A stretch of 51,407 bases of DNA, from NCBI RefSeq assembly GCF_000948395.1, contig NZ_JYFN01000015.1:26049-77455 (forward strand), read 5' to 3'. The notes below the pieces were generated by a model, which was given only the letters and a program-made list of their open reading frames with translations, did no database searches and had not been told where the DNA came from. Source of the DNA: Frankia torreyi. Its GTDB lineage: Bacteria; Actinomycetota; Actinomycetes; Frankiales; Frankiaceae. Both the position numbers and the translations under genes were made by a program. Below, in pieces: positions 1-51,407 of the stretch (position 1 is the first letter of the stretch; each line of letters begins with the position of its first letter).

Positions 1-435
1 CTCGGTGTCCCGGCTGGCGATCACCGAGCCGGCCTTCGCGACGATGCGCTGGGCGACCTGGCCCATCTCCAGCATGGTCGCGCGCAGCTCCGGCGGGATC
101 GCCCGGCCCGGGTACCGGCGGCGCGCCACCTTCGCCACGTGCAGCGCCAGGTCGCCCATCCGCTCCAGGTCGGCGACGATCCGCAGGGTGGTGACCATCA
201 TCCGCAGGTCGGTGGCGACCGGAGCCTGGCGCGCCATGACGTCGAACGCGCGTTCCTCGATCTCGTTGCGCAACAGGTCGACCGTCTCGTCCCCGCTGAT
301 GACGTTCTCGGCGAGCTGGAGGTCGGCGTCGAGGAGGGCGGTCGTCGCCCGGGCCATGGCCGAGGCGACCAGGTTGGTCATCTCGATCAGGGACTGGTTG
401 ATGCTTTCGAGTTCATCGGTGAAGGCGTCCCGCAC
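1..435 (-). CDS. phoU: Phosphate signalling protein PhoU (partial, N-terminal part)
   Basis: The gene runs off the left edge; 145 N-terminal residues are visible, beginning VRDAFTDELESINQSLIEM. PhoU is a cytoplasmic helical protein that couples the Pst phosphate transporter to the PhoR kinase. The visible part is one PhoU three-helix repeat, with the family pattern of an ERAFDVMARQAPVATDLRMM stretch followed by RIVADLERMGDLALHVAKVA. The start is the GTG at 435, preceded by a strong AGGAGG (complement of 441-450). It is divergent from the kinase/regulator pair at 802-2822, the arrangement known for phoU/phoRP in Streptomyces and for the senX3-regX3 neighbourhood in mycobacteria. The total length cannot be judged. 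Confidence 0.93.
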   Translation of the reverse strand, partial: MRDAFTDELESINQSLIEMTNLVASAMARATTALLDADLQLAENVISGDETVDLLRNEIEERAFDVMARQAPVATDLRMMVTTLRIVADLERMGDLALHVAKVARRRYPGRAIPPELRATMLEMGQVAQRIVAKAGSVIASRDTE

Positions 436-801
436 GGACGGCTCCTCCTGTTCGCTAGTGGGCCGGGGGGGCGGCTGTGGGGTGCTGGGCGGCTGTCGGG
501 ATGGGGCTTGAACCGAACTAACCGAACTATGGGACGAATCGCCGCGATCGCGATGACGGCGCTGTGTCGCGCCGAACCTCGACGATGATGCGCACCCCTC
601 GCGGTCCGGTGAACATCGACGATAGGTCCGATGAACAACTGGCGACCATCGGCGGTGGAGGCTTGCAGAGCGATGCCCGGGCGGCATGTAGGCACCTAGC
701 ATGCGGCGAGTGGGTGACAGGTCGGCGGATGCCGTGACAACCGGTGCACACCACACCGAGCCGCCCCCGCCCACCGGGCGGCCCGACACGATGGATGGAC
801 G
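436..801. other. Divergent phoU / phoR-phoP intergenic region
   Basis: This 366-bp gap separates the two divergent start codons and carries no convincing gene. It holds a PHO-box-like array at 604-636, a short palindrome with arms ATGCC/GGCAT at 673-687, a possible -10 element TAGCAT at 697-702 reading towards the kinase, and a tandem 9-mer pair at about 513-530 (GAACCGAAC, TAACCGAAC). Confidence 0.7.
604..636 (-). promoter_or_regulatory. PHO box (PhoP direct-repeat operator)
   Basis: On the minus strand two close matches to the actinobacterial PhoP half-unit GTTCACCnnnn occur: GTTCATCGGAC (626-636) and GTTCACCGGAC (604-614). They start exactly 22 bp apart, that is two 11-bp turns, with a degenerate unit between them. 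The 11-bp phasing is the known layout of PHO boxes in the Streptomyces phoU-phoRP promoter region. It predicts autoregulation of both divergent transcripts by the regulator at 2142-2822. The match and spacing are seen; binding is inferred. Confidence 0.7.
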
Positions 802-2145
802 ATGACGGTGGTACCCGGCAGCAGCGCCCCGCCAACCGGCCCCGACGGGGGCGCGGACGGTGGGACGATGCTGCCCGCGAAGCTGGTCCGCCGGGTCATC
901 TCCGGCCTGCCGACCGGCCTGATCGTCCTGGACGCCAGCGACCGGGTCGTCCTGGTCAACACGGTCGCGAGGCGGATGGGCGTGGTCGACTCCGATGAGC
1001 TCGCGGTGGCGGAGCTGGCCGAGCTGGTGCGGGCGACCCGGGGGGCGGGCAGCGCCCGGGAGCGCCAGATCGACCTGCCCCCGGTACCCGAGCCGCCGCT
1101 GACCCGACCCCGGCCCGACCAGGAGGGCGTGGCCGTCCGCGCGCGGGCCCGCCTGCTGGACTCGTCCGGTCATGTCGCCGTCATTTTGGATGACATCACG
1201 GAGTCGCGCCGGGTCGAGGCGGTGCGGCGGGACTTCGTCGCCAACGTCAGCCACGAGCTCAAGACGCCGGTCGGCGCGCTGCACGTCCTCGCCGAGGCGG
1301 TCGCCGCGGCCAGCGAGGACCCGGTGGCCGTGCGTCGGTTCGCCTCCCGGATGACGCACGAGTCGGCCCGGCTCGCCCGGCTGGTGCAGGAGATCATCGA
1401 CCTGTCCCGGCTGCAGGGCGCCGAACCGCTGCCCGACCTGCGGCCGCTGCCGACGGCGGCGCTGCTCGCCGAGGCGGTCGACCGCACCCGGCTCGTCGCC
1501 CAGGCGCAGGCGATCTCCATCGCGGTGATCGGCGACGGCGAGCTGCAGGTGCTCGGCGACGAGAACCAGCTCGTCACCGCGGTGGCGAACCTCCTGGACA
1601 ACGCGATCAGCTACTCGCCGCGCGGCACCCGGGTGGTGCTCGGCGTGCGCCGCAGCGGGACGACCGTGGAGATCTCGGTCGCCGACGAGGGCATCGGGAT
1701 CGCGGAGAAGGATCTCGAGCGGGTCTTCGAGCGGTTCTACCGCGCGGACCCGGCCCGCTCCCGGGCGACGGGCGGGACGGGGCTCGGCCTCGCGATCGTC
1801 AAGCACATCGCCACCAATCACGGTGGGTCGGTGACCGTGTGGAGCGCGGAGGGTGCGGGGTCCACGTTCACCCTGCGGCTGCCGCTGTTCACCGGTCCGG
1901 CGCCGTCGTTCACCTTCGAGGACCGCCGCGCTGCGGCGACAACCCGATCCAAGACCCCCGACGCGGAGGGCGCGACGGGTGGTCATCCCGACATCATCGC
2001 CGGTGCCGATGCGGGGGATGCGGGCGGTGCGGGTGGCGGCGGTGGCGGGAGCAAGGCCGGCGGGGCGGCGCCCCGCCCCGCCGGGAACAGGAAGCGGTCC
2101 GGGTCTGCCGGTCCGTCCGATGTGACAGGGGGAGCGAACAGGTGA
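802..2145 (+). CDS. phoR: Phosphate-responsive sensor histidine kinase (PhoR/SenX3 type)
   Basis: This 447-residue histidine kinase autophosphorylates on His and passes the phosphate to the regulator encoded immediately downstream. A PAS-like segment (about 25-130) is followed by a HisKA domain with the H-box FVANVSHELKTPVGALHVL (about 145-165), then a HATPase_c domain with N-box NLLDNAISYSP, G1 box DEGIGIAEKD, the F-box ERFYRADPARSR and G2 box GGTGLGLAIV. The HisKA/HATPase sequence closely follows mycobacterial SenX3. Unlike SenX3 there is no transmembrane segment before the PAS: an in-frame TGA lies at 715-717 and nothing hydrophobic is encoded between it and 802. A Gly/Ala-rich tail (about 375-447) ends the protein. 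The stop overlaps the next start by 4 bp (GTGA). Confidence 0.9.
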   Translation: MTVVPGSSAPPTGPDGGADGGTMLPAKLVRRVISGLPTGLIVLDASDRVVLVNTVARRMGVVDSDELAVAELAELVRATRGAGSARERQIDLPPVPEPPLTRPRPDQEGVAVRARARLLDSSGHVAVILDDITESRRVEAVRRDFVANVSHELKTPVGALHVLAEAVAAASEDPVAVRRFASRMTHESARLARLVQEIIDLSRLQGAEPLPDLRPLPTAALLAEAVDRTRLVAQAQAISIAVIGDGELQVLGDENQLVTAVANLLDNAISYSPRGTRVVLGVRRSGTTVEISVADEGIGIAEKDLERVFERFYRADPARSRATGGTGLGLAIVKHIATNHGGSVTVWSAEGAGSTFTLRLPLFTGPAPSFTFEDRRAAATTRSKTPDAEGATGGHPDIIAGADAGDAGGAGGGGGGSKAGGAAPRPAGNRKRSGSAGPSDVTGGANR

Positions 2146-2822
2146 CGCGGCTGCTCGTGGTCGAGGACGAGGAGTCCTTCTCCGATGCGTTGTCCTTCAT
2201 GCTGGAACGGGAGGGCTTCGAGGTGGGGGTCGTCGCCGACGGCCCCAGCGCGCTGGCCGAGTTCGACCGGCGCGGTGCCGATCTCGTCCTGCTCGATCTC
2301 ATGCTGCCCGGCCTGTCCGGCACCGAGGTGTGCCGCACGCTGCGGACCCGGTCCAGCGTGCCGATCATCATGTTGACCGCGCGGGACAGCGAGATCGACA
2401 AGGTGCTCGGCCTGGAGCTCGGCGCGGACGACTACGTCACCAAGCCGTTCTCGGCCCGCGAGCTCGTCGCCCGGATCCGGGCCGTGCTGCGCCGCCGGTC
2501 GGAGACGGAGGAGGTCGCGGAGGCCACGCTGGAGGCCGGACCGGTCCGGATGGACGTCGAACGGCACGTCGTCACGGTCGACGGCAGCACGGTCACCCTC
2601 CCGCTCAAGGAGTTCGAACTCCTCGAGATGTTCCTACGCAACGCCGGGCGGGTACTCACGCGGGGTCAGTTGATCGACCGGGTGTGGGGCTCGGACTACG
2701 TGGGTGACACGAAGACCCTGGACGTACATGTCAAGAGGCTGCGGACGAAGATTGAGCGCGAACCCGGGAATCCGCGGCACCTGGTGACCGTGCGGGGCCT
2801 GGGCTACAAGTTCGAGCCGTGA
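2142..2822 (+). CDS. phoP: OmpR-family response regulator (PhoP/RegX3 type)
   Basis: This is a 226-residue DNA-binding response regulator of phosphate starvation. The receiver domain (1-120) shows the acidic pair E8/D9, the phosphoacceptor D52 in LLDLMLPG and the conserved K101 in TKPF. The C-terminal winged helix (about 130-226) has the OmpR signature LKEFELLEMFLRNAGRVLTR and ends LVTVRGLGYKFEP. The GTG at 2142, behind GGGGGAGCG, is chosen as start because it gives the normal receiver N-terminus VTRLLVVEDEE; the reading frame stays open upstream inside the kinase gene but in the wrong frame for that gene. It overlaps the kinase by 4 bp, implying translational coupling. The likely operator is the PHO box at 604-636. 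Confidence 0.94.
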   Translation: MTRLLVVEDEESFSDALSFMLEREGFEVGVVADGPSALAEFDRRGADLVLLDLMLPGLSGTEVCRTLRTRSSVPIIMLTARDSEIDKVLGLELGADDYVTKPFSARELVARIRAVLRRRSETEEVAEATLEAGPVRMDVERHVVTVDGSTVTLPLKEFELLEMFLRNAGRVLTRGQLIDRVWGSDYVGDTKTLDVHVKRLRTKIEREPGNPRHLVTVRGLGYKFEP

Positions 2823-3140
2823 TCAGGTAGGTCGCGGCTGGAGGGGGGCGGTGTTCAGGTGCTCGGTGGCGTGCGTCCGACAGGGTGGTTCCCGCTCGGG
2901 GCCAGCCGTACGACCTCTCGCGCCGAGCCTGCCGCGCAGAGTCAGGACTCCGCGGGAGACCGCGAGGCGGCCCGTGGCCGGCAGGACGTCGAGGCCCGGG
3001 ACGCCGCCGAGGTCGGGCCGATCGGGCTGGTCGGGCCGGTCGGCGCGGCCGTGGCGGTGGTCGGCGGCCCGCCTCCGTCCGTGCCCGCGCGGCCCGCGGT
3101 CGACGTGAGCCCGCTGCCGGTGGGCCCCCATCCCGGTCCG
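2823..3140. other. Spacer before ppx, possible N-terminal extension
   Basis: This 318-bp stretch lies between the regulator stop and the preferred ppx start. The ppx frame is open back to about 2859, but the encoded sequence is Ala/Gly/Pro-rich with no match to the phosphatase family. It contains an imperfect 9-12 bp repeat at about 3012-3045 (GGGCCGATC, GGGCTGGTC, GGGCCGGTC). No other gene or RNA is seen. Confidence 0.5.
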
Positions 3141-4076
3141 ATGCGGCTCGGTGTGATCGACATCGGATCGAACACCGTCCATCTGCTGGTCGTGGATGCC
3201 CATCGAGGTGGGCAGCCGCAGCCGGCGGCCAGCGTGCGGGCTCCGCTGCGGCTGGTCGAGCTGCTCGACGCCGACGGATCGCTCGGGCCCGACGGCGAGC
3301 GTGATCTGACCGCCTGCGTGCTGGACATGCGCCAGCAGGCGGACGCCCTCGGGGTGCACGACCTCGCCGCCTTCGCGACCTCGGCCCTGCGCGACGCGAC
3401 CAACGGCGAGCAGGTGCTGGACCGGGTCAAGGGGGCGACCGGGATCGCGATCGGGGTCCTGCCGGGCGAGGAGGAGGCCAGGCTCACCTTCCTCGCCGTG
3501 CGGCGCTGGTTCGGCTGGAGCGCCGGGCGGCTGCTGGCCCTGGACATCGGTGGCGGCTCCCTGGAGATCGGCGCCGGCATGCACGAGGACCCGGAGGTGG
3601 TCGCCTCGCTGCCGTTGGGCGCCAGCCGGCTCAGCCGGGACTGGCTGGCCGACAACGACCCGCCCAAGCGGGCTGAGCTCGCCGAGTTGCGGCGCTACGT
3701 GCGGGCGCAGATCGCGCCGGTCGTCGGCACGATCTACCACCTCGGCGAGCACACCCGGGCGGTGGCCACGTCGAAGACGTTCCGCTCGCTGGCGCGCATC
3801 GCCGGCGCCGAGCCCTACAGCCGCGGGCCGTACACCCGCCGGGTGCTGCGCCGCGACGATCTCACCGAGGTCGTGGCGAGGCTGTCCCGCATGCCGGTCG
3901 AGGAGCGGGTCGGACTGCCGGGCGTCTCCGCGTCGCGGGCGGGGCAGCTCGTCGCCGGCGCCGTCGTCGCCGCCGAGGCACTCGACCTGTTCAGCATCGA
4001 CGAGGTGGAGATCTGTCCCTGGGCGCTGAGGGAGGGCGTCATCCTGCGTCGCCTCGACTGGCTCACCTCGGCCTGA
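3141..4076 (+). CDS. ppx: Exopolyphosphatase / GppA-family phosphatase
   Basis: This 311-residue member of the Ppx/GppA sugar-kinase-fold family hydrolyses polyphosphate or (p)ppGpp-type nucleotides; the single-domain short form matches mycobacterial Rv0496 (Ppx1). It begins MRLGVIDIGSNTVHLLVVDA, the phosphate-1 motif, and carries the second phosphate loop LLALDIGGGSLEI near 135-147, preceded by the catalytic-region LPGEEEARL. The ATG at 3141 gives the standard family N-terminus; in-frame GTG 3105 is possible. No clear Shine-Dalgarno precedes either. Position after the phosphate two-component pair matches mycobacterial gene order and fits a role in phosphate/polyphosphate balance. Confidence 0.88.
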   Translation: MRLGVIDIGSNTVHLLVVDAHRGGQPQPAASVRAPLRLVELLDADGSLGPDGERDLTACVLDMRQQADALGVHDLAAFATSALRDATNGEQVLDRVKGATGIAIGVLPGEEEARLTFLAVRRWFGWSAGRLLALDIGGGSLEIGAGMHEDPEVVASLPLGASRLSRDWLADNDPPKRAELAELRRYVRAQIAPVVGTIYHLGEHTRAVATSKTFRSLARIAGAEPYSRGPYTRRVLRRDDLTEVVARLSRMPVEERVGLPGVSASRAGQLVAGAVVAAEALDLFSIDEVEICPWALREGVILRRLDWLTSA

Positions 4077-4405
4077 GCCGCCTGCCGGCCCTCGGCCCTC
4101 GGCCTGCCTGCCTCCCACTTCCTTCCTTGCCCTTCGGGGGAGCAGTATCCGGTTCGTCCCCCAAAAGGGCAAGGTAGCCCGGCCTCAGGGAGGCGGACGG
4201 GGCAGCGGATAGAGGTAGATGTCCGGTTGCGGGTGAAGCGCTGTAGCGGCACGATAACGGGATGTTGCCGTTGTCGCAGGCGATGTGGGGCTACGCACCC
4301 TCGTCCGGCGGACATCGGAGCGAGCGGGTTCGCGACGATGGCCTAGCCTGGAGGAGGGGAACGGTCGAGCAGACCGGTGCCCGGTCCGTACGGCAGGGAG
4401 ATGGT
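4077..4405. other. Intergenic region ppx to TIM-barrel gene
   Basis: A 329-bp gap holding the palindromic repeat at 4122-4174. The downstream gene's frame stays open back to 4262, but codon use there (ATG TTG CCG TTG, AGG AGG GGA, GTA) is unlike the rest of the window, so this is probably leader. No other gene is seen. Confidence 0.55.
4122..4174. repeat. Palindromic intergenic repeat, copy A
   Basis: This 53-bp element is bounded by perfect 10-bp inverted arms, CCTTGCCCTT (4125-4134) and AAGGGCAAGG (4165-4174), with inner GGGGG (4136-4140) and CCCCC (4158-4162) extending the stem. A second copy lies at 45348-45403 with the same left end, same arms and a similar loop. It sits 45 bp after the ppx stop and could act as a hairpin terminator, but two related copies 41 kb apart suggest a dispersed repeat family. 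Confidence 0.75.
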
Positions 4406-5410
4406 TTGCAGGCGTCGCATGAGGATGCGTGGCCGGTGCCGCCGGTCGCGATGGCCCCCGCCCAGGTGCCGCCGGAGCGGGCCGCTCCCGTCGCGGCCGC
4501 GCCCGCGGCCGCCCGGCCCCCCCGGCCCGCGGTCGCCCGAGCCCCCCGGTCCGCGGTCGTCCTGCCGCGCGGCGCCCCTGTCCCCGCACCCACCCCGCCC
4601 AGCGCGCGGGTTGCGCTGTCCACCGCCTCGACCTACCCGGAGTCCACGGCGTCCGCCTTCGAGATGGCCGCGCGGCTGGGCTACGACGGTGTCGAGATCA
4701 TGGTCTGGACGGACCCGGTCAGCCAGGACCCGGAGGCGCTGCGCCGGCTGGTCGATTACCACGGCATCCCGATCCTGGCGATCCACGCGCCGTGCCTGCT
4801 GCTCACCCAGCGGGTCTGGGGCACCGACCCGTGGGCGAAGCTGGTGCGGGCGCGCACCGTCGCCGAGACGCTCGGCGCTCCGACGGTCGTCGTCCACCCG
4901 CCGTTCCGCTGGCAGCGGGACTATGCCCGGGAGTTCGTGACGGGCATCGAGCGGATGGCCGGGGAGACCGACGTGCGGTTCGCGGTGGAGAACATGTTCC
5001 CGCTGCGCGCCCGCGGCCGGGAGGTGTCCGCGTACGCGCCGGACTGGTCGCCGGTCGAGGACGACTACGCCCACGTCACCCTCGATCTGTCGCACACGAG
5101 CGTGTCGCGCTCGGACCCGATCGCGCTGGCCGGCGTCCTCGGTGAGCGGCTGGTCCACGTGCACATGGCCGACGGTCTCGGGTCGGCCAAGGACGAGCAC
5201 CTTGTCCCCGGCCGTGGCACGCAGCCCTGCGCCGAACTGCTCGAGCTGCTGGCTACCGGCAGTTTCGACGGGACGATCGTCGTCGAGATCAACACGCGAC
5301 GCGCCGAGTCGCGCGCCCAGCGGGAGGCCGACCTGGCCGAGGCGCTCGCGTTCACCCGGCTGCACTTCGCCGCGCCGTCCGCCGCAGGACTTCATCACAC
5401 CTACGGCTGA
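4406..5410 (+). CDS. Sugar phosphate isomerase/epimerase-like TIM barrel protein
   Basis: This is an AP-endonuclease-2/xylose-isomerase-like TIM barrel, homologous to mycobacterial Rv0498; substrate unknown. The conserved core starts about residue 67 with [20 protein letters not shown], followed by [58 protein letters not shown], the [10 protein letters not shown] loop and IVVEINTRR, which together supply the usual His/Glu/Asp metal ligands. The first ~65 residues are Pro/Ala-rich and unconserved. The start chosen is TTG 4406 behind AGGGAG; ATG 4451 would also keep the whole core. It follows ppx as in mycobacteria. Confidence 0.8.
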
Positions 5411-5441
5411 CACGTCGGCGGTTAGTCGCCACCATAGTGGC

Positions 5442-6212
5442 ATGTCCCGAGGACGGACCCCGACCGGCTCGTTGTTCGACCCGCTGGCGGAGGCCTATGC
5501 TGCCGCCCGGCCGAGCTATCCCGAGCATGTCTTCGGCGACATCGAAAGGATTCTGGGCCGTCCGCTGGCGGGGACGGATGTCATCGACGTGGGCGCCGGC
5601 ACCGGGATCGCCACCCGGCTGCTTCTCGCCCGCGGCGCGCGCGTCGTCGCGGTGGAGCCCGGTCCGAGCATGCTCGCCCGGTTACTCGACCGCAGCCCCG
5701 GCCTGCCCGCCGTCCGGGGTGACGGGGAGGCGTTGCCGCTGCGGGCGGGGATTGCCGACCTGGTCTGCTACGCGCAGGCCTGGCACTGGGTGGACGTGCC
5801 GGTCGCCGCGGCGGAGGCCGCGCGGGTGCTGCGCCCGGGCGGCGCGATCGCCGTCTGGTGGAACGACGTCGACGCGGCGGAGTTCCGCTGGTGGCAGCGC
5901 CAGCAGGAACGGCTGGAACGGATGAGCCCCGGCTATCGGCGCGAATACCGCGCCCGCCCGTTCGCCGACGAGCTGCGCTGGACCGGTCACTTCAGTGAGG
6001 TCGTCACCCTCACCGGGCGCTGGCACCGGCGCATCGGAATGGACGAGTACCTCACGTGGCTGCGCTCCAAGTCGTACGTCGCGGCAATCGGTGATCGCCT
6101 CGACGACTTTCTCGACGCCGAGCGTCGGACCATGCTTCGGGCCTTTCCCGACGGTGTCGTCGTCGAGCCCTTTCGCACCCTGCTGGTGATTGCGCGGATG
6201 CCGGAGGGCTGA
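5442..6212 (+). CDS. Class I SAM-dependent methyltransferase
   Basis: This is a 256-residue Methyltransf_11/25-type enzyme of unknown substrate. The SAM-binding motif I DVIDVGAGTGIATRLLLARG lies near residues 46-65, the acidic motif II is VVAVEPG, and the post-motif AQAWHWVDVPVAAAEAARVL with RPGGAIAVWWND is typical of the family annotated in actinobacteria as small-molecule methyltransferases. It starts at ATG 5442, 31 bp after the TIM-barrel gene, without a clear Shine-Dalgarno. The decayed gene at 34781-35439 is a distant relative of the same class. There is no equivalent in the mycobacterial gene order here, so it is an insertion relative to that block. Confidence 0.85.
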   Translation: MSRGRTPTGSLFDPLAEAYAAARPSYPEHVFGDIERILGRPLAGTDVIDVGAGTGIATRLLLARGARVVAVEPGPSMLARLLDRSPGLPAVRGDGEALPLRAGIADLVCYAQAWHWVDVPVAAAEAARVLRPGGAIAVWWNDVDAAEFRWWQRQQERLERMSPGYRREYRARPFADELRWTGHFSEVVTLTGRWHRRIGMDEYLTWLRSKSYVAAIGDRLDDFLDAERRTMLRAFPDGVVVEPFRTLLVIARMPEG

Positions 6213-6580
6213 GCCGCCCGCGCCGGCCCGCCGCCGGCTCGATGCGCATTCCCGAACCGGTCGGTGACGCCCCGCCGTCTTCCATGCCCTATATGTAATG
6301 AATCGAGTACTGTGGGTACAGGAAGCCGTCATGTCGCTTTCAAGACTGAGTACCCGACTTCCTCCGGATTTACCGGTCCGTTAGTCTTGCGGCGTTCGCG
6401 GGGGTGGTGTCCAACTTTGTTGGCGAAGAGCGGTGTTGCAGGTACCTCATGCTGGTCTGACCGTGATGGGCGGATCGGTGCACGGACCGCAGCGCCGTGT
6501 CCGGCCCGTCCCGGCGCCACAGGTCACCCCTGAGTCGGACGCCGACCGCCGGCGTTCCGCTAGAGGAGGCGACGGTCATC
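6213..6580. other. Leader region of the membrane acyltransferase gene
   Basis: A 368-bp gap with visibly lower GC around 6285-6425. It contains a perfect 13-bp palindrome CCAACTTTGTTGG at 6411-6423, which could be an operator or small hairpin. The downstream frame is open back to GTG 6497, but the strong ribosome site AGAGGAGG at 6562-6569 favours ATG 6581. No riboswitch class was recognised. Confidence 0.5.
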
Positions 6581-9500
6581 ATGCGGCGTGGTCCGGAACG
6601 GGCTGGAGCGGCGGACTCCTGGGCGGCGGCTACCGGCCCGATGACCTCCTGGCAGACCGGAGCGATGGATCTGCGCACGGGGGATCAGGGTGCGGGAGAT
6701 CTGCATACGGCGGATCTGCGCACGGGGGATCTGCATGCGCGGGATCCGCATTCGGGGGATCAACGTAGGGGGAACCCTCGAACGGGGGATCCGCGCGCTT
6801 CGCCCCCGCGTGCGCGGGCGGCGCGGGCCGGGCGCGAGCGCGGCGGAACGCATGACGGCGCCGGCCCGCGGCGCGGCGCCCCACCGCCGCCGCGATCGTC
6901 AGCGCCGGCCCGGCAGGCCGGAGCCTCGTCCGCGGACGCCGCCGCGAAGTTCGCCTACAACCCGGCCCTCGACGGGCTGCGGGTCGTCTGCATCTACATC
7001 ATCCTTGCCGGACACATGGGCGCGATCCATGCCAGCAACGTGGCGGTCGACGTCTTCTTCGTCCTCAGTGGATTTCTCATCACCGCGCTGCTGCTGGCTG
7101 AGCGCAGCCGGACCGGGACGATCTCCCTGGGCCGATTCCTGGTCCGGCGTGCCTACCGCCTCATGCCCGCGATGTGGGTCTACCTGCTCGTCGGGCTCGC
7201 CGTCACGGTGGCGTTCAAATGGAACGACGTCCCCTTCCGGGACGACTACATCGGCAGCGCGCTGTCCGCGTTCTTCAACGTCAACAACTGGTACAAGGTC
7301 GTGCACCCGGCGGCGGGCGGTCGCTGGCTGGCCCACGTCTGGTCGCTGTCGCTGGAGGAGCAGTTCTACCTGCTGTGGCCGGGGCTGTTCCTGCTCGTCT
7401 CCCGGTCCGCGCGGCTGCGGCCGCACCTGATCAAAATACTGCTCGCGATGATCGCGGTGTGCGCGGTGTGGACGTACACCCTCGCCAGCGGCGGCGCGCC
7501 GCACTCGCGGGTGTACCTGGCGCTCGACACCCACGTCGCCCCGCTGCTGATCGGCTGCCTGCTCGCCGTCTGGCGCGACGCCCGGCTGCGTGCCCTGGCC
7601 GAGGAGGAGCCGGTCGCCGATCCGGCCACGGGCGGACGCCGCCGCCGGCACTCTCAGCAGCCGGGAAGCAAGGTCACGCCGGTCACCTCGGCCGCCATCG
7701 AGCGCTGGACGGTGGGGCGGCGCATCGCCGACCTCGGCCTCCTCGCCGGGATCGGACTGATCCTCTTCGCCTTCCTCGGGCCGAACAAGGACACCCACGA
7801 CGCCAACTGGCTCGATCATGCGGCCTACATCCCGAGCGCCCTGCTCGGCGCGATCGTCATCCTCAGCGCCGACCTGCGCCGGGACACCGCCTGGGTTCGC
7901 CTGCTCGGCAGCCCACGGATGGCCTTCCTCGGAAAGATCACCTTCAGCATCTACCTGTGGCACTACCCGGTCATCTCGGCGGCCAACGGTCAGCTCGTGC
8001 CCCGGATCGGGCTGTGGCCCTCGGTGGTGTGCGCCGCCGCCGCCAGCACGTTCATCGCCTACTTCTCGAACCGGTTCGTCGAGAAGCCCGCGCAGCGGGC
8101 CCGCCCCACGTGGGCGGACACCCCTCGCGGACCGGCGTCGCCGAAGAGCTCCGCCAGCCGCCCAGCGCCCGAGTCGGCCGGCCGACTCGAGGGGGCTGGC
8201 CGGCTCGAGGAAGACCGGCGGCTCGAGGAAGACCGGCGGTTCGAGGACACCGGCCGCGGCGAGGACACCGCCCGGCTGGAACTCCCGGGCAACGCTGGCC
8301 GAGCCGCCGCCGACCACCGCACCGGTGGAAACAGGCGCGGCGATGCCCGGTACGCGTACCCCGGCCTCGTCGACGCCCCGCCCGTGGACTCCGGGTACGT
8401 CGAGGCGGGGTACGGCAGCGACCGCCTGGGCCGCGGCGAACCGGCTGCGGACGACCGGCGATACCCGCAGCCTGTCGGGCGTGCCGCGGGCACCGAGCCC
8501 GGTGTCCGCCGTCGGCACCCGGATCGGGATGGCGGGCGTCCCACCGCTGGCGATGACGACCGCGCCCACCGCCCGGCCGCCTACAGCTCGGCCGCCTACA
8601 GCTCGGATGCCTACAGCGACGGCCGGGATGGCGACGGTGCCTACGCGAGCGACCCGCGGACCGACCCGCGGTGGCCCGACGGGGGCCAGGATCGTGCTGG
8701 CCAGGATCGTGCCGGCCGAGGCTGGGGCGAGCAGCAACTGCCCGGCTTCTACGACCGGGACTCGGGCGGCCGCCCGAGCACCGATCCGCGCGTGGGGGGA
8801 TCGCCGGGCATCGTGGAGCCGGACACCGACGACGATGCTGACGTATGGATCGATGAGGGGTACGCGCGCCCCCGCGCCGGCTACGCGACCACGCCGGCCG
8901 ACCGGACCCGGCCACCGCACACCGGTCCGGCCGCCCACTCCGCGTCCGCCGCCCACTCCGGTCCGGTTGGCTATCCCGATTCGGCTGGCTACAGCGGTCA
9001 GACCGACTACGGCAGCCTCGGCGGCGTTGGCGGTTACAGCAGTCAGCGCGGTTACCGCAGCGTCGGGAATCACCAGGATCCCGACGGTTACGGCGCTTCA
9101 GGGGGTTATGGCGCTTCAGGGGGTTACGGCGCTTCGGGGGGTTACGGCGCTCCGGCGAGCTACGGCGCTCCGGCGGGTCACCGGGGCGCCGGCGGTTACA
9201 GCGGTCTGGGCGGTGACCCGCTGACCGGCCCGACCCCGCCGCCGGTCGGGCCCGCCTACGTGGACCATGCCTACCTTGAGGAGCCGAACTTCGGGCCGGG
9301 ACGGGAGCCGGGGGTCGACGCGGGCGAGCGGCCCTGGGTGCAGGAGTACGACTCCCACCCGGCGCGTGACCCGCTCACCTACCGCGGGCCTGGTCCGGAC
9401 CGGAGCGGCTATGCCGACGGCGGCGGGTACGACCGCGGGGCGGGTGGCGGCTGGCCGCCGGCCGTGGGCCCCGATACCGGACGCGGTACGACCGATGGTC

Positions 9501-9583
9501 GTCACCGGGGCGACGAGGGCGGGCGCCACGGCGGGTACGACCGGTGGTCCGGCCACGGCGGTGCGCCCGGCGGCGGCCGCTGA
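6581..9583 (+). CDS. OafA/YrhL-type membrane acyltransferase with long disordered tail
   Basis: This 1000-residue acyltransferase-3 family protein transfers acyl groups to surface polysaccharide or lipid acceptors across the cytoplasmic membrane. The membrane domain covers about residues 126-505: it opens with NPALDGLRVV and IILAGH, giving the conserved Arg-x10-His pair, then VAVDVFFVLSGFLITALLL, SLGRFLVRRAYRL, HVWSLSLEEQFYLLWP and the closing KITFSIYLWHYPV and NRFVEKPAQ. There is no SGNH domain; instead about 495 residues rich in Asp, Arg, Gly, Tyr and Ser follow, including GYGASG repeats. The N-terminal 125 residues carry nine five-residue repeats. ATG 6581 is preferred because of AGAGGAGG upstream. 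The acceptor is unknown. Confidence 0.85.
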   Translation: MRRGPERAGAADSWAAATGPMTSWQTGAMDLRTGDQGAGDLHTADLRTGDLHARDPHSGDQRRGNPRTGDPRASPPRARAARAGRERGGTHDGAGPRRGAPPPPRSSAPARQAGASSADAAAKFAYNPALDGLRVVCIYIILAGHMGAIHASNVAVDVFFVLSGFLITALLLAERSRTGTISLGRFLVRRAYRLMPAMWVYLLVGLAVTVAFKWNDVPFRDDYIGSALSAFFNVNNWYKVVHPAAGGRWLAHVWSLSLEEQFYLLWPGLFLLVSRSARLRPHLIKILLAMIAVCAVWTYTLASGGAPHSRVYLALDTHVAPLLIGCLLAVWRDARLRALAEEEPVADPATGGRRRRHSQQPGSKVTPVTSAAIERWTVGRRIADLGLLAGIGLILFAFLGPNKDTHDANWLDHAAYIPSALLGAIVILSADLRRDTAWVRLLGSPRMAFLGKITFSIYLWHYPVISAANGQLVPRIGLWPSVVCAAAASTFIAYFSNRFVEKPAQRARPTWADTPRGPASPKSSASRPAPESAGRLEGAGRLEEDRRLEEDRRFEDTGRGEDTARLELPGNAGRAAADHRTGGNRRGDARYAYPGLVDAPPVDSGYVEAGYGSDRLGRGEPAADDRRYPQPVGRAAGTEPGVRRRHPDRDGGRPTAGDDDRAHRPAAYSSAAYSSDAYSDGRDGDGAYASDPRTDPRWPDGGQDRAGQDRAGRGWGEQQLPGFYDRDSGGRPSTDPRVGGSPGIVEPDTDDDADVWIDEGYARPRAGYATTPADRTRPPHTGPAAHSASAAHSGPVGYPDSAGYSGQTDYGSLGGVGGYSSQRGYRSVGNHQDPDGYGASGGYGASGGYGASGGYGAPASYGAPAGHRGAGGYSGLGGDPLTGPTPPPVGPAYVDHAYLEEPNFGPGREPGVDAGERPWVQEYDSHPARDPLTYRGPGPDRSGYADGGGYDRGAGGGWPPAVGPDTGRGTTDGRHRGDEGGRHGGYDRWSGHGGAPGGGR
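6668..6802 (+). repeat. 15-bp minisatellite, nine units, N-terminus of acyltransferase
   Basis: Nine consecutive 15-bp units, most of the form GATCTGCGCACGGGG, encode five-residue repeats DLRTG, DQGAG, DLHTA, DLRTG, DLHAR, DPHSG, DQRRG, NPRTG, DPRAS. Units 1 and 4 are identical. The five-residue period resembles pentapeptide repeats, but the hydrophobic centre is not kept in later units, so simple slippage expansion is more likely. Confidence 0.85.
9086..9175 (+). repeat. 18-bp minisatellite, five units, C-terminal tail of acyltransferase
   Basis: Five tandem 18-bp units based on GGTTACGGCGCTTCAGGG encode GYGASG three times, then GYGAPA and SYGAPA. It lies in the Tyr/Gly-rich tail of the acyltransferase and is in frame. 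Confidence 0.85.
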
Positions 9584-9693
9584 TCCGGGCACCCCGGATC
9601 CGGGCACCCCAGATCCGGGGCGACCCGCGTTCCCCGGATCGCCCGATCGGGCCGTACCCTCCAGGTCGAAGCGGACGGAAGGGAAGGACGGTC

Positions 9694-10491
9694 ATGATCG
9701 TTGCGGTCATGGGGGCGGGACGGCTGGGCGAGGCGGTGCTGTCCGGTCTGTTGGGCTCCGGGCACGCGGCCGGGGACGTCGTCGTGGCCGAGCGGGACTC
9801 GGGCCGGGCCGCCGAGATCGCGGCCCGCCACGGCGTCGAGGTGCACCCGCCGGCGGTCGCCGCAGCCAAGGCCGACGTGCTGCTCATCGTGGTCAAGCCG
9901 CAGGACGTCGCCGCGTTGCTGACCGAGATCGCCCCGGAGGTCTCGGCCGGCACGCTGGTCGTGTCGCTCGCGGCCGGGGTCACCACGGCGGCGATCGAGC
10001 AGCGGCTGCCATCGTCGCCGCCGGTCATCCGGGTCATGACGAACACCCCGCTGCTCGTCGGGGAGGCGATGTCGGCGATCTGCGGCGGCCGCAACGCCGC
10101 GCCGGAGCATCTCGCCGCCGCGCAGGCGCTGCTCGAGCCGGTCGGGCGGGTCACCCAGGTCGCGGAGTCCCAGCTCGACGCGGTCACGGCGCTGTCTGGC
10201 AGCGGGCCTGCGTACTTCTTCTATCTGGTCGACGCGATGGTCGAGGCGGGAGTGTTGCTCGGCCTGCCGCGCCCGCTGGCCACGGAACTCGTCACCCAGA
10301 CGGCGCTGGGCTCGGCCCGGATGCTGCGCGAGAGCGGCGAGCATCCGGCGCTGCTGCGGGAGGCGGTCACCTCCCCCGCGGGAACGACCGTCGCGGCGTT
10401 GCGGGAGATGGACCGGCGGGGGGTGCGCGCGGCGCTGATGGACGCGTTGGAGGCCGCTGGTGACCGCTCCCGGGAACTGGGCCGTTCGTAG
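9694..10491 (+). CDS. proC: Pyrroline-5-carboxylate reductase
   Basis: ProC reduces pyrroline-5-carboxylate to proline with NAD(P)H in the cytoplasm. The 265-residue protein has the normal length. The Rossmann N-terminus is MIVAVMGAGRLGEAVLSGLL; LIVVKPQDV and RVMTNTPLLVG follow; the C-terminal dimerisation/active-site part has the signature DAVTALSGSGPAYFFYLVDA and REAVTSPAGTTVAAL. ATG 9694 is chosen because GGAAGGGAAGG lies just upstream. Mycobacteria have proC (Rv0500) at the same place in the block. Two direct copies of ATCCGGGCACCCC occur in the preceding spacer (about 9584-9612). Confidence 0.95.
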   Translation: MIVAVMGAGRLGEAVLSGLLGSGHAAGDVVVAERDSGRAAEIAARHGVEVHPPAVAAAKADVLLIVVKPQDVAALLTEIAPEVSAGTLVVSLAAGVTTAAIEQRLPSSPPVIRVMTNTPLLVGEAMSAICGGRNAAPEHLAAAQALLEPVGRVTQVAESQLDAVTALSGSGPAYFFYLVDAMVEAGVLLGLPRPLATELVTQTALGSARMLRESGEHPALLREAVTSPAGTTVAALREMDRRGVRAALMDALEAAGDRSRELGRS

Positions 10492-10574
10492 TCGGGACAC
10501 CGGGCGCGACGTGGTTGGTCCCCGCGGCGGGTAGGCTCGCCCGGTAACTTCCTCAACATAGATCGGTCGGGTAC

Positions 10575-10673
10575 GTGGGCTCAGTCATCAAGAAGCGTCG
10601 CAAGCGGATGGCCAAGAAGAAGCACCGCAAGCTGCTGAAGCGCACGCGCGTTCAGCGTCGCAACAAGAAGTAG
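10575..10673 (+). CDS. Small ribosomal subunit protein bS22 (AURKAIP1/COX24 family)
   Basis: A 32-residue, extremely basic protein: [20 protein letters not shown] then [12 protein letters not shown]. This is the actinobacterial bS22 family, counterpart of mycobacterial Rv0500B, a 30S subunit protein homologous to mitochondrial mS38. It starts at GTG 10575 and stops at TAG 10671-10673, lying 83 bp after proC as in mycobacteria, although the small helix-turn-helix gene that sits between them there is absent. The near-invariant sequence makes the identification secure despite the length. Confidence 0.92.
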
Positions 10674-10902
10674 GTTCCCGGCCCAGGGCCGGCGGGGGGA
10701 CAAGCCGGCGGCCGGCGGATGGTCGGCTGGGCCCACGTTCCCCGTCATCGGCGTCTTTCCGACGTTCCATCCCGTGCATGGCGTACGGCTCCCGTGCTTA
10801 CAGGAGCCTAGCCGTGTCGCTCTGCGTGCTTAAGCCATGACTCTGTGGCAGGCTTGCTCCGCTGGGGCGGCAGTGCGGCCGGTCCGCAGGCAGGGGGACG
10901 GC

Positions 10903-11766
10903 ATGACGGGATCGTGGATCAACTTTCTGTCCGACTACGGCGTCGACGACGCCTGCGTCGGGGTGTGCCACGGCGTGATCGCGCGGCACGCCCCGTCCGC
11001 GCGCGTTCTCGACGTGTGCCACTCGATCGCGCCCCAGGACGTGGGGCACGCGGCGATCACGCTCGCCGGGGCGGTCGGCTACCTGCCAGCCGGGATCCAT
11101 CTCGTCGTCGTCGAACGCCTCGACGCCGACGGTTACACCCGCGGGGTCGCGGTCCGCACCGCCGACGGCTCTGTGTTCGTGTGCCCGGACAACGGAGTGG
11201 CGTCCCTGGCCTGGGAGGCCCTCGGCGGGATCGTGGACGTCCACGAGATCGCCAACCGGGAGCTGTGGCTGCCGCTGCCCACCGCGGTGTTTCGCGGGCG
11301 GGACGTCTACGCGCCGGTCGCGGCACGGCTCGCGACGGGCCTGGACCTGACGGATGTCGGTCCGCGGCTCGACGCCGCCTCGCTCACCCGGTTCCGACCG
11401 CGCGCGTGCAGCGTCGACGACGATCACGTCCACGGCGAGGTCGTGTCCATCGACCATTTCGGCAACCTCTCGCTCAACGTGACCCGCATCGACCTGGAAG
11501 CCGCCGGCATCCTGCTCGGCGATCCGGTCGAGGTCCGGGCCGGCAACCGGCTCATGCGGCTGACCTTCACGCACACCTACGGCGAGGTGCCGCGGGGTGG
11601 GGTCACCGTGTGCGAGGACGCCCTGCGCCGCGTGATGATCGCGGTGAACTGCGGCCGAGCGTCGGACGCGCTGCGGTTGCGCCGCCAGGACGCGGTCGTG
11701 ATCGCGCAGCTTCCCCGGGACCCCTCCGCGTTCCGCATCGTCCAGGATCTGCCGCTGCCCGCCTGA
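10903..11766 (+). CDS. SAM hydroxide adenosyltransferase / SAM hydrolase (DUF62 family)
   Basis: This 287-residue protein belongs to the DUF62 family, whose characterised members cleave S-adenosylmethionine with water to adenosine and methionine; fluorinase and chlorinase are relatives. The N-terminal domain shows NFLSDYGVDDACVGVCHGVI, HSIAPQDVGHAA and VFVCPDNGVASL; the C-terminal domain has VVSIDHFGNLSLNV. The chlorinase/fluorinase-specific loop is not evident, so hydrolase activity is the better guess. ATG 10903 follows AGGGGGAC. It stands alone between bS22 and the epimerase, which are near neighbours in mycobacteria, so it is an insertion in that order. Confidence 0.85.
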   Translation: MTGSWINFLSDYGVDDACVGVCHGVIARHAPSARVLDVCHSIAPQDVGHAAITLAGAVGYLPAGIHLVVVERLDADGYTRGVAVRTADGSVFVCPDNGVASLAWEALGGIVDVHEIANRELWLPLPTAVFRGRDVYAPVAARLATGLDLTDVGPRLDAASLTRFRPRACSVDDDHVHGEVVSIDHFGNLSLNVTRIDLEAAGILLGDPVEVRAGNRLMRLTFTHTYGEVPRGGVTVCEDALRRVMIAVNCGRASDALRLRRQDAVVIAQLPRDPSAFRIVQDLPLPA

Positions 11767-11980
11767 CGATGTTCACTGACTGTAGTTGGCGCGCCGAATA
11801 ATCTCACGCTGTGCAGTGAGGGTGGGAAGTGTGGGCGTAGGATGACCGCGGCGGGGTCGCGTGCATCGTCCCCGACCGGGTACGGCCACCGGCGATCGGC
11901 GGTGGCCGACGGGTCAATCCGGCCGGCCCGTGCGGCCCCGGCGCCGGAGGGACACCTGCGGGTGCTGCGGGGAGACTGCT

Positions 11981-13021
11981 ATGAGACCACGCCGGGTGCT
12001 GGTTACCGGTGTCGCGCGGCCGCTGGGCGCCCAGGTGGCGATGGCCTTCGCCGCGGATCCCACCATCGAGGCCGTGGTCGGTGTCGACACGGCGGCGCCC
12101 GACGTGGATCTCGGCCGCACCCGGTTTGTCCGAGCCGACATCCGGCACCCGTTGATCGCCAAGGTCATCTCCACCGCGGAGGTTGACACGGTGCTGCATC
12201 TCAACGTCATCGCGACCCCGCTGGGAGCGGGCGGCCGGGCCGCGATGAAAGAGATCAACGTGATTGGCACGATGCAGCTCCTCGCCGCCTGCCAGAAGGC
12301 GAGGAGTGTCAGCCGGCTGGTCGTGAAGTCGACGACGTCCATCTACGGGTCCTCCCCGCGCGACCCGGCGCTGTTCACCGAGGACACCGAGCCGCGATCC
12401 CTGCCCACCGGCGGCTACGCGAAGGACGCCGTCGAGGTCGAGGGCTACGTCCGCGGGTTCAGCCGGCGCCGTCCCGACATCGCGGTCACCGTGCTGCGCT
12501 TCACCAACATCCTCGGCCCGCAGGTGGACAGCCCGCTTGCCCGTTATCTGGACCTGCCGGTGGTGCCGACGGTGCTCGGCTTCGACCCCCGCATCCAGCT
12601 ACTGCACTCCGACGACGCCCTCGCCGTCCTCCTGCGCGCGACCCGTGGCGACCATGCGGGCACGTTCAACGTCGCCGGCGACGGGGTGCTGCTGCTCTCC
12701 CAGGCGATCCGCCGGGCGGGCCGCCCCTTCCTGCCGGTGCCCTTCCCGGCGATCGGCGCGCTCGGCGGCGTGGCGCGCCGGCTACGACTCGTCGACTTCT
12801 CCGCCGAGCAACTCGACCTGCTCGCCCACGGGCGCGCGGTCGACACGGCCAGGCTGAAGACGGTCTTCGGCTACCGGCCCCGATACTCGACCGTGGAGAC
12901 TTTCGACAACTTCGTCCGGTATCGCGATCTGCGCTTCACCATCGACCACGAGCTGGTGTCCCGCATCGAGCACGGTGTGCTCGGCTCGCTGGACCGGCGC
13001 CGGCTGGTGGGCTCGCGGTGA
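11981..13021 (+). CDS. NAD-dependent epimerase/dehydratase-like SDR (Rv0501/GalE2 type)
   Basis: This is a 346-residue extended short-chain dehydrogenase fold protein. The nucleotide loop is VLVTGVARPLGAQVAMAF, and VVKSTTSIYGSSPRDPALF corresponds to the catalytic Ser/Thr strand. The usual YxxxK is not present; the equivalent place reads GGYAKDAVEVEGYV, as in mycobacterial Rv0501 from memory, so classical epimerase chemistry is doubtful. ATG 11981 follows GGGGAGA. The stop is 58 bp before the acyltransferase, as in the mycobacterial galE2-Rv0502 pair, which suggests joint work in envelope or lipid metabolism. Confidence 0.8.
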   Translation: MRPRRVLVTGVARPLGAQVAMAFAADPTIEAVVGVDTAAPDVDLGRTRFVRADIRHPLIAKVISTAEVDTVLHLNVIATPLGAGGRAAMKEINVIGTMQLLAACQKARSVSRLVVKSTTSIYGSSPRDPALFTEDTEPRSLPTGGYAKDAVEVEGYVRGFSRRRPDIAVTVLRFTNILGPQVDSPLARYLDLPVVPTVLGFDPRIQLLHSDDALAVLLRATRGDHAGTFNVAGDGVLLLSQAIRRAGRPFLPVPFPAIGALGGVARRLRLVDFSAEQLDLLAHGRAVDTARLKTVFGYRPRYSTVETFDNFVRYRDLRFTIDHELVSRIEHGVLGSLDRRRLVGSR

Positions 13022-13078
13022 CGCGTCCGACGGGTGGGAGCGGCCGTCCACGGCGGCGGACGGGGGAAGGCGGAGCGC

Positions 13079-14677
13079 ATGGCGGACCGTGACGAATCCC
13101 GGGAGGACGCGCAGATCATCCCGCTGAACAGCGAGGAGCGGGCGGGCGCGGCGGACGGCGTCCGGCCGGCCCGCCGTGCCCGCCCGCGACCTGCCGTCCG
13201 CACGCCGGCGGCCCGTCCCACGCGGCCCGGCGGATCCGCCGCGGCCGCCCCGCCGGCAGACGCGGTCCCAGCGGCGTCCGAGGCCGGCACCCGCGGCGCT
13301 GCGGGCAGCCTCGATCCGGCCGCCGCGGATGCCGGAGAGCCGGCTCCCCGGCGTCCGGCCGACCCGGGTGTGCGCCCGCTCAACGGTGCCCGCCCGTCGC
13401 GGGCGAAGCGGCCGACCAGCCGCCCAGGGCCCGCCGCCGCCGACGCCGACCCTGCCGACGCCGACTCCGCCGCCGCCGACCCCGCCGCCGGCCGTGACGG
13501 CACCGGCCGCCCCGCCGCGGGCCGCACCGCCGTCGACCGGACCAGCTCCGCACCGGGCGCCACCGCGAGGCCGGGCGAGCGCAGCGGCTTGGACGGTGGG
13601 GCCGGGAGCGGCACCGAGCACGGCGCCGCGGGGAGCGTCCCGGCCGCGCCCGGCCGCGGCAGGCGAGCCGGTCGGGTGGCGGCCACCGGGCGGATGGGTA
13701 TCGCGGGCGCGGGGCACGACACCAAGACCGCCGGGTTCGAGGGCGCCGGGTCCGAGACCGCCGGGTTCGAGACCGCCGGGTCCGAGGGCGCCGGGTCCGA
13801 GGGCGCCGGGTCCGAGGGCGCCGGGTCCGCCGAGGCCGGTGACCTGGAGACGGCCCTGGCCGGCGTGCTGGCCTTCCTGCGCCGGCGCATCACCGGCGAC
13901 TATGTCATCGATGAGCACGGGTTCGATCCCGACCTCACCGAGCACGTGATCGCACCGCTGCTGCGCCCCGTCTACCGCGACTACTTCCGAATCGAGACGC
14001 GCGGGCTGGAGAACGTTCCCGACGTCGGCGGAGCGCTGGTGGTAGCCAACCATTCCGGCACCCTGCCGATGGACGCGCTGATGATGGCGATGGCGATCCT
14101 CGACCACCATCCGGCCCACCGCAACCTGCGGATGCTCGCGGCGGACCTGGTGTTCGCCGTGCCGTTCCTCGCCCCGTTGGCCCGCAAGATCGGCAACACG
14201 CTGGCCTGCCAGGCGGACGCGGAGCGGCTGCTGACCGCGGGGCACCTGGTGGGGGTCTGGCCGGAGGGCTTCAAAGGCGTGGGCAAGCCGTTCAGCGAGC
14301 GCTACACGCTGCAGCGCTTCGGTCGGGGTGGCTTCGTCTCCGCCGCGCTGCGGACCGGGGTACCGATCATCCCGTGCACGGTCGTCGGCGCCGAGGAGAT
14401 CTACCCGATGATCGGCAACGTGAAGTCGCTCGCCCGCCTGCTCGGCCTGCCCTACCTGCCGATCACGCCCACCTTCCCGTGGCTGGGCCTGCTGGGCCTG
14501 ATCCCGCTGCCGTCGAAGTGGATCATCGAGTTCGGGGAGCCTGTGCCGACCGATTCCTACCCGGCGGAGGCGGCCGACGATCCGATGCTCGTCTTCGAGC
14601 TCACCGACCGCATCCGCGAGACCATCCAGCACACGCTGTACAGCCTGCTGATGCAGCGTCGGTCGGTGTTCTTCTGA
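13079..14677 (+). CDS. PlsC-type lysophospholipid acyltransferase (Rv0502-like)
   Basis: This 532-residue protein has a low-complexity Ala/Pro/Asp-rich N-terminus (1-250) and a glycerophospholipid acyltransferase domain (about 265-510). The domain shows GLENVPDVGGALVVANHSGT with the catalytic His followed by Asp in LPMDA (spacing of the MGAT-like branch rather than strict HX4D), then VGVWPEGFKGVGKPF, FVSAALRTGVPIIPCTVVG and a hydrophobic WLGLLGLIPLPSKW loop. It probably acylates a (lyso)phospholipid at the inner membrane face. ATG 13079 follows GGGGGAAGGCGGAG. Seven 15-bp units (13724-13828) encode Glu-x-Ala-Gly-Ser/Phe repeats just before the enzyme domain. Confidence 0.85.
   Translation: MADRDESREDAQIIPLNSEERAGAADGVRPARRARPRPAVRTPAARPTRPGGSAAAAPPADAVPAASEAGTRGAAGSLDPAAADAGEPAPRRPADPGVRPLNGARPSRAKRPTSRPGPAAADADPADADSAAADPAAGRDGTGRPAAGRTAVDRTSSAPGATARPGERSGLDGGAGSGTEHGAAGSVPAAPGRGRRAGRVAATGRMGIAGAGHDTKTAGFEGAGSETAGFETAGSEGAGSEGAGSEGAGSAEAGDLETALAGVLAFLRRRITGDYVIDEHGFDPDLTEHVIAPLLRPVYRDYFRIETRGLENVPDVGGALVVANHSGTLPMDALMMAMAILDHHPAHRNLRMLAADLVFAVPFLAPLARKIGNTLACQADAERLLTAGHLVGVWPEGFKGVGKPFSERYTLQRFGRGGFVSAALRTGVPIIPCTVVGAEEIYPMIGNVKSLARLLGLPYLPITPTFPWLGLLGLIPLPSKWIIEFGEPVPTDSYPAEAADDPMLVFELTDRIRETIQHTLYSLLMQRRSVFF
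13724..13828 (+). repeat. 15-bp minisatellite, seven units, acyltransferase linker
   Basis: Seven in-frame units based on GAGGGCGCCGGGTCC encode EGAGS and ETAGF/ETAGS variants (the first begins with Lys). The last three units are identical, showing recent expansion. It lies in the disordered linker before the PlsC domain. Confidence 0.88.
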
Positions 14678-14726
14678 GCCGGGCGACGCCGCGGCCGGAC
14701 AGGCCGACCGCGGCGTGCCGCGGCGA

Positions 14727-15608
14727 TCAGACGCTGGCCACCCGGCGGCGCAGCGCCATCCCGGCGGCGACGCCGCCGGCCAGCGCGCCGGCGCCGGCCG
14801 CGGCCGGAATACCGATCTTGACCGCCTTCCGGGCGGTGCGGAAGTCCTTGATCGGCCATTCCCGCTCCCGAGCGACCGTCTTCAGGTCGGGATCCGGGTT
14901 GATCGCCACCGGGTGGCCGACCAGCGAGAGCATCGGCAGATCGTTGATCGAGTCGGAGTAGGCCCAGCAGCGGGACAGGTCCAGACCCTCCCGTTCGGCG
15001 AGCGCCTGCACCGCCTCGGCCTTGGCCTGGCCGTGGAGCAGCCCGCCGACCAGGTGGCCCGTGTAGGTGCCGTCGGTGACCTCGCTGACCGTGCCGAGCG
15101 CGCCGGTCAGGCTGAGGCGCCGGGCGATGACCGAGGCCAACTCCACGGGCGTCGCGGTGACCAGCCACACCCGTTGGCCGGCGTCCAGGTGCTGCTGGGC
15201 CAGGGCGTGCGCGCCGGAGTAGATCTGTTCGGCCATCCGCTCGTCGTAGATCTCCTCGCCGTAGCGGACGATCTCGGCGACCGAGCGCCCGGCCACGAAC
15301 GCCAGCGCCGTCTCCCGGGCGTCGCGCATCCCGTCCGGGTTCTCGTGGCCGCGCAGCCGGTACGTGACGTGCTGCCAACCGAACCGGAGCAGGTCACGCG
15401 AGTCGAAGAAGTCCCGCGCGGCGAGGCCACGGGCGAAGTAGAAGATCGAGGCGCCGGCCATCATCGTGTTGTCCACGTCGAAGAACGCGGCGGCGGACTC
15501 GTCGAGCGGGGGCCGGGGAACCTCTTCGGCCGCGACCTTCAACGCGGCGATGGCGGCCGCCTCGGCCGCCTGCCTGGTCTCGGCCACACCCCTGCGTCGC
15601 ACCCTCAT
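14727..15608 (-). CDS. HAD-IB family phosphatase (SerB1/Rv0505c-like)
   Basis: This 293-residue HAD-superfamily subfamily IB hydrolase has the nucleophile motif [15 protein letters not shown] (Asp44 and Asp46), motif II in [11 protein letters not shown], and motif III/IV in [14 protein letters not shown]. It is annotated in relatives as phosphoserine phosphatase SerB1, but this branch may act on other phosphomonoesters. The C-terminus carries one hydrophobic Gly/Ala-rich segment (about 265-285), possibly a membrane tail. ATG 15608 is preceded by GGAG on the minus strand. It is convergent with the acyltransferase gene, matching mycobacterial order. Confidence 0.82.
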
Positions 15609-15892
15609 CAGTCATCTCCATGCAGTTCGCGGTGGAGCGAGGGGCTCGGCCCGGACGGTGACGCTCGGCCCGGGCGGTGACAGGCCCACCGCCCACTCGT
15701 CGTCAGCACCTCGGCGCGTCAGATTCCACACCTCGGTTCGTCGGCACGCCGCCAGACTACGGCCCGACCCCGCTCGGTGGCTGCAGGCGGTTCAGATCCG
15801 GCAGCGCAAAAGTGCCGGTGGGACAAGAAAGGTGCCGTGGTCCACAGGTAATCCGAAGATCCGTCGCCGCCTGCGCCGGTGGCCCGGGCCGG

Positions 15893-16831
15893 TCAGGCCG
15901 GCCCTGCCGCGGGCAGGCTGCGGGCGAGGGCGCGGATGGCGCGTAGCTGCAGGGCCCGCACGGCACCCTCGGTGCGGCCCATCGCGAGTGCCGTCTCCCG
16001 GACCGAGAGGCCCTCCAGGAAGCGCAGTGCGATGCACTCCTGCTGGTCCGGGCGCAGCCGGCGGACCGCGTCCAACAGCTCGCGGTGGGTCAACACGGCG
16101 ACGATCGACTCCTCCGGGCCGGGCACGGCGAGCGCGGTGGCCCGCTCGTCCGCCGCCGCGAGGATGTCCGCGGTGGGGATCTCGAACCGGCGTCGCGCCG
16201 AGCGGGCCTGGTCGATCAGCAGGTTGCGGGCGATGGTGACGAACCATGCCCCGATGTCGCGGCCCTGCCAGCGGAACGCGCCGATGGTCCGCAACGCCCG
16301 CAGGAACGTCTCGCTGACGATGTCCTCGGCCGCTGCCGGGTCGCCGCCCAGCCGGTATAGCGCGTATCGGAATACCAGCTCGGCGTAGTGGTCGTAGAGC
16401 AGGCCGAAGGCCTCGGTGTCGCCCTGGCGGGCCCGCGCGACGAGTGCGGCCCGCTCCGACTCCGTCGGTCCGTCAGGAGCGGCCGTGCCGCGGCCCTGGG
16501 CGGGGGAGCCTGCCCCGAGCTCCCCGGCGGCAGTCCGGCCGCGTCGTGCCGCGGGGCCCACCCGGACGGCATCGGCACCAGCGTTTGGGTGCGCGGGCGC
16601 CGTCGTCGTCGCCGGGGCCGCCCCACCTGCTGGGGGCGGCGTCTTGGTGATCGGCCCGGCCGCCGGCAGGGGCGCGGTCACGGCCGCGATCCCCAGCCCG
16701 AACCGGCTCAGGGTGGTGCGGATCTGCGCGCGGGTGGGCAGCAGGGGGGCCGGCGGCCGCGTCCACGCGCCCGGACCGCGCCGCACCGCGGCGAGGCCGG
16801 CGGCGAGGTCGGCGAGCGTGCAGTCGGTCAC
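15893..16831 (-). CDS. bldN: ECF sigma factor, BldN type, with N-terminal pro-sequence
   Basis: Region 2 has DTEAFGLLYDHYAELVFRYA and GAFRWQGRDIGAWFVTIARN; region 4 has DAVRRLRPDQQECIALRFLE and GLSVRETALAMGRTEGAVR. These closely follow Streptomyces BldN, the ECF sigma factor for aerial development, which is made with an N-terminal pro-sequence. Here about 135 Ala/Pro-rich residues precede region 2, with RTTLSRFGLGIAAVTAPLPA resembling the pro-region. The GTG at 16831 (GGAG upstream) is preferred; the frame is open to 16978. In Streptomyces bldN also lies near rex-hemACD. The adjacent anti-sigma gene rsbN of Streptomyces is not seen here. Confidence 0.85.
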   Translation of the reverse strand: MTDCTLADLAAGLAAVRRGPGAWTRPPAPLLPTRAQIRTTLSRFGLGIAAVTAPLPAAGPITKTPPPAGGAAPATTTAPAHPNAGADAVRVGPAARRGRTAAGELGAGSPAQGRGTAAPDGPTESERAALVARARQGDTEAFGLLYDHYAELVFRYALYRLGGDPAAAEDIVSETFLRALRTIGAFRWQGRDIGAWFVTIARNLLIDQARSARRRFEIPTADILAAADERATALAVPGPEESIVAVLTHRELLDAVRRLRPDQQECIALRFLEGLSVRETALAMGRTEGAVRALQLRAIRALARSLPAAGPA

Positions 16832-17013
16832 AGCCCGGCTCCGGAGGATGCAGTCGCGACAGGACGGGCCGGCAGGCCCGGTGCACGTGAGGGCGCAGGT
16901 AGCTGAGTGTAGCCGCAAGACGAACGTGCGGCAGTCGTAGATCGGGGCCGTGCCCGTCCCGACCATCGTCGCGACCACCGGAAGGCGCCGCGTGGCGGAC
17001 TTACCATCGGGTT

Positions 17014-17325
17014 ATGGACGACGACGGGTCGGGACCGGCAGAGCCCGGCGGCGAGAGCGCTCGGATCACCCTGCTCACCCGGGTGGGCTGTCATCTGTGC
17101 GACACCGCGCGGGCCGCGATCGCGCGGGTGGCGGAGCAGGAGGGGGTCGGGTGGCGCGAGGCGGATGTCGATGCCGATCCGCGGTTGGCCGACGAGTACG
17201 GCGACCGGGTGCCGGTCATCCTGGTCGATGGCCGAGAGCACGGTTACTGGCGGGTAGAGGAGGACCGGCTGCGGCGGGCGCTGGCCGGACGCCGGTGGTC
17301 GTTGCGTTCCGGCGGGGGTCGCTGA
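17014..17325 (+). CDS. Glutaredoxin-like thiol-disulfide protein (DUF836 type)
   Basis: A 103-residue protein with a thioredoxin-like fold and a redox motif CHLC in LLTRVGCHLCDTARAAI, followed by a cis-Pro region DRVPVILVDG. It matches mycobacterial Rv0508, which also sits just before the heme genes. It probably serves as a small cytoplasmic thiol reductant; partner unknown. ATG 17014 has no Shine-Dalgarno, but a good -10 element TACCAT (17002-17007) lies six bases upstream, so the transcript may be leaderless. Divergent from the BldN-type gene. Confidence 0.8.
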   Translation: MDDDGSGPAEPGGESARITLLTRVGCHLCDTARAAIARVAEQEGVGWREADVDADPRLADEYGDRVPVILVDGREHGYWRVEEDRLRRALAGRRWSLRSGGGR

Positions 17326-17350
17326 TCCGCTGGTTGGGCTCTCCCCGGCA

Positions 17351-17372
17351 CTTCGTGAATCCCTTCACGAAG
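17351..17372. promoter_or_regulatory. Rex operator (ROP) in the rex-hem promoter
   Basis: A perfect 22-bp palindrome with 9-bp arms CTTCGTGAA and TTCACGAAG around TCCC. The core CGTGAATCCCTTCACG matches the Streptomyces Rex site TGTGAAnnnnTTCACA except at the outermost pair. A -10 element TACACT follows at 17376-17381, so the operator covers the -35/spacer of the promoter for rex-hemA-hemC-hemD. It predicts autorepression relieved when NADH rises. Confidence 0.88.
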
Positions 17373-17495
17373 TCGTACACTGCCCGTCGACAGCCGACTT
17401 GTGGCGCCGGCAACCGCATGCGGAGGGTCGGCGGGGCCACGGATTCGGGCGCACAGCTCCGGGCGGCGACGCGCGCCCACAGATCGGAGCCGCGG

Positions 17496-18725
17496 ATGAG
17501 CCAGCCCCGGCGTCGCCCAGCGGTGATCCGGCGACGAGCCCGCAGTGAACCGCATTCCGGCCGCTCCGTGGTGCCGGAGGCCACGGTCGCCCGGCTGCCC
17601 CTCTACCTCCGGGTACTGACCACGCTCGCGGAGGGCGGGGTTCACACTGTGTCTTCGGACACCCTGGCCGCCGCTGCCGGTGTCACCCCGGCGAAGGTCC
17701 GTAAGGACCTGTCTCACCTCGGTTCCTACGGGACGCGGGGCGTCGGTTACGAGGTCGACGTCCTGCTTGACTGCATCGCCGCGAAGCTCGGCCTCACCGA
17801 GGACCGCTCGGTGGTGCTCGTCGGTGTCGGCAACCTCGGTCATGCGCTCGCCGGCTACGGCGGGTTCCACGCCCGCGGCTTCCGTATCGTGGCTTTGGTC
17901 GACGCGGATCCGGACCGGGTCGGCGAACGGGTCGGCGCGGTGATCGTCCGTCCCGTTGACGAGCTGGAGCGGGTCATCGCCGAGTGTACGGTCACGATCG
18001 GCGTGATCTGCACTCCGGCCGCCGCGGCGCAACAGGTGTGTGACCGACTGGTCGCCGCGGGGGTCACGAGCATTCTCAACTTCGCCCCCACGGTGCTGTC
18101 GGTGCCGGAAGGGGTAGACGTGCGTAAGGTCGACCTCGCCGTGGAACTTCAGATCCTTTCGTTCCATGAGGCACGGAAGCGTCCATCCGCGCCCCGCGAG
18201 GGGTCGCCCGGTGGGCCGACGCTCGCCGGCCCCGGCGTCGCGGTGGGCCCCGACGGGGCGTCGCCGCACAGCGCGTGGCCCGACCGGGCCCGCCAGGCAC
18301 CGCCGGGGCTTCCCAGCGTCGGGCCCGCGGCGGATGGGCGCTCGGCCGGTGAGGTGCCGGCCGGTGAGGTGCCTGCCGGTGAGGTCCCGGGGCGCGGCGG
18401 TGAGACGTCCCTCGCGGTGGGCGCGGACGGGGCGAGCACGGACGAGTTGACGCCTCGAACAGACAGGGTGAGGACCGAGACGGATGAGGTCGTGCGGGTG
18501 ACTCGTCAAGCCGGACAGACGCGGCCGGCGCAGGCGGTTCGTCAGGTCGGGCCGGTCCGGGAGAGCCGGGCCGGGCAGCCGGCACCGCACCGGGCCCACG
18601 TCGGTGAGCCGTCCCCGCCGACCCGCGGCACCCCGCCGGGCGCGGACGCACTGCTCGCCGGCGACCGCCGGCGGGGCTTGGCCGGGGGGTTCGCACAGGG
18701 TCTGGCGGGGGGTGGGGTGTCGTGA
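17496..18725 (+). CDS. rex: Redox-sensing transcriptional repressor Rex, with extended tail
   Basis: Rex represses respiratory genes and releases DNA on binding NADH. The winged helix (about 28-100) shows [20 protein letters not shown] and [20 protein letters not shown]; the Rossmann domain has [32 protein letters not shown] and the conserved [20 protein letters not shown] and [17 protein letters not shown]. Residues about 226-409 are a low-complexity tail absent from typical Rex proteins (about 210-255 residues), including GEVPA repeats. ATG 17496 is chosen by homology. The stop overlaps hemA by 4 bp. A Rex operator lies upstream at 17351-17372. Confidence 0.93.
18345..18389 (+). repeat. 15-bp minisatellite, three units, Rex tail
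   Basis: Three in-frame units GCCGGTGAGGTGCCG / ...CCT / ...GTCCCG encode AGEVP repeated in the unconserved C-terminal tail of Rex. Confidence 0.85.
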
Positions 18726-20134
18726 GCCTGCTGGTGGTGGGCCTCAACCATCGGACTGCCCCGACCTCCCTGCTCGAGCAGGCGTCGGTGTCCGGCGATG
18801 ACACCCCGAAGGTCCTGCACGATCTCGCCGCCGCGGCGCACGTCACCGAGGCGGTCGTGCTCTCGACCTGCAACCGGACCGAGATCTACGCCGACGTCGA
18901 GACCTTCCACGGCGGTGTGGCCGACATCTCCGACCAGCTCAGCCGGATCTGCGGGATCGATCTCGGTGATCTGGCCGGACATCTGTATGTCCACCACGAC
19001 GCCCGCGCGGTCGGCCACCTGTTCTCAGTGGTCTGTGGGTTGGACTCGATGCTCGTCGGCGAGTCGCAGATCCTCGGGCAGGTGCGCGGCGCGTTCCGGG
19101 CCGGGCAGTCGGCCGGGGTCGCGGGCAGCGCGCTGTCCGGGCTGTTCCAGGCGGCGCTGCGGGTCGGCAAGCGGGCCCACTCCGAGACGTCGATCGACGC
19201 CGCCGGCGCCTCGATCGTCGCGGTGGGCATCCGGCTGGCCGCCTCCAGCCTGGGGATCCTCAGCGAGGTGCCGGCCGTGCCGGTCGCGCCACCGGGCGGG
19301 TCCGCAGGCGAGCTCGGGGGCGCCGCGATGCTCGCGGCGCCCGTGGCCGAGCCGCCGCCGCTGGCGGGCGCCCGGGTGCTGCTCATCGGCGCCGGCGCGG
19401 TCGGATCGCTGGCCGCGCAGACCGCCCGCCGGGCCGGCGCCGCGGAGATCGTGATCGCGAACCGGACCCCGGCCCGGGCGGCCCGGGTCGCCGAGATGCA
19501 CGACGGCCGGGCCGTCGGCCTGGCCGACCTCCCGCACGAGATCCTCATGGCCGACCTGGTGATCTCCTCGACCGGCGCCACCGGTCTCGTCGTCGAGCAC
19601 GACCTCGTCGCCGCCACGCTGCCCGGGCGGGGCGGGCGACCGCTGGTGTTCCTCGACCTGGCCCTGCCGCACGACATCGACCCGGGCGTGCGCGTCCTGC
19701 CCGGGGTGAGCCTGATCGACCTGGAGACGCTGCGGGTCGCGCTCGACGGCGCCCAGGTGGCGCACGACGTGGAGGCGGTCCGCGCCCTGGTCTCCACCGA
19801 GGTCGCGGGCTTCCTCGACCGCCGCCGCGCGGGCCGGGTCGCGCCGACCGTGGTCGCCCTGCGGGCACACGCCGACTCCGTCGTGCACGGCGAGCTTGCC
19901 CGGTTGCACTCCCGCCTGCCCGACCTCGACGATCGAGAGTGGGAACTGGTGGAGGGCGCGGTCCGCCGCGTCGTCGACAAGCTGCTGCACGCCCCGACCG
20001 TGCGGGTGCAGCAGCTCGCCGGGGCGCCCGGGGGCGATTCCTACGCCGAGGCCCTGCGGGAACTTTTCGATCTTCCGCGCGAGGTGCCCGCCGTGGTGTC
20101 CGCGCCTGACCTTGATCTTGTGGAGCGTTCGTGA
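18722..20134 (+). CDS. hemA: Glutamyl-tRNA reductase
   Basis: HemA reduces glutamyl-tRNA(Glu) to glutamate-1-semialdehyde with NADPH, the first committed step of the C5 heme route. The 470-residue protein starts [20 protein letters not shown], with catalytic Cys in [15 protein letters not shown] and the signature [17 protein letters not shown]. The NADP domain has [20 protein letters not shown] and [11 protein letters not shown], and the dimer helix follows from about 360. An Ala/Pro/Gly-rich insert (about 185-218) precedes the NADP domain. GTG 18722 overlaps the rex stop. It works with HemL, encoded at 36127-37485. Confidence 0.96.
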
Positions 20135-21339
20135 CGGCGATGGAGCCGACCAGTACCGAGACCGATGCGACGGCCCGGGGCGCGACGCTGCGCGCCCGGT
20201 TTGCGGGTCGCCGGCTACGGCTGGGGACGCGCCGCTCCGCGCTGGCCCTGGCCCAGTCCGGCATGATCGCCGCGCAGTTGCGGGAGAGGGTGGGCTGCGC
20301 GGTCGACCTCGTCCCGATCGTAACCGTAGGTGACCGGTCGTCCGCGGAGATAAGCCAGATCGGCGGGACCGGCGTGTTCGTCAGCGCGTTGCGCGACGCC
20401 CTGCTGGCCGGCGAGATCGACCTCGCCGTGCACTCCCTGAAGGACCTGCCGACGGCCACCCCGCCCGGCCTCGTGCTCGCCGCCGTTCCGACCCGGGAGG
20501 ACACCCGGGACGTGCTCGTCTCGCCCAGCGGGCGGGGGCTCGCCGAGCTCGGACCGGGCACCCGGGTCGCGACCGGCGCGCCGCGCCGCGCCGCCCAGTT
20601 GCGGGCCCTCGGACTCGGGTTCGACGTGGTCGCGATCCGCGGCAACGTCGACACCCGGCTGAAGAAGGCCATCGACGGCGAGGTCGACGCCGTCGTCCTC
20701 GCGTACGCGGGACTGGCGCGACTGGACCGCCTGGACGCCGTCACGGAGATTCTCGACCCCGAGGTCATGCTGCCGGCGCCCGGCCAGGGTGCGCTGGCGG
20801 TCGAGTGCGCCGCAGCGGCCGGGCTCAGGCTGGCCGGACCGGCCCGCGCGCTGGTGGCCGCGGGCGGGGATGCTGGGGGTGTCGGAGACGCTGCGGGCGG
20901 GGATGACGAGCGCGACGGACGGGGCCGGGGTCCGGATCTGGGACGGAACGGTGGCCAAACGCGGTCAGATCATGGTCAGCCCGTCGATGGTGGCCTTGCC
21001 GAGCTGCTACGGTTTGTGCTCGATGACGCATCGTCGTCCGTCGCGGTCAGAGCGGAACGCGCGTTTCTCGCTGGGATCGAGGCTGGATGTACCGCCCCGG
21101 TCGGCGCTTTGGCAGTGGCAGAGCCTGCGCCGGCGGCGGCCGTCGGCACTGTGGCACCGGCCGGCGATGCGTCCCCCGCGGGTCGACTGCGCCTGCGGGC
21201 GGTCGTCGCCGCGCCGGATGGCAGCACCGTCCTCCGGCGTGACGTGACCGGGTCCGCCGTCGACCCGGAGGCGCTCGGGCAGCGCCTCGCGGACGACCTG
21301 CTGTCCGCCGGAGCACACTCGCTGATGGGAATTCGCTGA
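20131..21339 (+). CDS. hemC: Porphobilinogen deaminase (hydroxymethylbilane synthase)
   Basis: HemC polymerises four porphobilinogen units to hydroxymethylbilane. Visible motifs: [87 protein letters not shown] and the dipyrromethane-cofactor Cys in [17 protein letters not shown]. At 402 residues it is longer than the usual ~310 because of a Gly/Asp-rich insert of roughly 55-60 residues (about 229-288) between the GQGALAVE strand and the last domain, and a Pro/Ala linker near 335-350. GTG 20131 overlaps the hemA stop by 4 bp. Confidence 0.95.
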
Positions 21340-21341
21340 GC

Positions 21342-23162
21342 ATGGCCACCCGACGCACGAAGAAGCCTGTCTCCCCGGTCGCACTCGTGGGTGCCGGCCC
21401 CCGTGACCCGGGCCTGCTGACCGTCCTCGCGGTCGAGACCCTCTCGTCGGCCGACCTCGTCGTCGCCGACCCCGACGTCGCACCCGCCGTCGTGGAGAAC
21501 CTCTCCGCCGAGGTGCTGCGCATCGGGGACCTGGAGGCGTCCAAGCCGGTCCGCGACGCCGAGGCGGCGACCGCCGCGGTGGTCAGCCGGGCCCGCGCCG
21601 GGGACAGGGTCGTCCGGCTCTACGCGTCGGACCCGTGGCTGACCCGCATCGGTGCCGCCGACGCCCAGGCGCTCGCGAAGGCCAAGATCCCCTATCGGGT
21701 CGTGCCCGGAGTCCTCACGGGCGCCGCGGTGGCCACCTACGCCGGCGTCGCGCCCGGCTCGCCGATCACCTTCGCCAGCACGTCGGGTGTCTTCTCCTCG
21801 TCGGGGACGCTCCCGGCGCCCTCGCCGTTCGGTGCGGGCGAACCCGTCGGCCCGCTGACCGGCCCGCCCTTCGGCGCCGGCCGGCTCGGCGCTCGTCCGA
21901 TGACCGGGCTCGGCGGCGGCCTCGGTGGCGGGCTGGGCGCCGGCTTCGGGTCGCCGCTGGGGCTGGGCAGCCCCGGCGGGTTCGGTGGGTTCGGCGCGCC
22001 GGTTCCCTCGCCCGGCGACGTCGACTGGGCCGCGCTCGCCCAGACGCCCGGCACGCTCGTGGTCACCGCGGCGCCGACCGAGGTCGGCAAGGTCGCGGCG
22101 GCCCTGGTGGAGCACGGCCGGCCCGGTGACACCCCGATCGCGGTGACCGTCGACGGCACCACCACCGACCAGCGCACCGTCACCTCGACCCTCGACCGGG
22201 TCGAGGCGGACGTCGCGCCGTTGCTGACCGCCGCCCCCGCACCCATCACCCAGGTCGTCCTCTCCGTCGGTGCCGTCGTCGCCACCCGGACGAAGCTGTC
22301 CTGGTGGGAGACCCGGGCACTGTTCGGCTGGACGGTGCTGGTGCCGCGGACCAAGGAGCAGGCGGCGACGCTGTCCGACCTGCTGCGCTCGCACGGCGCG
22401 AGCCCGCTTGAGGTGCCGACGATCGCCGTCGAGCCGCCGCGGACCGCCGCCCCGATGGAACGCGCGATCACCGGCCTGGTCTCCGGGCGCTACCAGTGGG
22501 TCGCCTTCACCTCCGTCAACGCCGTGCGTGCGGTGCAGGAGAAGGTCGAGGAGCGCAGCCTGGACGCCCGCGCCTTCGCCGGGGTCAAGGTGGCGGCGAT
22601 CGGCGAGGCAACCGCCGAGGCCCTGCGCGCCTTCGGGATCCGTCCCGACCTCGTCCCCTCCGGGCAGCAGTCCAGCGAGGGCCTGCTGGAGGACTGGCCG
22701 GAGTACGACGAGTCGCTCGACCTGCTCGACCGGGTGCTGCTGCCGCGGGCCGACATCGCCACCGAGACGCTGGTCGCCGGCCTGAAGGACCGCGGCTGGC
22801 AGGTCGACGACGTGACCGCCTACCGCACGGTCCGGGCCGCCCCGCCGCCCGCCCCGATCCGCGAGGCGCTCAAGGGGGGCAGGGTCGACGCCGTCGTGTT
22901 CACCTCCTCGTCCACCGTGCGCAACCTCGTCGGCATCGCCGGCAAGCCGCACGAGACCACGGTGATCGCCGTCATCGGCCCCGCCACCGCGGCGACCGCC
23001 CAGGAACTCGGGCTGCGCGTCGACGTGCAGGCGCCGGAGGCGTCCATCCCGGCCCTGGTCGGGGCGCTCGCCGAGTTCGCCGCCGAGCATCGTGAGGAGC
23101 TGGGCAAGATCGGTCCGCTGGCGGCCCGCCTGCCCAAGCCGCGCCGCGGCTCGCGGCGGTAG
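21342..23162 (+). CDS. hemD: Fused uroporphyrinogen-III methylase-like / uroporphyrinogen-III synthase
   Basis: This 606-residue fusion has a SUMT/CobA-like N-terminal domain (about 10-310) and a HemD domain (about 320-590). The HemD part shows ALFGWTVLVPRTKEQAATLS, WVAFTSVNAVRAVQ, VDDVTAYRTVR and AVVFTSSSTVRNLVGIAGKP and should close hydroxymethylbilane to uroporphyrinogen III. In the methylase part GxGPGDP is altered to GAGPRDPGLLTV and the GGDPFVFGRG loop is missing (VRLYASDPWLTRI), so methylation is doubtful; Streptomyces orthologues diverge similarly. A Gly/Phe/Pro-rich insert lies at about 155-225. It begins two bases after the hemC stop. Confidence 0.92.
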   Translation: MATRRTKKPVSPVALVGAGPRDPGLLTVLAVETLSSADLVVADPDVAPAVVENLSAEVLRIGDLEASKPVRDAEAATAAVVSRARAGDRVVRLYASDPWLTRIGAADAQALAKAKIPYRVVPGVLTGAAVATYAGVAPGSPITFASTSGVFSSSGTLPAPSPFGAGEPVGPLTGPPFGAGRLGARPMTGLGGGLGGGLGAGFGSPLGLGSPGGFGGFGAPVPSPGDVDWAALAQTPGTLVVTAAPTEVGKVAAALVEHGRPGDTPIAVTVDGTTTDQRTVTSTLDRVEADVAPLLTAAPAPITQVVLSVGAVVATRTKLSWWETRALFGWTVLVPRTKEQAATLSDLLRSHGASPLEVPTIAVEPPRTAAPMERAITGLVSGRYQWVAFTSVNAVRAVQEKVEERSLDARAFAGVKVAAIGEATAEALRAFGIRPDLVPSGQQSSEGLLEDWPEYDESLDLLDRVLLPRADIATETLVAGLKDRGWQVDDVTAYRTVRAAPPPAPIREALKGGRVDAVVFTSSSTVRNLVGIAGKPHETTVIAVIGPATAATAQELGLRVDVQAPEASIPALVGALAEFAAEHREELGKIGPLAARLPKPRRGSRR

Positions 23163-23181
23163 GCCGGCATCTTCCTGGCCT

Positions 23182-23222
23182 TTGTCCACAGGGTTATGCG
23201 TCCCAGGTGCCCCTGTGGACAG
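23182..23222. promoter_or_regulatory. Inverted pair of DnaA-box-like 9-mers / hairpin
   Basis: Between hemD and hemB a perfect 10-bp inverted repeat GTCCACAGGG (23184-23193) / CCCTGTGGAC (23211-23220) encloses 17 bp. The left arm includes TTGTCCACA (23182-23190), identical to the actinobacterial DnaA-box consensus; the right arm includes CTGTCCACA on the minus strand (23214-23222), one base off. It could equally be a hemD terminator hairpin, though no T-tract follows. Confidence 0.5.
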
Positions 23223-23292
23223 GTGGGAGGGCCGCAGCGGCAGGGCGGGTAGCGTCGGCGTGGGCCGGCCGTCGTCGAGAGGTGCGGGGCTG

Positions 23293-24372
23293 ATGAGCGG
23301 GATAGCGGGAGCGCGGGGCGCCGGCAGCGCGGGAGCGGGAATCCCCGGTCCGGGGAACCCGGGGTCGGGCGGTTCGGGGCCGGCCGGGTTTCCGGCGGTG
23401 CGCCCCCGTCGGCTGCGCCGCTCGCCCGCCCTGCGCCGGCTGGTGTCGAACGTACGGCTGCACCCGGCGGACCTGGTCCTGCCGATGTTCGTCAAGGAGG
23501 GCGTGGACCAGCCGGTTCCCCTGACCTCGATGCCCGGCGTCGTTCAGCACACCCGCTCGTCGTTGCTCAAGGCCGCCGTCGAGGCGGTCGAGGCCGGGGT
23601 CGGCGGGCTGATCCTGTTCGGCGTGCCGGCGGCGAAGGACGCCCGCGGCTCGGCCGCCGACGACCCCGCCGGGATCGTCCAGCTCGCGCTGGCCGACCTG
23701 GTCGCCGAGGTCGGCGGGGACATCGTGCTGATGACCGACCTGTGCCTGGACGAGTGCACCGACCATGGCCACTGCGGACTGTTGACCGATGCCGGCGAGG
23801 TGGACAACGACGCCACCCTGGCGCGTTACGCCTCGATCGCCGTGGCGCAGGCCCGCGCCGGCGCCGAGGTCGTCGCGCCGAGCGGGATGATGGACGGCCA
23901 GGTCGGCGCGATCCGGGCGGCGCTGGACGCCGAGGGCTTCACCGACCTGCCGATCCTCGCCTACTCGGCGAAGTACGCCTCGGCGTTCTACGGTCCGTTC
24001 CGCGAGGCGGCCGAGTGCGCTCCCCAGTTCGGTGACCGCACCGGCTACCAGCAGGATCCGGCGCGCTCGGTGGCCGAGGCGCTGCGCGAGGTGGCGCTGG
24101 ACCTCGCCGAGGGCGCCGACGCCGTGATGGTCAAGCCGGCGCTGGCCTACCTGGACGTGCTGCGCGCGGTCGCGGACACCGTGGATGTGCCCGTCGCCGC
24201 CTACCAGGTGTCCGGCGAGTACGCGATGGTCGAGGCCGCCGCCGCCGCGGGATGGATCGACCGGGACCGGGCGATCGCCGAGACGCTGACCGCGATCTCC
24301 CGCGCCGGCGCCGACATCATCCTCACCTACTGGGCCGTCGAGGTCGCCCGCGGCCTGGCCGCTCCCCGCTGA
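23293..24372 (+). CDS. hemB: Delta-aminolevulinic acid dehydratase (porphobilinogen synthase)
   Basis: HemB condenses two 5-aminolevulinates to porphobilinogen. Motifs: ADLVLPMFVKEGVDQPVPLT, the zinc-binding Cys cluster DLCLDECTDHGHCG, APSGMMDGQVGAIRAALD, the first Schiff-base region ILAYSAKYASAFYGPFREAA and the active-site lysine in DAVMVKPALAYLDVLR. The 359-residue protein has about 35 extra Gly/Ala-rich residues at its N-terminus with ATG 23293; GTG 23399 would give a conventional length. It is separated from hemD by 130 bp, so may have its own promoter. Gene order rex-hemACD-hemB is as in Streptomyces and mycobacteria. Confidence 0.95.
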   Translation: MSGIAGARGAGSAGAGIPGPGNPGSGGSGPAGFPAVRPRRLRRSPALRRLVSNVRLHPADLVLPMFVKEGVDQPVPLTSMPGVVQHTRSSLLKAAVEAVEAGVGGLILFGVPAAKDARGSAADDPAGIVQLALADLVAEVGGDIVLMTDLCLDECTDHGHCGLLTDAGEVDNDATLARYASIAVAQARAGAEVVAPSGMMDGQVGAIRAALDAEGFTDLPILAYSAKYASAFYGPFREAAECAPQFGDRTGYQQDPARSVAEALREVALDLAEGADAVMVKPALAYLDVLRAVADTVDVPVAAYQVSGEYAMVEAAAAAGWIDRDRAIAETLTAISRAGADIILTYWAVEVARGLAAPR

Positions 24373-24989
24373 CCCCCTCCCCCCGCACCCGTCCACAGCC
24401 CAGCCCCCAGCGGCGGCCTTCCGCCTGCTGCCCGGAAAGATCAATCGCCCGTCGAGGGCTCCGGGATTGCGGGGTGCTCGACGATCGGGCTGGTGAGGGC
24501 GCGGGCGGCCGGATGGTGCCGGGCGCCGAGCGGCGGCGCGTCGATGTGAGGCTTGTCCGGCGTGCGTCGATGGTGGCGCCGGGCAAGCGACTCGACCGGC
24601 CCGCGGCGGGTGGCCGGCGCGAGCCGCGGGTCGCCGGGCCGCGCACCGCCGGCGTTCGCCCAGGCCACCGGGCGGTCATCCCCGTCCGGGGGATCACCCC
24701 GCTAGGCGCGGCCGGCGCTCGATGGCTGGTCAGGGGCGTCACCGGGCGGCGTGGGCCGGGGCGGTTCTTGCCGCGGTCGGCGGGCGGGGGCGCTCGGGAG
24801 GCAGGGGCGGGGCGGAGCCTCTCGGCCAGGGGTTGCGGGTTCGCGTCCAGGTCTGCTCCCGTGACTTCCGTCGCCGTCTCGCAGATACCCCCTGGGGGTA
24901 GTTGTGTGCCATACGGGGGAGGGGTATCTTCGGGCTGCCGGGCGGACCCGCCCGGCCTGTGGACAGTGGCTGAGGAGACGAGGACCGCG
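24373..24989. other. Intergenic region hemB to copZ
   Basis: A 617-bp gap. The first 450 bp show no supported gene: open frames exist on both strands but are compositional shadows with no recognisable domain. The last 110 bp hold a copper-type operator and promoter (24886-24930) and one DnaA-box-like 9-mer, CTGTCCACA on the minus strand at 24958-24966. Confidence 0.6.
24886..24930 (+). promoter_or_regulatory. Copper-responsive promoter with CsoR-type operator
   Basis: A perfect palindrome TACCCCCTGGGGGTA lies at 24886-24900. Directly after it are a -35-like TTGTGT (24902-24907) and a -10-like TATCTT (24925-24930) with a 17-bp spacer, and the spacer contains a second G-tract motif ATACGGGGGAGGGGTAT (24911-24927). 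G/C-tract palindromes with TAC/GTA ends are typical of CsoR-family copper operators in actinobacteria. No csoR gene is in the window, so the regulator would be encoded elsewhere. Confidence 0.7.
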
Positions 24990-25202
24990 ATGACCGCGAC
25001 CGCCTACACCGTGACCGGGATGACCTGCGAGCACTGCGCCCGCTCGGTCACCGAGGAGCTGGAGCGGCTACCCGAGGTGTCCAGCGTCGCGGTGGATCTC
25101 GCGGGTGGTCAGGTCACGGTCGTGAGCGACGGGGCGCTGGCGGACGGCGCGGTCCGCGAGGCCGTGGCCGAGGCCGGTTTCGAACTGGTCGGCCGGGCCT
25201 GA
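24990..25202 (+). CDS. copZ: Copper chaperone CopZ (heavy-metal-associated domain)
   Basis: A 70-residue single HMA domain with the metal-binding motif GMTCEHC (Cys13, Cys16) and a ferredoxin-like pattern ending [11 protein letters not shown]. It carries Cu(I) in the cytoplasm and hands it to the P-type ATPase encoded 49 bp downstream. ATG 24990 follows GAGGAGACGAGG. The promoter with a G-tract palindrome at 24886-24930 probably drives both genes. Confidence 0.92.
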
Positions 25203-25251
25203 CGAGTCCACGGGCAGTGCGTCGCCGGGCGGACCGGGGGAGGGGAAGCGC

Positions 25252-27771
25252 GTGACCAACGTCGGGGTCGAGGCCGGCGAGCCGGTCCGGGTCGAGCTCG
25301 CGATCGGCGGCATGACCTGCTCGTCCTGCGCGGCACGGGTGGAGCGCAAGCTCAACCGGATCGACGGCGTGAGCGCCTCGGTGAACTACGCCACGGAGAA
25401 GGCGACCATCACCCTCGCCCGGCCGGCACCGGTCGGTGCGGCCGGCCCGGTGACGGTCGACGAGCTGATCGGGGCCGTGCAGGCCGCCGGCTACACGGCG
25501 AGTCTGCCCGCCGCCGCGACGAGCGGCTCGACCATCCGCGGGTCGGGCGGTGCGGCGGGCGCCGCTGGCGGTGGGGTGGGCGCCGCCGGCGCCCACGGCG
25601 CTGAGGTGAACGCCGCCGGCGCCGTCGGCGATGAGGCGGAGTCGCGGGACGCGGGCCTGCGGGCGATGCGTCGGCGCCTGACCGTCTCGGCGGTGCTGGC
25701 GCTGCCGGTGCTCGTGCTCGCGATGGTGCCCGCCTGGCAGTTCGACTACTGGCAGTGGGTCAGCCTGGCGCTGGCGACACCGGTCGTCCTCTGGGGCGGC
25801 CGACCCTTCCACGCCGCGGCGGCCCGAGGCGCCCGGCACGGTGCGGCCACCATGGACACCCTGGTCTCCCTCGGCACGCTCGCGGCTTTCGGGTGGTCGC
25901 TCTACGCGTTGATCTTCGGCGGGGCCGGTGACCCGGGAATGCGGCACTCGTTCTCGCTCACCGGCGGCCTGTCCGACGTCGGCACCGGCACCGCCGGGGC
26001 TGGGATGTCGTACGGCGGTAGCGGGATGTCCCACGCCGGCGGCGGCGCCACCGCGATCTACCTGGAGGTGGCCGCCGGGGTCACGGTGTTCCTGCTCACC
26101 GGGCGGTTCCTCGAGCTGCGTGCCCGGCGCCGCTCCGGTGCGGCGCTGCGGGCCCTGCTGCACCTCGGGGCGAAGGACGTGACGGTGCGCCGTCCGGTGT
26201 CGGGGCCCGGGGGCCTGACGGTCGAAACGCGGATCCCGGTCGACGAGCTGCGCCTCGGCGACGAGTTCGTCGTCCGCCCCGGCGAGAAGATCGCGACCGA
26301 CGGGGTCGTGCTCGAGGGGGTCTCCGCGGTCGACGCGAGCATGGTCACCGGCGAGTCGGTGCCGGCGGAGGTCGGGCCGGGGGATCCGGTGGTCGGTGCG
26401 ACCGTGAACGCGGGCGGTCGCCTGGTCGTGCAGGCGACCCGGGTCGGGGCCGACACGCAGCTCGCCCGCATCGCGCGGCTCGTCGAGCAGGCCCAGAGCG
26501 GCAAGGCGCGCGTCCAGCGGCTGGCCGACCGGATCTCGGCGGTCTTCGTCCCGACTGTGATCACGGCCGCGTTGATCACCCTGGGCGTCTGGCTCGCCAC
26601 CGGGCAGCCGGCGACGGACGCGTTCACCGCCGCGGTCGCCGTCCTGATCGTCGCCTGCCCGTGCGCGCTGGGTCTGGCCACCCCGACGGCCCTGCTCGTC
26701 GGCACGGGGCGGGGTGCGCAGCTCGGCATCCTCATCCGTGGCCCGGAGGTGCTCGAATCGACGCGGCGGGTGCAGACCGTGCTGCTCGACAAGACCGGCA
26801 CGGTGACCACCGGCCGGATGCGGACCGCCGCCGTCCACCCGGCGCCGGGGGAGAGCGCCGCCGACGTGCTGCGCCTCGCCGGGGCGGCCGAGGACGCCAG
26901 CGAGCACCCCATCGCCCGGGCCGTCGCCGACGCCGCCCGGGCGGCGGGCGGCGGGTCGCTGCCGCCGGTGACGGACTTCGCCAACGACGCCGGGCTCGGC
27001 GTGCGCGGCACCGTCGAGGGCCGGTCGGTCGTCGTCGGCCGGGCCCGCCTGTTCGCCGAGCTGCCGACCGAGCTCGCGGGCGCCTTGGCCCGGGAGCTCG
27101 ACGCCGGGCGCACGGCGATCGTCGTCGGCTGGGACGGCGCCGCGCGCGGGCTGATCAGCGTCGCCGACACGGTCAAGCCCACCGCCGCCGAGGCCGTCGC
27201 CGCCCTGCGTCGGCTCGGTCTGCATCCGGTTCTGCTGACCGGGGACGCGCAGGCCGTGGCCCGCGCGGTCGCCGCCGAGGTCGGGATCGCGCCCGAGGAC
27301 GTCATCGCCGAGGTCCTGCCGGAGGAGAAGGTGGCGACGGTCCGCCGGTTGCAGGACGAGGGCCGGGTCGTGGCCATGGTCGGCGACGGGGTGAACGACG
27401 CCGCCGCACTCGCCCAGGCCGATCTCGGGCTGGCGATGGGCGGCGGAACCGACGCGGCGATCGAGGCGTCCGACCTGACCCTGGTCAACGCCGACCCGCG
27501 GCTGGTGGCCGACGCGATCCGGCTGTCCCGGGCCACCCTGCGCACGATCCGGGGGAACCTGTTCTGGGCGTTCGCCTACAACGTGGCGGCGCTCCCGCTG
27601 GCCGCGGCCGGCCTGCTCAACCCGATGATCGCCGGCGCGGCGATGGCGTTCAGCTCGGTGTTCGTCGTGACGAACAGCCTGCGGCTGCGCCGGTTCGCCC
27701 CGCTGCCGGCGGCCGGCCCCGTGGCGACGCCATCCACGCGGCCGGCCCCCGCGGTCGCGGCACGATCCTAG
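25252..27771 (+). CDS. copA: Copper-exporting P1B-type ATPase CopA
   Basis: This 839-residue membrane ATPase pumps Cu(I) out of the cell. Order: one N-terminal HMA domain with GMTCSSC (Cys23, Cys26), a Gly/Ala linker, membrane helices, the actuator TGES loop in [12 protein letters not shown], the membrane metal site CPC in [16 protein letters not shown], the phosphorylation motif DKTGTVTTG (about 513), SEHPIARAV, and the hinge [15 protein letters not shown]. The last helices carry YN and [19 protein letters not shown], the Cu(I)-specific signature. An extracytoplasmic loop at about 225-265 is enriched in Gly, Met and His. GTG 25252 follows GGGGGAGGGGAAG. Its stop overlaps the convergent metG stop. 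Confidence 0.95.
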
Positions 27772-29282
27772 GCCGGGGCGGCCTCCAGCCGAGGGAACAC
27801 CGGGGCGGGATCGGCGACGCGGGGGCCGCCGTCGCCGCACTGGGCGGCGATGCGCGGCGCCGCGTCGGGCAGGAACGGGGTGAGGTGCGCGGCGAGCTCG
27901 CGGCAGGTGGCGACCAGTTCGGCGAGCACGGCGTCGAGGGCGGCCGGAGGCGCGTCCTGTTTGCGCTCGGCCTTGGCGAGGTCCCAGGGGCGGGCGGCCT
28001 CGACGTAGCGGTTGCCCTCGTTGCCGATCGTCGTGATGGCCTCGGCGGCGCGGCGGAAGTCGAACGCGGTGAACGCCGCGTCGATCGTCGCCGGCGCCTG
28101 CTCCCGGGCCGCCCGCAGCGCCGCGGCCCCCGGGTTGTCCGCCGCGACGGGCGGGATCACCCCGTCCCGGTAACGCTTCACCATCGACACGGTCCGGTTG
28201 ACCAGGTTGCCGATGTTGTTCGCGAGGTCCTCGTTGGCCCGGGTGAGCAGCCGCTCGGTGGTGTAGTCGGTGTCGCCGCTGCGGGCGACGTCGCGCAGCA
28301 TCCACCAGCGCAGCGCATCGGTGTTGTAGGCGGCGACGATGTCCGCCGGGTCCTCCGCGTTCCCGGCCGACTTGGAAATCTTCATGCCGTCCGCGGTGAG
28401 GTACTCGTGCACGAAGATGGTGTCGGGCAGGCGCACGCCGGCGGAGAGCAGCATCGCCGGCCAGTAGACGGCGTGGAACCGGATGATGCCCTTGCCGATG
28501 ACGTGGACGCGGGCGTCGCTGTCGTTCCACCAGTGCTGGAAGGTGGCGTCGTCGGTGCCGTACCCGGGCGCGGTGATGTAGTTGCCGAGGGCGTCGAACC
28601 AGACGTAGATGACCTGGTCGGGATCGCCGGGCACCGGAATGCCCCAGCCACGCGCCCGGGTCATGCTCCGGGATGCGCTGAAGTCCTCCAGCCCGGCCTC
28701 GATGAACGACAGCACCTCGCGCTTGCGGGTGGCCGGCTCGATGCGCAGCCGGTCGCTGGAGATGAGCTCGTGCAACTGATCCTGGTAGCGGCTGAGCCGG
28801 AAGAACCAGTTGCTCTCCTCGACCAGGTCCGGCACGGTCCCGTGCTCCGGGCAGCGGCCGTCGACCAGCTCGTCGGGGGCGTAGAACAGCTCGCAGCCGA
28901 CGCAGTACAGGCCCGCGTAGCTCTTGCGGTAGAAGTCGCCGCGCTCGGCGCAGGCCGCCCAGAGCTTCTCCACGCCGGGCCGGTGTCGCGGGTCGGAGCT
29001 GGTTTTGATGAAGTCGTCGAAGGAGAGGCTCAGCGGCTCGCGCAGGGAGCTGAACCGGGTGGCCACCCGCTCGACGTATTCCGCGGGCGTGATGCCCTCG
29101 GCCTCGGCGCCCTGGACGTTCTTCAGCGCGTTGTCGTCGGTGCCGGTCTGGCACCGGACCTCGTCACCGCGTGCCCGCAGGTGCCGGGCGAACGCGTCGG
29201 TCTCGACCAGCTCCAGCGCGTGCCCCACGTGCGGCTTGCCGTTGACGTACGGGATGGCCGTCGTCACGAAGTAGCGACCCAT
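27768..29282 (-). CDS. metG: Methionyl-tRNA synthetase
   Basis: This class I aminoacyl-tRNA synthetase charges tRNA(Met). At 504 residues it has the catalytic Rossmann domain with HIGH-type motif PHVGH (about 18-21), a connective peptide with a zinc-knuckle-like [25 protein letters not shown]-type motif [10 protein letters not shown] (about 300) and an alpha-helical anticodon domain. There is no C-terminal tRNA-binding EMAP domain. Family relatives with one CxxC knuckle are about this size. Its TAG stop is on the complement of the CTAG that also holds the copA stop. ATG 29282 gives the canonical [15 protein letters not shown] start. Whether it is the only metG in the genome cannot be told here. 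Confidence 0.92.
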
Positions 29283-29632
29283 CGGTTTCGGATCCTCCCG
29301 CCCCGGTGCGCAACCTCGCAGATGAGGCTCCGTCGGGGCCTCATCGGTGGTCTGTCAGGACGCGCGGAAAAGGCCGGATGGCATGGACATCAGCATCATC
29401 CGGGGGCTCGCCGCCTCGGCGGTGACACGTGCCGTCGACACAGGGAGATCCTACCCGCCCGCCCCCGTGACGGCCGCCGGGAGCGGCACCGCCCGCCTAC
29501 GGCTTGCCGGCGACGCCGGCGTAAGCGCTGACCTCGGCGTCGGTCAGTCCCTCGCCGGTGGGGCCGGCGTCGCAGCCTCCGTCGGCCTGGCCGCGGGGGG
29601 CCATCAGTCCGGTCGCCCGGCCCGGCCCGGCT
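29283..29632. other. metG leader and spacer to the dehydrogenase gene
   Basis: A 350-bp gap on the 5' side of metG and the 3' side of the dehydrogenase (both minus strand). It contains the hairpin at 29321-29345. No gene is supported; the frames present encode Ala/Gly-rich sequence without family resemblance. Confidence 0.5.
29321..29345 (-). promoter_or_regulatory. Hairpin in the metG 5' leader
   Basis: Perfect 8-bp arms GATGAGGC (29321-29328) and GCCTCATC (29338-29345) around a 9-base loop, 39 bases before the metG start. There is no T-tract, no T-box specifier/antiterminator is recognisable, and the SAM riboswitch core was not found. It may be an attenuator stem or a protein-binding palindrome. 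Confidence 0.45.
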
Positions 29633-30631
29633 TCAGTCGCTGGTCGTGACTGGGAACTGCGGGCCGTCGCCTCGTTCGAAACCCAGGAGATTGGCGATCG
29701 TGACCTCGCCGATCCGCGTCAGTGCATCGGCGGTGAAGAAACCCTGGTGCCCGGTCACCAGAACGTTCGGGAACGTCAGTAGCCGCGCGAACAGGTCGTC
29801 GTCGAACGCTCCCCGTTCCGACCGGTCCTCGAAGAAGAGGGCGTTCTCCTCCTCATAGACATCGATCCCGAGATAGCCGATCAGCCCGTTCTTGAGAGCA
29901 GAGATGACGGCGGCGGTGTTCAGCAGGCCGCCGCGGCTGGTGTTTACCAGCATCACACCGCGCTTCATCCGGGCCAGCGCATCGGCATCGACGAGGTGGT
30001 GCGTGGCGGGAGTCAACGGGCAGTGCAGCGATATGATGTCGGATTCGGCGAAAATCTGGTCCAGTTCGACATACCTGACCCCGAGCCGTTCACATTCCGA
30101 GTTGGGCCTGACGTCGTGCGCGATCACCCGGCATCCGAATCCCGTCATGATCCGCGCAAAGACGGTGCCGATCGCCCCGGTGCCGATCACGCCGACGGTG
30201 CGTCCGTGGAGGTCGAAACCGAGCAGGCCGGTGAGAGCGAAGTTGTACTCACGCACCCGGTTGTAGGCCCGGCACACGTGGCGGTTCAGCGCGAGGATCA
30301 GGGCGACTGCATGCTCGGCGACGGCGTACGGGCTGTAGGCCGGCACGTGGGCCACCACGATGCCGAGCGAACGAGCGCAGGCGAGGTCGACATTGTCATG
30401 CCCAGCCGAGCGCAGCACCACCAGCCGGATGCCGTCCGCGGCGAGCCTGGTCAGCACGCCGGCCGACACCTCGTCCTCGACGAACACGCAGACCGCAGCA
30501 TGTCCCTGTGCCAGACCCGCGGTCTGTTCGGTCAACCGGTGTTCGATGAAATTCAGCTCGAGGTCACCGGTCCGGACGCTGCTCAGGAACCGGCGGTCGT
30601 AGTCCTTCGACGAGAAGACCGCGACCCGCAC
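29633..30631 (-). CDS. ldhA: D-lactate dehydrogenase-type 2-hydroxyacid dehydrogenase
   Basis: This is a 332-residue NAD-dependent D-2-hydroxyacid dehydrogenase; LdhA-like enzymes convert pyruvate to D-lactate. It begins VRVAVFSSKDYDRRFL, has LVVLRSAGHDNVDL with VPAYSPYAVAEHAVALIL, the Rossmann loop GVIGTGAIGTVFA, and catalytic residues Arg in MLVNTSRGG, Glu in DVYEEENALFFED and His in VLVTGHQGFFT. GTG 30631 is the conserved start; the frame is open a further 14 codons upstream. It stands alone between metG and a lipoprotein gene and is not part of the mycobacterial order, so it opens the accessory stretch. Confidence 0.9.
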   Translation of the reverse strand: MRVAVFSSKDYDRRFLSSVRTGDLELNFIEHRLTEQTAGLAQGHAAVCVFVEDEVSAGVLTRLAADGIRLVVLRSAGHDNVDLACARSLGIVVAHVPAYSPYAVAEHAVALILALNRHVCRAYNRVREYNFALTGLLGFDLHGRTVGVIGTGAIGTVFARIMTGFGCRVIAHDVRPNSECERLGVRYVELDQIFAESDIISLHCPLTPATHHLVDADALARMKRGVMLVNTSRGGLLNTAAVISALKNGLIGYLGIDVYEEENALFFEDRSERGAFDDDLFARLLTFPNVLVTGHQGFFTADALTRIGEVTIANLLGFERGDGPQFPVTTSD

Positions 30632-31086
30632 GTCTCGCCCCCGTCCCCTCGTCCTGCGCCGGTGCCCGCCCAAGACGGTACCGGGCGCAGGGGCGGATCT
30701 CCGAAGGAGCCACGGTACCTACCCGGGTCCGGGTCCGGGTCCAGGCCGTGCAGACGGGGCACGGCCAGCACGGGAGCGAGGAGTGATGCGGCCGGCCGAC
30801 ATTAGTCCGCGTGCCGTGGGCCGCGACGTCGACCGCAGGCACGAGTTCGGTTATCCGCGTCGGGTAAAGTCAGATCTCCAAACAGCCCGGGACGGTTCGA
30901 ACCTGTCCGTCATGCGACAGTGAGGTAATGCGCCACGAGGTGCGCAGTAGATTTTTCCTGTGCGTCTCGCCTGACGGTGGTGCAGGTCGCCGCTGTCATT
31001 CACCTGGCTGGCACGGGCTTCCTTGGCGGGGGCGTGGGTTCATTGCCATCTTTGCGTAGGTAACGGCATGTGGCTGGAGGAAAGTC
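30632..31086. other. Divergent spacer, dehydrogenase / lipoprotein
   Basis: A 455-bp gap between divergent genes, with relatively lower GC from about 30840. It contains a possible -10 TAGATT (30948-30953) and, near 30889-30910, GGACGGTTCGAACCTGTCC, which looks like an isolated tRNA T-arm but has no surrounding cloverleaf. A ribosome site GGAGGAAA sits just before 31087. No gene is seen. Confidence 0.5.
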
Positions 31087-31881
31087 GTGCTCCGTAGTCG
31101 CCTCCTTCCCGGTTTCGCCATACTCGCCGGGACACTCCTATTCGCCTCCTGCTCCGATGACCGAGCTTCGGATCTCTCGGCACCTGGCGGGGCCGCCACC
31201 ACGGGCACCTCCGCGGTGACGACCGCCACTGCCGACACACCGACGACAGGCGCGACCGCGACCCGCACGCCGACCGCGACCCGCACGCCGACTACGAGCA
31301 CAACGCCGGTCCGGCCAGCAGTCGCCCTGAACGGCGATGTCGACGGTGACGGTCGACCTGACACCCTGACCATCACCCAGCCGGGGACGCTCCACGCCCG
31401 CTACACCGGAGGGGGCGACGATGCAGTCCGCTTTCGGGCCGGTGACCCGACGTTCGTCGACATCCACGTCCTCGGGGCGGCCGACGCCGACCGCGATGGC
31501 CACGCCGAGGTGTTCGTCCAGACCGACCAGGGTGCGTCCATCCAGACCGCGGCCGTCTTCCGATACTTCGACGGTCACCTGCACCTGGTCACCCGGGCCG
31601 GGCAACAGGCCGCGCTTGCCTATGGTGGATCAACCGGATTCGTCGCGGCGTGGGCGTGCCGCCCCGCCGCCGTCCCCGCGGCGGCAATCGTCACCGAGAC
31701 GGGGCCGAGCACCTCATCCGGCGCGTATACGCTGACCCTCGACTACTACCGATTCCACCAGGCCAGCCTGGTGTCGCTCGTCCACAGGACCGCCGGCCCC
31801 GGCCCCCTCGACAGTCTGCCGGGCGTCCGCGACGAGCTCTCGGGCGAGACCGGCTGCGGACAGGCGCGGCTGAGCCCGTGA
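31087..31881 (+). CDS. Secreted lipoprotein with Thr-rich linker and FG-GAP-like repeats
   Basis: A 264-residue protein of unknown function. The first 22 residues form a lipoprotein signal peptide with lipobox LFASC (Cys22). A Thr/Ala-rich disordered linker (about 28-75) with short TRTPTAT repeats follows. The folded part has two calcium-loop-like acidic motifs, DVDGDGRPDTLTI and ADADRDGHAEVFVQT, as in VCBS/FG-GAP beta-propeller repeats, and two late Cys residues (in AWACRP and TGCGQ) that could form a disulfide. GTG 31087 follows a strong GGAGGAAA. Convergent with the hydrolase gene. Confidence 0.75.
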   Translation: MLRSRLLPGFAILAGTLLFASCSDDRASDLSAPGGAATTGTSAVTTATADTPTTGATATRTPTATRTPTTSTTPVRPAVALNGDVDGDGRPDTLTITQPGTLHARYTGGGDDAVRFRAGDPTFVDIHVLGAADADRDGHAEVFVQTDQGASIQTAAVFRYFDGHLHLVTRAGQQAALAYGGSTGFVAAWACRPAAVPAAAIVTETGPSTSSGAYTLTLDYYRFHQASLVSLVHRTAGPGPLDSLPGVRDELSGETGCGQARLSP

Positions 31882-31945
31882 CCGGCCCGATGCGCGTACA
31901 GAAAGCTGACCGGCCGGTCTGGGAGTTGTTCTTGCCGTCCAGGTC

Positions 31946-32863
31946 CTAGTCGTGCACCCGGGCCGAGCGCGGCTGGTCGGTGCGCAGCGCCGCCTCGGCC
32001 GGCAGACCGGGATCGGTGCCGGCCTCCAGGCGGGCGTCGACGGCCTCGGCCACGATCCTGGCCAACCGGTCGGGAGCGTCGAGCATGACAAAAGTGGAGC
32101 TGTCGGAGATCTCGACTAGCCGGGCGTTCGGGAACGCCTGCGCGAGCCGGCGGGCGTGGTCGAGCGGGAAGAGCTTGTCGTCGGTGCCCCAGGCCAGCAC
32201 GACGGGGCGGGAGAACCGCTCGATCGCGGGAGCCGCCCGCATGGTCAGGGCGGGATCCAGGGATGCCGTCACCCGCACCGCCTCGTGCCTGGTGCTGGCG
32301 TTCGTCGCGAACGGCCCGAAGATCTCGTCCTGCCGGGGGCGGGGCACAGCCGTCACGCAGACCGCCTTCATGAAGAAGGCGCGGCCGGGCCCGCTGGCGA
32401 GCGTGCTCAGTACGACGGCCCCGAGCCGGCGGCTGGCCCGGCACAGTCGGGCGATGTGCCGGAACGACCCCGGTGGGAAGTGCTCATAGCTGTCGCAGTT
32501 GGTCAGGACGAGGCCGCCGATGCGGGCCAGGTCCAACGAGTCGTCCCCCAGGGCGGTGAGGACCAGCCCGCCGCCGGTGTCGTTGGCGACGACCGTGACG
32601 TCGTCCAGATCGAGAAGCTCGATCAGATGGAGGATCCGACGGGCGGTAGCCGCGGCGCTCAGGTCCGCGTCGCCCACCGGCTCGTGCGCGCCGAGCGGCC
32701 AGGTCGGGACGATGCAGCGGTACCGGTCGCCGAGCAGGGCGACGAGGTCCTTCCACAGGGCACCGGTCACGTAGACGCCGTGGACGAACAGGAGCACCGG
32801 GCCGCTACCGATATCGGTGTAGCTGACCGGTAACCCGTCGACTCCGCACTGGTGGACGGCCAT
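31946..32863 (-). CDS. Alpha/beta-fold hydrolase with Asp nucleophile
   Basis: A 305-residue alpha/beta hydrolase. The oxyanion loop is LLFVHGVYVTGALWKDL, and the nucleophile elbow is VVANDTGGGLV, placing Asp95 where most hydrolases have Ser, as in haloalkane dehalogenases and epoxide hydrolases. The acid region is LAWGTDDKLFPLDHARRL. At the place of the catalytic His the protein reads ISDSSTFVMLDAPDRLA, with Thr instead of His. ATG 32863 is preceded by GGAGGAGGGAGG. Substrate is unknown; the missing His makes ordinary hydrolysis uncertain. Divergent from the MFS gene. Confidence 0.8.
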   Translation of the reverse strand: MAVHQCGVDGLPVSYTDIGSGPVLLFVHGVYVTGALWKDLVALLGDRYRCIVPTWPLGAHEPVGDADLSAAATARRILHLIELLDLDDVTVVANDTGGGLVLTALGDDSLDLARIGGLVLTNCDSYEHFPPGSFRHIARLCRASRRLGAVVLSTLASGPGRAFFMKAVCVTAVPRPRQDEIFGPFATNASTRHEAVRVTASLDPALTMRAAPAIERFSRPVVLAWGTDDKLFPLDHARRLAQAFPNARLVEISDSSTFVMLDAPDRLARIVAEAVDARLEAGTDPGLPAEAALRTDQPRSARVHD

Positions 32864-33138
32864 CGCCGCCTCCCTCCTCCGGCGGCCTTGGGCCACCTGA
32901 GCTGGTCGAGCCCCGAACGTCGGTGCCGGCTGTGCGCCACGGTCCGGTCGCGCGGGACGGCACCGACGGGTAACCACGCGATTGTCCTATGGCCCGGCCG
33001 CTTGTGCGCCGGGTCAGGACCAGTCGTAGGGGGATCGCGCGGTGGCCTTGACCTCATGTCGACTTCAGGTTCGAGACTGTTGGCCGGCCGGGGTGCGGTG
33101 GAGATTCCGCCGGGCAGCCTTGGCCGAGGAGGACCGTG

Positions 33139-34752
33139 ATGGCAGGCACTTCGCCCCCGACAGCCCTCGACCATCCCGACCCGCCGAACCTCCGGCCCCA
33201 CGGCTCCGAACCGGGATCGGACCCCGTCCGCGGGGCCACAGGACGACCGGTCGCCGGGCCGGCGGCTCCCGGCCCGTCGGCCGGAATCGACCGGCAGACC
33301 CGGCTCACGCTTGCCGTGCTGGTGCTCGGCGGGCTGATGGTCGTGCTCGACGTGACCATCACCAATGTCGCGATCCGCAGCCTCTCCCGCGACCTGCACG
33401 CCCCGCTGGCGGTGATCCAGTGGGTCACCACCGGCTACACCCTGGCGCTCGCGGTCGTGGTGCCGACGACCGCGTGGCTCGCCGCGCGCCTGGGCACCCG
33501 CCGCGTCTACGTCGCCGCGCTGGGCCTGTTCGGGCTGGGTTCGCTGCTGGCGGGGCTGGCCCCGAACATCGGCTCGCTCGTCGCCTTCCGGGTGCTGCAG
33601 GGGATCGGCGGTGGGCTGGTCAACCCGATCGCGATGACGATCGCGATGCGCAGCGCCCGGCCGGAGGTCCGGGGCCGCACGATGGGCGTTCTGGGGCTGC
33701 CCGTGCTCGTCGGCCCGCTCGCCGGGCCGACGCTCGGCGGGTGGCTCGTCGAGTACTCCTGGCGGTGGATCTTCCTGATCAACGTGCCGATCGCGCTGGT
33801 CGCCATTCCGCTGGCGTTGTGGCTGCTGCCGCGCGACGCGCCCGAGGGTGTCCGCGAGCGGCTCGACGTGCCGGGGCTCGCGCTGATCGGGCCGGGGCTG
33901 GCCGCCGTCGTGTACGGGCTGGCGGAAAGCGGCCGGCGTGGCACCCTCGTCTCGGCGGCCGTGCTGGTCCCGGCGCTGCTCGGGCTGGGGCTGTGCGTGG
34001 TGTTCGTGCTGCGGGCGGTGCGGCTGCGCACGCGGCGCCCGCTGGTCGAGGTGCGCCTGCTGGGCCGGCGGGCCGTCGCCTCCGGGGCCGGCACGCTGGG
34101 CCTGTTCGCCGCGGCCTACTTCGGCTCGATGTTCATCGTGCCGCTGTACTGGCAGCTCGTCCGGGGGCAGAGCCCGGCGGCCGCCGGACTGCTGGCCATC
34201 CCGCAGGCGCTGACCACCGGGGTGTCGTTGCAGGTCGCGAGCCGGCTGATCGATCGTGTTCCACCGGCGCGGGTCGTCGGGGCGGGCATCGTGATCGCGA
34301 CCGCCGGACTGCTGACCACCCTGCTCCAGCTCGACGCGAACACGCCGTACTGGCGTCTGCTGGCCTCGATGGCGGTGACCGGAATCGGGACCGGTGCGAC
34401 GATCATGCCCACGATCACGACGGCGATGCGTCACCTGCCCGACCGGGACACCGCCGCCGGCAGCACCCTGCTGAACATCACCAACCAGGTCGCCGTCTCC
34501 GTCGGCACCGCGCTGACGTCGGTGCTGCTCGCGTCGAACCTGGCGAGCCTGGCCGGCCTGGACCAGGGCGCCGACCTCTCCGGCGACATCCCCGCCACCG
34601 CGGCCGGCGGCGTGGTCGCGGCCTTCCGCCACACCCTGCTGCTCCCGGTGGCCCTGATGGCGGTCGCCGGTGCGGTCGCCCTGCTCCTGCTGCCCCGCGG
34701 CGAACGGCACGACACCTCGGTCGAGGCCGAGGCAGCGCATGCCGACCTCTGA
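33139..34752 (+). CDS. MFS drug exporter, DHA2 (EmrB/QacA) family
   Basis: A 537-residue membrane transporter with about 14 predicted helices that exports drugs using the proton gradient. After a 50-residue Pro/Gly-rich cytoplasmic N-terminus, helix 1 has LVLGGLMVVLDVTITNVAIR (DHA2 motif D1), loop 2-3 ARLGTRRVYV (motif A), helix 4 LVAFRVLQGIGGGLVNPIAM (motif B) and helix 5 LVGPLAGPTLGGWLVEYSWR followed by WIFLINVP (motif C). ATG 33139 follows GAGGAGG; GTG 33136 is the alternative. The divergent hydrolase may be functionally linked, but no regulator gene is adjacent. Confidence 0.9.
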   Translation: MAGTSPPTALDHPDPPNLRPHGSEPGSDPVRGATGRPVAGPAAPGPSAGIDRQTRLTLAVLVLGGLMVVLDVTITNVAIRSLSRDLHAPLAVIQWVTTGYTLALAVVVPTTAWLAARLGTRRVYVAALGLFGLGSLLAGLAPNIGSLVAFRVLQGIGGGLVNPIAMTIAMRSARPEVRGRTMGVLGLPVLVGPLAGPTLGGWLVEYSWRWIFLINVPIALVAIPLALWLLPRDAPEGVRERLDVPGLALIGPGLAAVVYGLAESGRRGTLVSAAVLVPALLGLGLCVVFVLRAVRLRTRRPLVEVRLLGRRAVASGAGTLGLFAAAYFGSMFIVPLYWQLVRGQSPAAAGLLAIPQALTTGVSLQVASRLIDRVPPARVVGAGIVIATAGLLTTLLQLDANTPYWRLLASMAVTGIGTGATIMPTITTAMRHLPDRDTAAGSTLLNITNQVAVSVGTALTSVLLASNLASLAGLDQGADLSGDIPATAAGGVVAAFRHTLLLPVALMAVAGAVALLLLPRGERHDTSVEAEAAHADL

Positions 34753-34780
34753 CCGGCGGCAGCACCGATAGGATGATCGC

Positions 34781-35439
34781 GTGGGCCAGGATGACCGGCT
34801 ACTTCTCAGCTCGTCGTTCGGCACCGCGGCGGTCGCGTACGCCGAGCACCGCCCGGACTACGCCCAGGCCGCGGTGCGGTGGGCGCTCGAGCGCGCGCCC
34901 GGTCCGCGCGTGCTCGACCTCGGCGCTGGAACCGGCAAGCTCACCGCCACGCTGCTCGCGCTGGGCGCCGAGGTCATCGCGGTCGAGCCCGACCCGGCGA
35001 TGCTGACCGAGCTGCGCCGCGCACTGCCGGTTGTCCGTGCCCTGCCAGGTAGCGCCGAGGCGATACCGCTGCCGGACGCGTCCGTCGATGCCGTTGGGTT
35101 GCCGGGCTCGCGCAGGTCAGCGGGAGCGCGGCCATCGGCCCGCGGGACACGCCCACCAGTTGGCGCGCTGAGACGGCCGACCTGCACCTTCCCAGGACTG
35201 GGATGGCCGCCCGGTTCGGCTCGCCGGAGCAGGCCGAGTTCCGGCACGGGCAGCGTCGTACCGCCGACTCCCTCGTCGCGACACTCGCGACGAGGGCGGG
35301 GATGCTGGTCATGCCGGAACAGGAACGCGAGGCCACGCTGGGGCGGATCCGCGTTTTCCTCGCGAGCCGACCGGAGACCGCCCGCGGTGAGTTCACCCTG
35401 CCGATGTTGACCTGCGTGCTGCGCGTCCGGCGGCTGTGA
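34781..35439 (+). pseudogene. Decayed SAM-dependent methyltransferase (internal deletion and frameshift)
   Basis: The first frame (34781 to about 35094) encodes a good class I methyltransferase N-terminus: SSSFGTAAVAYAEHRPDYAQ, motif I RVLDLGAGTGKLTATLLALG, VIAVEPDPAML and EAIPLPDASVDAV. There the expected QAWHWFD motif is missing and the frame turns into nonsense. The C-terminal part resumes in another frame (about 35101-35439): AGLAQVSGSAAIGPRDTPTS, then EQAEFRHGQRRTADSLVATL and LASRPETARGEFTLPMLTCV. About 60 codons appear lost at the junction near 35095. The start GTG 34781 still has a -10-like TAGGAT (34769-34774) six bases upstream. Confidence 0.8.
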
Positions 35440-35527
35440 AGATCAGCGACGATCGATGACACTGCGCACGCCGTCTCAACGAGGCCGGCGTGGCCCGGTG
35501 GCGGGGGCGCCGCCGGCCGGCGGCCGT

Positions 35528-35638
35528 CCCGTCCGGGTCGGCGCTGATCGCCTCCCGGGCGGCGGTGACCGCCCAGTCCACCGGGTTGTACCGGGCGGCT
35601 GCGGCGATCCAGCCGGGGAGCAGGCATGCCCGATGAAA
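35528..35638 (-). pseudogene. Fragment of an ABC-2 type transporter permease
   Basis: On the minus strand a 37-codon stretch reads [20 protein letters not shown] then AAREAISADPDG, the pattern of the last periplasmic segment of daunorubicin-type ABC-2 permeases (PGW...[14 protein letters not shown]). No upstream membrane helices are in frame, and the expected final helix downstream is lost to a frameshift. It is best read as a relic of a deleted transporter gene. Confidence 0.5.
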
Positions 35639-35639
35639 C

Positions 35640-36126
35640 GTGCCGGTGGCGTGAGAGTGCTCACGCCCGAACGGGCCAGCCGCGGGGTGAGTCGGCGGGA
35701 AAGTCCACTGCCGCGGCGAACCACCCGTCGGGGGACCCCCGGCTAGGCCAGGCTCGCCTATCGATCAGTAGTTCGGGATCGGGCGCGTGGCCGTTGCACC
35801 GGGCACTATCAGGACAACGTCGCCATCCCCTCCGCCACCGCCGCGGGCCCGGCATCCTTGTCGAACCACCCACGACGGCGGTCACGGACGGTGGCCTCGG
35901 AGCTGCTGCCGGGCGCGATCCGCGTTGCCGGCCGGCCGGGGTCCTGGCGCACAGTCCGCCGCCGGTGGGCGGCCGGGGCAGACCCCCGTCCACCGGCGGC
36001 GCTCCACCCGGGTGCTGGGCCGCGGGCGCGGCTGCGGCGCCCGACGGAGCGCCGACGGGCGGTCGCGGGCGTGCCGCTGGCCACGCGAGGCGCGGGTGGC
36101 CGAGTGGACCTGCGAGGATCGGGGGC
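35640..36126. other. Spacer before hemL
   Basis: A 487-bp gap after the gene relics. The hemL frame is open far upstream (to about 35626) but encodes Pro/Arg-rich sequence without family resemblance. No clear -10 or operator was found, and no Rex palindrome was recognised here. Confidence 0.5.
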
Positions 36127-37485
36127 ATGGTGGTTCCCTCTGCCGCGCCGGCCTCCGAAGAGCTGTTCCGGCGCGCCGAGCGTGTCGTTCCCGGTGGGGT
36201 CAACTCCCCGGTCCGCGCCTTCCGGGCCGTCGGCGGCACCCCTCGCTTCATGGTGTCCGGCGACGGTCCGTATCTGACGGACGCGGACGGGCGTACCTAC
36301 GTCGACCTGGTCTGCTCCTGGGGGCCGATGATCCTCGGCCATGCCCATCCCGCCGTCGTCGAGGCGGTGTCCCGGGCGGTGTCCGCCGGCACCAGCTTCG
36401 GCACGCCGACGCCGGGCGAGGTGGAGCTCGCCGAGCTGATCGTGGAGCGGGTCGGCCCGGTCGAGAAGGTGCGGCTGGTCAACTCCGGCACGGAGGCGAC
36501 GATGAGCGCCGTGCGGCTGGCCCGGGGCTTCACCGGCCGGTCCACGATCATCAAGTTCGCCGGCTGCTACCACGGGCACGTCGACGCCCTGCTCGCCGCC
36601 GCCGGCTCCGGGGTGGCCACCCTCGGGCTGCCCGACACCCCCGGCGTGACCGGCGCCGCGACCGCCGACACCATCGTCCTGCCCTACAACGACCTTGCCC
36701 TGGTCGAGGCCGTCTTCGCCGAGCGCGGCGACACGATCGCCGCGGTCATCACGGAGGCCGCCGCGGCCAACATGGGCGTGGTCCCGCCGCTGCCCGGCTT
36801 CAACGCCGGCCTGCGCCGGCTGTGCGACGTCCACGGCGCGCTGCTCATCCTCGACGAGGTGATGACCGGCTTCCGGATCTCCCGGGCCGGCTGGTGGGGC
36901 ATCGAGGGCGCCATCGAGGACTGGTCGCCGGACCTGTTCACCTTCGGCAAGGTGATGGGCGGGGGCCTGCCCGCGGCGGCGTTCGGCGGCCGCGCCGACG
37001 TGATGGCGCGGCTCGCCCCCGCCGGCCCCGTCTACCAGGCCGGCACCCTGTCGGGGAATCCGATTGCCGTCGCGGCGGGGCTGGCCACCCTGCGGGCCTG
37101 CACCGACGACGTCTACGCCACCGTCGACGCCCGCGCCGCCGACGTCGCCGGCATCGTCTCGACGGCGCTCACCGAGGAGGGCGTCGCCCACCTGCCCAGC
37201 AGCGCCGGCTCACTGTTCAGCTTCTTCTTCACCGACGCCGCGGCCGTCGTCGACTACGCCGGCGCCCAGGCACAGAACGCCGCCCGCTACGCCGCGTTCT
37301 TCCACAGCATGCTCGACGCGGGGATCTACCTGCCGCCGTCGGCGTTCGAGGCGTGGTTCGTCTCGGCTGCCCACGACGACGCCACGATGGAGCGCATCGC
37401 CGCCGCCGCGCCCGCCGCCGCCCGTGCCGCCGCCGCCGTGCCCGAACCGGCGCCCGTGCCCGCGACGAGCGGGGGCCGGTCATGA
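36127..37485 (+). CDS. hemL: Glutamate-1-semialdehyde 2,1-aminomutase
   Basis: HemL converts glutamate-1-semialdehyde to 5-aminolevulinate, the step after HemA (18722-20134). The 452-residue PLP enzyme shows [57 protein letters not shown], the aspartate in [12 protein letters not shown], and the PLP lysine in [19 protein letters not shown]. The last ~30 residues are Ala/Pro-rich. ATG 36127 follows GAGG. Its stop overlaps the mutase start by 4 bp (ATGA). Mycobacteria have the same hemL-Rv0525-Rv0526 order. Confidence 0.96.
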
Positions 37486-38162
37486 CGGGCCCGACCCAGG
37501 AGCCGGTGGACGGCGAGCCGGGGCAGCACCCACTGACGAGGGTGCACCTGGTCCGCCACGGGGAGGTCTTCAACCCGGAGAAGGTCCTCTACGGCCGGCT
37601 GCCCGGATTCGGGCTGTCCGAGACGGGCCACCGCCAGGCCAAGGTGACGGCGGAGTTCCTCGCCGGGCTGGACATCGCCGCCGTGGTCGCGAGCCCCCTG
37701 GACCGCGCGCAGCAGACGGCCACTCCCATCGCCGCCGCCCACGGACTGCCCATCGAGGTCGACCCGAGGCTGATCGAGAGCCGCAACGCCTTCGAGGGCA
37801 AACCGTTCGAGGCGGGCCCCGCGGTTCTGCGCTACCCGCACCTGTGGCGGCTGCTGGCCAACCCGTTCCGGCCGTCGTGGGGCGAGCCGTACACCGAGAT
37901 CGCCGAGCGGATGCTCGCTGCCGTCGCCGAGTGGCGCGACGTCCACCCCGGGCGGCACGTCGTGCTGGTCAGCCACCAGCTCCCGGTGTGGACCGCCCGG
38001 CGAGCGCTGGAGGGGGTGCACCTGTGGCACCGTCCCGACCGGCGCCAGTGCGGCCTGGCCAGCGTCACCACCGCGGTCTACCGCGGGCGAGAGCTCGTCG
38101 GGGTCGAGTACGCCGAACCGAACGGCCCGACCGCGAACCTGCCCGGATCGGTCGGCGCCTGA
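37482..38162 (+). CDS. Histidine phosphatase / phosphoglycerate mutase-like protein (Rv0525 type)
   Basis: A 226-residue histidine phosphatase superfamily member. The phosphohistidine motif is [20 protein letters not shown]; other active-site elements are [26 protein letters not shown] and [19 protein letters not shown]. The proximity to hemL and the cytochrome c genes is conserved in actinobacteria, but no specific substrate is established, and true glycolytic mutase activity is unlikely. ATG 37482 overlaps the hemL stop (ATGA), implying translational coupling. Confidence 0.85.
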
Positions 38163-38287
38163 CCCGCCGAACCCCGTCGCGTCCGTCGGCACCGCCGCCC
38201 GAACCTGCCGTCGGCGGTGGCGTCGGCGTCGGCGTCGGTGGCGGCAGTGGCGGCAGTGGCGGTGACAGTGATGTCGGGGTCGGGGCG

Positions 38288-39208
38288 GTGCTGTCGGTGC
38301 TGCGCTGCCCGGTGTGCGCCGGTGCGCTGCAGCGGGACGGCGGCTCCCTGCGCTGCGCCGCCGGGCACGGCTTCGACCTCGGGCGCGGCGGCTACGTGAA
38401 CCTGCGCACCGGCCACACCCGCCGGATCGCCGGCGACACGGCCGCCATGGTCGCGGCGCGGGAGTCCTTCCTCGGGGCGGGGCACTACCGGCCGCTCACC
38501 ACCCGGCTGGCCGAGCTCGCCGCCGCCGGACCGCCCGCCGTCGGGACGGCTCAGGCCCCGAGCCGGGACGCGAGCACGACAGCCCACCCCGCCCCGCCGG
38601 CCGGTTCGGGGCCGGCCGGTTCGGGGCCGGTGGTGCTCGAGATCGGGGCCGGCACCGGCCACCACCTGGCCGGAGTGCTCGCCGCGCTGCCCGCCGGGGC
38701 AGCCGGGGTCGCGGTCGACGTGTCGAAGTACGCGCTGCGCCGGGCCGCGCGGGCCCACCCCCGGATCGGAGCGGTCGCTTTCGACGCCGCCGGCCCGTGG
38801 CCGGTCGCCGACGGCTGCGTCGACGTGCTCCTCGACGTCTTCGCCCCGCGCAACCCGGCCGAGATGCGCAGGGTGCTCCGGCCGGACGGGTTGCTCATCG
38901 TCGTCACCCCCGAACCGGGCCATCTCGCCGAGCTGCGGGGCCCGCTCGGGCTGGTCGGGATGCAGCCGGACAAGGGCGATCGACTCGACGAGCGGACCGC
39001 CGACCGGTTCGCTCCGGCCGCTGTCGAACGCCTGGACATTCCGCTCGTGCTGTCCCCCGACGAGGCCGTCGACCTGGCCCTGATGGGCCCGACCGGCCAC
39101 CACCGCACGGCCGAGGACCTGCGCCATCGGGCCGAGGCGGCCTGGCCGCGGCAGCACGCCGCCGTGACCGTCCGTCTCGCGGTCCGGTGCTACCGGCCGC
39201 GTGGATGA
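38288..39208 (+). CDS. RlmA-like rRNA guanine methyltransferase
   Basis: A 306-residue protein with a zinc-ribbon N-terminus (LRCPVCAGAL, then LRCAAGHGFD) followed by the family hallmark GRGGYVNLRTGH, and a SAM-binding domain with VVLEIGAGTGHHLAGVLAAL, AVDVSKYALRRAARA and VLLDVFAPRNPAEMRRVLRP. This is the RlmA(I)/RlmA(II)/TlrB layout, which methylates N1 of a guanine in 23S rRNA helix 35. A Pro/Ala/Gly insert (about 83-112) lies between the ribbon and the SAM domain. The frame is open upstream through a Gly/Val repeat but no ATG/GTG is present there; GTG 38288 (or 38297) is the likely start. Confidence 0.82.
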   Translation: MLSVLRCPVCAGALQRDGGSLRCAAGHGFDLGRGGYVNLRTGHTRRIAGDTAAMVAARESFLGAGHYRPLTTRLAELAAAGPPAVGTAQAPSRDASTTAHPAPPAGSGPAGSGPVVLEIGAGTGHHLAGVLAALPAGAAGVAVDVSKYALRRAARAHPRIGAVAFDAAGPWPVADGCVDVLLDVFAPRNPAEMRRVLRPDGLLIVVTPEPGHLAELRGPLGLVGMQPDKGDRLDERTADRFAPAAVERLDIPLVLSPDEAVDLALMGPTGHHRTAEDLRHRAEAAWPRQHAAVTVRLAVRCYRPRG

Positions 39209-39260
39209 GGGACGGTTACGGCCGACGGCCGTACGGCGCTGCCGACAATGGAGGTTCGGA

Positions 39261-40040
39261 ATGGACATGGGACTGCTCGAGCGGATCGCCGTCGTCACGG
39301 GGGCGAGCCGGGGCATCGGCCTGGCGGTGGTTCGGGCGCTGGTCGCCGAGGGCGCCACGGTGGTGGCCGGAGCCCGTCGCAGCTCGCCCGAGCTCGACGA
39401 GCTGGCGGCCACCGGCGCGGTGCGGGTGCACCTGGTGGACCTGGCCACCCCCCACGGTCCGGCCGCGCTCGTCGAGTGGGCCGGCGAGCGGGTCGACATC
39501 CTGGTCAACAACGTCGGTTCCGCGCCCGCCCGGCCCGGCGGGTTCGGCTCGGTCACCGACGAGATGTGGCTGGGAACGCTCAACCTGAACCTGCTCGCCG
39601 CGGTGCGGGCGACCCGGGCGGCGCTGCCACTGATGCTCGCCGCCGGCAGCGGTTCCATCGTCACGATCAGCTCCGTGAACTCGGTCCTCGCCGATCCGGC
39701 GGTCATCGACTACTGCGCGGCGAAGGCCGCGCTGGCGAACTTCTGCAAGTCGCTGGCCCGGGAGGTCGGTGGTCGGGGCGTGCGAATCAACACGGTCAGT
39801 CCCGGCCCGGTCGCCACCGACCTGTGGCTGGGGTCCGACGGTGTCGCCGCCACCGTCTCGCGAGCCACCGGCGCGGACCCCGCGAGCGTCGTCGACGCCG
39901 CGGCCGGCAGCTCCGTGACCGGCCGGTTCAGCACGCCGGAGGAGGTCGCTGCCGCCGTCGTCCTGCTCGCCGGGGATCGCAGCGGGAACATCACCGGCGC
40001 GGACCTCCGGGTCGACGGCGGGATGGTACCCACCTGGTAG
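39261..40040 (+). CDS. Short-chain dehydrogenase/reductase
   Basis: A 259-residue classical SDR of unknown substrate. It has the cofactor loop VVTGASRGIGLAVVRALV, the structural NNVGSAP, the catalytic Ser in IVTISSVNSVLAD, the YxxxK pair in DYCAAKAAL, and the C-terminal ITGADLRVDGGMVPTW. ATG 39261 is chosen because GGAGG (39250-39254) lies six bases upstream; the frame is also open to ATG 39201. It is inserted between the RlmA-like and cytochrome c genes. Confidence 0.88.
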   Translation: MDMGLLERIAVVTGASRGIGLAVVRALVAEGATVVAGARRSSPELDELAATGAVRVHLVDLATPHGPAALVEWAGERVDILVNNVGSAPARPGGFGSVTDEMWLGTLNLNLLAAVRATRAALPLMLAAGSGSIVTISSVNSVLADPAVIDYCAAKAALANFCKSLAREVGGRGVRINTVSPGPVATDLWLGSDGVAATVSRATGADPASVVDAAAGSSVTGRFSTPEEVAAAVVLLAGDRSGNITGADLRVDGGMVPTW

Positions 40041-40176
40041 CCGCCGAGCCCAGTGGTGTCTGCCGTGTCGAACTCCACGCGCGTCCGCCGGCCTCGCCGC
40101 CTACGCTGAGTTGAGTTCTACAGTTGGTCGTAGACGGGTTCCGGGCCGGGAAGGGGCAGGGCACATACTGGTTCGC

Positions 40177-40848
40177 GTGGCGGAGATGGGACGGCGGTCC
40201 GCGTCGGGTGACAGGTCGGACACGCCGGTGGCAGGCGTTGTCCATGACCGGGCCGCGGGGTCGCGCCGGCAGCGGACGCGGATCAGGCGGGTCGGGCTCG
40301 CCGCGGTGGTGCTCGCGGTGGCGGGGTTGGTGGCGGCCTGTTCCGGCGGGGGAGGAACGGTCGACGCGACCGGCGGCGGAGGCTTCAACTTCGTCCAGCA
40401 GTCCGCCGGCAAGGACTTCGTCCCGGCCGGGAACCGGCACGAGGCGCCCGAGCTCGCCGGCAAGAACCTCGACGGAGCCGCGTTCGACGTCGCGTCCCTG
40501 CGGGGGAAGATCGTCGTGGTCAACTTCTGGGCCTCGTGGTGCGCCCCCTGCCGGGCGGAGACGCCCGGCCTGGTGCAGCTTTCCAAGGCAAACCCGACGG
40601 TGGCGTTCCTCGGCGTCAACGAGAAGGATCCGTCGGGCGCCAAGGCCTTCGTGCGCGACAACGGCGTGCCGTACCCGAGCGTCGTCGACCGGCTGGGCAC
40701 GCTCGCCGCGGGCTGGCCGGTCGCCCCGGGGTTGCCGTCGACCTTCGTGCTCGACGCGAACGGGCGCATCGCGGCCCGCTTCACCGGCCCGGTCGTGCCC
40801 GAGGACGATCTCAAGCCCGTGCTGACCCGGTTGCAGGCCGAGGCGTGA
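40177..40848 (+). CDS. Thioredoxin-like lipoprotein TlpA/ResA (cytochrome c maturation)
   Basis: A 223-residue extracytoplasmic thiol-disulfide protein that reduces apocytochrome c cysteines. A long n-region is followed by a hydrophobic stretch and lipobox LVAAC (Cys57), then the AhpC/TSA-thioredoxin domain with FWASWCAPCRAETPG (Cys124, Cys127) and a cis-Pro loop GLPSTFVLD. It equals mycobacterial Rv0526. GTG 40177 is preferred: a -10-like CATACT (40164-40169) ends seven bases upstream, suggesting a leaderless mRNA; ATG 40186 is an alternative. It heads the tlpA-ccdA-resB-ccsB operon and takes electrons from CcdA. Confidence 0.88.
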   Translation: MAEMGRRSASGDRSDTPVAGVVHDRAAGSRRQRTRIRRVGLAAVVLAVAGLVAACSGGGGTVDATGGGGFNFVQQSAGKDFVPAGNRHEAPELAGKNLDGAAFDVASLRGKIVVVNFWASWCAPCRAETPGLVQLSKANPTVAFLGVNEKDPSGAKAFVRDNGVPYPSVVDRLGTLAAGWPVAPGLPSTFVLDANGRIAARFTGPVVPEDDLKPVLTRLQAEA

Positions 40849-40882
40849 GCGGGCGGCGGCCGAGCGGGCTGGGGGACCCGCG

Positions 40883-41872
40883 GTGAGCGTGGTCGGGCTC
40901 GTCACGGACGGGCCCGTGCTGCTCGCCGCCCCGGTCGCGGCGGCGGCCGGGCTGCTGTCCTTCCTGTCACCGTGCGTGCTGCCCCTCGTTCCCGGCTACC
41001 TCAGCTTCATCACCGGCCTGTCCGGCGAGGAGCTCCAGGACCGTGAGCGTCGCCCCGCCCGTCCACCGTCAGGGTCGGCCGATCGCGCTGCGGCGTCCGA
41101 GCCGGTCCTGGCCGTCGCTGTTGCCGCGCCGCCGGCACCGGCACCGGCCGGTGCGGCCGGATGGTCCGTCCCCGGCGGGAATGCTGCCGTCCCGGCCGCC
41201 GGATCGACGGCAGCGCAGACCGGGGACGGCGGCCGCGGCGGGCGGTTCGCCGGTCTCGGGCCGCGGCTGGGCCGGCTGCGCGTCGGCGGGCGGGTCGCCG
41301 CCGGCACCGGGCTGTTCGTGCTCGGGTTCACCTCGGTGTTCGTCTCCTTCGGCGCGGCCTTCGGTGGACTCGGTCAGTGGCTGGTCCGCCATCAGGTCGG
41401 GATGAGCCAGCTCCTGGGGGCGTTCACCATCGTCATGGGCCTGGCCTTCGCCGGGCTGTTCTCCCGGATGTCCTGGGCGAACCGCGAGTGGCGCTTCCAC
41501 CGGCTGCCGCGCCCCGGCCTGCTCGGCGCGCCGGTGCTCGGGGTGCTGTTCGGCATCGGCTGGAGCCCCTGCCTCGGTCCCACGCTGGCGGCAGTGCAGG
41601 GGCTGGCGGTGACGAGTGCGACGGCCGGCCGGGGCGCGTTCCTCTCCGCCGTGTACTGCCTGGGACTCGGGCTGCCGTTCCTCGCCGTCGGGCTCGCCTT
41701 CCGGCGGGCCGTCGGCGCCCTGCACCTGCTACGGCGACACACCCGCGCCCTGACCCTGACCGGTGGCGTGCTGCTCGTCGCGGTCGGGGTGCTCCAACTC
41801 ACCGGGGAGTGGGCCGACCTGATCGGCAACCTGCGGCCCTATGCCCCCGGCTTCTCGGAGACGCCGCTGTGA
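40883..41872 (+). CDS. ccdA: Cytochrome c biogenesis protein CcdA
   Basis: CcdA is a membrane protein that moves reducing equivalents from cytoplasmic thioredoxin to the extracytoplasmic TlpA/ResA. Six helices are visible; the redox cysteines are in SFLSPCVLPLVPGY (Cys31) and GIGWSPCLGPTL. Between helices 1 and 2 there is an insert of about 80 Ala/Pro/Gly-rich residues (50-130), absent from short family members, making the protein 329 residues rather than about 240. GTG 40883 follows GGGGGACCC. The stop overlaps the resB start by 4 bp (GTGA). Confidence 0.92.
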   Translation: MSVVGLVTDGPVLLAAPVAAAAGLLSFLSPCVLPLVPGYLSFITGLSGEELQDRERRPARPPSGSADRAAASEPVLAVAVAAPPAPAPAGAAGWSVPGGNAAVPAAGSTAAQTGDGGRGGRFAGLGPRLGRLRVGGRVAAGTGLFVLGFTSVFVSFGAAFGGLGQWLVRHQVGMSQLLGAFTIVMGLAFAGLFSRMSWANREWRFHRLPRPGLLGAPVLGVLFGIGWSPCLGPTLAAVQGLAVTSATAGRGAFLSAVYCLGLGLPFLAVGLAFRRAVGALHLLRRHTRALTLTGGVLLVAVGVLQLTGEWADLIGNLRPYAPGFSETPL

Positions 41873-44004
41873 CCTCTTCCACCCGTCCCCACGAGCCTGC
41901 CGGTGCGGCCACCGACCTCGCGCCGAAGCCGAGCCCCGGCGACCCGGACGCGGCCGATCCGGCGGGCTCCATCGATCCGGCGGGCCTCATCGATCCGGCG
42001 GGCCTCATCGACGAGGAGGCCGTCGGGTTCGCCCCGGATTCCTCGAGCGGACGCCGGCTGCCCGAGGGGCACGCCGACGCCCGCGTGGCCGTCGCGCCGG
42101 ACGTGTTCGCGCCAGCCGGGTCCGACGGGCGCGACGGGGCTGACGGAGCTGCCGGACTCGGCGCCGACCCGACCTCTGCCGGGGGAGCTCGCCGATCCGC
42201 GGCCGGTAGGGCCGGCGGTGCCGCGGGACAGTACGCGTCGGCGTCCGGCGGGACCCGGGCCGGGCGGCATCCGGCGCTGGCGCTCGCCGTTCGCTCCTGG
42301 CGGCAGCTCACCAGCATGCGCACCGCGTTGGTGCTGCTGTTCCTGCTCGCTCTGGCCGCCGTGCCGGGGTCGCTGCTGCCGCAGCGCAACATCAACCCGA
42401 TGCGGGTCGATCAGTACCTGTCGAAGCACCAGACCCTCGGGCCCCTGCTCGACAAGCTCTCCGGCTTCGACGTCTTCGCCGCCCCCTGGTTCGCGGCGAT
42501 CTACCTGCTGCTGTTCATCTCGTTGATCGGCTGCCTGTCGTCGCGCATCCGCTGGCACGCCAGGGCACTGTTCACCGCTCCGCCGAAGGCACCGGCGCGG
42601 CCCGGCCGGCTGCCGGGTGGCAGCTCGTGGACCAGCCCGCTGGCCCCGGCCGATGCGACGGCCGCCGCTCGCGCGGCACTGCGCCGGCGCCGGTTCCGCG
42701 CCAGCGTCGCCCCCGCCGGGACCCAGCGGCCGGACGGCTCGCCGGACCACTCCGTCGCGGCCGAGAAGGGCTACCTGCGCGAGACGGGCAACCTTGTCTT
42801 CCACGTCGCCCTGGTCGGGCTGCTGGCCGCGGTCGGTTTCGGCTCCTGGTTCGGCTACCAGGGGACCACGCTGGTCGTCACCGGGGACAGCATGGCCAAC
42901 ACGATCATCTCCTACGACCAGTTCAGTGGCGGCAAGCTCGTCGACACCGCGAAGCTGCGTCCGTTCTCGCTGACGCTGAACCGGTTCGCGGCCGCCTACG
43001 AGCCGAACGGCGAGCCGTCGGACTTCCGCGCCGACGTCGCCTACTCGCCCGACCTGGACGCACCGACCCGGCAGGCGACGATCCGGGTGAACCATCCGCT
43101 GGTCCTCGGCAACGCCAAGGTCTACCTCATCGGGCACGGGTACGCCCCGCACTTCGTCCTGCGGGACGCCAAGGGCCGGACGGTCTGGCAGGGCAACGTG
43201 CCCTGCACCCCACGGGACGGGATGTTCACCTCGACCTGCACGGTCAAGATTCCCGACACGGGCCTGGCGCCGCTCGGCGTCCGCAAGGAGCCCCAGCAGC
43301 TCGCCTTCAGCGGCGTGTTCACGCCGACGACCCACCTCGACCCGACCCAGGGCTACGTCTCGACCTTCCCGGCGGCCCGCGCACCCGGCCTGACGATCAC
43401 CGGTTTCGTCGGCAACCTTCACCTCGACGAGGGCGTGCCGCAGAACGTGTACACGGTCGACACCCAGGACATGCGCCAGCTCACCCTGAACGGTCCGGCC
43501 GGAACCGCACGCAACGCGCAGGTGCTCGCCCTGAACAACCCTCGGCAACGGACCCTGAGCGGGCTGCCCGGCGGGCTGAGCCTGGAGGCCGACAGCGTCG
43601 CGGAGTTCGCCACCTTCCAGGTGAAGTCCGACCCGTTCAAGCGGGAGGCGCTGATCTTCGCGGTGCTCATCATCGCCGGGCTGATCGCCAGCCTGCGGGT
43701 GCACCGCCGCCGCCTGTGGGTCCGGGCTAGCCCGGCACCCGAGGGCGGTTCGGTCGTCGAGATCGGCGGCCTGTCCCGGTCGCACGGGGACGGCTTCGCC
43801 GTCGAACTCGGTCAGCTCACCACCCTCGTCCGCGAGGCGACCGGCCCGGCCGGCGGGCGGGAGGCGGCGCCGCGGCCCGAGGCGGCGGCACCGCCGCCGG
43901 GCGAGCCCGCGGCGCCAGGCGGCGCCGCGGCGCCGAGCACTACGGAATCGCGCGGCACCGCAGCCGGTGGCGCCGCGTCGAACGCCAGCGAACGGGAGCA
44001 CTGA
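41869..44004 (+). CDS. resB: Cytochrome c biogenesis protein ResB (Ccs1)
   Basis: ResB and CcsB form the system II heme export/attachment complex for cytochrome c. The 711-residue protein has a disordered N-terminus (1-140), then SWRQLTSMRTALVLLFLLAL and WFAAIYLLLFISLIGCLSSR, a large extracytoplasmic domain, a third helix NLVFHVALVGLLAAVGFGSW and a last helix LIFAVLIIAGLIASLRVHRR. His in LVFHV and HRR resemble the conserved ResB His residues. An acidic/Ala-rich tail follows. GTG 41869 overlaps the ccdA stop; the stop overlaps the ccsB start. An 18-bp in-frame repeat lies at 41956-42009. Confidence 0.9.
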   Translation: MTSSTRPHEPAGAATDLAPKPSPGDPDAADPAGSIDPAGLIDPAGLIDEEAVGFAPDSSSGRRLPEGHADARVAVAPDVFAPAGSDGRDGADGAAGLGADPTSAGGARRSAAGRAGGAAGQYASASGGTRAGRHPALALAVRSWRQLTSMRTALVLLFLLALAAVPGSLLPQRNINPMRVDQYLSKHQTLGPLLDKLSGFDVFAAPWFAAIYLLLFISLIGCLSSRIRWHARALFTAPPKAPARPGRLPGGSSWTSPLAPADATAAARAALRRRRFRASVAPAGTQRPDGSPDHSVAAEKGYLRETGNLVFHVALVGLLAAVGFGSWFGYQGTTLVVTGDSMANTIISYDQFSGGKLVDTAKLRPFSLTLNRFAAAYEPNGEPSDFRADVAYSPDLDAPTRQATIRVNHPLVLGNAKVYLIGHGYAPHFVLRDAKGRTVWQGNVPCTPRDGMFTSTCTVKIPDTGLAPLGVRKEPQQLAFSGVFTPTTHLDPTQGYVSTFPAARAPGLTITGFVGNLHLDEGVPQNVYTVDTQDMRQLTLNGPAGTARNAQVLALNNPRQRTLSGLPGGLSLEADSVAEFATFQVKSDPFKREALIFAVLIIAGLIASLRVHRRRLWVRASPAPEGGSVVEIGGLSRSHGDGFAVELGQLTTLVREATGPAGGREAAPRPEAAAPPPGEPAAPGGAAAPSTTESRGTAAGGAASNASEREH
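41956..42009 (+). repeat. 18-bp minisatellite, three units, ResB N-terminus
   Basis: Three in-frame 18-bp units GATCCGGCGGGCCTCATC (first with TCC for CTC) encode DPAGSI, DPAGLI, DPAGLI in the disordered N-terminus of ResB. Units 2 and 3 are identical. Confidence 0.88.
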
Positions 44005-45158
44005 TGGCGGTCAACGAGGGCGTAGCCAGCCTCTCCGATCATCTGTTTGGCAGCGGCATGGCGGTCTACGCCGCGGCCATGCTCGGCTACGCGGCCGAGT
44101 TCGCGTTCAGCCGCCTGGGCGCGCGCCGCGGTGCCGCGGAGCTGGCGGCCGAGGTTCCCGCCGCCCGCGCGGCCGACCGGCCGGCCGTGCTGGTCGGGGC
44201 CGGAGCCCCCGCGGAGGCCGGCTCCGGCGTGGAGATCGACCCGGACGATCCCGCCGCGGCCGCGCTCGCGGCGGCGCGCGCCCGCGAGATCGAGGCGGTG
44301 CGCCAGCGGGACACCGCCGCTCACACCCTGGTCGCCGGCAACGACGGCGACGTCGAGGTGCCCGCCCGTGCCCGGTGGATCGGGCGGATCGCCGTGCTGC
44401 TCACGGTGGTGGGCTGGGCGCTGCACCTGGGTTCAGTCGTCACCCGTGGCATCGCGGCGGACCGGGTGCCCTGGGGCAACATGTACGAGTACTCGTCGAT
44501 GATCTGTCTGATCGCGGTCACGACGTTCCTCGCCCTGATGACCCGGCAGCAGGTCCGTTGGCTGGGCGTCTTCGTCATGGTGCCGGTGGTGCTCTACCTC
44601 GGCTTCGCCGGCACGGTGCTCTACGTCGCGCCCGGACCCCTGGTGCCCGCGCTCAACTCGTACTGGCTGAAGATCCATGTGGTCGGCGCGATCGTCTCCA
44701 GCGGGGTGTTCCTGATCTCCGCGGTGACCACGGTGCTGTTCCTGGTCAAGGAGCGCTGGGAGAACCGGCTCGCCGAGGTGGCGGCCGGCCGGGCCGACGC
44801 CAGCCGCGCGATGCAGAGCCGCGGCGGCATCGTGATGCGCCTGCCGTCGTCCGCGGCTCTCGACACCCTGTCCTACCGGGTCATCGCGTTCGCGTTCCCG
44901 ATCTGGACCTTCGCGATCATCGCCGGGGCGATCTGGGCCGAGGCGGCCTGGGGCCGGTACTGGGGCTGGGACCCCAAGGAGACCTGGTCGTTCATCACCT
45001 GGGTCTGCTACGCGGCCTACCTGCACGCGCGGGCGACCGCTGGCTGGCGGGGCCGGCGGGCCGCCGCCATCTCCCTGGTCGCGTTCACCGCGCTGTTCGT
45101 GGACTACTACCTGGTGAACCTCGTCATCACCGGTCTGCACTCCTACGCGGGCGTCTGA
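44004..45158 (+). CDS. ccsB: Cytochrome c assembly protein CcsB/CcsA (ResC)
   Basis: This 384-residue integral membrane protein works with ResB to attach heme to apocytochrome c. The family signature lies in WGRYWGWDPKETWSFITWVC, with conserved VPWGNMYEYSSM earlier and a C-terminal DYYLVNLVITGLHSYAGV supplying heme-ligating His. Helices follow an N-terminal segment with a charged Ala/Glu-rich loop (about 35-110). ATG 44004 shares its A with the resB stop (TGATG), so translation is coupled. Mycobacterial Rv0529 is the counterpart and ends the same four-gene operon. Confidence 0.93.
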   Translation: MAVNEGVASLSDHLFGSGMAVYAAAMLGYAAEFAFSRLGARRGAAELAAEVPAARAADRPAVLVGAGAPAEAGSGVEIDPDDPAAAALAAARAREIEAVRQRDTAAHTLVAGNDGDVEVPARARWIGRIAVLLTVVGWALHLGSVVTRGIAADRVPWGNMYEYSSMICLIAVTTFLALMTRQQVRWLGVFVMVPVVLYLGFAGTVLYVAPGPLVPALNSYWLKIHVVGAIVSSGVFLISAVTTVLFLVKERWENRLAEVAAGRADASRAMQSRGGIVMRLPSSAALDTLSYRVIAFAFPIWTFAIIAGAIWAEAAWGRYWGWDPKETWSFITWVCYAAYLHARATAGWRGRRAAAISLVAFTALFVDYYLVNLVITGLHSYAGV

Positions 45159-45595
45159 CCCGGCGGCAGTCCGCCGGACCTCGGGGCCCCGGGCCGCCCG
45201 CCTTGGCCCCGGGGCCCTGCGCGTCTCCGGGCCGTGATCAGGGGCACGGACGCGGATGGATCCACGCCGAGCGCGCAACCGCGTCACGTACGTCCGTCGG
45301 TCCGCTCCGCGTGAACCGTTCTCTGAAGCGCAGCGCGCGCGGCCGACCTTCCTTGCCCTTCTGGAGGGCTCCGCGTCCGATTCATCCCCCTGAAAGGGCA
45401 AGGATCGTCCCTCGTGGTGGCGTGAGACTCCACCCCGCGATGATCTTGATCGCTGTGGGGTCGGGTTCAGCCTGACCATGGCCGGCCGGTATGGCTCGGA
45501 GCGAGCGAGCGAGCGAGGCGCGGCTCGGAGAGAGCGAGGCGCGGCTCGGTGCGGCTCGGTGCTGCTCGGCTCGGCGGTGGGGGTTGGGGACGGTG
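45159..45595. other. Intergenic region ccsB / PLDc_N gene (convergent)
   Basis: A 437-bp gap between convergent genes. It contains palindromic repeat copy B (45348-45403) and a simple-sequence tract at about 45496-45575: GAGC repeated as GAGCGAGCGAGCGAGCGAG, then GGCGCGGCTCGG-type repeats. No gene is supported. Confidence 0.6.
45348..45403. repeat. Palindromic intergenic repeat, copy B
   Basis: Second copy (56 bp) of the element at 4122-4174. It starts with the same CTTCCTTGCCCTTC and ends with AAAGGGCAAGG; the perfect 10-bp arms CCTTGCCCTT (45351-45360) and AAGGGCAAGG (45394-45403) are identical to copy A. The interior also aligns (GTCCGATTCATCCCCC against ATCCGGTTCGTCCCCC). It lies about 190 bp beyond the ccsB stop. 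Confidence 0.75.
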
Positions 45596-46012
45596 TCAGC
45601 CGCGGGCGGACGGGGGCTCCGCGTCGCCGCCGCGAATGCGGTCCGCGAGCTCGCGGAGGAACTCCGGGTCGTCGTCCGGACCCTTGGGCCGCACGGCCGG
45701 GCGCCGGGTACCCATCCGCGAACCGGGCCGTCCCAGGCCCCCCTCGCGGCGGTCGACGTCCCAGGTCGAACGCTGGCCGAAGGCCGGGTGGTCCGAGACC
45801 GCGCGCCGCGGCGGCCGCGCTCCGAGCCCGTTCGCCCGGGGGCGACCGAAGAAGTACCACGCGGCGGAACCGAGCAAGACGAAGAGAATCACAACCATAA
45901 TCCAGATTGGTTTGGACATACTGCGTACCTCATCCGACGGGGTCCCGAACACGTCGGCGATCATGTACGCCCAGATACCGATGACCACGAAACTCAGCGC
46001 GAGGCCCAGCAC
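45596..46012 (-). CDS. Small membrane protein with PLDc_N domain
   Basis: A 138-residue protein of unknown function. Two transmembrane helices (about 1-22 and 34-54) flank DVFGTPSDEVRSMSKPIWIM and end WYFFGRPR, the pattern of the phospholipase D N-terminal domain family PF13396, here without any phospholipase part. The rest is a charged cytoplasmic tail with PDDDPEFLRELADRIRGGD at the end. GTG 46012 is preceded by AAGGAG on the minus strand. In Streptomyces a similar gene lies near the menaquinone trio, which fits the neighbours at 46360-49589. Confidence 0.75.
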   Translation of the reverse strand: MLGLALSFVVIGIWAYMIADVFGTPSDEVRSMSKPIWIMVVILFVLLGSAAWYFFGRPRANGLGARPPRRAVSDHPAFGQRSTWDVDRREGGLGRPGSRMGTRRPAVRPKGPDDDPEFLRELADRIRGGDAEPPSARG

Positions 46013-46359
46013 AGGCTGGTCGCTCCTTCCGCTCTCCTTGATCGATTACATCCGGCTCGACATATGGGGTATGAACATCGGTCGGCGGGTGTGTAGTCCC
46101 GGCCCTGCGCGGCATCGCCGAAAGGGGCAGACGAGCGTGCGGTGCCCTCCCCGGAGAGCGCACATGTCGCGGTGATGGCCGGCCCGTGTATCCCTAGTGT
46201 GCCCTCCGGCCCCGGCCCGCGTCCGGCCGGTCCGCCATCGGCCGCCGCCGGCGTCCGCCCGCTCACCGTCACGGCGGCGCGTCGTGACTCCCCGGGTTTC
46301 CGTCGTGACGGATGGTGGGAGGTCGGACGGCCGGCCGCGTCGGCTGCCAGGATGGAGGC
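46013..46359. other. Divergent spacer, PLDc_N gene / ubiD
   Basis: A 347-bp gap between divergent starts, with lower GC near 46045-46075. It should contain both promoters; no motif was distinct enough to call. The ubiD frame is open back to 46312 but ATG 46360 has the ribosome site. Confidence 0.5.
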
Positions 46360-47811
46360 ATGGCCTGGGCGGATCTACGCGCGTTCCTCGCTCACCTCGA
46401 ACGGCGGAAGGACCTGCGACGGATCTCCGTGCCCGTCGACCCCCACCTGGAGGTCACCGAGATCGTGACGCGGGTGGTTCGGGAGCGGGGGCCGGCGCTG
46501 CTGTTCGAGTCCCCCCGCGGCGCCGACATGCCGCTGGCCATCAACCTGTTCGGCACCGAGGCCCGGATGGCCGCCGCGCTCGGGGTCGACCGCCTCGATG
46601 AGATCGGCGACCGGCTCGCCGCGCTGCTGCGCCCGGAGCTGCCGACCGGCCTGTCCGGGCTGCGCGACGCGCTGGGCAAGGCTGCCTCGCTCACGTCCAT
46701 CCCGCCCCGGCGGGTCCGCACCGCGCCGTGCCAGGACGTCGTGCTCAAGGGACCGGACGTCGACCTGTTCCGGCTGCCCGGGGTGCACGCCTGGCCGAAC
46801 GACGGCGGCGCCTTCCTCAACCTCGGTCTCACCCACACCCGCCACCCGGAGACCGGGGCGCGCAACCTCGGGATGTACCGGCTGCAGCGCCACGATGCGC
46901 GCACCGTCGGCATGCACTGGCAGATCCACAAGGACTCCAACGCCCACCACGCCGTCGCCGAGCGGCGCGGGGAGCGGCTGCCCGTGGCGATCGCGTTCGG
47001 CTGCGACCCGGCGGTGACCTACGCCGCCTCCGCGCCGCTGCCCGCCGACATCGACGAGTACCTGTTCGCCGGTTATCTGCGCGGCGAACGGGTGGAGATG
47101 GTCGACTGCCTGTCCGTGCCGCTGCGGGTGCCGGCGAATGCCCAGATCGTGCTGGAGGGCTGGCTGGAGCCGGGCGCGCGGCTCCCGGAGGGCCCCTTCG
47201 GCGACCACACCGGCTTCTACACGCCGGTCGAGCCGTTCCCGGCGCTGCACGTCGACGTGATGACGATGCAGCGCGACCCGGTCTTCCAGACGATCGTCGT
47301 CGGCCGCCCGCCGCAGGAGGACGGGCCGATGGGCAAGGCCACCGAACGCATCTTCCGCCCCCTGATCAAGATGATGATCCCCGAGATCGTCGACTACGAC
47401 CTGCCCGAGGCCGGCGTCTTCCACAACTGCTGCATCGTCTCCATCGACAAGCGCTTCCCCAAGCATGCGCAGAAGGTGATGAACGCGGTCTGGGGCGCCG
47501 GGCTGCTGTCGCTGTCGAAGCTGATCGTGGTGGTCGACGCCGACTGTGACGTCCACGACTACGCCGAGGTGGCCTGGCGGGCGTTTGGCAACGTCGACTA
47601 CGCCCACGACCTGATCACCACGATCGGCCCCGTGGACCACCTCGACCACGCCTCCTACGAGCAGTTCTGGGGCGGCAAGGTCGGGGTGGACGCGACGCGC
47701 AAGCTGCCGACCGAGGGCTATCGCCGCGAGGGCGGCTGGCCCGAGGAGATCGTCATGGACGAAGCGGTCCGCGCCCAGGTGACCCGCCGCTGGAAGGAGT
47801 ACGGCCTGTGA
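46360..47811 (+). CDS. ubiD: UbiD-family prenylated-FMN decarboxylase (menaquinone synthesis)
   Basis: A 483-residue UbiD decarboxylase, which needs the prenylated FMN made by UbiX. It shows LPGVHAWPNDGGAFLNLGLT, GMYRLQRHDARTVGMHWQIH, KDSNAHH, LPVAIAFGCDPAVTYAA, the active-site segment PEGPFGDHTGFYTPVEPFPA and VFHNCCIVSIDKRFPKHAQK. In Streptomyces a ubiD-ubiA-ubiX set (SCO4490-4492) is assigned to the late futalosine menaquinone pathway; the same set and order occur here. ATG 46360 follows GGAGG. Confidence 0.92.
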   Translation: MAWADLRAFLAHLERRKDLRRISVPVDPHLEVTEIVTRVVRERGPALLFESPRGADMPLAINLFGTEARMAAALGVDRLDEIGDRLAALLRPELPTGLSGLRDALGKAASLTSIPPRRVRTAPCQDVVLKGPDVDLFRLPGVHAWPNDGGAFLNLGLTHTRHPETGARNLGMYRLQRHDARTVGMHWQIHKDSNAHHAVAERRGERLPVAIAFGCDPAVTYAASAPLPADIDEYLFAGYLRGERVEMVDCLSVPLRVPANAQIVLEGWLEPGARLPEGPFGDHTGFYTPVEPFPALHVDVMTMQRDPVFQTIVVGRPPQEDGPMGKATERIFRPLIKMMIPEIVDYDLPEAGVFHNCCIVSIDKRFPKHAQKVMNAVWGAGLLSLSKLIVVVDADCDVHDYAEVAWRAFGNVDYAHDLITTIGPVDHLDHASYEQFWGGKVGVDATRKLPTEGYRREGGWPEEIVMDEAVRAQVTRRWKEYGL

Positions 47812-47886
47812 CCACCTCTCCTCGCCCATCCAGAGGGATACATCGGACGCCCATGCCTCCAGGCAAGCAGAAGAGGCAGTGGGTGG

Positions 47887-48852
47887 GTGCTCGCGGTGAG
47901 TGACGCAGCGTTTCTGCCGGGCGCGTCGGGTGGCACCGCCAGGCCCGGCGGAGGTGCCGGCGGCGGCCAGGAGCAGGCGATCGGGCACGTGCGGGCGTTC
48001 CTGCGGCTCGTCGCCATCGAGCACTCGGTCTTCGCGCTGCCGTTCGCCTACATCGCCGCCCTGGCAGCCTCGTTTGCCGCGTCCGGGTCGGTGCACTGGA
48101 CCGCTCTCGCGCTCGTCACGGTCGCCATGGTCGCCGCGCGGACCTTCGCGATGGCCGCGAACCGGATCATCGACCGCGCCATCGACGCCCGCAACCCGCG
48201 CACCGCGGGCCGGGAGCTCGTCACCGGCGCCGTGTCGGTGCGCACCGCCGTGGTCGGCTCCGTCGTCGCCCTCGGCGTCTTCCTCGCCGCCGCCGCCACG
48301 CTGTCCTGGCTGTGCCTCGCGCTCGCCCCGATCGCGGTGGCGCCCCTGGTGATCTACCCGTACGCCAAGCGCTTCACCGACTTCCCGCACGCCGTGCTCG
48401 GCATCGCGCAGGCCGTCGCGCCGATCGGCGCCTGGATCGCGGTGACCGGCCACTGGTCGTGGGCGGCGGTCGTGCTCGGTCTCGCGGTGGGCTCCTGGAT
48501 CGGCGGCTTCGACCTCATCTACGCCTGCCAGGACGCCGAGGTCGACCGCCGCATCGGGGTGCGGTCCGTGCCGGCGCGCTTCGGGGTCCGCGGCGCCCTC
48601 CTCGGCTCCACCGTCACCCACGTCGTCACCTTCGCGCTGTTCGTCGCCTACGGGCTGATGGAGAACAACGGCGCCTGGTGGTGGGCCGGCCTCGCGGTCA
48701 CGGCGGCGGCGTTCAGCTACGAGCACGCGATCGTCTCGCCGAAGGACCTCTCCCGGGTCAACCGCGCCTTCCTCACCGCGAACGGCTTCGTCGGCATCGC
48801 CCTGTTCGCCTTCGCCGTCGCCGACCTGATCAGCCGCGGCCTGTCCGCCTGA
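47887..48852 (+). CDS. mqnP: UbiA-family prenyltransferase (MqnP type)
   Basis: A 321-residue polytopic membrane prenyltransferase, which attaches the polyprenyl chain to the aromatic precursor. The first Asp-rich motif is NRIIDRAIDARNPRTAGREL and the second DLIYACQDAEVDRRIGVRSV; eight or nine hydrophobic helices are visible, with YPYAKRFTDFPHAVLGIAQA typical of the UbiA/MqnP branch rather than MenA. GTG 47887 or 47896 may be the start. It is 75 bp after ubiD and presumably co-transcribed. Confidence 0.9.
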   Translation: MLAVSDAAFLPGASGGTARPGGGAGGGQEQAIGHVRAFLRLVAIEHSVFALPFAYIAALAASFAASGSVHWTALALVTVAMVAARTFAMAANRIIDRAIDARNPRTAGRELVTGAVSVRTAVVGSVVALGVFLAAAATLSWLCLALAPIAVAPLVIYPYAKRFTDFPHAVLGIAQAVAPIGAWIAVTGHWSWAAVVLGLAVGSWIGGFDLIYACQDAEVDRRIGVRSVPARFGVRGALLGSTVTHVVTFALFVAYGLMENNGAWWWAGLAVTAAAFSYEHAIVSPKDLSRVNRAFLTANGFVGIALFAFAVADLISRGLSA

Positions 48853-48860
48853 GCCCCGCT

Positions 48861-49589
48861 GTGAGGCCCGTCACCGTGACGCACGACCCGCACGCCGGCG
48901 CCGGGAGCGATCGGGTTCCCTGGGTGGTGGGCGTGAGCGGCGCCAGCGGGACGCCGTACGCAGCCGCCGTGCTGCGCGGCCTGCTCACCGCCGGGCTACC
49001 GGTCGATCTGGTGCTGTCCCGGGCGGCGCGGCTGACCCTGCTCGACGAGACCGGCATCGCCTGGCACGACGCCGCCTGGCAGCAACCGCTGGAACGCTGG
49101 CTGTCCGCCCCTCTCGGCGCATCCGCTCCCGAATCGGCCGCCGCCGTGGAGACGCTCGTGGCGGTGCACGCGCCCGGCAACCTCGCCGCCCCGACGAGCA
49201 GTGGCTCGTACCGGACTCGCGGCATGATCGTCGTCCCGGCGAGCACCGCGTGCCTGGCCGGGATCGCCCTCGGCCTGTCCAAGGATCTGCTGCAGCGATC
49301 CGCCGACGTGACCCTCAAGGAGGGCCGGCGCCTCGTCGTCGTCCCGCGGGAGATGCCGTACACGGGCGCGACGCTGCGCCACATGCTCACCCTGCACGAC
49401 GCCGGGGCGGTGGTCGCCGCGGCCAGTCCCGGCTTCTACGCCGGCGCGCGCACCGCCGCCGACCTCGTCGACTTCGTCGCCGGCCGGATACTCGACGCGG
49501 CCGGCGTCGACCACGCCCTGTTCCGGCGCTGGACCGGCGAACTCGGCCAGGCCCGACGATCCGACCAGGCCGGTCACCGGACGGGGTGA
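48861..49589 (+). CDS. ubiX: UbiX flavin prenyltransferase
   Basis: UbiX makes prenylated FMN for UbiD. The 242-residue flavoprotein fold shows VVGVSGASGTPYAAAVLRGL, the conserved GSYRTRGMIVVPASTACLAG, ALGLSKDLLQRSADVTLKEG, RRLVVVPREMPYTGATLRHM and AAASPGFYAGARTAADLVDF. GTG 48861 lies 8 bp after the mqnP stop; in-frame GTG 48876 is another candidate. It completes the ubiD-mqnP-ubiX operon and converges with the TetR gene 30 bp away. Confidence 0.93.
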   Translation: MRPVTVTHDPHAGAGSDRVPWVVGVSGASGTPYAAAVLRGLLTAGLPVDLVLSRAARLTLLDETGIAWHDAAWQQPLERWLSAPLGASAPESAAAVETLVAVHAPGNLAAPTSSGSYRTRGMIVVPASTACLAGIALGLSKDLLQRSADVTLKEGRRLVVVPREMPYTGATLRHMLTLHDAGAVVAAASPGFYAGARTAADLVDFVAGRILDAAGVDHALFRRWTGELGQARRSDQAGHRTG

Positions 49590-49619
49590 CCGAGGGCACG
49601 CGGGCCGCGTGGCCCGGCG

Positions 49620-50231
49620 TCACGTCCCGGTCGTGCCGGTTGCCGGACCGGGGGCCGCTCCGCGTCGGACGAGGTCCAACAGGGCTCCGACCCGCTCAGG
49701 GCCGACGCCACCGAGCGCGATCCCGTTGACCAGGACCAGGAGATCCCACCCGTCGACATCGTCCCGGAGGGTGCCTCGCTGCTGTTCCTGGACGACCAGG
49801 GCCGTGACCGTCCGGTACATCGCCGAATGCCACCGGTTGAACAGTCCCGACCGGCTCGCGCTGTCGACGTCGGCGCCGAGCGCCAGCGCGAGCTCACGTT
49901 TGTCCCCGACGAACCTGACGAGGTCGTGCAGCCACATGAAGAGCGCGTCGTCGGCCCGCTGGTCCGACAGCAGACTTTCGCCGCGTGCGCAGAGCGCGTC
50001 CACCTCGTCGGAGTAGACGGCGACGATCAGGTCCTGCCGGGTCGGGAAGTGGCGATACATGGTCGCGTTGCCCACTCCGGCCTGCCGCGCGACCTCGTCG
50101 AGGGCGGCGTCGACGCCCTGCTCGCGGAAGACCGCGGCGGCGGCGGTGAGCAGCCGCTCGTAGTTGCGTCGGGCGTCCGCCCGCAGGTGCCGCTCGGCCT
50201 GCGGCGGACCTGCCGAGTCCGGGAGCGCCAT
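49620..50231 (-). CDS. TetR-family transcriptional regulator
   Basis: A 203-residue TetR-type repressor. The N-terminal helix-turn-helix is RLLTAAAAVFREQGVDAALD followed by EVARQAGVGNATMYRHFPTR; the ligand-binding helices from about 70 are of the type often labelled TetR_C with FMWLHDLVRFV. ATG 50231 follows AGGGGGATC. It is divergent from the SnoaL-like gene at 50341, and two palindromes in the shared promoter (50244-50265 and 50283-50304) are the likely operators. The inducer is unknown. Confidence 0.88.
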   Translation of the reverse strand: MALPDSAGPPQAERHLRADARRNYERLLTAAAAVFREQGVDAALDEVARQAGVGNATMYRHFPTRQDLIVAVYSDEVDALCARGESLLSDQRADDALFMWLHDLVRFVGDKRELALALGADVDSASRSGLFNRWHSAMYRTVTALVVQEQQRGTLRDDVDGWDLLVLVNGIALGGVGPERVGALLDLVRRGAAPGPATGTTGT

Positions 50232-50243
50232 GATCCCCCTTGT

Positions 50244-50304
50244 TAACCAGGGAGTTCCCCGGTTATGTTGTCGACCGCGAGATAATCGGGGAGTTCCCCG
50301 CTTG
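50244..50304. promoter_or_regulatory. Two operator palindromes for the TetR regulator
   Basis: Site 1 (50244-50265): arms TAACCAGGGA and TCCCCGGTTA around GT, one mismatch. Site 2 (50283-50304): TAATCGGGGA-GT-TCCCCGCTTG with a perfect core CGGGGAGTTCCCCG. Both share GGGAGTTCCCC, with centres 39 bp apart. They sit in the 109-bp gap between the divergent TetR and SnoaL-like genes, the classic arrangement for a TetR repressor controlling itself and its neighbour. Confidence 0.75.
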
Positions 50305-50340
50305 TGTACGTCCAGTGCCACGGTATTCGAGGAGCGCAGC

Positions 50341-50739
50341 ATGTCGAATGCGGCTGACGTCCACCGTCGCGTCGTCGAGAAGTACGGCGAGGTTCTCGCC
50401 GGCCGACTCGACGACGCACTGACACTGATCGACCCGGACGTGATCGACCACCGAGGGGGCCGGGAGGGCGACCACCACGGCATCGCCGCCTGGCGAAGGA
50501 AGTGGGAGCGCATGAACGAGGGGTTCCAGAACGTCTCCGCGAGGATCGAGCAGAACGTCTCGACCGGGGACACGTCGGTCAACCGTTACACGCTCCGTGG
50601 CACCCACCCGGGCTCCGGCCGTCGCTACGAGGTAACCGGCCTGGACATGGTCAGGGTGCGAGACGGGAAGGTCGTCGAGCACTGGGCCCTCGCCGACGAG
50701 GCGGCGCTACGGCACCAACTCGGTCTCGCCGGCGCCTGA
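50341..50739 (+). CDS. SnoaL-like (NTF2-fold) polyketide cyclase/isomerase-like protein
   Basis: A 132-residue ester-cyclase/SnoaL-type protein with an NTF2-like cone fold. Features: VVEKYGEVLAGRLDDALTLI, DPDVIDHRGGREGDHHGIAA, GFQNVSARIEQNVSTGDTSV and the typical VTGLDMVRVRDGKVVEHWAL. Proteins of this type act on polyketides, steroids or small xenobiotics; the substrate here is unknown. ATG 50341 follows GAGGAGCGCAGC. It is the single evident target of the divergent TetR gene. Confidence 0.85.
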   Translation: MSNAADVHRRVVEKYGEVLAGRLDDALTLIDPDVIDHRGGREGDHHGIAAWRRKWERMNEGFQNVSARIEQNVSTGDTSVNRYTLRGTHPGSGRRYEVTGLDMVRVRDGKVVEHWALADEAALRHQLGLAGA

Positions 50740-50939
50740 CGCAGCCGGGTCGGCCGGCCGAAGGGCCACCCGCGACCACATCAGGCTGGCGGCGGTTCGT
50801 TCTCGACCGGGTAGTTCCGGGATCCCTCTGGCAGGGGCGGGGCCTGGGCGGGCAGAGTGGGCGGCGACGGCCCAGGGCCGGGGGGTGGATCACAGCCACC
50901 GCCCCGGCGGGGCGCGGAGCTCGGCGGATCGAGGGCGAC

Positions 50940-51356
50940 ATGGCGACGAACGGGCGCGGGGCGGCGAAGGGGCGGGGACGCGGTTCCGGCCGATCGAAGG
51001 CGGCCGGGACGGGCGGCCCCGACCGGCCAGCGGGCGGCGGTCGTTCGGCGGGCGGCGGACAGGCCGGCGACGCGGGCCGGGCCGGGCGTCGACAGCGGCC
51101 CCCGATGCAGGATGTGGACCTACGGGTGCAGTTGCCGTACTTCCTGATCCGGCTGGCCGCCCTGGTGGTGATCACGGTCGTGCTCGCGGTGGTCGGGGTG
51201 AACCTGCTGCTCGCGGTGCTGATCGGGTTCGCGGTCGCCGGCCTGCTGACCTGGCCGTTGGGACGCATGCAGCGGCGGGCGGCGCAGCGTGCCGCCGCGG
51301 GCCGGGACGCGGCCGGGCCGCCGTCGCCGGGTGCCGGCAAGGGCCGGGACGCCTGA
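50940..51356 (+). CDS. DUF4229 family membrane protein
   Basis: A 138-residue protein of unknown function. Residues 1-60 are Gly/Arg/Lys-rich and disordered. Two hydrophobic helices follow in LPYFLIRLAALVVITVVLAV and VNLLLAVLIGFAVAGLLTWP, then a basic/Ala-rich tail. This matches the small actinobacterial DUF4229 family, members of which are often found near menaquinone genes. ATG 50940 follows GAGGGCGAC. Downstream the window ends after 51 bp. Confidence 0.72.
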   Translation: MATNGRGAAKGRGRGSGRSKAAGTGGPDRPAGGGRSAGGGQAGDAGRAGRRQRPPMQDVDLRVQLPYFLIRLAALVVITVVLAVVGVNLLLAVLIGFAVAGLLTWPLGRMQRRAAQRAAAGRDAAGPPSPGAGKGRDA

Positions 51357-51407
51357 CCGACCCCCACGGGCCCGGCGGTTGTGACGGGTCAGCCCGGCCG
51401 GCTCGGG

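Follow-up and report, generated by a model that had tools for sequence, protein, structure and literature searches.

The closest described relatives of the repeats considered here are miniature elements, of which the bacterial MITEs ERIC/IRU, Correia/NEMIS and RUP are examples. Covarying stems, for their part, are usually read as a strong sign of functional RNA. REP palindromes carry a GTAG/CGTC-type tag motif according to the available part of PMC3733652, and the accessible text of PMC8794818 reports that template switching fixes the base pairing of existing stems. The DNA analysed here, referred to as the window, is a stretch of 51,407 nucleotides from Frankia torreyi (contig NZ_JYFN01000015.1, positions 26,049 to 77,455 of the forward strand). 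Its palindromic hairpins belong, with a probability that we put at roughly 70%, to a genus-wide Frankia family of transposon-derived palindromic repeats (MITE/REP-like), built of hairpins that share a conserved loop of ~17 nt.

The window copies of the family are bare palindromes of ~57 bp. Copy 1 (4121..4177, plus strand) has type I arms and a shortened, diverged loop, and is located between a Ppx/GppA gene upstream (2859-4076) and a same-strand gene downstream. Copy 2 (45347..45406, plus strand), also with type I arms, carries the canonical loop GCGTCCGATTCATCCC, an exact match to the loop pattern, and lies 3' of a cytochrome c assembly gene (44004-45158). The positions given for these two hairpins by the earlier sequence-only reading are exact: CTTCCTTGCCCTTC begins at 4122 in the one and at 45348 in the other, their arms CCTTGCCCTT/AAGGGCAAGG are identical and run to 4174 and 45403, respectively, and each loop has TCCCCC at its end. 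Copy 3 (47824..47868, minus strand; contig C47:73872-73916), a further family member that the same reading did not include, is diverged, with type II-like arms, and sits within a 75-bp spacer between a UbiD-like gene (46312-47811) and a UbiA-like gene (47887-48852). Allowing up to 3 mismatches, CCTTGCCCTTCYGGAGGG has 5 matches in the window against 0.15 expected from shuffles, and these correspond to both arms of copies 1 and 2 and one arm of copy 3. The spacer holding copy 2 is highly variable among species over its whole length; just 3' of the copy, at about 45490-45560, it contains low-complexity GAGCGAGC and CGGCTCGG repeats.

The size of the family was determined in the 7,624,758-base genome of this window (G000) and in its relatives. 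The whole-genome search for the arm pair that had been proposed was run with 15-40 bases between the arms and found 5 places in G000 and 0 in a reversed control. A first covariance model (R1, from 14 copies) reached E ≤ 1 at 83 places in G000, a figure in which many places appear once per strand, and with both strands counted gave 58 matches in G006 and 55 in G012; at E ≤ 0.001 it matched 13 of 13 Frankia-genus genomes and none of 27 others. A second structure model (R2) rests on 31 cores: window copy 2, added by hand, and 30 diverse, ungapped cores that each form 11 or more of 14 pairs. Of 6539 first-look candidates in G000, 150 were scored with R2, which gave at least 54 copies at E ≤ 1e-4; G006 has 53 at this threshold. 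At E ≤ 1e-3 the model identified 67 copies in G005 and 16 in G001. The description of the hairpin as a two-copy repeat thus holds only within the window at high stringency and fails genome-wide, where those 54 or more copies also dispose of the idea that only two exist. Window copy 1 is matched by R1 (E 2.7e-10) and has no R2 match at E ≤ 1e-4, copy 2 scores E 6.7e-15 with R1 and E 1.2e-13 with R2, and copy 3 scores E 1.5e-3 and E 7.5e-6, respectively.

In a survey of 117 genomes, R2 matched all 13 of the Frankia genus, with at least 52 copies in G006 and at least 42 in G012 under the stricter filters of the survey, which scored no more than 53 candidates per genome, and a single marginal place (E 7.5e-4) in the 104 others. 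An exact scan of the collection for TTCCAGAGGG...CCCTCTGGAA returned 8 stretches, 5 of them in Frankia with the family loop and the remaining 3 in Duganella and Trinickia with unrelated loops. The matches in the single-contig chromosome of G006 are spread along its length except for a 1.27-Mb stretch (C1 2.10-3.38 Mb) with zero R2 matches at E ≤ 1e-4, inside which there is a one-mismatch loop match at 3,017,019. An extra hairpin copy (R2 E 1.3e-5) is present in G012 at positions 279-321 of locus L130, a few kb from the copy 3 site. No description of such a Frankia repeat was found in Rfam and the open-access literature to the extent that texts were available, or by a word search of the accessible text of PMC2770080, PMC3733652, PMC6735867 and PMC2267715. 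The window has zero Rfam matches at the gathering score, and in a relaxed Rfam scan of 8 loci the hairpin gave sub-threshold miRNA-precursor matches only. A SAM riboswitch (RF00162, 78.3 bits) at positions 49-164 of locus L003 (G000 contig C99), ~1.3 kb from a hairpin copy, is probably unrelated.

The constant part of the family is its loop of ~17 nt, YTNNGYGYCCGNTTYRT, closed by GGG/CCC. With up to 1 mismatch allowed, the loop pattern GYGYCCGATTYRTCCC has 48 occurrences in G000 and 47 in G006, and none when read backwards. All 45 exact matches (20 in G000 and 25 in G006) coincide with hairpins that R2 lists, whereas 11 of 28 one-mismatch places in G000 and 4 of 22 in G006 lie outside it. A separate RNA with the same loop was considered and rejected, there being no exact loop match outside the R2 list in these two genomes. 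Comparison of 93 copies from three genomes showed that the subtypes are different arms arranged around one inner loop: TTCCTTGCCCTT.../...AAGGGCAAGGAA in type I, CCTGCTTAT.../...ATAAGCAGG in type II, and an additional outer stem in type III. The subtypes are lineage-biased, and remoter Frankia species have still other arms with the same loop. In two remoter species some loops are ~27 nt long, with the GTCCG.TT core kept in most copies; such 27-nt loops, mostly with this core, are found at L330-L354 (G001) and at L335/L337/L347 (G005). The G006 copy at L279 (C1:6842098-6842143), which is orthologous to L051, has an intact stem and a loop swapped for the unrelated CGGTGAGTGGCTTTTTG. In the G000 copies L014 (=L048) and L019 (=L143) the right half-arm is duplicated, in a manner suggestive of slippage or of template switching within the palindrome.

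In two genomes the hairpin also occurs in longer forms. Six copies in G001 lie inside a non-coding repeat of 470-540 bp whose sharp ends, TGCGCCGTCCATGAACGTTTCC and, opposite it, the complement of TGCGCTGTCCGCGAATGTTCAC, are adjoined by CTAG-like 4-mers; the terminal inverted repeats in these six copies are TGCGCCGTCCATGAACGTT / TGCGCTGTCCGCGAATGTT. The long form in G000 is a repeat of 297-318 bp, represented by six type III copies, of which three have clear inverted-repeat ends and three have poorly matched ones, the best being those of L289 (TGCAGCGCCTC/TGCAGCCGCTC, with CTAG on both flanks). Terminal inverted repeats of the clearest long forms begin TGCAGC... or TGCGCYGTCC..., and the flanking 4-mers are perfectly matched in 2 of the 12 long copies (CTAG/CTAG at L289 and CTAC/CTAC at L344), the remainder having at least one mismatch in the 4-mers or ends that are hard to place. 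Some long forms qualify as MITEs by copy number and by terminal inverted repeats. No gene was predicted inside the 12 long repeats by a simple codon-usage script, and no autonomous partner element or mobilising enzyme was found, Y1_Tnp being the sole transposase searched. Pairs of CTAGTG[CT]...[AG]CACTAG within 3 kb were represented, in the loci examined, only by L289 itself. The motif CGTGAC occurs 0.9-1.6 times per copy near long forms and 0.31-0.60 times near short ones, with a background of 0.53. The short forms show no target duplication and no terminal repeats beyond their own arms, and the short copies of the window have no ends of the long-form type.

Positions of copies were compared between species using a set of 171 copies: 56 from G000 (the 54 found with R2, with copy 1 and one R1 place as manual additions), 53 from G006, and only the better-scoring or examined part of those in G003 (26), G002 (20) and G010 (16). 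A copy is present at the same site and in the same orientation in the G006 DNA compared for 20 of the 56 G000 copies, which indicates that many insertions are old; the comparison covers only the DNA of the loci examined, some of its absences are loci with elements not yet entered, and the window sites were rechecked. One further site in G000 and G006 holds copies of different types in opposite orientation, which are therefore probably independent. One type III hairpin of G000 lies in a segment of ~310 bp that is missing at the matching place in G006, beside a type II-like hairpin that both genomes share.

The search of relatives for empty sites, as the sequence-only reading had suggested, was successful for copies 1 and 3. 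The copy 1 site has a different-armed hairpin in G003 (R2 E 1.6e-12), a weak remnant in G010 (E 0.017), a remnant recognised by eye in G002, and zero R2 matches at E ≤ 1 in G001, G004, G005, G006, G007, G009, G011 and G012; the spacer measures 102 bp in G006 and 101 bp in G012, against 153 in G003 and 185 in G000. The copy 3 site contains hairpins in G003, G006, G010, G011 and G012, other-armed in G011 and G012, and has zero R2 matches at E ≤ 1 in G001, G002, G004, G005, G007, G008 and G009; the UbiD stop and UbiA start overlap in G001, G004, G005 and G007. In the copy 2 spacer, only one of the 12 relatives has an R2 match at E ≤ 1, namely G009, where it is weak (E 0.051).

The copies are biased to the 3' ends of genes. 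Of the 153 ungapped, unique copies of the set used for context, 75 are in tandem, 57 in convergent and 7 in divergent gaps, 5 are inside predicted genes and 9 have one neighbour missing, with a median distance to the facing stop codon of 39-72 bases (gene calls being those of the codon-usage script). Gaps of at least 75 bp with an element number 60 convergent, 85 tandem and 7 divergent, compared with 17, 118 and 65 without one, a background that is biased because it was drawn from loci centred on elements. Recurrent neighbour genes were sought among 348 predicted genes at 107 loci and were set aside, most of the clusters listed being orthologous neighbourhoods; paralogous neighbours (10 proteins scanned) proved to be ordinary large families, namely MFS transporters, short-chain dehydrogenases and luciferase-like monooxygenases.

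Arm sequences vary from subtype to subtype and from species to species, and the two sides of the stem covary, orthologous sites included. The diverse alignment A5 contains 66 doubly changed, still paired cells, against 21 when shuffled (0 of 500 shuffles reach 66) and 10-14 in slid controls, in an alignment whose choice of rows favours pairing, 30 of the 31 having been picked on forming 11 or more of 14 pairs. In 64 orthologous pairs, defined as copies that two species share in site and orientation and non-independent because sites and genomes are shared (10 genome combinations), there are 74 WC-to-WC double changes, whereas arms shuffled between sites give a mean of 16 and a maximum of 29 in 500. 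These double changes cluster in adjacent pairs (17 versus 9.8, reached by 14 of 2000 shuffles), and 25 of the 74 are transversions. At one site the left arm reads GCCTTTCCAGAGG, GCCCTTCCAGCGG, GCCTTTCCACAGG and GCCCTTCCAGAGG in four species, with a matching right arm in each. Template switching from arm to arm would account for the double changes seen in orthologous pairs.

If the copies were bidirectional transcription terminators or 3'-UTR stabilisers, the RNA hairpin stopping RNA polymerase or exonucleases at gene ends, then the bias to 3' ends and convergent genes, the median predicted energy of -31 kcal/mol (169 copies of the set) and the pairing kept at orthologous sites would all be expected; such a function, however, requires no common 17-nt loop, relatives have empty sites, and a T-run almost never follows the stem. 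Within 12 nt past the stem, TTTT occurs in 0 of 169 copies on one strand and in 1 on the other, and the T fraction there (0.118 and 0.120) is below the background of 0.141. A hairpin selected as RNA in the transcripts of its neighbours would be expected to tolerate G-U and not A-C, which are otherwise expected one to one, and structured RNAs favour G-U. Counted along the strand of neighbouring tandem genes, 75 copies have 52 G-U and 58 A-C (a count made with no positive control), so that RNA pairing is not favoured, and the 14 core pairs of the 153 copies have 132 G-U and 104 A-C (p=0.08). Over all 20 pairs including outer positions, the loop strand has a significant excess of 252 G-U versus 165 A-C, which speaks against a purely neutral reading and is given little weight because the 14 core pairs are non-significant. 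This excess, the sharing of one loop across stems and species, and the A5 covariation over rows preselected for pairing would also suit a cis-regulatory RNA or small-RNA target, with a protein or antisense RNA recognising the loop in transcripts. Orientation relative to flanking tandem genes is nevertheless not fixed (45 versus 30, p=0.105), the core pairs show no clear G-U preference, and Rfam does not recognise the hairpin at its gathering score; the strand tests do not support the earlier suggestion of a conserved regulatory RNA hairpin. Orthologous copies have an identity of 0.756 in the loop, 0.84 at nine core loop positions and 0.794 in the stem, compared with 0.868 at 4-fold sites in the genes next to them (32,867 sites, each pair counting its genes anew), a comparison weakened by pairs with unlike arms, some of which may be replacements. 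The 4-fold sites were chosen because ungapped and gapped flank identities served badly as a reference (unrelated flanks scored 0.748 when gapped), and are not a clean neutral yardstick because of codon bias in a G+C-rich genome. The near-absence of T-runs, G-U not above A-C and divergence beyond 4-fold sites together argue against both a terminator, which we regard as unlikely, and a host regulatory RNA, which appears very improbable.

Recognition of the loop in duplex or cruciform DNA, as a protein-binding or chromosome-organising site (for example, of a nucleoid or segregation protein), would fit the constant core, the lack of fixed orientation to transcription and the spread of copies along the G006 chromosome, but orthologous copies show no more conservation than 4-fold sites do, the sites of relatives are empty or replaced, and some long forms have transposon-like ends; this reading has little probability. 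With respect to REP elements proper, moved by RAYT (TnpA-REP) acting on the single-stranded hairpin, the copies are palindromic, intergenic, present in tens, foldable as ssDNA and asymmetric in their loop, and Y1_Tnp matches occur in 8 of 13 genus genomes, G000 included. Y1_Tnp (PF01797) has, on the other hand, zero matches at E ≤ 1e-3 in G006 and G012, both copy-rich, for which reason RAYT-driven mobility was dropped, and an invariant foot tetranucleotide of the GTAG/CGTC type was not found by eye in alignments A1, A2 and A5. Membership of the REP family proper, RAYT-dependent and GTAG-tagged, fails on both tests and is the least probable of these readings.

The proposal that the hairpin is a dispersed small element of REP/MITE-like kind survives in kind, borne out by the copy number, the genus-wide family, presence and absence between species and long forms with terminal inverted repeats; its emphasis on the arms does not survive, the loop being the part that defines the family. 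The hairpin unit, at times the centre of a non-coding repeat of 300-540 bp and elsewhere a bare palindrome, would have spread by transposition or copying, probably driven by a transposase in trans that acts on the ends and/or the loop. Copies would be tolerated chiefly behind stop codons and would persist for long as shared insertions, their arms presumably kept complementary by DNA-level template switching and the individual copies having no essential host function. Since orthologous copies are less alike than 4-fold sites, single copies look unconstrained while the loop of the family is constant, as for a mobile family. Recent mobility of the short forms may at most be conjectured. The constancy of the loop across the genus could instead reflect a host factor.

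A more specific, tentative proposal, to which we give only a modest chance, is that a mobility or DNA-processing protein specific to Frankia recognises the loop when the hairpin is extruded; the loop alone would then be constrained, and the stem could drift provided that its two arms do so in step. On this view the repeats would preserve, in nature, the traces of template switching between the arms of bacterial palindromes, and would represent a new class of miniature element that is recognised by its loop and indifferent to its stem. The repeats offer a system in which bacterial template switching can be tested and a mapped insertion family for the comparison of Frankia strains. They also call for caution in RNA-motif discovery, combining strong fixed-site covariation with no clear G-U signature, divergence above that of 4-fold sites and transposon-like long forms.

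Compared with known systems, the Frankia family resembles bacterial MITEs in being non-coding, palindromic, dispersed and intergenic, to which its long forms add terminal inverted repeats and CTAG-like flanks. It is unlike them in that its hairpin loop is common to forms with very different lengths and arms, and in that its short forms have no recognisable terminal repeats besides the stem. The REP/REPIN sequences described in the available text of PMC8266576 are likewise short palindromes present in tens of copies, mostly extragenic and divided into subfamilies that differ between lineages; in the Frankia family, however, the loop is conserved instead of the stem, there is no invariant GTAG foot, and two copy-rich genomes lack Y1_Tnp. 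Quasipalindrome correction by replication template switching, as presented in the accessible part of PMC8794818, predicts arms that, like those of the Frankia stems, change together, and allows this to happen by several bases at once and without G-U intermediates; it is a mutational process and not an element family, and in Frankia it would act on a mobile repeat.
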